Origin: an uncultured Clostridia bacterium
GTDB taxonomy: Bacteria; Bacillota; Clostridia; Christensenellales; Aristaeellaceae
Reading direction: 5' to 3'
Assembly: GCA_945928315.1 (NCBI GenBank)
Contig: CAMENN010000013.1
Coordinates: forward strand, 1 to 38,764
DNA: 38,764 nucleotides
This document shows, in pieces, positions 1-38,764 of this stretch (within the stretch, counting starts at the first letter, position 1; every line of letters begins with the position of its first letter). A program made the translations under genes and the position numbers. The notes beneath the pieces were generated by a model. It was not told the DNA's origin, did no database searches, and was given only the letters and a program-made list of their open reading frames with translations.

Positions 1-777
1 GTGGACATCCTGATCATGAGCGACATGGGCGTGCGCACCAGCGACAAGGTCATCGAGGAGCTCAAGCGCCGCGTCGAGGCGGAGAGGATCACCGATGCCC
101 GAAAGGCGCGCGAGATCCTCAAGCAAATCCTCAAGGAGACCATGACCATGCCGCGCAAGCCGCTCAAATGGCCGATGATCATGATGGTGGTCGGCGTCAA
201 CGGCGTGGGCAAGACGACGACCATCGGCAAGCTGGCGATGCGCTTCAAGGATGCGCGCCACAGCGTCGTGCTCGCGGCGGCGGACACATTCCGCGCGGCG
301 GCAGCCGATCAGCTGGCGATCTGGGCGGACCGCGCGCAGGTGCCGCTCGTGCGCCATGCAGAGGGCGCGGACCCGGCGGCGGTCGTCTTTGACGGCATCC
401 AGAAGGCGAAGTCCACCGAGGCCGATCTGCTGATCGTCGATACCGCGGGCCGCCTGCACAACAAGAAGAACCTGATGGAGGAGCTGCGCAAGATCAGCCG
501 CATCATCGAGCGCGAGTACGCCGAGGCGGAGGTGCGCACGCTGCTGGTCATCGACGCGACGACCGGCCAGAATGGCCTGCAGCAGGCCCGCGAGTTCTCC
601 GAGGTGGCGGGCGTCTCCGGCATCGTGCTCACCAAGCTCGACGGCACGGCCAAGGGCGGCATTGCTGTGGCGATCATGGACGAGCTCAAGCTGCCGGTGC
701 TCTACATCGGCGTGGGCGAGGGCATCGAGGACCTGCAGGCGTTTGACGCCGGCGCCTTTGTCGATGCCATCTTCTAA
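1..777 (+). CDS. ftsY: Signal recognition particle receptor FtsY (5'-truncated by window)
   Basis: FtsY is the SRP receptor GTPase that docks ribosome–SRP complexes at the inner membrane for co-translational insertion. The visible 258 residues hold the end of the N domain and the whole NG GTPase: G1 GVNGVGKT at residues 65–72, DTAGR at 147–151 and TKLDG at 211–215, followed by the conserved TAKGG. The frame is already open at base 1 and the first residues match the middle of the N domain, so the GTG at base 1 is not taken as the true start and the gene begins upstream. It ends at TAA. The next gene follows after 33 bases with a Shine-Dalgarno in the gap, so the two may share a transcript. The FtsY call over Ffh rests on the N domain and on the absence of a C-terminal Met-rich M domain. 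Confidence 0.95.
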   Translation: MDILIMSDMGVRTSDKVIEELKRRVEAERITDARKAREILKQILKETMTMPRKPLKWPMIMMVVGVNGVGKTTTIGKLAMRFKDARHSVVLAAADTFRAAAADQLAIWADRAQVPLVRHAEGADPAAVVFDGIQKAKSTEADLLIVDTAGRLHNKKNLMEELRKISRIIEREYAEAEVRTLLVIDATTGQNGLQQAREFSEVAGVSGIVLTKLDGTAKGGIAVAIMDELKLPVLYIGVGEGIEDLQAFDAGAFVDAIF

Positions 778-810
778 GCCGCGCAGCACGACCCACGGGA
801 GGTTTATGCC

Positions 811-1353
811 GTGAGAATCCTCAAACGGTTTCTGAACTTTATCGCGTCGCGGATGTTCTTCCTGACGGTGATCTCCGCGTTGCTGATCATGTCGTTTTAT
901 CTGGCGATGAACACTGCCAACATCTGGGTGCTCATCGACGACGGCCTCGATGCGCGCGCAGGCGTGGTGCTCATGGGCAAAGACGCGGGCGAGCTGGAGA
1001 AGTACTTCCGTGCGGAGTTTCTCGCTCAGGACCCCGTCCTGCAGGTGGCTCAGAGCGACACGTCACCCTACAAGGACTACGAAATTCGCGGCTATGACCA
1101 CCGGGTGAAGATGGTCAGCGTGTGGTCCTGGCCGTGGGAGAGCGTCGCCCGGGCGGAGGTCATCGAGAGCATCCCGGCCATCGACGGCACGATCCGCGCG
1201 TCCAGGCGCGAGGCTGCGCTGGCAGCCGGGGGCGAGGAGCGCCTTTCTCCGCCCAAATGGACGACCTGCCGCTATCGCGTGACGATGGTGCGCACGGCGG
1301 GCCGCTGGAAGATCTCCAATTTACAGCTGCTGGACCAGATCGAGGACGAATGA
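811..1353 (+). CDS. Small single-pass membrane protein, unknown function
   Basis: I do not recognise a named family. The 180-residue product has a short basic N-terminus, one hydrophobic segment at about residues 13–33, and a soluble domain rich in charged residues that would lie outside the membrane. Its end (segments such as RVTMVRTAGRWKISNLQ) resembles the beta-rich tail of small NTF2-like or lipoprotein-type extracellular domains, but this is only an impression. The start is GTG, with GGGAGG about 8 bases upstream; an ATG five bases earlier is out of frame and stops at once. The stop overlaps the start of the dus gene (ATGA), which points to translational coupling and a common operon. Confidence 0.7.
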   Translation: MRILKRFLNFIASRMFFLTVISALLIMSFYLAMNTANIWVLIDDGLDARAGVVLMGKDAGELEKYFRAEFLAQDPVLQVAQSDTSPYKDYEIRGYDHRVKMVSVWSWPWESVARAEVIESIPAIDGTIRASRREAALAAGGEERLSPPKWTTCRYRVTMVRTAGRWKISNLQLLDQIEDE

Positions 1354-2330
1354 GTCAGTTTGATTTTCTTTCAAAGGGCGCCATGCTCGCGCCGATGGCC
1401 GGCGTGACGGACATGCCCTTCCGGGTGATCTGCCATGAGATGGGCTGCCCCATGGCGACCAGCGAGATGCTCAGCGCCAAGGGGTATCTGCTCTCGCCCA
1501 GGGGGAACCGCGCGACGGCACAGCTGCTCGCCGTTTCGCCCGGGGAGGAGGGCGCCGTTGCGCTTCAGATCTTCGGGCATGAGCCGGAGATCATGGCGCG
1601 CGCAGCGGAGGAGCTGACGCGGGACGGTCGCTATGCGATGCTCGACATCAACATGGGATGCCCTGTGCCCAAGATCGTCGGAAACGGCGAGGGCAGCGCG
1701 CTGATGCGCGATCCCGTGCAGGCAGCGCGGATCATTGCCGCCGTGGCGAAGGCGTCGCATGTGCCGGTGACGGTCAAGATGCGCCTCGGGTTCGAGGCAG
1801 GCAGCGAGGCCTATCTGCTCCTGGGACAGCTTGCGCAGGAGAGCGGTGCGTCGATGATCACGCTGCACGCGCGCACGCGCAGCCAGTTTTACGAGGGACA
1901 CGCGGACTGGAATGCCATCCGGCGGCTCCGCGAGCGCGTGGAAATCCCCGTCGTGGGCAACGGCGACGTGACCAGCGCTCAGGACGCCCTGCGCATGCTC
2001 GAGGAAACAGGCTGTGCGGGCGTGGCTGTCGGGCGGGCGGCGCAGGGCAATCCGTGGATCTTTGCGCAGATCCGCGACGCGTTTGCCGGACGGCCCGTGC
2101 GTGAGCCGGAGCCGGAGGAAAAGCTCACCGTGCTCATGCGGCACGCATGCGCGCTTTCTCAGCTCAAGGGCGAGGACGTCGCCATGCGGGAGATGCGCCG
2201 GCACGTCGTCTGCTATGTGAAGGGGATGCCCGGCGCGGCGCGCGTGCGCACGCGGGTCAATGAGGTCGTCGCGCTGTCCCAGCTCGAGGCACTGATGACA
2301 GATTTCTTCTGCCCGAAGAAAAGAGATTGA
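1350..2330 (+). CDS. dusB: tRNA-dihydrouridine synthase (DusB-type)
   Basis: Flavin enzyme that reduces uridines in the tRNA D-loop to dihydrouridine. The 326-residue product has the FMN TIM-barrel signature APMAGVTDMPFR near residues 14–25, the active-site block NMGCP with Cys104 followed by a G-rich GNGEGSALM, VKMRLGF for FMN/RNA contacts, and HARTRSQFYEGHADW. The length is normal for bacterial Dus proteins. An upstream in-frame extension exists, but ATG 1350 overlaps the TGA of the preceding gene, starts exactly at the conserved N-terminus and is preferred. The stop codon lies inside the -35 box of the downstream tRNA-Leu promoter. DusB is the usual single Dus of Clostridia; exact paralogue assignment is by general similarity only. 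Confidence 0.93.
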   Translation: MSQFDFLSKGAMLAPMAGVTDMPFRVICHEMGCPMATSEMLSAKGYLLSPRGNRATAQLLAVSPGEEGAVALQIFGHEPEIMARAAEELTRDGRYAMLDINMGCPVPKIVGNGEGSALMRDPVQAARIIAAVAKASHVPVTVKMRLGFEAGSEAYLLLGQLAQESGASMITLHARTRSQFYEGHADWNAIRRLRERVEIPVVGNGDVTSAQDALRMLEETGCAGVAVGRAAQGNPWIFAQIRDAFAGRPVREPEPEEKLTVLMRHACALSQLKGEDVAMREMRRHVVCYVKGMPGAARVRTRVNEVVALSQLEALMTDFFCPKKRD

Positions 2331-2355
2331 CAAATTGCGGAAAAGGCGATATAAT
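2327..2355 (+). promoter_or_regulatory. Perfect sigma-A promoter for tRNA-Leu
   Basis: TTGACA at 2327–2332 and TATAAT at 2350–2355 are separated by exactly 17 bases. Both hexamers are perfect consensus. The -35 box contains the TGA stop of the dus gene (2328–2330). Transcription would begin about 2362, roughly 11 bases before the mature tRNA. Confidence 0.9.
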
Positions 2356-2372
2356 TCATATCGTCCTTTTGA

Positions 2373-2459
2373 GCGGGAATGGCGGAATTGGCAGACGCGC
2401 TAGATTCAGGTTCTAGTGAAAGCAATTTCATGCAGGTTCAAGTCCTGTTTCCCGCACCA
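2373..2459 (+). tRNA. tRNA-Leu (anticodon CAG)
   Basis: Class II tRNA of 87 bases with an encoded CCA end. The acceptor stem GCGGGAA (2373–2379) pairs with TTCCCGC (2449–2455), followed by ACCA. The anticodon stem CTAGA/TCTAG (2400–2404 with 2412–2416) encloses the loop TTCAGGT, giving anticodon CAG at 2407–2409, which reads CUG. A long variable arm and the T-arm GGTTCAAGTCC follow. The long variable arm and the anticodon fit leucine. CTG is a major leucine codon in this window. Confidence 0.96.
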
Positions 2460-2461
2460 GG

Positions 2462-2489
2462 CTCCGGTTTGATGACCGGAGTCTTTTTT
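2462..2489 (+). terminator. Rho-independent terminator of tRNA-Leu (first)
   Basis: Inverted repeat CTCCGGT (2462–2468) / ACCGGAG (2475–2481) with a 6-base loop, followed by TC and six T. It starts three bases after the CCA of the tRNA. Confidence 0.85.
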
Positions 2490-2513
2490 GTGCCCTGTTC
2501 GCGGAGCGCGCGC

Positions 2514-2543
2514 CCGGAATCCGACAGATTTCCGGTTTTTTTT
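2514..2543 (+). terminator. Second, tandem terminator after tRNA-Leu
   Basis: CCGGAA (2514–2519) pairs with TTCCGG (2530–2535) across a 10-base loop, and eight T follow, then GTTTT. Two terminators in a row insulate the downstream SBP/kinase genes from strong tRNA transcription. Confidence 0.8.
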
Positions 2544-2600
2544 GTTTTGTTGCGCATGATAGGCATATTTTGCGGGATACGGCCATATAGATGAATAAAC

Positions 2601-2689
2601 CCTGCGGAAGGGCCTTTGTGCCATCCGGCTTTTCCGCAGGCCGGCGGCAGACGCTGGAAGGGGGCAACCGCATGCACACAGGGCCGCCG
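2601..2689 (+). promoter_or_regulatory. Structured 5' leader before the SBP–SBP–kinase genes
   Basis: Two inverted repeats fill the space between the tandem terminators and the first SBP gene. CCTGCGGAA (2601–2609) can pair with TTCCGCAGG (2632–2640), and CGGCGGC (2642–2648) with GCCGCCG (2683–2689). No T-run follows either stem, so they are not ordinary terminators. I do not recognise a known riboswitch class. The region may be an mRNA leader with a regulatory fold. No confident promoter was found for it: hexamer candidates near 2550–2591 are poor. Confidence 0.4.
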
Positions 2690-2728
2690 CGAGAAAAGGA
2701 ATCAACGACGCAGAGGAAGAGGATCAGA

Positions 2729-4561
2729 ATGAAGAGACGATACATGCTGTCGGCCGTGCTGCTCAGTGCTGCGGCTTTGCTCGCGCTGTATCTTGCTGCG
2801 GGGCAGGACAATCTGGAAAAGGCGGACTCCATCTCCGTGTATCTGTGGAGCAACACGCTCTACGGCGCCTATGCGCCCTACATCCAGGCACAGCTGCCGG
2901 ATGTGGACATCGAGTTCGTCGTGGGCAACAACGATCTCGATTTCTACAAATTCATGATGGAAAAGGGCGCGCTGCCGGACATCATCACCTGCCGACGCTT
3001 TTCGCTGCACGATGCGGCGGACCTGTCCGGCCATCTGATGGATCTGTCCACGACGGAGGAGGCCGGAGCGGTCTATGAGTCCTACCTGCAGAGCTTTGTC
3101 AACACGGACGGCTCGGTCAACTGGCTGCCGCTGTGCGGTGAGGTGGATGGGTTTGTGGCGAACTGCGATCTGTTTGAACAGTACGGCGTCGCGCTGCCGA
3201 CGGATTACGAGAGCTTCGTCGCCGCATGCGATGCGTTCGAGCAGGTCGGAATCCGCGGCTTTGCCGGTGACTTTTTCTACGACTACACCTGCATGGAGAT
3301 CCTGCAGGGACTCTCGATCCCGGAGATCAATTCCATGGAGGGACAGATCTGGCGAAGCCTCTACGAGGACCCCTATGAGGAGGAAAACGGGCTGGACAGC
3401 GTGATCTGGCCGGAGGCATTTGAGCGCATGGAGCGGTTCATCCGGGATGCGCGCGTGCAGCCGGAGGACGTGGAGCTGTCCTACTCCACCAACATCCGGA
3501 TGTTCCGGGAGGGCGAGGCCGCGATCATTCGCGCGAGCGGTGCCAATGTCGCTGCGTTCAGGGAGCAGGACGGCATCAACGCGGTCATGCTGCCATACTT
3601 CGGCGAAAACGGCGAGCAATGGCTGCTGACCTACCCGGCCTTTCAGGTTGCGCTCAACCGGGATCTTGAAAATGACCGGACTCGCCGGGATCAGGCGCTG
3701 CGGGTGCTGCGCGTGATGCTCTCCGAGGAGGCGCAGAACGTGCTGGCACGGGGCAGCGATGTCATCTCCTACAGCCAGAACGTCCAGCTTCGCCTCTCTC
3801 CGGAGCTCGACAACCTGACCGATCTGATCCGGCAGAATCACCTGTTCATCCGCCTGGCCTCAAACGACTTCTTCTCCGTGTCCCTCGACGTTGTGCACCG
3901 GATGATTCTGGGCGAGTATGACGCCCGGCAGGCCTATGAGGCGTTTGACGCGCAGCTGCGCCAGAGCACGGCCAGGGACGAGGAGATTGCGGCAGTCTTT
4001 GACCGGACGTATTCCACGGAGTTTCACAGGGAGGGCGGAAATGCAGCAGCCTCCGTGATGGCCCATACCCTGCGCGCGTGCTACGGCAGCGACGTGCTGG
4101 TCGCGCCGGCCACCAGCTTCACCGGAGCGGTGTTCGCAGGGGATTACACGGAAGAGATGATCGGCTGCATGATCATGCCCAACGCGCTGGATGCTTGGCA
4201 GTGCGACATGACCGGTGCGCAGCTGACGGAGTATATCGTCGCCTTTGTCGAGAGGAACGGTGCGGGCTATGTGCCGTTCAACCGCAGCGCACTGCCCATC
4301 GTCAGCGGCGTTTCCCTGGTCATCAGGGAAAGCGGGGATGGCTATGTGCTGGAACGCGTGCTGTACAATGGAAGACCGATCGACAGGGACGCCACCTTCA
4401 GGGTGACTTGTCTGAACCCGTCTGCCTTCATGGGCCGGTTTCTGATCGACCCGGAGCTGAGCTTTGTGAAGGAAAAGCTGCGGGTCAGAAACGAGTTCAC
4501 GGCGTACATCACAGGCGGCGGCAGGCTGCTCGAGCCTGAACGCTATATCACGCTGAGATGA
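2729..4561 (+). CDS. Extracellular solute-binding protein with C-terminal 5'-nucleotidase C domain (SBP-A)
   Basis: A 610-residue exported protein. An N-terminal hydrophobic segment (residues 6–24, without a lipobox Cys) serves as signal or anchor. Residues about 33–415 look like a family-1-type ABC solute-binding protein, with stretches such as GALPDIIT, WLPLCGEVDG and LLTYPAFQVAL. Residues about 435–610 fit the C-terminal substrate-binding domain of 5'-nucleotidases: GN at 437–438, GDYTEEMIGCMIMP, MTGAQLTEYI, IVSGVSLVI, then LYNGRPIDRDATFRVT. The NGGGIR-like loop of active nucleotidases is replaced by PATSFTG, and no metallophosphatase domain is present, so catalysis is unlikely. The start ATG 2729 follows a purine-rich GAGGAAGAGG; in-frame upstream codons would add a non-signal N-terminus. 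The next gene, a paralogue, starts 18 bases downstream. Binding of a nucleotide-like or sugar ligand is inference. Confidence 0.78.
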   Translation: MKRRYMLSAVLLSAAALLALYLAAGQDNLEKADSISVYLWSNTLYGAYAPYIQAQLPDVDIEFVVGNNDLDFYKFMMEKGALPDIITCRRFSLHDAADLSGHLMDLSTTEEAGAVYESYLQSFVNTDGSVNWLPLCGEVDGFVANCDLFEQYGVALPTDYESFVAACDAFEQVGIRGFAGDFFYDYTCMEILQGLSIPEINSMEGQIWRSLYEDPYEEENGLDSVIWPEAFERMERFIRDARVQPEDVELSYSTNIRMFREGEAAIIRASGANVAAFREQDGINAVMLPYFGENGEQWLLTYPAFQVALNRDLENDRTRRDQALRVLRVMLSEEAQNVLARGSDVISYSQNVQLRLSPELDNLTDLIRQNHLFIRLASNDFFSVSLDVVHRMILGEYDARQAYEAFDAQLRQSTARDEEIAAVFDRTYSTEFHREGGNAAASVMAHTLRACYGSDVLVAPATSFTGAVFAGDYTEEMIGCMIMPNALDAWQCDMTGAQLTEYIVAFVERNGAGYVPFNRSALPIVSGVSLVIRESGDGYVLERVLYNGRPIDRDATFRVTCLNPSAFMGRFLIDPELSFVKEKLRVRNEFTAYITGGGRLLEPERYITLR

Positions 4562-4579
4562 CCGGAAGAGGAAAATGCG

Positions 4580-6442
4580 ATGAAAAGAGGATTTGTCTGT
4601 CTGCTCCTGCTGGCCGTCCTGCTCGGACTGACGGGCTGTGCGGACGGTGGACCGGAGGAGCGCGCGGATCGCGTGTCCATCACCATGCATCTGTGGGACA
4701 AGAGTATGTGCAGGGAGCTGACGCTCTGGCTGGAGCAGCAGTTCCCGGAGATCGACTTCACGTTCGTGGTGGGCTACAACACGATGGACTACTACACAGA
4801 CCTGTACGAGCGCGGCGCGCTGCCGGACATCATCACCTGCAGGCGGTTTTCGCTCAATGACGCGTCGCACATGTCCGGCATGCTCATGGATCTGAGCCGG
4901 ACGGAGGTGGCCGGAACCTTCTACGACAGCTATATCGAGAACAACCGCGAGACGAGCGGCGCCATCCGCTGGCTGCCGATGTGCGCGGAGGTGGACGGAT
5001 ACATTGCCAATCTCGACCTCTTTGAGCGATGCGGGATTCCCGTGCCGACCAACTATGCAGAGTTCGCGCAGGCCTGCCGCCGGTTTGAGGAGCTCGGTGT
5101 GTGTGCCTATGTGAACGATTACCGCGAGGACTATTCCTGCATGGAGGCGCTGCAGGGCTGCGCCATCCCCGAGCTGATGACGATCGAGGGCACCATGTGG
5201 CGCACGCAGTATGAGAGTGAGACGCCGGATCAGCAGGTTGGGCTGGACGGAGTGGTCTGGCCCGAGGTGTTCGGGCGGTTCGCCCAGTACATCGGGGACA
5301 CCTGCCTGACGCCCGGGGATGCCGATACGGACCTGGGCATCGTGAAAACGAGCTTTCTGGGGGGCACCGCGGCGATAATGCGCGGAACGGCCAGCGACTG
5401 CGTCGTGCTCCGGGAGATCGAGGGCCTCAACTGCGTCATGCTGCCGTATTTCGGCGAGACCGCTGAGGACAACTGGCTGCTGACGTACCCGACCTTTCAG
5501 GTTGCGGTCAGTCAGGCGGTGCAGGCGGACAGGGACAAGGCCGACGCCGTCCGGCGCGTACTCGAGGCGATGTTCAGCGAGGAGGGGCAACGCAGGGCGG
5601 CCACCAGCAACGCCGTGCTCAGCTACAATAAGAACGTGAACATCGACCTGAGTGAGGCGTTTTCGCAGGTGTCGGACTGCGTGAGCCGCAACCACCTGTA
5701 TATGCGTCTGGCCTCGACTGAGATGTTCTCCGTTTCCCGGGACGTGGTGCAGAAGATGATCCGCGGGGAATATGACGCGCAGGGCGCCTACGACGACTTC
5801 AATGCGCAGCTCACCGCCGTGAGCGAGACGCAGGCGCCGGAGGTGATCACCACCCAGAGGACCGGCTATGCCTACGAGGCGGGTGCGCACGGCAGTCCGG
5901 CGGCCTCCGCCGTGCTGGGCACGATCCGCAGGCAGTCCGGCGACGCGATCGCCATCGGCTATTCGAGCCTGATCACGGCGCCGGTCTTCGAGGGGGATTA
6001 TTCGGCACAGCAGCTGGGCTGGCTGGTGGCCAACCGTGCGCTCATCCGGCGCGGCGAGCTGACCGGGGCGGAGATCAGGCGGCTGATGGCGTGGCTGATC
6101 AATCCGGCGGAGGACGGCTCCAACCCGGTCCGCCACAGCAACCTGCTGCCCGTCACCAGCGGGTTGGCGTACACGGCTGCGGACAACGGGGACGGCACCT
6201 ACAGCCTGCGGGAGCTGACGGTCGGCGGCAAACCGCTTTCGGACGATGCCGTCTATCCGGTGCTGATGCTGGGGGACAACAGCTTCATCGAATCGAACAT
6301 CTACGGCAACTGTCCGATGCCGGCGGACCTCAAGGAGAAGATGACGCTGGAGAGCGACAGGGCGTCCGCGGTGCTGACCGCGGCGCTCGAGGGCGGCGGG
6401 CAGATGGCAGAACCGGAGGCCTACAGAACGTTCGTGCGCTGA
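4580..6442 (+). CDS. Lipoprotein solute-binding protein with C-terminal 5'-nucleotidase C-like domain (SBP-B)
   Basis: A 620-residue paralogue of the preceding gene with the same two-domain plan. The N-terminus is a lipoprotein signal ending LGLTGC, so Cys20 should be lipidated and the protein tethered to the outer face of the membrane. The SBP part (about 33–425) shares long blocks with SBP-A, including RGALPDIITCRRFSL, MEALQG and LLTYP.FQVA. The C-terminal part (about 440–620) keeps the 5'-nucleotidase-C layout (FEGDYSAQQLGWLV, LTGAEIRRLM, VTSGLAY, VGGKPLSDDAVYPV) but is more diverged. It has the same gene order and strand as SBP-A and the kinase, with gaps of 18 and 45 bases, consistent with one transcript. 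No ABC permease or ATPase is adjacent, which favours sensing over uptake. Confidence 0.78.
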   Translation: MKRGFVCLLLLAVLLGLTGCADGGPEERADRVSITMHLWDKSMCRELTLWLEQQFPEIDFTFVVGYNTMDYYTDLYERGALPDIITCRRFSLNDASHMSGMLMDLSRTEVAGTFYDSYIENNRETSGAIRWLPMCAEVDGYIANLDLFERCGIPVPTNYAEFAQACRRFEELGVCAYVNDYREDYSCMEALQGCAIPELMTIEGTMWRTQYESETPDQQVGLDGVVWPEVFGRFAQYIGDTCLTPGDADTDLGIVKTSFLGGTAAIMRGTASDCVVLREIEGLNCVMLPYFGETAEDNWLLTYPTFQVAVSQAVQADRDKADAVRRVLEAMFSEEGQRRAATSNAVLSYNKNVNIDLSEAFSQVSDCVSRNHLYMRLASTEMFSVSRDVVQKMIRGEYDAQGAYDDFNAQLTAVSETQAPEVITTQRTGYAYEAGAHGSPAASAVLGTIRRQSGDAIAIGYSSLITAPVFEGDYSAQQLGWLVANRALIRRGELTGAEIRRLMAWLINPAEDGSNPVRHSNLLPVTSGLAYTAADNGDGTYSLRELTVGGKPLSDDAVYPVLMLGDNSFIESNIYGNCPMPADLKEKMTLESDRASAVLTAALEGGGQMAEPEAYRTFVR

Positions 6443-6487
6443 TGCGCCACGGCGGACACACAAGCAAAAGAAGAGGGAGCGCGGGAC

Positions 6488-9403
6488 ATGATCAGGAGAC
6501 TGTTGGCGGGGCTGATTGCCGCCGCACTGACGGCTGTGCTCGTCGCGGCGGGCGTGTGGTATTACAACTTTGTCACGCAAACCATCTATACGGAGAGCAT
6601 CAACCACCTGACGGAGATCTATCACCAGGCGAACCAGTCGCTGAACAATCTGGTCGGCAGAAACTGGAGCATCATGCACATGTGGACGCCCTATCTCCGG
6701 GATGTCGGCGATGACGCGCAGAAGCGGGCGTTCATCGGCATGCTGCGGGAGGAGACGGGCTTCACGGACTTCTTCTTCATCTCCCGTGAGGGGGACTACC
6801 GGACCGTCGGCGGGGAGACCGGCTATCTGGATTTCAACAGGAAGCTGCCCTCTTTGATGCTGGACGGCGAGGATGTCGTGATCAACTCCGTCGTCCCCGG
6901 GCAGCCTCAGATCATGGTGTTCGCCGTTCCGGCCTCTCCGGGCACCTATGAGGGCTTCGACTATGAGGCTATTGCGATCGGCTTCAGCAATTCCGATCTG
7001 ATGGATACGCTGGAGATTACCGCGTTCGGCGGGGAGTCGAGCACCTTTGTGATCCGCTCGGACGGGCGCGTCGTGGTGGAAAACACAGGCAGCGAGCAGC
7101 GCGTCTTCCACAACTTCATCGCCGCGCTGGAAAACCGCTCGACGCTGGGCGAAGCGGAGCTCGCCGCACTGCAGGAGGACTTCATCGCGGGGCTCTCCGG
7201 CGCACGGGTGGTGCGCATCGGGGACGAGGATTACTATCTGACCTACGAGTCCGCGCACTTTGAGGACTGGACCGTGCTGGGCATCGTGCCCACCCGCGTG
7301 GTCAACGCCAGCATGAACACGCTCCAGTACAGCACGATGCTGATCGTCAGCGGTGTCGCCGCGTCGCTGGTGGCGGTGCTGGTCGCGCTGGTGATCTGGT
7401 GGTACCGGCGGAGCCTGACCGACAAGGATACCGAGATCCTCTACCGCGAGGAGCTGTTCTCCACACTCTCCGCCAACGTGGACGACATCTTCATCATGCT
7501 GGATGCCGACAACCTCGATGTCGATTACATCAGCCCCAACATCGAAAAGCTGGTCGGCATCCCGCAGGAGGAGGCCCGGCGCAGCATCCGGCTGGTGGAT
7601 CAGCTGGTCAAGGACGGGCAGGCCGTGCTGATCATGGACAAGCTGCCCTCCCTGATCGCGGGCGGTCAGGACGAATGGGAGAGCGAATATGTGCATCAGC
7701 GAACGGGCGTCGCGCGCTGGTTCCACGTCACCGCGCTGTGCCGCGAGATTCACGGGAAGAAGAAGTACATCCTGGTGCTCTCGGACCGCACCAGAGAAAG
7801 GAAGATCAATCAGGAGCTGAAGGACGCGGTGGACACGGCCCGCAGCGCCAGCCAGGCCAAGAGCATGTTCCTCTCCAACATGTCCCACGACATCCGCACA
7901 CCGATGAATGCCATCGTGGGCTTCACCACGCTGGCGATCGCCGATGTGGGGAACACGGAGAAGGTAGGCGATTACCTGTCGAAGATCCTCTCCTCGAGCA
8001 ATCATCTGCTCTCCCTGATCAACGACGTGCTGGACATGAGCCGCATCGAGAGCGGTAAATTCCATCTGGAGGAGACGGAGACGAACCTCTCCGAGGTCTT
8101 TCATGAGATCCGCACGATCATCAATGGACAGATTCACGCCAAGCAGCTCGAGCTGCACATGGAAGCGCTCAGCGTGACGGAGGAGGACGTCTGCTGCGAC
8201 AAGACGCGCCTCAACCAGGTGCTGCTCAATCTGCTCTCCAATGCCGTCAAGTTTACGCCGGCAGGCGGACGGGTCAGCGTCACCCTGACGCAGCTGCCGG
8301 GCGCAGAGGAGGGGATGGGCCGCTATGAGATCCGCGTGAAGGACACGGGCATCGGCATGAACCCGGAGTTCGCGCGCAGGATATTTGAGCCGTTTGAGCG
8401 CGAGCGCACATCGACGGTCAGCCGGATTCAGGGCACCGGTCTGGGCATGGCGATCACCAAGAGCATTGTCGATATGATGGGCGGCACGATCAGCGTGAAG
8501 ACCCGGCAGGGCGAGGGAACCGAATTCATCGTCCGCGTATCGCTCCGGCTTCAGCCTGTCCAGCGGGCCTGCGCCGGGCTGGAACCGCTGAAAGGCCTGC
8601 GCGTGCTCGTCATCGGCAGCGACGCACGCGCCTGCGTGAGCATGAACTGGCTGCTCAATCGGGCAGGGATGCGCAGCGCATGGGCCATGTCCGGGGAGGA
8701 GGCCGTTCGGCGGATTGGTCAGGCCGCCGGGCAGGGCGATCCGTTCCGCGTCTGCGTCATCGATTGGCGGGTTCCGGACGAGGATGGCCCCGGCATGGTC
8801 CGCCGGCTACGCAGCTGCGTCGCGGATGCGCCGCTCGTCATCCTCACCGCATATGACGGGGCGGACATCGGACAAGAGGCCTGTGCGGCGGGGGTCGCGG
8901 CATGCTGCGCACAGCCCGTGTTCATGAGCGACCTGTGCAGCGCCCTGCTGGCGGCTGCCGGACAGGCGCAGAAGAAGGAGCATCCGGAATGCCCGCTGCA
9001 TGAAAAGCTGACGGGCTTTCAGGGCAGGCGTCTGCTGCTGGTTGAGGACAACGAGCTGAACCGGGAAATCGCCGTCGAGCTGCTGGGCAGCTTCGGCTTT
9101 GTCGTGGACACCGCGGAGAACGGCGCTCAGGCGGTGGAGCGGATTGTGAGCGCCCGGCCGGGGGATTTCGACCTGGTGCTCATGGATATTCAGATGCCGG
9201 TGATGGACGGCTATGAGGCGACAAGGCGCATCCGCGCGCTGGATGATCCCGTGCTGGCGGGCATCCCCATCCTCGCCATGACGGCCAACGCGTTTGACGA
9301 GGACCGGCGGGAGGCGCTCATGTGCGGCATGAACGGATTCCTCTCCAAGCCCGTCAATGTGGAGGAGATTGCCCGTGCCCTGCAGGGCATGTTCGGCCTG
9401 TGA
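6488..9403 (+). CDS. Hybrid sensor histidine kinase (extracytoplasmic sensor, PAS, HisKA, HATPase, two REC)
   Basis: A 971-residue membrane kinase. Transmembrane segments at about 4–26 and 284–306 flank a 257-residue outside domain of Cache-like length. A PAS-like domain follows (about 318–435), then the dimerisation/phosphoacceptor domain with His467 in [10 protein letters not shown], and an ATPase with the N box ([11 protein letters not shown], 581–591), G1 DTGIGM (619–624) and G2 GTGLGM (649–654). The first receiver (about 703–825) is degenerate: Asp759 is kept but the conserved Lys is Gln809. The second receiver (about 847–970) is canonical, with EDN 853–855, Asp900, Thr932 and Lys954. 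There is no Hpt and no DNA-binding output domain. SD-like GAGGGAGCG lies upstream of the ATG. Its position after two SBP genes suggests ligand-loaded SBPs act on the outside domain, as known for other SBP-coupled hybrid kinases. Confidence 0.93.
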
Positions 9404-9538
9404 CAGAGGGCTGCGGTGCGGTTTCGGGACATCCGGGGCAAACCGGCATGATGCCGGCTACATCACCGACCAGGTGATGCAAGTCCCGGTGCTTTGAGGC
9501 CGAGTTCGAGGCTTTGCAGAAGGACTTACAGAGTAAAG

Positions 9539-9555
9539 TGTCCGAATTTCGGACA
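9539..9555. promoter_or_regulatory. Perfect 8-bp palindrome upstream of patatin promoter (possible operator)
   Basis: TGTCCGAA (9539–9546), a central T, and TTCGGACA (9548–9555) form a perfect inverted repeat 18 bases upstream of the -35 box of the patatin-like gene. No T-run follows. Size and position fit a dimeric regulator site, but the regulator is unknown and a hairpin function is also possible. Confidence 0.35.
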
Positions 9556-9573
9556 GGTCTGCACATTTGCCGG

Positions 9574-9603
9574 TTGCATTTACGGCCCGCTTGCGCGTAT
9601 AAT
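9574..9603 (+). promoter_or_regulatory. Sigma-A promoter of the patatin-like gene
   Basis: TTGCAT (9574–9579) and a perfect TATAAT (9598–9603) with an 18-base spacer, 34 bases before the ATG. A good SD, GGGAGGA, lies between promoter and start. Confidence 0.75.
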
Positions 9604-9637
9604 CACATCCGATAGCAGAAAATGGGAGGAAAACGCG

Positions 9638-10486
9638 ATGGAAAAGACGGGCGTAATCGATGTGGGTGGGGGCTTCCGGGGCATCTATGCGGCGGGCGTG
9701 CTGGACTACTGCCTCGACCATGACATCCGGTTTGATCTGGGCATCGGCATCTCCGCGGGCAGCGCGAACATGGCCTCATTTGCGGCGCGCCAGCGCGGAC
9801 GCAACCTGCGCTTTTATACGGAATTCGGCATGAGGAGCGAGTATGCGAGCATGCACAATTTCCTCCACAAGCGCTCATATGTCGATCTCGACTATGTCTA
9901 CACGACGCTCAGCTGCGAGGGCGGCGAATCCCCGCTTGACTATCGGGCAATCCGGGAAAACCCGATGGACATGATCGTCGTTGCGACGGATGCGCGGACG
10001 GGCGAGCCGCATTACTTCACCAAGGAGGACATCAGCCAGGATCATTACGACATCTTCAAGGCGTCCTCGGCGATTCCCTCGATCTGCCAGCCGTATCCGG
10101 TGGACGGCGTGCCCTATTTCGACGGCGCGCTGGGCGATCCGATCCCCGTGGAAAAGGCGTTTTCGTGGGGCTGCGACCGCGTGGTGGTCATCCTGACCAA
10201 GCCGGAGAACGTGCTGCGCAACGCGAAAAAGGACACCGTGCTCGCTCGCGGCATCCGCCGTCATTATCCGGAGGCGGCGAAGAAGCTCTGCGGCCGCGCT
10301 GAGCTGTACAACGGCGAGGTGGCGCTTGCGCAGCGCTATGCGCGGGAGGGCAGGGTGCTGATCATCTCGCCGGACGACACCTGCGGCGTGGATACGCTCA
10401 CGCGCGATCTCGACCGGCTGAAGCAGCTCTACGGCAAGGGGCTGCATGACGCGCAGCGGATTGCGGACTTCATGAAGCAGTCATAA
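9638..10486 (+). CDS. Patatin-like phospholipase family protein
   Basis: A 282-residue serine hydrolase of the patatin/YjjU type. The N-terminus has the oxyanion-hole run DVGGGFRGIYAAGVLD, the nucleophile elbow GISAG with Ser39, and the catalytic dyad Asp162 in YFDGALGDPIP. No signal peptide is present, so it is cytoplasmic or membrane-peripheral. It likely hydrolyses an acyl ester of lipids; the natural substrate is unknown. The start ATG has GGGAGGA 7 bases upstream; an upstream open extension has no signal of its own and crosses the promoter, so it was rejected. It stands alone, with its own promoter and a bidirectional terminator shared with the convergent VanW gene. Confidence 0.9.
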   Translation: MEKTGVIDVGGGFRGIYAAGVLDYCLDHDIRFDLGIGISAGSANMASFAARQRGRNLRFYTEFGMRSEYASMHNFLHKRSYVDLDYVYTTLSCEGGESPLDYRAIRENPMDMIVVATDARTGEPHYFTKEDISQDHYDIFKASSAIPSICQPYPVDGVPYFDGALGDPIPVEKAFSWGCDRVVVILTKPENVLRNAKKDTVLARGIRRHYPEAAKKLCGRAELYNGEVALAQRYAREGRVLIISPDDTCGVDTLTRDLDRLKQLYGKGLHDAQRIADFMKQS

Positions 10487-10533
10487 AACGAAAATTAAAG
10501 CAGCGCCTGCGGGTGAATCGCAGACGCTGTTTT
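10487..10533. terminator. Bidirectional terminator between patatin-like and vanW-like genes
   Basis: CAGCG-c-CTGCG (10501–10511) pairs with CGCAG-a-CGCTG (10519–10529) over a 7-base loop. TTTT follows on the + strand and an A-rich tract (10487–10500) precedes it, giving T-rich sequence for minus-strand transcripts. It serves both convergent genes. Confidence 0.8.
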
Positions 10534-10540
10534 GCTGTCT

Positions 10541-11617
10541 TCAGTTTTCGGGTGTGTATGCGCCCTTGCGGATGCAGATGCACAGCGCTCCGTTTTGCGC
10601 GGTGGACTCGATGGTGATCGGGAAGTCGAAGTCGTTGCGGAAACGGAGGTCCAGGTAGTCCGTGCCGACCGCCGCGTCCACGCCGTGCGGAGCATAGCTG
10701 GCGCCGCCCGGTCCGTGGGGCCTGCGGTAGAGGACCGTCAGGCCGTCAGGCAGCTGCAGCAGCGCGTTGTAGAGCGTCGTGGAGACCTGACAGGTGCCGC
10801 CGCCGGAGCCGGTCACCGTCGCGCCGTCGATCAGCACAGGGGAATCCTTGTAGCCGCGAGCCTTCGTATACGGGCCGGCGATGCTGTTGAAGGCGAACTG
10901 AAAGCCCGGCTCATAGTTCTGGTCGATGTACAGGCAGCCGACGCGGATGTTCTCCATGCGGCCGATGTTCAGTTCGGTCTGCTTGGTGCTGTAGAAGGTG
11001 GTATAGGTGGTCAGGATGTCGCCCTCCTGCGCGGTCTGCGGGTCAGGCGCGACGGGCGTGAGGTCGATGAGGTCGCCAACGTAGAGGTAGCCGACGATCT
11101 TCCTGTACGGGATCACGGCCCATCCGTCCTGAATCAGCCAGATGCTCATGCGCGTACCGGCCGGGTATTCCTCGATGACGTCGGCATCCTCATTGGGCGC
11201 GGCGAGCAGCGCGGTATCCTGTGCGGTGGTGGCGATGTAGCGCTGCCGGATCACGCCGTAGGGCGGCGTATTCTCCGGGTCGACCGCTTCGATGGGATCG
11301 ACGTTCTTGCTGCGCTGCAGGTAGTAGACGCCGACATCGTCGCTCCAGCAGAAGAGCCACTGGGTGTCATAGCCGAAGATCTGCACGGTCTTCTTTTCGC
11401 CGATGACGCCGAGGGATTCGCTGGTCTTGTCCGGCTGGCTGCGCATCGTCAGCGCGAGCTGGGTGCGGCCGGTGTAGAGGATTTCCGGCTTTTCGCCCGG
11501 TTCGAGGCCCTCGGTGAAATCGGCGTAGAAGATCTCATAGCCGGTGTCCTCGCACAGCGCGGCGAGCGGGCAGCAGATGAGCAGGAAAAGCGTGATGAGC
11601 AAGGGAAAATATCGCAC
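10541..11617 (-). CDS. VanW family protein with SH3-like repeats
   Basis: A 358-residue exported protein. A signal peptide covers about residues 1–23. Two SH3b-like segments follow (about 52–103 and 131–182), as suggested by SQPDKTSESLGVI and EEYPAGTRMSIW-type patterns. The VanW domain occupies about 205–345, with its hallmark GGGTCQVST at 272–280 and the later FRNDFDFPI block. VanW is named from vancomycin-resistance clusters but its biochemical role is unknown and most copies are unrelated to resistance; no van genes lie near. An ATG 18 bases upstream is possible, but the GTG at 11617 has GGAGG 8 bases away and gives a normal signal peptide, so it is preferred. Confidence 0.88.
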   Translation of the reverse strand: MRYFPLLITLFLLICCPLAALCEDTGYEIFYADFTEGLEPGEKPEILYTGRTQLALTMRSQPDKTSESLGVIGEKKTVQIFGYDTQWLFCWSDDVGVYYLQRSKNVDPIEAVDPENTPPYGVIRQRYIATTAQDTALLAAPNEDADVIEEYPAGTRMSIWLIQDGWAVIPYRKIVGYLYVGDLIDLTPVAPDPQTAQEGDILTTYTTFYSTKQTELNIGRMENIRVGCLYIDQNYEPGFQFAFNSIAGPYTKARGYKDSPVLIDGATVTGSGGGTCQVSTTLYNALLQLPDGLTVLYRRPHGPGGASYAPHGVDAAVGTDYLDLRFRNDFDFPITIESTAQNGALCICIRKGAYTPEN

Positions 11618-11661
11618 GGGTACAGCCTCCGACATGTGAATTCAGAATCATATACAGACCT

Positions 11662-11690
11662 ATTATACAGCCAAACCGCAGGCAAGGCAA
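11662..11690 (-). promoter_or_regulatory. Sigma-A promoter of the VanW-family gene
   Basis: On the minus strand TTGCCT (11690–11685) and a perfect TATAAT (11667–11662) are 17 bases apart. The predicted transcript starts near 11655, giving a leader of about 37 bases before the GTG start. Confidence 0.7.
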
Positions 11691-11729
11691 GCGGCAATCG
11701 CGCATAGTTTCTCCCGGGAGGGGATGAAT

Positions 11730-12287
11730 ATGGCGAACAGCCTGCTGCTCAGGGATTCTGCGGGGATCACGGCCGGCTATGTCCAGCGGAGTGCGGAGAC
11801 GGTGCGCTGCCGGCTGACGGCGCCCGCATCCGCACAGCGCGGACGCCTGGTGCTGGTCTTTGAGGACGGACGGACAGCCGGGCTCGACCTGCGGATGCAG
11901 GAGGACGAGCAGGCCTGGACCGTGGCGCCCGGGCGGCTCACCGGGGCATGGGTGGCTGCGGAAGGCCGTGTGCTCCTTGCGTCGGATGCGGCGGCCCGGT
12001 CCATGGGAGAAAGAAGACTGGCGGCTGAACGGCCCCGCGCGCATCCGCCAGCGGAGCCTTCGCAGGAGGAAGAGACGAAGCGCTGCGGCAGCGACGAAGC
12101 GGAGGAAGTCTGTGCGGAGCCGGACGGCGGAGGTAAGGTCGGGACGCAGCGGCCCAAACGCCCCCTGCCCGAACGCAGATGGCCGCTGCCGCCCTGCCTC
12201 TCACGGGCCATGTATGAGGATGGCGTCTGGGTCAGCCGCGGGGAGAAAGCGACGGCCGTCGCTGCGCCAACTCATGGCGCGCCCTGA
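11730..12287 (+). CDS. Uncharacterised protein with polar, low-complexity C-terminus
   Basis: A 185-residue product with no family I recognise. Residues 1 to about 95 form a compact, beta-rich-looking domain (MANSLLLRDSAG, GRLVLVFEDGRTAGL, VTVAP-like repeats of short hydrophobic strands). The remainder is Arg/Glu/Pro-rich and probably disordered. There is no signal peptide or membrane segment. The ATG at 11730 is chosen because GGGAGGGG ends six bases before it; the ATG at 11724 touches that SD. Its last 56 bases overlap the end of a convergent minus-strand small gene. Codon use matches the neighbours, which supports coding, but the gene could be lineage-specific. Confidence 0.55.
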   Translation: MANSLLLRDSAGITAGYVQRSAETVRCRLTAPASAQRGRLVLVFEDGRTAGLDLRMQEDEQAWTVAPGRLTGAWVAAEGRVLLASDAAARSMGERRLAAERPRAHPPAEPSQEEETKRCGSDEAEEVCAEPDGGGKVGTQRPKRPLPERRWPLPPCLSRAMYEDGVWVSRGEKATAVAAPTHGAP

Positions 12288-12495
12288 TGTCGGCGATGTA
12301 GTGCGTCCGCCTTGCGGGAGGCGGGAGCGGAGGTTCCGCACGCGGAGACTCATCCGGCTCCCGCATCGGGGCCGTTGCGGCGGAAGGACCTCCCTGCTGC
12401 GCCTGTACGGCGCTGTACAGATCGTACGGCGTGACGACGGTCTCGGCGGGCCTGGGGATGCAGCTGCGCAGCAGCTCATACGGGGAAACGGTCAT
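12232..12495 (-). CDS. Small convergent hypothetical protein
   Basis: An 87-residue reading frame on the minus strand, beginning MTVSPYELLRSCIPRP and containing THYIADIRARHELAQRR near its end. The start has an AGAAAGG about 11 bases upstream. Third positions are mainly G/C and the protein reads like a real sequence (ordered aromatic and charged residues, proline-rich middle), unlike most antisense shadows here. It fills the otherwise empty space between the preceding + gene and the promoter at 12638, and its 3' end overlaps that gene by 56 bases. No family is recognised. It may be a small cytoplasmic protein or a false frame; I lean slightly to real. Confidence 0.4.
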   Translation of the reverse strand: MTVSPYELLRSCIPRPAETVVTPYDLYSAVQAQQGGPSAATAPMREPDESPRAEPPLPPPARRTHYIADIRARHELAQRRPSLSPRG

Positions 12496-12700
12496 ACGGC
12501 ATCGAACCTTTCTATGGAATCTGGGCGGACCGCAGCGGGAAGCCCCGCGGCACGGCCCAAAGCCAGCTTATGCGCGCAGACGGGGCCTCTGCGACGAAGA
12601 AAAATCGGCGAGATTTTCGATTTTGAGGGAAATGGGATTGAGAAAATGGAAAATATCCTGTATAATGGTCAAAGACATTGTCTGAAATGAGGTGTACGAT
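12288..12700. other. Region between two + strand genes: contents
   Basis: On the + strand this stretch holds no convincing gene. It contains most of the minus-strand small frame (12232–12495), then about 140 bases with falling GC, and ends with the promoter at 12638–12666 and an untranslated leader of about 28 bases before the TTG start at 12701. No terminator was recognised for the + gene ending at 12287. Confidence 0.6.
12638..12666 (+). promoter_or_regulatory. Sigma-A promoter of the PQQ beta-propeller gene
   Basis: TTGAGA (12638–12643) and a perfect TATAAT (12661–12666) with a 17-base spacer, 34 bases before the TTG start. Confidence 0.82.
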
Positions 12701-14812
12701 TTGGACGAACAGAAGAACGAGGGCAACGCCCCCCGCAGACGCAGAAATGCTGCGGCGCAGGAAAAGGCGTTTGAAGAATTCCGCCGCGCGCAGGCCGAGG
12801 AGGAGGCGCAGCAGGCGGCAAAGCACGGCGCTTCTGACAAGCAGGCGGAGGAGCCGCGCTCCAGCGTCCGCAAGAGCGCGCCCGCACCGGAATGGGTTGA
12901 CGAGGACGACAGCTTTGACGAGCCGGCCGTCCCGAAAAAAGCGAAGAAGAAAAAGAAGGGCGGCTCCGGCTGCCTGATCGCGCTGATCATCATCCTGCTG
13001 CTGGCGATCGCCGTGGCGGTGCTCGGCTGGTTCGTCTTCCCGGAGCAGCGGATCGAGCTGACGGACCGCGTGGTGCAGATGGTGACGAGGGCCACCCCGA
13101 CGCCTGCTCCGACGGCGACGCCCACAGCCACGCCGACTGCTGAGCCGACGGCCACCCCGACGGCAGAGCCGACTGCAACGCCGACGGCTGCCCCGACGCC
13201 GACCCCGACGCCTACTCCGACACCCACCCCGACGCCCACTCCAACGCCGACGCCTACTCCGACGCCGACGCCCTACAAGGCGAGCAGCGCGAGCGCCGGT
13301 GAAAATGCGGATCCGTCGAAGGTGATCAAGGAGAGCTACGTGGTGGAGGCGGCCGCGAAGGCCACGGACTTCTCCCGCAGCGAAGAGGTCAGCATGGGCG
13401 ATCCCGAGAAGTACAGCGCCCAGGGCGGCGTGACCACCTTCCGCGGCGGTCCGCTGCGCCAGAACGCCTCCTATGGCACCGCAGAGGTCAAGGAGCAGCA
13501 GCTCAACGTGCTGCGCGGCATCATGACCACCAAGCTCGACAGCAAGTATACGGGCTTCGGCTTTGGCAGCCAGCCGCTGATCGTCAAGTGGTACGCGAAC
13601 ATCCGCGAGATGATGAACATCAAGGACAGTCTGCGCACGACCAAGGCGATGAAGGAGGTCATCCTCCCCGCGGACGACGGCAAGATCTACTTCTTCGATC
13701 TGGACACCCAGGGCTATTCCCGCGACCCGATCGACGTCGGCTTCCCGGTGGGATCCACCGGCGCGATCAATCCCTACGGCTATCCGCTGCTGTATGTCGG
13801 CCAGACGGGCTACAAGCTCAGCAGCTACACCGGCATTGTGGGCCTGCGCGTGTACAACCTGATCAATCAGCAGATGATCGGCTTTGAGAGCGGACTGAAC
13901 GCCGCGGCCATCTCCGAGAACGGCACCGTGTCCACCTCCCCGATCGTGGAAATCGGCTCCGATACCGTCATCTACGGCGCGGACAACGGCATGCTCTACA
14001 CGGTCGCGATGAACACCAGCTTCGACCTGGAGAAGGGTGAGATCACCGTCGATCCCGAGGAGACCGCCTATGCCTACCGCACCAAGCTCAAGAACGCCAC
14101 ACAGGGTATTGCCTCGAGCGTAGCCGCGTACGGCGATTACGCCTACTTCGGCGACATGGCCGGCTCCATCCAGTGCGTCGATATGAACACGCTCCAGTGC
14201 GTCTGGGCGGTCGATATGGATGACAGCGTCGTGGCCTCCGTCTCGCTGGAGTGCGGCGAGAACGGCGAGGTCTACCTCTACGCCGGCAACGTCGTCAACA
14301 AGCGCGCGCGCAGCAGCGCCATCCGCTTGGTCAAGATCGACGCGCTGACGGGCGAGATCCTCTGGGAGTGCCAGACCGAAAACGAGATCAAGGGCAAGTA
14401 CGCCTCCGCCAACGCGAAGAACGGCATCTACGCCGGCCTGATGGGCTCTCCGCTCGTCGGTGAGGGCGACATCAGCGACCTGGTGATCTTCAACGTCAAT
14501 CAGGTGATCGATGGCAAGACGGCCTACGCCGTGGTCTACGCGCTGGACAAGGAGACCGGTGCGGAGGTCTGGAGCCAGCCGCTGGACATCTCCTCGATCT
14601 CTTCGCCCGTGGCTGTCTACCAGCCGGACGGCAAGAGCTACATCGTGCTGGGCGATGACAACGGTACGCTGCGCCTGATGGACGGTTTCACCGGCCTCAC
14701 GCTGAGCACCGTCAATCTTGGCAGCGCCATTCAGGCCTCCCCGGCGGCGTACGGCAACAAGGTTGTCGTGGGCACGACCGGCGGCATGGTGTATTTCGTG
14801 AACATCGAGTAA
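12701..14812 (+). CDS. Membrane-anchored PQQ-like beta-propeller protein with Thr-Pro linker
   Basis: A 703-residue type II membrane protein. A charged cytoplasmic N-terminus (1–90, with a Lys-rich stop before the membrane) leads to one transmembrane helix (about 91–113), then a Thr/Pro/Ala linker (about 131–192), then a large outside domain (about 195–703) with PQQ-repeat-type strands, for example [42 protein letters not shown] and [16 protein letters not shown]. Such propellers act as scaffolds or ligand-binding heads; no enzymatic residues stand out. I choose the TTG start at 12701 because TGAGGTG lies 6–7 bases upstream; the GTG at 12692 would overlap the SD. The linker would lift the propeller out through the cell wall. 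Confidence 0.85.
13091..13275 (+). repeat. Hexanucleotide repeat coding the Thr-Pro linker
   Basis: About 185 bases of an imperfect 6-base unit (ACG/ACC/ACT + CCG/CCC/CCT, with GCC/GAG variants) coding TPTP, TATP and TAEP runs. The unit and reading frame stay in phase with the gene. Such tracts can change length by slippage in steps of two residues without breaking the frame. Confidence 0.8.
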
Positions 14813-14829
14813 CGCATATTTGAAACCGG

Positions 14830-14879
14830 CAAAGCGCCGTTGTAGGATAGATGCCTGCAGCGGCGCTTTGTGTATTTTG
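14830..14879 (+). terminator. Terminator after the beta-propeller gene
   Basis: CAAAGCGCCG (14830–14839) pairs perfectly with CGGCGCTTTG (14861–14870) over a 21-base loop, followed by TGTATTTT. It lies between the stop at 14812 and the glycerol kinase start. Confidence 0.75.
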
Positions 14880-14909
14880 AACGCACAAAGCATGAAAGGA
14901 AGGATAACC

Positions 14910-16403
14910 ATGCCCAAGTATGTGATCGCGCTCGATCAGGGCACGACGAGCTCCCGAGCGGTAATCTTCGATCAGCAGGCTCGCGTCGTCGGCATGAAGA
15001 GCTACGAGTTCGAGCAGATCTACCCGCAGCCCGGCTGGGTGGAGCACGACCCGGCGGCGATCCTCAACACCCAGGTGGACGCCCTGCGCGAGGCCGTGCG
15101 CATCAGCGGCATTCCCGTGGAGGACATCGCCGCCATCGGCATCACCAACCAGAGAGAGACGACGATTCTCTGGGACAGAGAGACCGGACGTCCGGTGTAC
15201 AACGCGATCGTGTGGCAGTGCCGCCGCACAGCGCCGATCATCAAGCGTCTGTGCGACGAGGGCCTTGAGCCGCACATACGCGCGACGACGGGCCTCGTGC
15301 CGGACGCTTACTTCTCCGGCAGCAAGCTCAGCTGGCTGCTCGACACGCTCGACCTGCATGAGCGCGCGGAGCGCGGGGAGCTTTGCTTCGGCACGGTGGA
15401 CAGCTGGCTCGCCTGGAACCTCGTCTCCGGCCGTCCGCATGTGACGGATGCGACCAACGCCAGCCGCACGATGCTCTACGACATCCACAGGAACGATTGG
15501 GACGATACGCTGCTGCGCGCACTGAACATTCCGCGCGCCGTGCTGCCCCGCGTGGTGGACAGCTCCGGTGTCATCGGCATGCTCGATCCGGTCATCCTCG
15601 GCCGCGAGATTCCGGTGGCCGCGCTGGCGGGCGATCAGCACAGCGCACTCTTCGGACAAGGCTGCTTTGAGCCGGGCATGATGAAGAACACCTACGGCAC
15701 CGGCTGCTTCCTGCTGATGAACACGGGTGACGTGCCCGCCGTCAGCCAGAACGGTCTGGTGACGACGATCGCCTGGCGCATCGGCGGGAAGACGACGTAT
15801 GCGCTGGAGGGCAGCGTGTTCATCGGCGGCGCGGTCGTGCAGTGGCTGCGAGACGAGATGAAGATCGTGAAACGCGCCAGCGAGACGGAGGTCATCGCGC
15901 AGTCCCTGCCGGATAACGGTGGCGTTTACATGGTGCCGGCGTTCGCGGGACTTGGCGCGCCGTATTGGGACATGTACAGCCGCGGCATGATCATCGGCCT
16001 GACGCGCGGCACCGGCCAGGCGCACATCGTCCGGGCGGCGCTGGAGGCGATCGCCTATCAATCGGCCGATCTGGTCTTTGCGATGGCGTCCGACTGCGGA
16101 CAGAAGCCCCGGGAGCTGCGCGTGGACGGCGGCGCGAGCGCCAATCAGTTCCTGATGCAGTTCCAGGCGGACGTACTGAACTGCCACGTCGTGCGCCCCG
16201 CGGTCATCGAAACGACGGCGCTGGGCGCTGCACTGATGGCGGGACTGGCCGTCGGCGTCTGGAAGGACATGGACGACATCCGACGCGTTTGGAAGATGGA
16301 TCTGAGCCTCGCGCCGCAGATGGACGATGCGACGCGGGAGAAGATGCTCGCAGGCTGGCACAAGGCCGTGGATCGCACCAGGCGCTGGATGGAGGAGGAA
16401 TGA
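14910..16403 (+). CDS. glpK: Glycerol kinase
   Basis: ATP-dependent phosphorylation of glycerol to sn-glycerol 3-phosphate, feeding glycolysis and phospholipid synthesis. The 497-residue length is standard. The FGGY-family ATPase core shows [14 protein letters not shown] near the N-terminus, [23 protein letters not shown]-type substrate contacts in the first third, Asp242 in [10 protein letters not shown] (equivalent to the catalytic Asp245 of E. coli GlpK), [11 protein letters not shown], and [13 protein letters not shown] in the ATP-binding half. The ATG has AAAGGAAGG 6 bases upstream. A terminator on each side suggests a single-gene unit; no glycerol facilitator or dehydrogenase is adjacent. 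The nearby plsY uses glycerol 3-phosphate as acceptor, but it is 15 kb away on the other strand. Confidence 0.97.
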
Positions 16404-16411
16404 TGAGCTGT

Positions 16412-16449
16412 CCGGCTTCGCTTCTTGATGGGGCGGAGCCGGGCTTTTT
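16412..16449 (+). terminator. Terminator after glpK
   Basis: CCGGCTTCGC (16412–16421) pairs with GCGGAGCCGG (16433–16442), one mismatch, over an 11-base loop, followed by GCTTTTT. The stem begins 8 bases after the stop. Confidence 0.8.
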
Positions 16450-16541
16450 GCATTTTTGGAAAAACCATGAAATTTCTGTCGGATTCCCTCGTCTTCATAG
16501 GTGAACGGAGCTTCGGAAATATCCCAAAAGGAGGAAATGGT

Positions 16542-18989
16542 GTGAAAAGACGAGTGCTTCTGGCTGCTCTGCTCACGCTCGTGCTGACGCTGTCCTGTGC
16601 GCAGGCGCAGGTGAGCATGGAGGCGAGCGCGGGCTACAGGGGAACGGTCCCCGGCGGGCGATGGTTCCCGCTCGAGATCACCATCACCAATGAAGACGAG
16701 GCGTTCGACGGGGTGGTCGCCGTCGAGCTGATCCGCAATTACGAGGTTTACGACCGCTTCGAATGCCCGGTGTCCGTCGGGACGGGCGAGACATCGGTGC
16801 GATTGCCGCTTCGGCTCGCTATGGCGGAGCGGTCGCTGCAGGTGACGCTCAGCGCCGGAGACGGGATTGTCGCCGAGACGACCGCTCCGGTGCGCGAGAT
16901 TGCTGGGTCCTATGCCTATTTTATCGGCGTGCTGGGCGGCAGCGACGAACTGGTGAGCGGCCTGTGCAGCGCGAATGTTCCGGATGTGCTCGGACGGGCG
17001 GATCAGCTTGTCGCCGTTCCTCTGGACGAGGAGATGGACAGGCTGACGCAGCGGGAGCTCGATGCGTTTGCCGCGCTGGTGATCGACGGATACGACGTCG
17101 GAGCGCTGCCTGAGGAGCAGCAGGCGCTGCTGCTTGACTGGCTGAACGGCGGCGGAACGGTCATCCTCGGTCCGGGGAAGGCGGGTGCTTCGTCCACGGG
17201 CTGGTTTGAAGCACAGACTGGCGTTCGGTTCGGGGAAGCTATGGAGGATTCTGGGCTGATGGCTGCGCTCATGCGCTATGCAGACGCGACGTATGAAGCG
17301 GAGGAGGCCGCGGACGGGGCATATGTGCTCGATGCCGGCGAGGACGGCGCGGCGTATGACGATCAGGCGCGGTGCATTCTGGCGCGCTCTGAAGTGGGAG
17401 AAGGCCAGGTGCTCAGCTGCGGATTCAGCCTGACGGACGGGACGGTCCTGACGGAGGCACGCACCAACGCGCTCTGGCAGCGTCTTCTCCTGGCCGCGGA
17501 CGCTGTGCTCTACAGCGAAGGGTTCGACCGCGGCGACAACAACACGTTCTATGTCAACGGAGTCTGTGAGCAGATGCGGGTGAGCGAAGGAGTCAGCATC
17601 CTGCCTGCGGTGGCGGTGCTGGCGGCCTATGTGCTCATCGCGGGAGCGGGGCTGTTCATCCTGCTGCGCAGGATCGACAGGAGCCGGCTCATGTGGATCT
17701 GCCTGCCCGTCTGCGCGGCGTGCGCGATGGGGCTGGTCGTCCTGATCTCGGGCGTGCTCGGTCTGAACGAGCCGACGGCTGCATCGCTGCGGGTGATTCG
17801 CTTCGATGAAGCAGGAAATGCCACCGATCAGGAGGGGGCGCTGGTCTCCTATGCCGACCAGACGCGCGTGCGCATCGAAGCGGAGGGCGCGAAGGAGATC
17901 TTCCGCACGGAATACTTCAGCTATTACGGCAGCAGCTACGCGCAGCAAAACTACACGCTCAGGGATACGTGCACACTCGGTGACAGACCGGCGATCGAGC
18001 TGAGGGCTGCGGCGCCGTGGACGCAGCGCATGCTGACCCTCACAAGGGACGGCGCGAATCTGATGGGCAGCGTTTCGGTCCGGGCATGGATGGAGGCGGA
18101 CGGCCTGCACGCCGTCGTCGAGAACAACACGGACGTGGCGCTTTGCGACGCTGTGCTGATCAGCAGCCTCGGCTATGCGTCGTTGGGCGACCTGGCGGCG
18201 GGTGAGGTGCGCGAGGTGTCGCTCCTGAATCCCGATGAGATCGTGACCATCGACGGGGAACAGGTGATCCGCGACGGCGACCGACTGCAGTATCCGGCGT
18301 CGATCGGCCGCGTGATCTCGGCATGTGCCCGTCCGCAGTCGCAGACGGCGGAGGGCAGCGCGAAGCTCAGCGAGGCCGGGGAGCGCGCGGCCAGTCTCAA
18401 AGAGAGCCTGCTTCGCATCGCCGTCAGCAGCAGTCAGGAATTTGACTGCTTCGTGGTGGCCGGCAGCCCGGAGCTGCCCTGCGCAGCGATCCTCAAGGAT
18501 GGCGAGCGCATCACGCGCTTTGCGCAGGAGAGCGTCGTCAGCGTGGCAGCATCGTTTGAGCCGGTCAGCGCCGGCGGGTATTTCTACTATCCCGAGGGGA
18601 CGTTTGCAGCCCTGAAGGCCGAGAAATCGCAGACGGGCTATGCGCTGGGCAGCCCGTGGGCGAATCGCTATCAGGACGTCGGAAGCGGCCTTCTGGTCGG
18701 GTTTGATCTGTCCGGCGTCGAGGGGCACATCGACAGCATCCTGCTGATGAGCGAATGGTACGGAGACAGCATCAGGCTGGAGATCTACGACTGGACGGCC
18801 GGTCTGTTTGTCGGGCTGAACGGCGTGGAGAGGACGACCATCGGCAGCGATCTGATACCGCACGTCGTGAGCGCGCAGGGAGAGCTGCTGCTGCGCTATA
18901 CGTCGGAGAGCGCCGACGGCGGCATCTACAATCCGACAATCATCGTGGAGGGCTGGAAGGAGGAGAATGGCCATGATCGAGTGCAATAA
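16542..18989 (+). CDS. Large exported/membrane protein of an ABC-2 exporter operon
   Basis: An 815-residue protein with a signal peptide (about 1–22, ending AQA), a 330-residue outside domain, two transmembrane segments (about 353–375 and 383–408) joined by a short basic loop, and a second outside domain of about 400 residues. The first domain contains a GATase/Rossmann-like stretch around residues 130–230 (ALVIDGYDVGALPEEQQALLLDWLNGGG pattern, described in part), as found in proteins that sit with ABC-2 transporters in gliding or envelope systems. I know no exact name. The GTG start has AAAGGAGG 7 bases upstream. The stop overlaps the ATPase gene, so the three genes are translationally coupled. 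Its partner role, perhaps substrate or envelope interaction, is inferred from the operon. Confidence 0.75.
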   Translation: MKRRVLLAALLTLVLTLSCAQAQVSMEASAGYRGTVPGGRWFPLEITITNEDEAFDGVVAVELIRNYEVYDRFECPVSVGTGETSVRLPLRLAMAERSLQVTLSAGDGIVAETTAPVREIAGSYAYFIGVLGGSDELVSGLCSANVPDVLGRADQLVAVPLDEEMDRLTQRELDAFAALVIDGYDVGALPEEQQALLLDWLNGGGTVILGPGKAGASSTGWFEAQTGVRFGEAMEDSGLMAALMRYADATYEAEEAADGAYVLDAGEDGAAYDDQARCILARSEVGEGQVLSCGFSLTDGTVLTEARTNALWQRLLLAADAVLYSEGFDRGDNNTFYVNGVCEQMRVSEGVSILPAVAVLAAYVLIAGAGLFILLRRIDRSRLMWICLPVCAACAMGLVVLISGVLGLNEPTAASLRVIRFDEAGNATDQEGALVSYADQTRVRIEAEGAKEIFRTEYFSYYGSSYAQQNYTLRDTCTLGDRPAIELRAAAPWTQRMLTLTRDGANLMGSVSVRAWMEADGLHAVVENNTDVALCDAVLISSLGYASLGDLAAGEVREVSLLNPDEIVTIDGEQVIRDGDRLQYPASIGRVISACARPQSQTAEGSAKLSEAGERAASLKESLLRIAVSSSQEFDCFVVAGSPELPCAAILKDGERITRFAQESVVSVAASFEPVSAGGYFYYPEGTFAALKAEKSQTGYALGSPWANRYQDVGSGLLVGFDLSGVEGHIDSILLMSEWYGDSIRLEIYDWTAGLFVGLNGVERTTIGSDLIPHVVSAQGELLLRYTSESADGGIYNPTIIVEGWKEENGHDRVQ

Positions 18990-19917
18990 GCTGACCCGGC
19001 GATACGGAAGGATGCTGGCGCTTGACGGCATCGACCTGCACATCGGCGCGGGCGAGCTGCACGCCTTTGTCGGCCCGAACGGCGCAGGCAAGACGACGGC
19101 CATGCGGATTCTGGCGACGCTGATGCGCCCCACGTCCGGCGATGCGCTCGTAGACGGCGTCAGCGTGGTACAGAATCCGCAGAGGGCGCGCCAGCTCGTG
19201 GGCTATATGCCGGATTTCTTCGGCGTGTACGACAACCTGAAGGCGTGGGAGTACCTCGATCTGTATGCGGGCTGCATGGGCATCGGCGCGAAGGACAGGC
19301 GGCGCAGGATTGACGGGCTGCTCGGACTGACCGCACTGACGGACAAGCGCGAGGCCTATGTGGACGGGTTGTCGCGCGGCATGAAGCAGCGCCTGTGCCT
19401 GGCGCGGGCACTGCTCCACGACCCAAAACTGCTGATTCTCGACGAACCGGCCTCGGGCATGGACCCGCGCGCCCGGGCGCAGATGCAGGAGATTCTGTCT
19501 GAGATCGGCTCGATGGGCAAAACGGTGCTCATCTCCTCGCATATCCTGCCGGAGCTGGCAACGCTGTGTACGCACGCGACGATCCTGGACCACGGAAGCG
19601 TGCGATTCAGCGGAAGCGTCAGCGAGCTGGAGGCGCGGATGAACATGCGGGAGGCGCTGACGCTCCGCCTTGCGGGCGAGCCGGACGAAGACATGGCCGG
19701 GCGCGTGGAGGCGTGCGTGCAGGAGCTGCTGGGCATCACGCCCGAACGAACGCAGCCCGACACATGGCGCATTCCCGGAGAGGCGCAGAAGGATGCGCAG
19801 CTGCTGGCCGCGCTGGTGGCGCTGGGCGCGCCTGTCTGCGATTTCCACCGCGAGCATGCGACGCTTGAACGGGTCTTTATGGAGGTGATGCGGGATGAAG
19901 CTCAATCCGATCTTTGA
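18973..19917 (+). CDS. ABC transporter ATP-binding protein (ABC-2 exporter type)
   Basis: A 314-residue cytoplasmic ATPase that powers the permease encoded next. Walker A GPNGAGKT lies at 34–41, the signature LSRGMKQR at 133–140 (the usual LSGGQ replaced by LSRGM, normal for this exporter class), and Walker B LLILDEP at 153–159, followed by the H-loop in ISSHILPE. The C-terminal 90 residues form the accessory domain seen in CcmA/NatA-like ATPases. Two in-frame ATGs exist; 18973 is chosen because GGAGGAG is 7 bases upstream, while 18967 leaves only one base. It overlaps the upstream gene by 17 bases and the downstream one by 23. Confidence 0.93.
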   Translation: MIECNKLTRRYGRMLALDGIDLHIGAGELHAFVGPNGAGKTTAMRILATLMRPTSGDALVDGVSVVQNPQRARQLVGYMPDFFGVYDNLKAWEYLDLYAGCMGIGAKDRRRRIDGLLGLTALTDKREAYVDGLSRGMKQRLCLARALLHDPKLLILDEPASGMDPRARAQMQEILSEIGSMGKTVLISSHILPELATLCTHATILDHGSVRFSGSVSELEARMNMREALTLRLAGEPDEDMAGRVEACVQELLGITPERTQPDTWRIPGEAQKDAQLLAALVALGAPVCDFHREHATLERVFMEVMRDEAQSDL

Positions 19918-20803
19918 ATCGTCCGCGCGCAGGCGCATGCGCATGGGCAAGACGCCGGTGATCCTGACGGCCTATCTGGCGGCGATGCTGGTCTTCGCCG
20001 TGTGCGAGCTGAGCGCGTTCTTCGGACAGGGCGTCGGCGTGGCGAAGATGCGCACCGGCATCGAGGGCTACATCTGGATGACGGCAATTCAGTTCTTCCT
20101 GATCATCCTGGTGGCGCCGGCGCTGAGCGCTGGGAGCATCGCGGGCGAGCGGGAGCGGCAGACGTTCGATCTGCTGCTGGTCACGGGCGTAGGCACACGG
20201 CGCATGGTGCTGGGAAAGCTGACGGAAAACCTGGCGTTTCTTGTGCTGATGATCCTGTGCAGCGCGCCGGTGATGAGCCTCGTGCTGGTGACGGGCGGCG
20301 TGAGCGCAGCGGATGTGCTGGCGACGCTTCTTTACCTGGCGGTCATCGCGCTGGCGGCGCTCAGCGTGGGCATGGTCATGTCGGCGATCTTCCGGCGCAC
20401 GCTTGTCGCGGTCATCGCGTCGTACCTGGCGATCTTCGCCATCGGCGCGGGCACCTGGGCGCTGGCCAAGCATGGACCGATCGCTGCGGCCTACACCTAT
20501 GATGGGCTGAACCATCTGGCCTCGGCCGGGACGCCTGCAGCGATCCGCTCGCTGCCCGTAACCATCCTGCTCAACCCCGCGGTCGGGCTGGTGATGCTGC
20601 TGGCCGGGCAGACGGGCATCCTCCACCGGACGATGCAGACGACGATGCGCCTGTATGACATCTATACGGTGAGCGGGTATGCCGGGTTCACGCCGGTGGC
20701 CTGGGTGATTCTGGGCGCGATGCTCGCCGCGGCGCTGCTGATGACCGCGCTGGCCTGCCTGATCCTGCATCTGCAGACGGGTGCAGCTTCGCGCAGACGA
20801 TAA
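19895..20803 (+). CDS. ABC-2 family transporter permease
   Basis: A 302-residue integral membrane protein with about six hydrophobic helices: around residues 24–43, 64–86, 115–137, 145–167, 170–193 and 270–295. The conserved cytoplasmic stretch AGERERQTFDLLLVTGV near residues 85–103 is the ABC-2 coupling region that contacts the ATPase. The start ATG has GGAGG 9 bases upstream inside the preceding gene. Substrate is not shown by the sequence; ABC-2 permeases export lipids, polysaccharides, peptides or drugs. Together with the 815-residue protein it makes a complete three-gene exporter module ended by the terminator at 20817. Confidence 0.92.
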   Translation: MKLNPIFESSARRRMRMGKTPVILTAYLAAMLVFAVCELSAFFGQGVGVAKMRTGIEGYIWMTAIQFFLIILVAPALSAGSIAGERERQTFDLLLVTGVGTRRMVLGKLTENLAFLVLMILCSAPVMSLVLVTGGVSAADVLATLLYLAVIALAALSVGMVMSAIFRRTLVAVIASYLAIFAIGAGTWALAKHGPIAAAYTYDGLNHLASAGTPAAIRSLPVTILLNPAVGLVMLLAGQTGILHRTMQTTMRLYDIYTVSGYAGFTPVAWVILGAMLAAALLMTALACLILHLQTGAASRRR

Positions 20804-20816
20804 AGGAAGGACAATG

Positions 20817-20854
20817 GGCCGCTGCGTCCCGCAGATGGGAGCAGCGGCCTTTTT
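20817..20854 (+). terminator. Terminator of the ABC-2 exporter operon
   Basis: GGCCGCTGC (20817–20825) pairs perfectly with GCAGCGGCC (20841–20849) over a 15-base loop, followed by five T. Confidence 0.88.
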
Positions 20855-21106
20855 GTCAACCCGCGCTGTGCATAGGAGGCGTCCGAGGGGCGCATGGAGA
20901 ACCGGTTTGTCTCCTGAGATGTCCAAAGCTGGGGGATAGATGAAAAAAACAGAACCGTTTCCTGCAAAACATTCAGGAAAGTGAGGAATTGGCTCGCGTT
21001 CACTCTTGACAGGTTTGAGGGTTGGGGCTAAAATAGAATCGCTACGATTTGAGGCGTATTGCCCCGAAGTTCGTCGAAAATCCGAACTTTGATGGAGGAA
21101 AAAGCT
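20855..21106 (+). other. Upstream region of ilvE
   Basis: No gene is seen. From left to right: about 100 unremarkable bases; a perfect 7-bp inverted repeat TTTCCTG (20958–20964) / CAGGAAA (20974–20980), 25 bases before the -35 box; the promoter at 21006–21034; and a leader of about 65 bases with a second inverted repeat AAGTTCG (21067–21073) / CGAACTT (21083–21089) just before the SD GGAGG. No T-box, leader peptide or attenuator was recognised. Confidence 0.55.
21006..21034 (+). promoter_or_regulatory. Sigma-A promoter of ilvE
   Basis: Perfect TTGACA (21006–21011) and TAAAAT (21029–21034) with a 17-base spacer. The start codon is 72 bases further on. Confidence 0.85.
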
Positions 21107-22177
21107 ATGTACGAAATCCCTGTGACGCTGACGACCAACCCGAAGAAGAAGCCGGAGGATGAATCCAAACTCGGGTTCGGCAAGATTTTTACCGATCACA
21201 TGTTCATCATGGACTATGAGCTCGGCCGCGGCTGGCATGACGCCCGCGTGGTGCCGTACGGCCCGTTCGTGATGGATCCGGCCTGCACGGTCTTCCACTA
21301 TGCGCAGGAGATTTTCGAGGGCATGAAGTGCTACCGCCGCAAGGACGGCGGGTTGCAGCTGTTCCGTCCGCGCGACAACTTTGCCCGCATGAACCGCTCC
21401 GCGGCCCGCATGGGCATGCCGGAGATCGACGTCGAGCAGGCCATGGCCGGTCTGCTGGCGCTCATCAAGGCCGATGCGGACTGGGTTCCCTCCGCGCCGG
21501 GCACCTCGCTCTACATCCGTCCGACGATGATCTCGACCGACGTGATGCTGGGCGTGCACGCCTCCCACACCTACCGCTTCTTCATCATCTGCTCGCCGTC
21601 CGGCGCGTACTACCCGAAGGGACTCGCCCCGGTGGGCATCTATGTGGAGCCGGAGCTCGTGCGCGCGGTCAAGGGCGGCGTGGGCTTCACCAAGACCGGC
21701 GGCAATTACGCGGCCTCCATTCTGGCCGGCGCGAAGGCCGAGGAGAAGGGCTATGAGCAGGTGCTCTGGCTCGACGGCAAGGAGAACAAGTACATCGAGG
21801 AGGTTGGCTCGATGAACATGTTCTTCAAGTTCAAGGATGCGCTGGTCACGCCGCCGCTGCTGGGCTCCATCCTGGGCGGCATCACCCGCGACTCCATCAT
21901 CAAGCTGGCCGGTAAGATGGGCATCCCGGTGGACGAGCGCCGCATCACCGTGCAGGATGTGTTTGACGCCGCGGACAACGGCACGCTTGAGGAGGCCTTT
22001 GGCTCCGGTACGGCGGCTGTTGTCTCCCCGGTTGGCCGTCTCGCCTGGAAGGATCGTGAGATCACCATCTCCGGCGGCGAGATCGGACCGCTGACGCAGA
22101 AGCTCTATGACACGCTCACCGGCATCCAGTTCGGTGAGGTCGAGGATCCGTTCGGTTGGATCGTGCGCGTGGACTGA
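21107..22177 (+). CDS. ilvE: Branched-chain-amino-acid aminotransferase
   Basis: PLP-dependent fold-type IV transaminase joining leucine, isoleucine and valine to their 2-keto acids with glutamate/2-oxoglutarate. The 356-residue length fits the eukaryote-like bacterial BCAT subgroup. Visible motifs are YAQEIFEGMKCYRRKDG near 65–81, LYIRPTMI at 135–142, the PLP-lysine region FTKTGGNYAAS with Lys196, and QVLWLDG...EEVGSMNMFF, which carries the EVGTMN-type PLP-contact sequence. A promoter and a terminator frame it as a single gene, and no ilv biosynthesis genes lie nearby. The ATG follows GGAGG by about 8 bases. Confidence 0.96.
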   Translation: MYEIPVTLTTNPKKKPEDESKLGFGKIFTDHMFIMDYELGRGWHDARVVPYGPFVMDPACTVFHYAQEIFEGMKCYRRKDGGLQLFRPRDNFARMNRSAARMGMPEIDVEQAMAGLLALIKADADWVPSAPGTSLYIRPTMISTDVMLGVHASHTYRFFIICSPSGAYYPKGLAPVGIYVEPELVRAVKGGVGFTKTGGNYAASILAGAKAEEKGYEQVLWLDGKENKYIEEVGSMNMFFKFKDALVTPPLLGSILGGITRDSIIKLAGKMGIPVDERRITVQDVFDAADNGTLEEAFGSGTAAVVSPVGRLAWKDREITISGGEIGPLTQKLYDTLTGIQFGEVEDPFGWIVRVD

Positions 22178-22206
22178 GCAGGGTTTTCAGAAGATAAACG
22201 CAGGTA

Positions 22207-22241
22207 AATGGCACCCATGGCTACACGGGTGCCATTCTCTT
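22207..22241 (+). terminator. Terminator of ilvE
   Basis: AATGGCACCC (22207–22216) pairs perfectly with GGGTGCCATT (22227–22236) over a 10-base loop, followed by CTCTT, a weak T-run. Confidence 0.65.
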
Positions 22242-22295
22242 GCCCTGAACTACCGGTGAGGGAGCATCCATATTGATTCTCAGGGGGGGACGGAC

Positions 22296-23330
22296 ATGTT
22301 CAGGCAGGAAGAGACTTTTATCGGGGGCTGGCAGGACAAGACGATCGAGGCGATGCAGCGCAGGCGGTTTGAGCAGATGGTTGCCCAGCTGCCGCCGCTG
22401 GGCTCGAGCCGGCTGGAAAACCTCGGCGCAGGCGCGTTCGAGCGCAAGCTGGAGCAGTGCTGGCAGGATGTGCCGCGCAAGCCGATGCGCGCGCAGCAGG
22501 AAAACGAGGTCTGGCGGACCGTGCTGGGCAGCATCGAGCAGCAGGCGGACTGCCTGTCTCAGGAGGAGCATGCGCTCGTGGAGCGCGCGCTGATTCTGGG
22601 CGGGTGCGCGCAGATCGAGGACACGCTGGAGCTGGAGGCGGCCCGCGCGCTGTCGCTTCGGCTGTGGGCGAACGTCGGCATGATCTCGGGCAAACCATAT
22701 GTGGAGCTGGAGCGTCCTGTGGTGCAGCCTGTCGCCCGTGCGTTTGCGCGGGAGGAGCATGAGGCGGTCCGGCGGCGCTTTGACGTCTTCCATGGCTTCA
22801 TGACCAGCACGCTTTACCGGGTCGGCGCGATGGACGACCGGCAGCCGCAGCAGATGATCCTTCGCGACGTGCTGGGCAAGCAAGGGCGCAATGAGCTCGC
22901 GCTTCAGCTGGCCAGGCGATACCTTTGGGCAAGCTATGACTGTGTGGATTACAGCGATGGCGTGCTGCTCGTCCACAGCGCGCTGGCCGATCCGCGGCAC
23001 ATGATTGCGGATGGGCGGCGGAAGACGGGCATGCTGCTTCCGCCGCAGAGCCTGCAGACCTCGATGGACATCCTGCCGGAGGAGATTCCCCTGCAGCGTG
23101 AGCTGGAGCTCGCCATCGCCGGGACGCTGCGCGACGGTCTGCGCGAGCAGGATGTGGCGCGGACGATCCGCTTCCTGTGCAAGCAGGGTGCGCCGCTTGC
23201 GGCGATGGAGGAGGTGCTCCAGTCGTCGATGATCGTCTATCTGTCTGCATCCGTGCGCGGCGCGCTGGCGGACATGTACTACATGCTGCCCAAATGGATG
23301 GAGTGCAGCGAGGACGCCTCATTTCAGTGA
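22296..23330 (+). CDS. Uncharacterised 344-residue cytoplasmic protein
   Basis: I do not recognise this protein. It has no signal peptide or membrane helix. The sequence is largely alpha-helical in look, with many Glu/Arg/Gln-rich helices and the stretch RRRFDVFHGFMTSTLYRVGAMDDRQPQ in the middle, written here only in outline. The start ATG has GGGGGGGA 5 bases upstream. It heads a run of four same-strand genes (RluA-type synthase, HAD phosphatase, DUF362 protein) separated by 21, 14 and 3 bases, so cotranscription is likely. The set is mixed and gives no clear hint of function. Confidence 0.75.
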   Translation: MFRQEETFIGGWQDKTIEAMQRRRFEQMVAQLPPLGSSRLENLGAGAFERKLEQCWQDVPRKPMRAQQENEVWRTVLGSIEQQADCLSQEEHALVERALILGGCAQIEDTLELEAARALSLRLWANVGMISGKPYVELERPVVQPVARAFAREEHEAVRRRFDVFHGFMTSTLYRVGAMDDRQPQQMILRDVLGKQGRNELALQLARRYLWASYDCVDYSDGVLLVHSALADPRHMIADGRRKTGMLLPPQSLQTSMDILPEEIPLQRELELAIAGTLRDGLREQDVARTIRFLCKQGAPLAAMEEVLQSSMIVYLSASVRGALADMYYMLPKWMECSEDASFQ

Positions 23331-23351
23331 ACAGTCGGGGAGGACAGAGCG

Positions 23352-24236
23352 ATGCAGATGCGCGTGGCGAAGGAAAAGGACGGCCTGATGCTTTCGCAGC
23401 TGCTGATGCAGGCGGCGGCCGATGTGCCGGCATGGGCCGTGCGCGAGGCGATCAAAAAGCGGGACGTGCGCATCGACGGCGTACGCATTTCCGGCGATGT
23501 GCGTGTATGCGAGGGGCAGGAAATCCGCGTGTTCTGGCCGAAGAGCGTCGTTCAGGCGGAGCGGAAGGCGTTGCCCGCGCCGGATATCGTCTTCGAGGAC
23601 GCGCATGTGCTGCTCATCAACAAGCCGCAGGGAATTCCTTCGCAGAATGAGGACAGTCCGCTCGAGGGAGACAGCGTGCTCACCCGGGCAATCGCCTGCC
23701 TGAAGACGCGAGGGGAGAAAACCGACCACGTTCGGTTGTGCCATCGACTCGACGTACAGACCGGTGGTCTGCTTCTGCTGACGAAGGATGACGCGGCCTA
23801 TGAGGCGGCGGTTGAAGCGTTTACGGCGCGGACGTTCCAGAAATTCTACACCTGCCGCGTCAAAGGATGTCCATCCCGCGAGCAGGAGACGATGCGCGCG
23901 TGGCTGCGCAAGGACGCCCAGCTCTCGCGCGTCGCCGTGACAGATTATCCGGCGCGCGGCGCACAGGAGATCGTGACGGCATACCGCGTGATGGAGCCGG
24001 GCGAATTTGCCCGGCTGGAGGTGGAGTTGATCACCGGGCGCACGCATCAGATCCGTGCTCATCTGGCGCACATCGGCCATCCGATTCTCGGGGATGACAA
24101 GTACGGCGACCGGGCGATCAACCGTCAGCTGGGCCTTCGGCGACAGCAGCTCTGGGCGACCCGGCTGGTTGTGCACGCGTCGGGCGCGCTGGCCTATCTG
24201 GACGGGCGCAGCTTTTCGGTGAACTGTCCTTTCTGA
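23352..24236 (+). CDS. RluA-family pseudouridine synthase
   Basis: Isomerises uridine to pseudouridine in rRNA or tRNA. The 294-residue protein has a short S4-like RNA-binding N-terminus (REAIKKRDVRIDG, DVRVCEGQEI) and the RluA catalytic core: DAHVLLINKPQGIPS at about 83–97, HRLDVQTGGLLLL with catalytic Asp134, and the RTHQIRAHLAHIGHPILGD block in the last third. An S4-plus-core layout fits RluC/RluD-like enzymes, but the exact target cannot be read from sequence. GGGGAGG lies 8 bases before the ATG. It is 21 bases after the preceding gene. Confidence 0.92.
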   Translation: MQMRVAKEKDGLMLSQLLMQAAADVPAWAVREAIKKRDVRIDGVRISGDVRVCEGQEIRVFWPKSVVQAERKALPAPDIVFEDAHVLLINKPQGIPSQNEDSPLEGDSVLTRAIACLKTRGEKTDHVRLCHRLDVQTGGLLLLTKDDAAYEAAVEAFTARTFQKFYTCRVKGCPSREQETMRAWLRKDAQLSRVAVTDYPARGAQEIVTAYRVMEPGEFARLEVELITGRTHQIRAHLAHIGHPILGDDKYGDRAINRQLGLRRQQLWATRLVVHASGALAYLDGRSFSVNCPF

Positions 24237-24250
24237 AAGGGGATCAGAGG

Positions 24251-25081
24251 ATGAAGCGGGTCAAACTCATCGCGCTGGACATGGACGGCACGCTGCTGGC
24301 GGGCGATCACTGGACTGTGCCGCAGGAGAACGTGCTGGCCATCCGCCGCGCACATGCGGCAGGCATACGGGTGTGCATCTGCACGGGCAGGCTGCTCGAG
24401 GATGCAAGCGACTTTGCCCACCGTCTGGATCTGCCCGTCATGATCATCGGCAGCAACGGCTCACGGGCCGCGGACGCGCCGCTGCCGGAGGGAACGATCT
24501 TCTTCCGTCGGGATTTTGATCCGAAGGACGCATTGGCGGTACTGGACCGCGTCATGGATCTGGGATTCATGGTCAACGTCTTTGAGGATGGGCGCGTAAG
24601 CACGCTGCCCAGCGCGGCGAACCCCGAATACCACCTCGCGAAGCGAAAGCTCGTTCGCGTGGACTACGGCCGTGATTCCGTCTATGCTGCGGCGACGCGC
24701 GGCGTCATGAAGATGTTTATCGTCGGCACGCAAGAGGAACAGACCAAGGTCGGTTTGATCAGAAGCAGACTTCGGTCTGAATTTCCGGCACTGCAGATTT
24801 CGAGCTCCTCGCCGCACAACATTGAGATCGTCCCGCAGCACTCCGGCAAGGGTGCGGCCCTCGGGTACACGGCGCGGCATCTCGGCCTCTCCTGTGAGGA
24901 GGTCATGGCCGTGGGTGATGAGGAGAACGACCTGAGCATGCTGCAATACGCCTACCACAGCGTCGCGATGGGCAACGCATCGGAAGCGGTCCGTCGTGTG
25001 TGCCGCTATGTGACGGCGACCAATGACGAGTGCGGTGTGGCGCGGATCATCGAGCGCGTGCTGGCGAGCAGGAAGGCATAA
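24251..25081 (+). CDS. Cof-type HAD-IIB family hydrolase
   Basis: A 276-residue haloacid-dehalogenase phosphatase with a type IIB cap. Motif I is LDMDGTLL with nucleophile Asp10 and Asp12; motif II is CICTGR; motif III is the Lys in SGKGAALGY; motif IV is GDEENDLSML, which binds Mg2+. Cof-type enzymes dephosphorylate sugar phosphates, nucleotides or cofactor precursors such as HMP-PP; the substrate here is unknown. The start has GGGGATCAGAGG upstream. The stop is 3 bases before the next ATG. Confidence 0.93.
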   Translation: MKRVKLIALDMDGTLLAGDHWTVPQENVLAIRRAHAAGIRVCICTGRLLEDASDFAHRLDLPVMIIGSNGSRAADAPLPEGTIFFRRDFDPKDALAVLDRVMDLGFMVNVFEDGRVSTLPSAANPEYHLAKRKLVRVDYGRDSVYAAATRGVMKMFIVGTQEEQTKVGLIRSRLRSEFPALQISSSSPHNIEIVPQHSGKGAALGYTARHLGLSCEEVMAVGDEENDLSMLQYAYHSVAMGNASEAVRRVCRYVTATNDECGVARIIERVLASRKA

Positions 25082-25084
25082 GGC

Positions 25085-26218
25085 ATGGACGAAGTGGCGC
25101 TTGTGCGATGCACGGATTATGACCGCGCGGCTGTGGAGCGAGCGGTGGAACGGGTGTTTTCGCTCTGCGGCGGCGCGGAGCGGTTTGTTCAGCCGGGCAT
25201 GCGCGTGCTCATCAAGCTGAATCTGCTGATGAAGCGCACGCCCGACCGCGCGACAACGACGCATCCCGAGGTGGCGCGGGCGGTTGCGTTTGCCGTCCAG
25301 AAGGCGGGCGGCGTGCCGGTCTTTGCGGACAGTCCGGGCGGACCGTTCACCCGCGGCATGCTCGCAGGCGTGTACGATACGTGCGGGATTCGCGCCGTGG
25401 CCGAGGAGCTGGGCTGCGCGCTGAACGACGATTTCAGCGTGACGACGCGCACCTTCCCCGAGGGGGACGCGGCGAAGCAGCTCGATCTGATCGGCGTGCT
25501 CGATCGGGTGGACGCGGTGATCACTGTCGGCAAGCTGAAGACGCACGGCCTGACGACGATGACCGGCTGCGTCAAGAACCTCTATGGCTGTGTGCCCGGC
25601 ACCACAAAGGTCGAATATCACGCCCGATACCCGCAGGCAGAGCTGTTTTCCCGGATGCTCGTCGATCTGTGCGCCTGTGTGAAGCCCTGCTTCGCGCTGC
25701 TGGACGCGGTCGAGGGCATGGAGGGAGAGGGGCCGTCCGGCGGGCGTCCGCGGACCATCGGCGCGCTGGTCGGCGGCGAAAACCCGCATCAGGTGGACGC
25801 GGTCGGTGCAGCGCTCATCGGACTCGATCCGGAATCGGTAACGACGCTGCGCGCAGCGAAGCGGCGCGGCCTGCTGGGACCGTATTCGTGCGTGGGCGAT
25901 CCCATCGAGACATTGATTGTGCGCGACTTTGATATTCCCATGCGCACAAAGCGGAGCGGCTGGGTGAACATGGTGAATCGCCTCCCGCAAGCGCTGCGTC
26001 CGCGGCCCGTGTTTACGCACAGAAGATGTGATGGCTGCGGCACATGCGAGCGCGCCTGTCCGGCGAAGGCAATCCATATGGATGAGCACCGCAGACCGCA
26101 GGTCGATCTCACGAGGTGCATCCGCTGCTACTGCTGCCAGGAGCTCTGCCCGAAGACAGACGTGGAGGTCAGGCGCAATCCGCTGGTCAGCCTGCTCCAT
26201 GAGCGCGGAAAGCAATAG
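25085..26218 (+). CDS. DUF362 domain protein with two 4Fe-4S clusters
   Basis: A 377-residue iron-sulfur protein. Residues 1 to about 300 form the DUF362 domain, with TTHPEVARAVAFAVQKAGG, FADSPGG, and the conserved KLKTHGLTTMTGCVKNLYG. The C-terminus is a ferredoxin with two CxxCxxCxxxCP motifs, CDGCGTCERACP and CIRCYCCQELCP, in the last 65 residues, each able to hold a 4Fe-4S cluster. DUF362/ferredoxin proteins are common in anaerobes and are thought to act in electron transfer, but no reaction is established. SD AGGAAGG precedes the ATG. It ends the four-gene run, at the bidirectional terminator. Confidence 0.92.
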   Translation: MDEVALVRCTDYDRAAVERAVERVFSLCGGAERFVQPGMRVLIKLNLLMKRTPDRATTTHPEVARAVAFAVQKAGGVPVFADSPGGPFTRGMLAGVYDTCGIRAVAEELGCALNDDFSVTTRTFPEGDAAKQLDLIGVLDRVDAVITVGKLKTHGLTTMTGCVKNLYGCVPGTTKVEYHARYPQAELFSRMLVDLCACVKPCFALLDAVEGMEGEGPSGGRPRTIGALVGGENPHQVDAVGAALIGLDPESVTTLRAAKRRGLLGPYSCVGDPIETLIVRDFDIPMRTKRSGWVNMVNRLPQALRPRPVFTHRRCDGCGTCERACPAKAIHMDEHRRPQVDLTRCIRCYCCQELCPKTDVEVRRNPLVSLLHERGKQ

Positions 26219-26223
26219 AAAAC

Positions 26224-26256
26224 AAAGGCAACGGATACGAGCTTCCGTTGCCTTTT
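26224..26256. terminator. Bidirectional terminator between DUF362 gene and msrC
   Basis: AAAGGCAACGGA (26224–26235) pairs perfectly with TCCGTTGCCTTT (26244–26255) over an 8-base loop. T-rich sequence follows on both strands, so it ends both convergent units. Confidence 0.9.
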
Positions 26257-26272
26257 GTGTCGTGAAAGGAGA

Positions 26273-26785
26273 TTATCGGAGAGAATACCCCGTCTGCGAG
26301 AAATCGCATCTCGCTTCGATCAGGTCGACGACTTTCAAAAGAGACTCTCGGTCCGTTTCGCAAAACCGACCAATGGTCGGACTGTCGATATCCAGCACAC
26401 CGATGACGCGCCCCTCCGCGTGAATCGGCAGCACGATCTCCGAATTGGATGCGCTGTCGCAGGCGATGTGCCCGGGAAAGGCGTGCACATCCGGGACGAG
26501 CTGGACGCTGTCCCGCGCCGCCGCTGTGCCGCAGACGCCGCGTCCGAGCGGGATGCGGATGCAGGCGGGCAGACCGCAGAACGGGCCGAGCATCAGCGCG
26601 CTGCCGTCCATCAGGTAAAAGCCGCACCAGTTGATGTCCTCAAGCCCCTGCCACAGCAGTGCGGCAAGATTCGCCAGATTGGCGATGGGGTGAGAAACGC
26701 CGTCGGTCAGCGCGTCGGCCTGCTCGAGGAGCAGGGTATAGCGCGCCTGGCGGTCAGCAGGGTAATCGATGGCAGTGAAGGACAT
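26273..26785 (-). CDS. msrC: Free methionine-(R)-sulfoxide reductase (GAF domain)
   Basis: A 170-residue GAF-domain protein of the fRMsr type, which reduces free Met-R-sulfoxide with thioredoxin-like donors. The three redox cysteines of the family are all present: Cys75 in GLPACIRIP, Cys85 in GRGVCGTA and Cys109 in FPGHIACDSASNSEIVLP, plus the WCGFYL motif. It is the last gene of the nrdD–nrdG–dut run, nine bases after dut, and the ATG is preceded by GAGG. In an anaerobe it may help recover from brief oxygen exposure; the physical link to an oxygen-sensitive reductase is suggestive but not proof of a shared role. Confidence 0.93.
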   Translation of the reverse strand: MSFTAIDYPADRQARYTLLLEQADALTDGVSHPIANLANLAALLWQGLEDINWCGFYLMDGSALMLGPFCGLPACIRIPLGRGVCGTAAARDSVQLVPDVHAFPGHIACDSASNSEIVLPIHAEGRVIGVLDIDSPTIGRFCETDRESLLKVVDLIEARCDFSQTGYSLR

Positions 26786-26794
26786 GGCGGGACC

Positions 26795-27310
26795 TCACGC
26801 GCGCGTTGTGGAGCCGAAGCCGCCGTTGCGCACGGCGCTGGCCTCGTCGTCTACGGTGATGCCGAACGGCAGGAAGATGCCCTGCGCAAAGGCCGTTCCA
26901 GCGGCGATGCGCAGCCCCTTGCCCTCGCGGCTGTCGTTGGTCATGCGCAGAAAGATGTGCCCCTCGTTGTCCGAGCGCGCATAGTCGCTGTCGATCACGC
27001 CGACGGAATTGTCCAGCTGGAAGCGGTATTTGAAGCCCAGACCGCTGCGCGGATAGAGGGTGAGCACCCAGCCTTCCTCGATGATCGCCCGAACGCCCGT
27101 GGGGATTTTGATGTTGCCGCCCGCGGGCAGCTCAAATCCGACGGGCGCGAAGAAATCGTAGCCCGCAGAGCCGCTCGTCGCGCGGCGGGGCAGCTGGATG
27201 TGCTCATAGGCCATGATGGCCTGCTCGAGCATCTGCTGCGGGAAGGTGGCGATCCAGTCGCTTACGAACTGCTTGACGGAAACCTTTTCAAACCTGGCGA
27301 TGCGTACCAT
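26795..27310 (-). CDS. dut: dUTP diphosphatase
   Basis: Hydrolyses dUTP to dUMP and pyrophosphate, keeping uracil out of DNA and supplying dUMP for thymidylate. The five motifs of trimeric dUTPases are seen in the 171-residue protein: SGSAGYDFFAP, YPRSGLGFKYRF, DNSVGVIDSDY, GTAFAQGIFLPF and the C-terminal RNGGFGSTTR. A N-terminal extension of about 40 residues (MVRIARFEKVSVKQF) occurs in clostridial forms. It lies 12 bases after nrdG with an AAAGGAGC SD, so dUTP removal is co-expressed with dNTP production. Confidence 0.95.
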   Translation of the reverse strand: MVRIARFEKVSVKQFVSDWIATFPQQMLEQAIMAYEHIQLPRRATSGSAGYDFFAPVGFELPAGGNIKIPTGVRAIIEEGWVLTLYPRSGLGFKYRFQLDNSVGVIDSDYARSDNEGHIFLRMTNDSREGKGLRIAAGTAFAQGIFLPFGITVDDEASAVRNGGFGSTTRA

Positions 27311-27322
27311 GATGATGCTCCT

Positions 27323-27811
27323 TTACGCCCAGAGGACGATTTTTCCTTCGCTCAGTGTGCGCGCAACGTCGATGACGCGCTGGTTGCTGCTGCCCTTCCA
27401 GTGAAGCTGCGTGTCCCGCAGCGCCTCGATATACGGGCCGTCCACGATCACGTCGATCATCGGGAGAAAGGGCAGCTCCCGGATTTCCTCAAACAGGCTG
27501 CCGGTATAGAGCCAGATGGTCTTTCCCGGCAGCGTCCGGCGGATCTCCCGAATCAGCGCGCCGACGGTCTCCCGGTTGGCGGGGTAAAGCGGGTCGCCGC
27601 CGGAGAAGGTGATGCCGCTGATGTAATCGCGCGAGAGATCGGCAAACAGCTCGGCTTTCGCCGCCTCGTCGAACGGAATCCCGCCGCAGGCATCCCACGT
27701 CTGCGGGTTCTGGCATCCGGGACAGTGATGATCGCAGCCCGCGACCCACAGCACAGTGCGCAGCCCGTCGCCGTTTAGCATGTCATCGACGGTGATGTTG
27801 TGATAATTCAT
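27323..27811 (-). CDS. nrdG: Anaerobic ribonucleotide reductase activating protein (radical SAM)
   Basis: Activase that uses SAM and a 4Fe-4S cluster to place the glycyl radical on NrdD. The 162-residue protein is of normal length and has the radical-SAM triad Cys26, Cys30 and Cys33 in AGCDHHCPGCQN, then the SAM-binding TFSGGDPLY and KTIWLYTG segments. It lies 15 bases after nrdD on the same strand, the usual order. The start is ATG with a purine-rich AAGGCAGGA upstream. Confidence 0.96.
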   Translation of the reverse strand: MNYHNITVDDMLNGDGLRTVLWVAGCDHHCPGCQNPQTWDACGGIPFDEAAKAELFADLSRDYISGITFSGGDPLYPANRETVGALIREIRRTLPGKTIWLYTGSLFEEIRELPFLPMIDVIVDGPYIEALRDTQLHWKGSSNQRVIDVARTLSEGKIVLWA

Positions 27812-27826
27812 CGGAAGCGTCCTGCC

Positions 27827-29944
27827 TTACATACTCTTTCGTTCTGCGATCTCGGCCATCTTCGCGTCGTTGAGTCGGCTCTCGCCGTGGACGCGGGAAT
27901 AGGAGAGATAGCCGTTCATGCGGTCGATCTTCGTGAGGTTGCGGCTGCCGCACTTGGGACAGACGTCCATCTCCAGCTGCTGATAGCCGCAGTCCTCGCA
28001 GTAGGCCAGCGAGAGGTTGACGCCCTCGTACAGGCCCATCTTCATCGCCCGGCGGATCAGCGTGCGGATGGCATCCTTGTTGTAGCTGATGGGATAGCGG
28101 ACGTACTGGATCTTGCCGCCGTTGGAGAGGTTCCAGAAGCGCGCCTCGCTGTCCTGCTTCTGGATCGGCGTGATGTCCTCGGTCACGTGGCAGTGGAACG
28201 AATTGGAGACGTACGGGCGGTCGGAAACGTGCTCCACCACACCGTAGAGCTTGCGGAACTGCTCGATTTGCAGGCCGCACAGGCTCTCGGCCGGCGTGCC
28301 GTAGATGGCGTAGAGGTTGCCGTCCTCGCGCTTGAACTCGTTGATTTTTTCGTTGATGTGCTGCATGACCTCAAGCGCAAACTGACCGTCCTCATAGATG
28401 CTCTTGCCGTTGTAGAGCTCCTGCAGCTCGTTGAGCGCGGTGTAGCCAAATGAGGCCGTCGCGGATTTGAGTAGCGGCTTGATCCGGTCGTGCAGGCCGA
28501 GATGGCCGCCGTAGAACCCGCCCTCGCAGTAGGCCAGCGGGTTGGTGCTCGCGCGCATCTCGCCCAGATAGGCATAGGTGCGGATGTGCAGGCGGCGGAT
28601 CAGCTCGAGGTAGTAGTCGAGCACCTCGTAGAAGTCCCGGTTTTCCTTGCGCGCCTTCGCCAGGATCAGCGGAAGGTGCAGCGACACCGCGCCGATGTTG
28701 AAGCGCCCGACGAACACGGGCCTGTCGTCCTCGTCCGCGGGCTCCATGCCGCCGCGCTCATACCACGGGGAGAGGAACGGCCGGCAGCCCATCGGGCTGA
28801 TGACCGCGCCGTATTTCTTGTACATGGAGGCGACGTAGCCCTCGCCGGTCAGGCTGAGCCAGTCCGGGTACATGGTCTTGGACGAGCACTCCACGCCCGC
28901 CTCGAACACGTCCTCGAGCGGCTTGCCGGGACCGTGCAGGTTCTCGTCGTAGAGGAAGACGAGCTTGGGGAAGAGCACGGGCTTTTTGTTGTTCTTCTTG
29001 CCCTGGCCGCCCGCGTGTACCTTGAGGAAGAGCTTGCTGGCGAGCTTCGCCATGCGCGTCTGGCCGAGGCCCAGCGTCATGGTGATGAAGGGATAGTCGC
29101 CGCGGCTCGACGCGACGGTGTTGAACTTGTACTCCCAGCCCTGGAAGCCCTGCTCGAAGTCGTTGACGATGTCCTTCATCGTCTCCTCCTCGGCGCGCTC
29201 CGGGGAAAGGCCCATGCCCAGGTAGCGCTTCATGAACATCGCGTAGCTCGCCTCGGCGTACTTGTCCAGCAGTTGATCGACGCAGGAGACGGTGAAGCCG
29301 CCGTACTGCTGGCTGGCCGCGGAGAGCACGATGTCGCCGATGACGTCGAAGGCGACGTTGAGCGTCTTGGGCTCGTTGTACCACAGGTTGCCCATTTCAA
29401 AGCCGCCGCTGAGCACGGCGCCCACGTCGAACAGGCAGCAGTTCATGGTGTCGCGGCGGGCGGACATGTCGTGGATGTAGATGTAGCCGTCGTGCTGCGC
29501 CTGCAGCTCCTCGACGGTGAGGAAGAACTTCTGATAGAGCTGCTTGTTGAGCTGGTTGAAGATGAGGCTGCGGCGGGTGGAGACGAGTGCGCTGTCCGCG
29601 TTGGAATTCTCCTTGTCGCCGATGTACATGATCGACTGGGACTTCTTGTAGACCTCGTCGAGCATCTGCACGAAGTCGGTCTTGTAGTTGCGGTAATCGC
29701 GGTAGGACTTGGCGACGGCCGGATTGATCTGATCGAGCGCGCCCTCCACGAAGTTGTGCATCTGCTGGATCCCGATGCCATCGGTGCCCAGTGCTTCGCA
29801 CTTTTCGGTGACAAACCGGCAGATGAAGTCGATCTCCTCGGGTGAAAGGGTATAGAGCACCCGTCCGGCGCTCTTGGAGACGGCACTGACCACCTTGTCG
29901 ATGTTGAACGGCTCTCGGGTTCCGTCCTTCTTGATGATGTACAT
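27827..29944 (-). CDS. nrdD: Anaerobic ribonucleoside-triphosphate reductase (class III)
   Basis: Oxygen-sensitive enzyme that makes dNTPs from NTPs using formate or thiol reductant and a glycyl radical. The 705-residue protein starts with an ATP-cone (MYIIKKDGTREPFNIDKVV) for allosteric control. The large barrel follows, and the C-terminus has four zinc cysteines (649, 652, 662, 665) and the radical-site segment RMNGYLS with Gly678 as the likely glycyl radical; the usual RVxGY is here RMNGY. No class I or II reductase is in the window, in keeping with a strict anaerobe. GAGGAG lies about 4 bases before the ATG. It opens the nrdD–nrdG–dut–msrC operon. Confidence 0.96.
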   Translation of the reverse strand: MYIIKKDGTREPFNIDKVVSAVSKSAGRVLYTLSPEEIDFICRFVTEKCEALGTDGIGIQQMHNFVEGALDQINPAVAKSYRDYRNYKTDFVQMLDEVYKKSQSIMYIGDKENSNADSALVSTRRSLIFNQLNKQLYQKFFLTVEELQAQHDGYIYIHDMSARRDTMNCCLFDVGAVLSGGFEMGNLWYNEPKTLNVAFDVIGDIVLSAASQQYGGFTVSCVDQLLDKYAEASYAMFMKRYLGMGLSPERAEEETMKDIVNDFEQGFQGWEYKFNTVASSRGDYPFITMTLGLGQTRMAKLASKLFLKVHAGGQGKKNNKKPVLFPKLVFLYDENLHGPGKPLEDVFEAGVECSSKTMYPDWLSLTGEGYVASMYKKYGAVISPMGCRPFLSPWYERGGMEPADEDDRPVFVGRFNIGAVSLHLPLILAKARKENRDFYEVLDYYLELIRRLHIRTYAYLGEMRASTNPLAYCEGGFYGGHLGLHDRIKPLLKSATASFGYTALNELQELYNGKSIYEDGQFALEVMQHINEKINEFKREDGNLYAIYGTPAESLCGLQIEQFRKLYGVVEHVSDRPYVSNSFHCHVTEDITPIQKQDSEARFWNLSNGGKIQYVRYPISYNKDAIRTLIRRAMKMGLYEGVNLSLAYCEDCGYQQLEMDVCPKCGSRNLTKIDRMNGYLSYSRVHGESRLNDAKMAEIAERKSM

Positions 29945-29956
29945 AGGCTCCTCGTT

Positions 29957-29972
29957 TCTCTATATATGGTGT
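29957..29972 (-). promoter_or_regulatory. Candidate NrdR box upstream of nrdD
   Basis: TCTCTATATATGGTGT, read on the + strand, matches 13 of 16 positions of the known NrdR consensus (aCaCwATATaTwGtGt). It lies about 13 bases before the nrdD start. NrdR boxes usually come in pairs about 31–32 bases apart; I see no convincing second box at that distance, so this is tentative. No clear -35/-10 was found here. Confidence 0.35.
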
Positions 29973-30107
29973 ACAAATCGTCAAATGACGTATGAAGATA
30001 CAAGATATTGATTCCGGAATGCCCGGAGCCCGGTAGGGACTCAGGGCGCTGTCTCCCATCTTATCACGACGCATGCGGCCCGTCAAGCGAAAGCGAAGGG
30101 AAAAAAG

Positions 30108-30263
30108 ATGAATTCTTGGCACGCATATATGAAGGAAAAGACACAGTTCCCGGGATTTGTGACGCCGGATACAAAAACGCGCGGGAAGGGTGCCCGAAAG
30201 CACCGGATCAGGACGGAAATCCCCACGGTATGGTCATCTGTTTCGCGAAAGCCGGGTCTGTAG
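30108..30263 (+). CDS. Possible 51-residue small protein
   Basis: Small frame starting MNSWHAYMKEKTQFPGF and ending in a basic, Arg/Lys-rich tail (GKGARKHRIR, SSVSRKPGL). AAGGG lies about 7 bases upstream of the ATG. The product is basic and has no membrane segment; no family is recognised. No promoter is clear. It could be a real small DNA- or RNA-binding-like protein, a decayed gene, or chance. Confidence 0.22.
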   Translation: MNSWHAYMKEKTQFPGFVTPDTKTRGKGARKHRIRTEIPTVWSSVSRKPGL

Positions 30264-30354
30264 GCTGCGCAGGACTGAGGGAATGGGAGCTGCTGAAACG
30301 AATGAACGGGCAGAGAATCCCAAAATCGTGCGGCAAAAGCGCACAAGTGGGCAA

Positions 30355-30382
30355 TTGACAAGGAAAGGAATCAGTGTATAAT
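30355..30382 (+). promoter_or_regulatory. Sigma-A promoter of the phosphoribosyltransferase gene
   Basis: Perfect TTGACA (30355–30360) and perfect TATAAT (30377–30382) with a 16-base spacer. Transcription should start near 30389, leaving a leader of about 48 bases. Confidence 0.87.
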
Positions 30383-30393
30383 AAACATGTGAA

Positions 30394-30433
30394 GATACCG
30401 CGCGGCGCGCGGAGCAAAACGAAAGAAGGTATC
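30394..30433 (+). promoter_or_regulatory. Leader that may hide the ribosome-binding site
   Basis: GATACC (30394–30399) is the exact reverse complement of GGTATC (30428–30433), which includes the end of the SD-like AGAAGG. Between them sits a GC stem CCGCGC (30398–30403) / GCGCGG (30407–30412). The two pairings share the bases CC and compete, so the leader could switch between folds. Function is inferred; no known riboswitch consensus matches. Confidence 0.35.
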
Positions 30434-30436
30434 CAT

Positions 30437-30997
30437 ATGCCGACACACTATCATATGACCATCGCGGGCTGCGAGCGCGACCTGCCCATCTGTCCGCTCA
30501 ATGACAAGCTCTCCATCGGTGCGTTCGTCATCTTCGGCGACTGCGAGCTGACCGTCGCCTGCGCACGCGATCTGCTGGCGAAGGCTCCGGCGTTTGACTA
30601 CATCATCACCGCGGAGAGCAAGGGCATTCCGCTGGCCTATGAGATGGCCCGCCAGTGCGGCGCGAAGAAGTGGCTGCTCGCGCGCAAGGGCGCCAAGCTC
30701 TACATGCGCGACGTGTTCAGCGTAGAGGTGCGCTCCATCACCACCGACCACGTGCAGAAGCTGTACCTGGACGGCGAGGACGCTGCGCTCATGAAGGGCA
30801 AGCGCATCCTCGTGGTGGACGACGTGATCTCCACCGGCGAGTCCCTGGCGGCGCTTGAAAAGCTGGTGACCGAGGCCGGCGGCGAGATCTGCGGCCGCAT
30901 GGCTATCCTGGCCGAGGGCGACGCGCAGGCGCGTGAGGACATCATCTACCTCGAAAAGCTGCCGCTCTTTGACCACGAGGGTAACCCACTCACCTGA
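30437..30997 (+). CDS. Phosphoribosyltransferase, purine type (adenine-PRT-like)
   Basis: A 186-residue PRTase that joins a base to PRPP in purine salvage. The PRPP loop VVDDVISTGES spans about 126–136, preceded by beta-strand RIL and with YIITAESKGIPLAYEMA (about 55–71) as the earlier PRT fold element. The pattern fits the COG0503 adenine/xanthine PRT group, but base specificity cannot be assigned from sequence; it is shorter and different from classic Apt. The start ATG 30437 lies after AGAAGG; the in-frame upstream ATG near 30374 lies inside the promoter. It is followed by a terminator that also carries the SD of the LysM gene. Confidence 0.87.
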   Translation: MPTHYHMTIAGCERDLPICPLNDKLSIGAFVIFGDCELTVACARDLLAKAPAFDYIITAESKGIPLAYEMARQCGAKKWLLARKGAKLYMRDVFSVEVRSITTDHVQKLYLDGEDAALMKGKRILVVDDVISTGESLAALEKLVTEAGGEICGRMAILAEGDAQAREDIIYLEKLPLFDHEGNPLT

Positions 30998-31012
30998 GAA
31001 AATCCCTGACAC

Positions 31013-31066
31013 AAACAGCCCCGCGACGCATAAGCTCTTAGCAGAACGTCGAAAGGGGCTGTTTTT
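31013..31066 (+). terminator. Terminator hairpin whose 3' arm holds the LysM gene SD
   Basis: AAACAGCCCC (31013–31022) pairs with GGGGCTGTTT (31055–31064) and an inner CGACG/CGTCG stem (31024–31028 with 31047–31051) extends it; a T-run to 31066 follows. It ends the phosphoribosyltransferase transcript. The SD (AAAGGGG, 31052–31058) of the next gene lies in the stem, and the ATG is two bases after the T-run. Confidence 0.8.
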
Positions 31067-31067
31067 C

Positions 31068-31679
31068 ATGGATCAAACCAACGTTCAGATGCAGGATATT
31101 GCCAATCAGGTCGCGCTGGAGCCGGAGAGCGCCAACTGTCCGGTGGGCAGCCAGTCCTACACCGTGCAGCGCGGAGACAGCTTTTACCTGATCGCAAGAA
31201 AGTTCGGCGTGAGCGTGCGCGCGCTGATGAACGCCAACCCGGCCATCGCCGCGGGCAGGCTGCTGGTGGGGGACATCCTCTGCGTGCCCACGGGCGAGGG
31301 ACGCTCGTGCCCGGTCGGGTCTGCGGCCTATACCGTGCAGCCGGGGCAGAGTGTGGTGGACGTGATGGTGGCCTCCAACGTCTCCCTGCGCGCGCTGCGG
31401 GAATACAATGAGGATATCCGCCTGACCGCGCTGCGCCCCGGCGACGTGCTCTGCGTGCCGCCCAGCGGCGACCGCGGCCTGTGCGAGAACGGCGGCCCGG
31501 TCTACCGGCTGCAGGAGGGCGACACAATCGACGAGATCGCGGAGCTCAACGGCACGAGCGTCGAGCAGCTGCTGCGGCTCAATCCGAACCTGCTGCCCAG
31601 CGATTTTGTGACCGGCCAGGTCATCTGCCTGCCCACAAGGCGGCGCGACCTGCCGACCGAGGATGAGGCGCAGACCTGA
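31068..31679 (+). CDS. Protein with three LysM domains, no signal peptide
   Basis: A 203-residue protein made almost only of three LysM repeats (about 30–73, 87–131 and 145–189), each beginning YTVQRGDS/YTVQPGQS/YRLQEGDT and ending in a (I/V)LCVP or VICLP motif, with Cys-containing linkers (NCPVG, SCPVG, GLCENG). LysM binds N-acetylglucosamine-containing glycans. There is no signal peptide or membrane segment, so secretion by the normal route is not indicated. In spore formers, signal-less LysM proteins such as SafA-like factors are made in the mother cell and reach the spore surface; that is a possible role here, as inference only. The start is ATG 31068. Confidence 0.87.
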   Translation: MDQTNVQMQDIANQVALEPESANCPVGSQSYTVQRGDSFYLIARKFGVSVRALMNANPAIAAGRLLVGDILCVPTGEGRSCPVGSAAYTVQPGQSVVDVMVASNVSLRALREYNEDIRLTALRPGDVLCVPPSGDRGLCENGGPVYRLQEGDTIDEIAELNGTSVEQLLRLNPNLLPSDFVTGQVICLPTRRRDLPTEDEAQT

Positions 31680-31680
31680 A

Positions 31681-31795
31681 CCCGATAAGCACAGAAGTGC
31701 CTGAAACAGCGCGAAGCGGGGAAGGGTCAAGGAATGGAATCCCTTGTGGGGTTTGGGACGGCAGTCCCAACGTAGCCCCGTCGCGAAGCGATACC
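31681..31795. repeat. Structured intergenic element
   Basis: A chain of short inverted repeats: GCAC/GTGC near 31689–31700; CAAGG (31728–31732) / CCTTG (31742–31746); a composite stem GGGG (31748–31751) + TTGGGAC (31753–31759), loop GGCA, GTCCCAA (31764–31770) + CCCC (31776–31779); then TCGC (31781–31784) / GCGA (31788–31791). The GGGTTTGGGACGGCAGTCCCAA core resembles palindromic intergenic repeats known in many Clostridia. It could be a non-coding RNA or a repeat; no gene fits. Confidence 0.4.
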
Positions 31796-31848
31796 TGACA
31801 GTGAATCTCCGCAGTCTGTGCTGATCATCCCGGCCACCCGTACATAAA

Positions 31849-31881
31849 GCGCGCCGCCCGGCAGAAGACCGGGCGGCGCGC
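31849..31881 (-). terminator. Very strong hairpin terminator of plsY operon
   Basis: GCGCGCCGCCCGG (31849–31861) pairs perfectly with CCGGGCGGCGCGC (31869–31881) over a 7-base loop. On the minus strand TTTATG follows, and the + strand is followed by a T-rich run, so it may act on both strands. Confidence 0.8.
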
Positions 31882-31887
31882 AGTCTG

Positions 31888-32502
31888 TTATTTCTTTTTT
31901 CCGGTGAGCGAGCTGAAATCCAGCCGGCTCTCCCTGTGCTGCACAAGGCGCACGATGTTGCCGCGATGGCGGTAGATGACGAAGCCGCCGATGAGGATGG
32001 ACAGGCCCCAGATCAGCGGGTCATACGGCGTGCTCAGCACGACGAGCAGCGGGAACGTCACCGCAGCGGCGATGGAGCCCGCGGAGACGTAGTGCGTGAA
32101 GAACACGATGAGCAGAAACACGCAAAATGCCGTCAGCGCCTGCCAGGGGAAGACGAAGAGCAGCGCGCCAAAGCTGGTGGCGATGCCCTTGCCGCCCTTG
32201 AAGCCGAAGAAGATGGGGTAGCTGTGGCCGAGCACCGCGCCCGCGACGCCCAGCAGCCCGCCCAGCGTTCCGCCAACGAGCGCCTTGCCCACAAAGACGG
32301 CGATGATGCCCTTGAGGATGTCGCCGACGAAGGTCGAGAGCGCCATCGCGCGGCCGTGCACGCGCAGCATGTTCGTTGTGCCGGAGTTGCCGCTGCCCTG
32401 GCTGCGGATGTCGCTGTTCTTGACCAGCCTGGAGAGCAGCACGCCGGTGGAGATGCTTCCAAGCAGATAGCCGATGACGAGGGTGAGAATCATGCGGAGC
32501 AT
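31888..32502 (-). CDS. plsY: Glycerol-3-phosphate acyltransferase PlsY
   Basis: Integral membrane enzyme that moves an acyl group from acyl-phosphate to glycerol 3-phosphate, the first step of phospholipid synthesis. The 204-residue protein has about five transmembrane helices and the three PlsY motifs: GSGNSGTTN (the usual GSGNPGATN with two changes), YPIFFGFKGGKGIATSFG, and the C-terminal RHRGNIVRL. It lies 3 bases after der, at the end of a DUF512–der–plsY operon, an order often found in Clostridia. The start is the ATG at 32502. Confidence 0.95.
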   Translation of the reverse strand: MLRMILTLVIGYLLGSISTGVLLSRLVKNSDIRSQGSGNSGTTNMLRVHGRAMALSTFVGDILKGIIAVFVGKALVGGTLGGLLGVAGAVLGHSYPIFFGFKGGKGIATSFGALLFVFPWQALTAFCVFLLIVFFTHYVSAGSIAAAVTFPLLVVLSTPYDPLIWGLSILIGGFVIYRHRGNIVRLVQHRESRLDFSSLTGKKK

Positions 32503-32505
32503 CGG

Positions 32506-33837
32506 TCAGTCCTCCTTTTGTTTCTTTTCGCGCAGGATGAAGCGAAGCGGCGTTCCTTCGAAGCCGAAGGACTTGCGGAACTGGTTCTCCAGATACCGCT
32601 GGTAGGCGAAGTGCATGAGCTTTTCGTCGTTGACGAAGAAGACGAACGTCGGCGGGCAGACGCTCTGCTGCGTCGCGTAGTAGATTTTGAGGCGGCGGCC
32701 GTTCGAATACGGCGGCTGGAGGGCGGCGGTCGCGTCGGCGAGGATGTCGTTGAGCAGGCCCGTGGTGATGCGCCGGGAGGTCTGCTCATAGACGCCCCTG
32801 ACGGTATCGAGCACCTTGCCAACGCGCTGGCCCGTCAGCGCGGAGATGAAGATCACCGGGGCGTAGTCCATGAATTTGAGGTCCTCGATGACCTTCTTGC
32901 GGTACTCCTCCATGGTGCCGGTTTCCTTCTCGATGGCGTCCCACTTGTTGACGACGATGACCGCGGCCTTGCCCTCCTCGTGGACATAGCCCGCGACCTT
33001 GGTGTCCTGCTCGGTGACGCCGTCCTCCGCGTTGATGACGATCAGCGCGACGTCGGCACGGCGCACGGCGGCAAGCGCGCGCACGATGCTGTAGCGCTCG
33101 ATGGATTCCTCCTCGATGGCGCGCTTGCGGCGGATGCCCGCGGTGTCAATGATGTTGTAGCGCTGTCCGTCGCGCACGAAGGCCGTGTCGATGGCGTCGC
33201 GCGTGGTGCCCGCGATGTCGGAAACCATAGAGCGCTCCTGGCCGAGAATCCGGTTGACGAGGCTCGACTTGCCCACGTTCGGTCGGCCGACGACGGCGAT
33301 CTGAATGGTGTGCTCGTCCTCCTCGGTGGAATCCTTGTCCTCCGGGAAGCGGCTGACCATCTCATCGAGCAGGTCGCCCAGGCCCAGCATGTTCGTGGAG
33401 GAGATGGGAAACGGATCGCCCAGGCCCAGCGCGTAGAAGTCGTACACCGTGTCGCTCATCTCCTGATAGTCGACCTTGTTGACCACCAGAATGACCGGCT
33501 TGTGGCTGCGGCGCAGCATGGTCGCCACGTCCTGATCATCCGCCGTCAGCCCCGCGCGTCCGTCGGTGAAGAAGAGGATGACGTCGCACGTCTCGATGGC
33601 GATCTCCGCCTGACGGCGCATCTGTTTGAGCAGGATGTCGTCCGTGCGCGGCTCGATGCCGCCGGTGTCAATCAGCGTGAATTTGTGGTTCAGCCACTCG
33701 CAGTCCGCGTAGATGCGGTCGCGGGTGACGCCGGGGGTGTCCTCCACGATGGAGATGCGCCGTCCGGCGATCTTGTTGAAGAAGGTGGATTTGCCGACGT
33801 TCGGCCTGCCGACCACGGCGACAAGGGGTTTAGCCAT
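32506..33837 (-). CDS. der: Ribosome biogenesis GTPase Der (EngA)
   Basis: Essential double GTPase that helps assemble the 50S ribosomal subunit. The 443-residue protein has two Era-type G domains, each with GRPNVGKS (first at residues 10–17, second near 183–190), DTGGIEP and DTAGIRRK switch regions, NKVDY and NKWDAIE specificity motifs, and a C-terminal KH-like domain ending in GTPLRFIL. The ATG 33837 starts the canonical MAKPLVAVVGRP; a longer in-frame extension upstream lies in the neighbouring gene and is rejected. It overlaps the stop of the upstream DUF512 gene by 8 bases. Confidence 0.97.
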   Translation of the reverse strand: MAKPLVAVVGRPNVGKSTFFNKIAGRRISIVEDTPGVTRDRIYADCEWLNHKFTLIDTGGIEPRTDDILLKQMRRQAEIAIETCDVILFFTDGRAGLTADDQDVATMLRRSHKPVILVVNKVDYQEMSDTVYDFYALGLGDPFPISSTNMLGLGDLLDEMVSRFPEDKDSTEEDEHTIQIAVVGRPNVGKSSLVNRILGQERSMVSDIAGTTRDAIDTAFVRDGQRYNIIDTAGIRRKRAIEEESIERYSIVRALAAVRRADVALIVINAEDGVTEQDTKVAGYVHEEGKAAVIVVNKWDAIEKETGTMEEYRKKVIEDLKFMDYAPVIFISALTGQRVGKVLDTVRGVYEQTSRRITTGLLNDILADATAALQPPYSNGRRLKIYYATQQSVCPPTFVFFVNDEKLMHFAYQRYLENQFRKSFGFEGTPLRFILREKKQKED

Positions 33838-35146
33838 GTGTTTCCTCCGTTCCGCGCAGGGCATAGAGCAGCTCGGCGCCGTCGTCGGGGACGGGCGTGA
33901 TGCGGATGCCCAATGCGCTTTGCGCCTGTTCAAGCGTCATGTCGTCCAGGAAGATGTCCTCACCCTCCCGGAGCATGCTTTCAGTGATGAGTATTTCGTC
34001 GGCGGGGACGCCGCGCAGCTGCGCGACCAGGTCCTGCCCGGTGATGAGGCCGGAGACCGTGACCGTCTCGCCGAAAAAGACGTTGCGGATGGGGCGCACG
34101 TCGATGTCAACGCCCGGGACGGGATGCGCGCTGACCAGCTCGCGCATGAAGCCGGCCACGGACGTGCCCGTCGCCATGACGACGCGTCGGGGGACGGCCC
34201 CGCTGTCGTCGGGATCCAGACGCAGGGCTGTCAGAAATTCATCGCGCAGGCGGCAGAGCAGCCCCACGCCGTTTTCAAACTGCGGGAAGTCCTCATAGCT
34301 CTCCACGTCCGGAATCGGCAGCCCGGCGATCTGATAGAACTCGTCCGACGGGAAGACAAAGCGCGTGCCGTGCTCGCTCAGCATCCGCTGCTGGAATGCA
34401 TGGGCGACGCGCACCACCTCGGCGGCTTCCTCCTTCGTGTAGGGACGAAGGGGGGTGAGGTGCTCGCGGTAGCGCGTCAGGCCCACGGGCACCAGCGCGG
34501 CGGTCAGCGCATGCGGCGCGAGGGACGCAAGGTCCGTGAGCGTGCGCTCAAGCTCCGGCCCGTCGTTGATCCCGGGACAGAGCACGATCTGGCAGTGGAA
34601 GCTCATGTTGTTGTCGGCGAAGCGGCGCAGGTGCTCCATGATGCGGTCTGCATGGATGTGATGCAGCATCCTCTTGCGCAGCTCGCCGTTGGTCGTGTGC
34701 ACGGAGATGTAGAGCGGGCTGGCGTGGCGCTCGATGATGCGGTCCATCTCCCGGGCGGGGAGGTTGGTCAGCGTCACGAAGTTGCCCGCCATGAGCGAAA
34801 GCCGCCAGTCGTCGTCACGCACATACAGGCTCGGGCGCATGCCCGGCGGCATCTGCTCGATGAAGCAGAACATGCAGTGGTTGGCGCACGTCTTGGGACA
34901 GCTCATCAGCGAGGACTCGAGCGTGAGCCCCAGCGGCTCCTCCGTCAGCTTATGGATGTGCACGGTGCGCTCACGGCCCTGCTCGTCTGTGAGCAGCAGC
35001 TCCAGCGACGGGCGTGCCGTCAAAAACTGGTAATCCACCTGATCGAGCACCGGCGTGCGGCTGATGGAGACGAGCGTCTCACCCGCGCGAATGCCGCTGC
35101 GGGCGGCCAGTGAGCCGGGCGCCACGGCCACAATGCGCTGTGACAT
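33830..35146 (-). CDS. DUF512 family protein (PDZ plus CxxxCxxC iron-sulfur site)
   Basis: A 438-residue protein of the DUF512 group. The N-terminus is a PDZ-like domain (1 to about 60, with APGSLAARSGIRAGETLVSI). The middle has a radical-SAM-like cysteine motif, Cys87, Cys91 and Cys94 in CANHCMFCF, followed by barrel-like segments. The C-terminal DUF512 part includes the conserved FFGETVTVSGLITGQDL stretch. Its biochemical role is unknown; relation to radical-SAM enzymes is inferred from the cysteine spacing and PDZ/barrel order. It heads the cluster with der and plsY and has its own promoter at 35207–35235. Confidence 0.9.
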   Translation of the reverse strand: MSQRIVAVAPGSLAARSGIRAGETLVSISRTPVLDQVDYQFLTARPSLELLLTDEQGRERTVHIHKLTEEPLGLTLESSLMSCPKTCANHCMFCFIEQMPPGMRPSLYVRDDDWRLSLMAGNFVTLTNLPAREMDRIIERHASPLYISVHTTNGELRKRMLHHIHADRIMEHLRRFADNNMSFHCQIVLCPGINDGPELERTLTDLASLAPHALTAALVPVGLTRYREHLTPLRPYTKEEAAEVVRVAHAFQQRMLSEHGTRFVFPSDEFYQIAGLPIPDVESYEDFPQFENGVGLLCRLRDEFLTALRLDPDDSGAVPRRVVMATGTSVAGFMRELVSAHPVPGVDIDVRPIRNVFFGETVTVSGLITGQDLVAQLRGVPADEILITESMLREGEDIFLDDMTLEQAQSALGIRITPVPDDGAELLYALRGTEETHG

Positions 35147-35206
35147 GCGAACAAAACACCTCTTCAGATCCCGCGGACAAGGCCCGCTCTCAAATTAACC
35201 CACCAT

Positions 35207-35235
35207 ATTATGAACGATCTTGCCGCCAAAGTCAA
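35207..35235 (-). promoter_or_regulatory. Sigma-A promoter of the DUF512–der–plsY operon
   Basis: On the minus strand TTGACT (35235–35230) and CATAAT (35212–35207) are 17 bases apart, giving a leader of about 55 bases before the ATG. Confidence 0.75.
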
Positions 35236-35254
35236 GCGGATTTGGAAAAGAGGA

Positions 35255-35282
35255 AAAGCGTCCCGTCGCTGCGGAACGCTTT
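35255..35282 (-). terminator. Terminator of spoIIP
   Basis: AAAGCGT-c-CCG (35255–35265) pairs with CGG-a-ACGCTTT (35272–35282) over a 6-base loop. On the minus strand it is followed by TCCTCTTTT. Confidence 0.7.
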
Positions 35283-35294
35283 GGGATGGGAAAA

Positions 35295-36479
35295 TCAGGT
35301 CTCGTCCTCCGGCCTTTTGCCCATCAGGCCACCGGTCATCTCGCTGACATTGCGGCCGAGCTTGCGCGTCATGGCCTTGCCGCCGCCCGTCTGAGCCAGC
35401 AGGAAGATGACCGCGCCCACCACCACGGCGATGATCAGCCAGGCGATGCCGGAGACGGAGCCCTTCGTCTTTTCGGCGCTCTGCGTCTTTTGCGCGGAGG
35501 ACGAGGCTCCTTCAGCGCTGGCGCTGCCCGTCTGCGGGCCGTAGAGCGCCGTGCTCACGACGTTGGCCATCAGGCCGGTCGATTCCAGCGCGCGCTCCTT
35601 GCTGATGGTGTGCGTGCCAAACTCGATGAGGATCGCGTTGGGCGAGAGGTCCTGATTGTAGTTGCCCTTGCCGATGAAGATGTCCTTGATCAGGCCGGGA
35701 TACTGCTTGTCCGCCACGGCCTTGATCTCCTTGGCGAACTCGCGGTTGACCCCGCTGTTCTGGTTGCTGCGGCCCACGAGCAGGCGCACCTGCGAGGCAT
35801 TCTCACCGTTGATGGTGCAGGTATATTCGCTCTGGTCGGGAATGCCGTCCCGGTGGATGTCGATGATGGCGTCCGGCTGCTTCTGCAACAGGCGCTCCGC
35901 CGTCTGACGGCTGCGGCGGTAGGCGCCGGAGTCGTGCGGCAAATGCGTCGATTCATCGAGGATGACATCGATGCCCTGCGCCTGCAGCGCGTCGCGGAAC
36001 TCGCGGGCCACGTCGTAGATGCCGCCCTGACCGTTGATGCTCTGCGTGCCGTCGGAGGGCACATAGCTCTCGTCGCTGTGGGTGACGTACATCGCGATGA
36101 GCTTCCGGCTGTCTGTATCGCTGCCGGAGTTGCCGGCGGCGGGGACACTCATGTCCGCAAAGACGGCCTGTGCCTCGCCGGTGTCCAGCCAGGAGACGTC
36201 CGGCATGGTCTCCTCGCCGATGCGCTCAGCGATGGCGGAGCTGCCGGAGACCGTCGCGATGCGGTAGAGCGCGTTGTCCTGCGCGATATACTCATCGCCC
36301 TCGTGCAGCGCGCCGCAGAACGTGAACAGCTTCGCGCCCGCGGAATCGAGGACGACGTGCAGCTGCTCCGCGGCATCGTCGCCCTCCGCTTCCTCCGCGG
36401 AGACCGGCGCCGTGCAGGCTGCGTAGAGCATGACGGCCAGCGCCAGGGAGAGCAGCAGGCGAAGTCCCTTTTCCTTCAT
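35295..36479 (-). CDS. spoIIP: Stage II sporulation protein P (SpoIIP)
   Basis: Peptidoglycan amidase/endopeptidase that, with SpoIID and SpoIIM, thins septal wall during engulfment. The 394-residue protein has a signal-like N-terminus (5–26). The catalytic domain carries the metal and active-site motifs THSDESY (His134), LPHDSGAYRRSRQTA (His182), DIHRDG (His209), NREFA and LIEFGTHT (Glu286, His290). A C-terminal linker (about 315–340) and a hydrophobic segment (about 345–362) follow, so a C-terminal anchor is possible; typical SpoIIP relies on the N-terminal helix. The start ATG 36479 overlaps the TGA of the DUF1614 gene (ATGA). Confidence 0.94.
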   Translation of the reverse strand: MKEKGLRLLLSLALAVMLYAACTAPVSAEEAEGDDAAEQLHVVLDSAGAKLFTFCGALHEGDEYIAQDNALYRIATVSGSSAIAERIGEETMPDVSWLDTGEAQAVFADMSVPAAGNSGSDTDSRKLIAMYVTHSDESYVPSDGTQSINGQGGIYDVAREFRDALQAQGIDVILDESTHLPHDSGAYRRSRQTAERLLQKQPDAIIDIHRDGIPDQSEYTCTINGENASQVRLLVGRSNQNSGVNREFAKEIKAVADKQYPGLIKDIFIGKGNYNQDLSPNAILIEFGTHTISKERALESTGLMANVVSTALYGPQTGSASAEGASSSAQKTQSAEKTKGSVSGIAWLIIAVVVGAVIFLLAQTGGGKAMTRKLGRNVSEMTGGLMGKRPEDET

Positions 36480-37111
36480 GCGTGCTGACCTCCTTCTGCG
36501 GCGTGCTGCTCGCGGCCGCGGGCGATACGCTCCATCAGCTCGCCGAACAGCTCGCACAGCAGCACGGCGGTGACGCCGGAGAGCACCACCGCGTCGAGCG
36601 CGCCCGCGCTGCCCAGATGCACGGTCTGGCTGATGCCATTGCGCCAGTTGACGACGCCGACCGCCGCGTCGGCGAGAATGACGCCGAGGATGCCCGCGAC
36701 AAACGCGCTGCGGCGGGAGCGGCCGAGAATCCACGCGATCGCGCCGCCGCACAGCCCGTAGAGGATCATCGGGTCAAAGGGCATCGTGACCGGGTCGGCG
36801 GGGAAGAATACGCTGATGGCGTAGACGGCTGCCGCCGTGAGCACGGAGGCGACCAGGCACCGCCCGCGCTCCATGCCCGTGCCCGCATGGAAGAACAGAT
36901 AGACGCACACCGCCAGCGGGACGATGGCGCCGCCCCAGTTGAGTGTGACCGCGCCCAGGTTCAGGTCGGGCAGCCAGCCGCCGATGAAGATCGCCGCGAC
37001 GCAAAGGAGCGCCTGCTTGTCCGTGAGCGCCATGCGGTCGAGAACGCGCTGGAGCACGCCGAAGAGGATCAGCAGCGCGAGCACGACCAGAAGAATCATG
37101 CCAAGTGACAT
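36476..37111 (-). CDS. DUF1614 domain membrane protein
   Basis: A 211-residue polytopic membrane protein with about six helices, of the DUF1614 family found in spore-forming Clostridia, often beside spoIIP. Typical features are the RVLDRMALTDKQALL opening, NWGGAIVPLAVCVYLFFHAGTG, and GRSRRSAFVAGILGVILADA, then GSAGALDAVVLSGV. Function is unknown; the pairing with spoIIP and translational overlap suggest a link to sporulation, by inference. The start ATG at 37111 has GAGG 8 bases upstream and is preferred over an in-frame ATG further upstream at 37150. Confidence 0.88.
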   Translation of the reverse strand: MSLGMILLVVLALLILFGVLQRVLDRMALTDKQALLCVAAIFIGGWLPDLNLGAVTLNWGGAIVPLAVCVYLFFHAGTGMERGRCLVASVLTAAAVYAISVFFPADPVTMPFDPMILYGLCGGAIAWILGRSRRSAFVAGILGVILADAAVGVVNWRNGISQTVHLGSAGALDAVVLSGVTAVLLCELFGELMERIARGREQHAAEGGQHA

Positions 37112-37151
37112 GGAAACGACCTCGCTTTCTTCGATGGAATGGATGCGCATA

Positions 37152-37179
37152 GCATGTCCGGCGGCGCGCCGGACGATGC
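37152..37179. promoter_or_regulatory. Long GC inverted repeat in the DUF1614/topoisomerase divergent region
   Basis: GCAT+GTCCGGCG (37152–37163) pairs with CGCCGGAC (37167–37174), a bulged G, and ATGC (37176–37179), with only a GCG loop. No T-run follows on either strand, so it is not an intrinsic terminator; it may be an operator or a leader structure of the minus-strand genes. Confidence 0.35.
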
Positions 37180-37241
37180 ATGCGGCAAAACATGGGGAAT
37201 GCGCACACGTCCGCAGGCGGAAATGCGGGCAGAATAAGGAA

Positions 37242-37270
37242 TTGCAAAAAACGGGAGGTTATGGTAATAT
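37242..37270 (+). promoter_or_regulatory. Sigma-A promoter of the topoisomerase B gene
   Basis: TTGCAA (37242–37247) and TAATAT (37265–37270) with a 17-base spacer, followed by a leader of about 28 bases with AAGGAGGG ahead of the ATG. Confidence 0.65.
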
Positions 37271-37304
37271 ATAGCGTTGTACGATCGCAAGGAGGGCTTG
37301 ATCA

Positions 37305-38764
<1,460 letters not shown>

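Follow-up and report, generated by a model that had tools for sequence, protein, structure and literature searches.

Only a short list of sensor kinases is known to be driven by binding proteins. It includes XylFII-LytS, which is, besides CuaD-CuaS-CuaR, another clostridial three-component system with a solute-binding protein (SBP), and LuxP-LuxQ-LuxU, in which LuxP belongs to a different SBP family and has no C-terminal fusion. CuaD is reported to bind the outside domain of the kinase CuaS and to help it sense cellobiose, an aid at low ligand levels (PMC10384115). As described there, CuaD is a plain SBP of 410 amino acids, a lipoprotein whose gene adjoins the kinase gene, CuaS is a HAMP class-I kinase, and CuaR is a YesN/AraC-family regulator encoded alongside (PMC10384115). 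In the Lux system, a hybrid kinase is described as having a periplasmic binding protein as its partner, and the phosphorelay protein is a separate one (PMC5467912). Here, we analysed a stretch of 38,764 nucleotides (the window) from an uncultured Clostridia bacterium, which carries a three-gene unit of related design. It resembles the Cua system in having an SBP gene next to a sensor kinase gene, and the Lux system in pairing a hybrid kinase (HisKA, HATPase and receiver domains) with an SBP partner gene. Unlike in CuaDSR, the SBPs have a nucleotidase-type C domain and are often paired, and the kinase is a hybrid with dCache-like and PAS-like domains. By sequence comparison, the C-terminal 5_nucleotid_C domain is shared with the nucleotidases UshA and CpdB, but an SBP domain replaces their metallophosphatase catalytic domain, and the base-stacking aromatics are lost in the window proteins. 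The fusion of an SBP to 5_nucleotid_C has no apparent description in the open-access literature searched, and the systems above gain a new-seeming domain architecture and a gene unit that recurs. It marks an outside sensing system of gut Clostridia. We file it as a variant of the SBP-assisted, three-component systems, because no cognate response regulator is encoded alongside it in the window.

The unit is encoded on the plus strand. SBP1 (2729..4561) has 610 amino acids, or 656 if an alternative in-frame ATG at 2591 is used, and is an exported SBP with a 5_nucleotid_C-type domain and a signal segment that lacks the lipobox cysteine. SBP2 (4580..6442, 620 amino acids) has the same composition and is a lipoprotein with the lipobox LTGC. 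The third gene, HK (6488..9403), encodes a hybrid sensor histidine kinase of 971 amino acids. The genes are separated by 18 bases (SBP1-SBP2) and 45 bases (SBP2-HK), and SBP1 and SBP2 are 40% identical over 596 aligned columns (E = 9e-154). A previous sequence-only reading had described two paralogous, membrane-tethered or exported fusions of an SBP to a 5'-nucleotidase C domain without the metallophosphatase part, followed directly by a hybrid kinase with an outside sensor and two receivers. This observation is confirmed: the open reading frames show the spacing, Pfam shows the kinase, the fusions are borne out by Pfam and by profile-profile comparison, the paralogy is borne out by the identity of the two SBPs, and the lipobox and the signal segment fit the predicted locations. 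Window SBP1 is the sole member without the lipoprotein-column cysteine among 31 aligned family members, so that, judged from its sequence, it is either anchored via its signal segment or released. Three other features of the region were set aside. An antisense open reading frame at 3860-8158 (1432 amino acids) is read as a codon-bias artefact, since the plus-strand frames hold the domains and the conservation. A perfect sigma-70 -35/-10 match at 2327-2355 immediately precedes a tRNA-Leu gene (2373-2459) and was assigned to the tRNA, not to the three-gene unit. A viral origin, suggested by one pattern match, was dismissed, as viral_contigs contained no relative.

In a whole-genome search, the 5_nucleotid_C-type domain of SBP1 (4037..4411, plus strand) scored 21.8 bits, under the Pfam cut-off of 23.6, and that of SBP2 (5903..6268, plus strand) scored 28.8 bits, over it. 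Scanned as proteins, SBP1 matched SBP_bac_8 with 35.5 bits (cut-off 27) and 5_nucleotid_C with 18.7 bits, again under the cut-off, while SBP2 matched 5_nucleotid_C with 25.6 bits, above it. At E≤0.01, 25 of the 31 aligned members match 5_nucleotid_C, 21 match SBP_bac_1 and three match SBP_bac_8, the last two counts being open to overlap, as the same protein can match both. The metallophosphatase family has no Pfam match in these 31 members, and the only other family found is a chance-like match in one of them. A profile of 26 C domains, compared with five putative nucleotidases, aligned to the nucleotidase C-terminal domain with a probability of 98.2% (E = 5.9e-14), and a control profile made from the kinase sensor reached 0.1%. 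These HMM comparisons argue that the C-terminal part is a relative of the 5'-nucleotidase C domain.

The kinase, also on the plus strand, starts with a dCache_1-like extracellular sensor (6581..7279, residues 32-264), which matches the full model with 41.1 bits (cut-off 45). A profile of this sensor, searched against PDB sequences, gave four matches with E of 0.46-0.9, none of them usable. The sensor is followed by a PAS-like domain (7526..7738, residues 347-417; PAS_3, 18.8 bits against a cut-off of 25.6), so that these two matches, like that of the SBP1 C domain, are each below their own Pfam cut-off. The HisKA dimerisation and phosphoacceptor domain spans 7856..8056 (residues 457-523) and HATPase_c spans 8198..8545 (residues 571-686). 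Two Response_reg domains complete the protein. Receiver 1 (8588..8947, approximate boundaries) is partly degenerate, with an acidic cluster GSD in place of DDD and its lysine replaced by Gln. Receiver 2 (9035..9382, residues 850-965) has its motif residues intact.

For dCache sensor domains, direct binding of ligands, amino acids among them, is reported (PMC9602780), and window SBP2 alone matches no SBP model in Pfam at E≤1. Both facts would suit a reading in which the SBP parts have lost ligand binding and have become permanent structural components of the kinase, the dCache domain being the real sensor. We consider this quite unlikely: in both SBP clades, the SBP domain is better conserved, by mean distances, than the C domain or the kinase sensor, and the blocks TCRRF, WLPxC and DYxCME are almost invariant in the 31 members. 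The preferred reading is that SBP1 and the lipid-anchored SBP2 would bind a small solute outside the membrane. Because both have SBP_bac_1/8 relatives, this solute would most likely be carbohydrate-like.

The unit recurs with a conserved gene order in related genomes. Of 38 loci, 34 have a sensor kinase next to the SBP gene or genes: the window, 20 of the 22 that a first search gave and 13 of 15 others. The 38 include near-copies, so that the independent cases are fewer. The adjoining kinase is a hybrid in every locus with enough kinase sequence present; in L029, L077 and L079, the contig end cuts it before any receiver. The four loci without an adjoining kinase are L012, which is decayed, L068, which is at a contig edge, L015, where SBP1-SBP2 is present and an HTH/WYL-like gene, identified by reading of the sequence, takes the place of the kinase, and L078, where the end of SBP1 has no kinase within 3 kb downstream and the upstream side is cut off. 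The genome of L078 has a kinase-linked SBP2 on a separate contig, L077. In the window's genome, a third SBP fusion lies 25 bases ahead of another hybrid kinase. The named relatives are all metagenome-assembled genomes of Clostridia type, several of them from animal guts. The proposal of a dual, two-SBP input is upheld in part: SBP1 and SBP2 form two old, separate clades, but quite a few loci contain just one SBP, and the second SBP is, on this sequence evidence, old yet optional.

With SBP_bac_1/8 being transporter families and 98 permease-family (BPD_transp_1) matches in the genome, SBP1 and SBP2 could be conventional uptake proteins that serve an ABC permease from another locus, with a kinase that merely regulates this uptake. 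None of the 98 matches is on the window contig. Searched with 30 of them as queries, a set that permeases of other kinds could escape, 36 of the 38 loci have no binding-protein-dependent permease near the unit, in keeping with the earlier remark that transporter genes are absent; L014 and L016 have a permease match about 1 kb upstream. The usual neighbour is the kinase, not a permease, and transport SBPs are not known to carry such an additional C domain. Divergence also argues against uptake. In the SBP2 clade (19 loci), distances between SBP domains correlate at 0.873 with those of the kinase sensor and at 0.662 with those of the kinase core; the partial correlation with the sensor is 0.780, a value reached by none of 2000 permutations. 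In the SBP1 clade (9 loci), the correlations are 0.938 and 0.840, and the partial correlation is 0.773 (0 of 2000 permutations). The kinase core is the sole control for shared ancestry in this comparison, and a rearranged or slow-evolving core could likewise depress the core correlation; for the C domain of the SBP1 clade, the partial correlation with the core is still 0.471. The SBPs and the outside part of the kinase appear, from these distances, to have evolved together, and their closer tracking of the sensor than of the core supports a sensing partnership. The uptake explanation is, in our view, very unlikely. The suggestion of a stand-alone extracellular sensing module agrees with the gene order, the scarcity of permeases and the co-divergence. 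Of the two outcomes named beforehand as speaking against the earlier reading, neither was observed: by profile, the C domain is related to 5_nucleotid_C, and co-occurrence of the genes is widespread. We consider it likely that the three genes form an SBP-assisted sensory phosphorelay, in which the SBPs, with their nucleotidase-derived C domains, would dock on the dCache-like part and alter kinase activity.

The ligand had been proposed to be nucleotide- or phosphosugar-like. UshA is described as stacking the base between two aromatic residues, F429 and F498; for CpdB, mutation of one of two stacking tyrosines is reported to weaken adenosine binding (PMC7922932). Window SBP1 and SBP2 have both lost all four UshA-type pocket residues tested, and the F429/F498 positions are N/D in SBP2 and N/P in SBP1. 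In the 31 aligned members, the R410 position is never Arg, the F498 position is never aromatic, and the F429 position is Asn in 24. For the window proteins, this speaks against nucleotide-like ligands, and for phosphosugar-like ligands we found no evidence. A C domain that still binds nucleosides or nucleotides, making the unit a direct sensor of extracellular nucleotide-like ligands, is nevertheless favoured by its relationship to 5_nucleotid_C, by an aromatic residue at the F429 position in the nearer relatives L018, L022 and L024, and by a distant clade (L070-L073). This clade also adjoins hybrid kinases with dCache-like sensors, scores 98-115 bits for 5_nucleotid_C and keeps the motifs RxxExxxGNL, NGGSxR, CPYxN and NGD. 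Given the loss of R410 and F498 in all 31 members and the importance of base stacking in UshA and CpdB, we regard such binding as unlikely. In the preferred phosphorelay reading, the C domain of the window lineage looks no longer able to hold a nucleobase and is probably a docking or clamp module. The distant clade looks rare, as a phylum-wide search with it matched one of 398 genomes at E≤1e-40, with at most three candidates scored per genome. Tentatively, the substrate-specificity domain of a nucleotidase may have been separated from the catalytic half, become fused to an SBP and been taken over for sensing coupled to a kinase. In that case, the distant clade could be a two-pocket sensor of extracellular nucleosides and a second solute, and the window lineage may have given up the nucleoside pocket, its domain becoming a docking part and its two diverged SBPs a heteromeric input to one kinase. 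The gradation of the nucleoside-pocket motifs, kept in some relatives and lost in others, is a natural testbed for the role of a borrowed enzyme domain in signalling.

The window unit and the nine downstream genes scanned contain no response regulator gene, and the unit itself has no Hpt gene; both are present at some related loci. Hpt genes are beside the unit in seven of the 38 loci (L009, L020 and L077 by Pfam; L017, L021, L066 and L074 by blast or clustering), and REC-GGDEF-EAL genes in L018 and L077. Genes of these two kinds point to a phosphorelay. Cyclic di-GMP, hinted at as an output by L018, L077 and L029, was rejected for the window's genome, which has no GGDEF match in an assembly that is 93% complete, against a match in 8 of 14 control genomes. 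In L077, the genes for Hpt, REC-GGDEF-EAL, SBP and HK are consecutive. In the proposed relay, receiver 2 would take phosphate from the histidine of the kinase and hand it to a free-standing Hpt protein, from which it would reach a response regulator. The window's genome encodes an unlinked Hpt that is 44% identical to the Hpt of L020 (E = 3e-28).

The window covers bases 1-38764 of contig C13, in a metagenome-assembled genome of 2.94 Mb and 189 contigs. The genes of the two paralogous solute-binding proteins (SBPs), SBP1 (2729-4561) and SBP2 (4580-6442), and of the hybrid sensor kinase HK (6488-9403) stand in one row, separated by intergenic gaps of 18 and 45 bases; SBP1 and SBP2 are 40% identical. 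A tRNA-Leu gene (2373-2459) and a terminator-like hairpin (2459-2484) lie upstream, and the 3' side holds a gene for a patatin-like protein, VanW on the opposite strand and then unrelated genes. The sequence-only reading had named conservation of the three-gene order as a check on its proposed sensing module; the kinase adjoins the SBP gene or genes in 34 of 38 loci, the window included. The named relatives (loci designated by L-numbers) are metagenome-assembled genomes labelled Clostridia, Clostridiales, Oscillospiraceae, Lachnospiraceae, Bacillota or plain bacterium, several of them from animal gut. Near-copies (L017, L020, L021) and close pairs (L014/L016, L019/L023) are present, so that the independent cases number fewer than 38. 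The flanking genes otherwise vary between loci.

A scan across genome contigs yielded 22 loci, in 20 of which the kinase directly follows an SBP gene. The unit of L012 (6640-10674) is decayed, with broken SBP frames and, by eye, no more of the kinase than a short stretch resembling its start. In L015, a gene read from its sequence as HTH/WYL-like (9834-10115) takes the place of the kinase after SBP1-SBP2; the pair may be an orphan, or the locus may have been rearranged or joined during assembly. Wider searches and fetched stretches added 15 loci, not counting L065, whose contig is that of L009, or L080, which covers less of the stretch in L081; the kinase adjoins in 13 of the 15. It flanks the SBPs on the opposite side in L066, is whole in L067, where a second kinase is apparently split over two frames, and is represented in L079 by just a 96-residue start (72 bits). 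L081 (1842-6798), on contig C12 of the window's own genome, has a third fusion, 22% identical to SBP2, followed after 25 bases by a hybrid kinase of 980 residues that has two receivers; upstream lies a gene that encodes a receiver alone (L081, 1148-1582). The contig stretch of L068 stops 181 bases past the SBP. L078 contains the end of SBP1; no kinase occurs in the 3 kb that follow, and the upstream sequence is truncated. SBP1 seems to be separate in this genome, since SBP2 and the kinase sit on a different contig, L077. The kinase is hybrid in every locus that covers enough of it to tell, those of L029, L077 and L079 being cut off before any receiver. In L019 (62-4553), a divergent SBP with its own hybrid kinase directly precedes SBP1-SBP2-HK, making two units in tandem; this SBP has no Pfam match and, by eye, a faint nucleotidase-like C-terminal stretch.

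The distribution of the unit is patchy, all counts being lower bounds. In a sample of 150 genomes from the family, at least 4 have full-length matches, as do at least 2 of the 6 genomes listed for the same genus, with up to 8 candidates scored per genome. The class search gave matches at E≤1e-25 in at least 15 of 391 genomes (up to 3 candidates scored per genome), ten over most of the length and five over the SBP part only. The binding-protein-dependent permease family BPD_transp_1 has 98 matches in the window's genome, none of them on C13 or on C12, the contig of the third fusion. When 30 of these 98 proteins were compared by tblastn with the 503,062 bases of the 38 loci (E≤1e-8), L014 and L016 alone contained relatives, located roughly 1 kb upstream of SBP1. 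Downstream of the window unit there is an ABC-2-type transporter pair (18967-20800), which is not binding-protein-dependent, and ABC exporter-type genes are located downstream of the unit in L030.

The proposed fusion of an SBP to a 5'-nucleotidase C-terminal domain (5_nucleotid_C) is borne out at the level of sequence profiles, by family-wide Pfam matches and profile-profile comparison. Individual fusion proteins score near the Pfam cut-offs, but the family as a whole does not. Among 31 members, the Pfam scan found 5_nucleotid_C in 25, SBP_bac_1 in 21, SBP_bac_8 in 3 and metallophosphatase in none. Among solved structures, the SBP portion of the family's profile matched family-1 SBPs (3quf, E=4.4e-16); its C-terminal portion matched the nucleotidase 3ivd (E=1.4e-4) and UshA only at E=0.5. 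A profile of 26 C domains matched five putative nucleotidases, whose metallophosphatase-like N-terminal motifs were judged by eye in those read, over the nucleotidase C-terminal domain (98.2%, E=5.9e-14; control profile, 0.1%). The extracellular residues 87, 135 and 187 of SBP2 are cysteine in 28, 31 and 31 of the 31 aligned members, respectively, with a possible disulphide or binding-site role.

In the 5'-nucleotidase UshA, F429 and F498 sandwich the base, and tyrosines take both places in CpdB (PMC7922932). The UshA pocket columns were set by aligning the family to UshA. The position of F429 holds Asn in 24 of the 31 members, Gly in 3, Phe in 2, Tyr in 1 and Ala in 1, and that of F498 is aromatic in none of the 31. 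For R410 and N431, which we take to be further pocket residues of UshA, the first position is T, A or S throughout and the second is kept in 3 members. We read this pattern as the window lineage having given up the nucleoside pocket, with a few members in between. The C domains of the distant loci L070-L073 score 98-115 bits and keep the nucleotidase motifs RxxExxxGNL, NGGSxR, CPYxN, TxY and NGD; the three of their kinases that were scanned have dCache-like sensors scoring below cut-off. These loci may represent an ancestor-like clade that retained nucleoside binding, and are the best candidates for extracellular nucleoside sensing. Because the SBP pocket is conserved, we infer that the sensor still uses it. 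A separate hybrid kinase with built-in SBP_bac_3 domains is located just upstream of the SBP fusion in L071 (2342-5593), and an upstream kinase ORF of L072 (8411-11659, minus strand) has the same blast match.

The protein tree (49 rows, 11 and 20 of them labelled) separates the SBP1 type from the SBP2 type by branches supported at 99/99. The SBP2 type stands alone in L009, L011, L018, L022, L024, L029 and L074, and an SBP1 type lacking SBP2 adjoins the kinase in L067. Mapped onto the best tree of the kinase (33 rows, 14 and 13 of them labelled), the one- and two-SBP states require 5 changes; the backbone of this tree is poorly resolved, and its well-supported branches force only 1. We conclude that the SBP pair is old, though not obligatory.

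We compared SBP distances with those of the kinase sensor, PAS and core, per SBP clade, the core alone serving as control for shared ancestry. The SBP2-clade set consists of 19 loci, leaving out the near-copies L017 and L021, loci in which genes are truncated or absent, and the distant clades. The correlations of its SBP domain with sensor, PAS and core are 0.873, 0.575 and 0.662, respectively. Controlling for the core leaves a partial correlation of 0.780 with the sensor, a value reached in 0 of 2000 permutations, which ignore relatedness and do not give exact probabilities; controlling for the sensor leaves 0.276 with the core. The corresponding values for the SBP1 clade (9 loci) are 0.938, 0.854 and 0.840, with partial correlations of 0.773 (0 of 2000 such permutations as high) and 0.142; the sensor-core contrast is weaker here, as the partial correlation between C domain and core still amounts to 0.471. 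Analyses with cruder slices and mixed clades pointed the same way. We regard this co-divergence as evidence for an SBP-kinase partnership. The SBP1-SBP2-HK arrangement would work like the SBP-assisted kinase systems CuaD-CuaS (PMC10384115) and LuxP-LuxQ-LuxU (PMC5467912). In comparison, the window unit adds the domain fusion and the paired-SBP input, of which we found no description in the open-access literature searched.

Receiver 1 of the window kinase (8588-8947) has lost its lysine and part of its acidic cluster, and receiver 2 is intact. Lysine, acidic cluster and phosphoacceptor Asp of receiver 1 are kept in 12 of 13 aligned orthologues, L009 lacking the Asp. Phosphate would likely pass from the kinase through receiver 2 and a phosphotransfer protein (Hpt) to a regulator. 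Genes for Hpt proteins lie beside the unit in 7 of the 38 loci, by Pfam in L009, L020 and L077 and by blast or clustering in L017, L021, L066 and L074. Two Hpt genes lie elsewhere in the window's genome, one 44% identical to that of L020; the genome has no GGDEF match. The genes beside the unit include REC-GGDEF-EAL (L018, L077), HTH-REC (L020 and, by blast, its near-copy L021) and GGDEF-TPR (L029). In L077 (1-6947, minus strand), Hpt, a REC-GGDEF-EAL gene that carries an additional GGDEF, SBP2 and the kinase start form one row, possibly a complete relay in one cluster.
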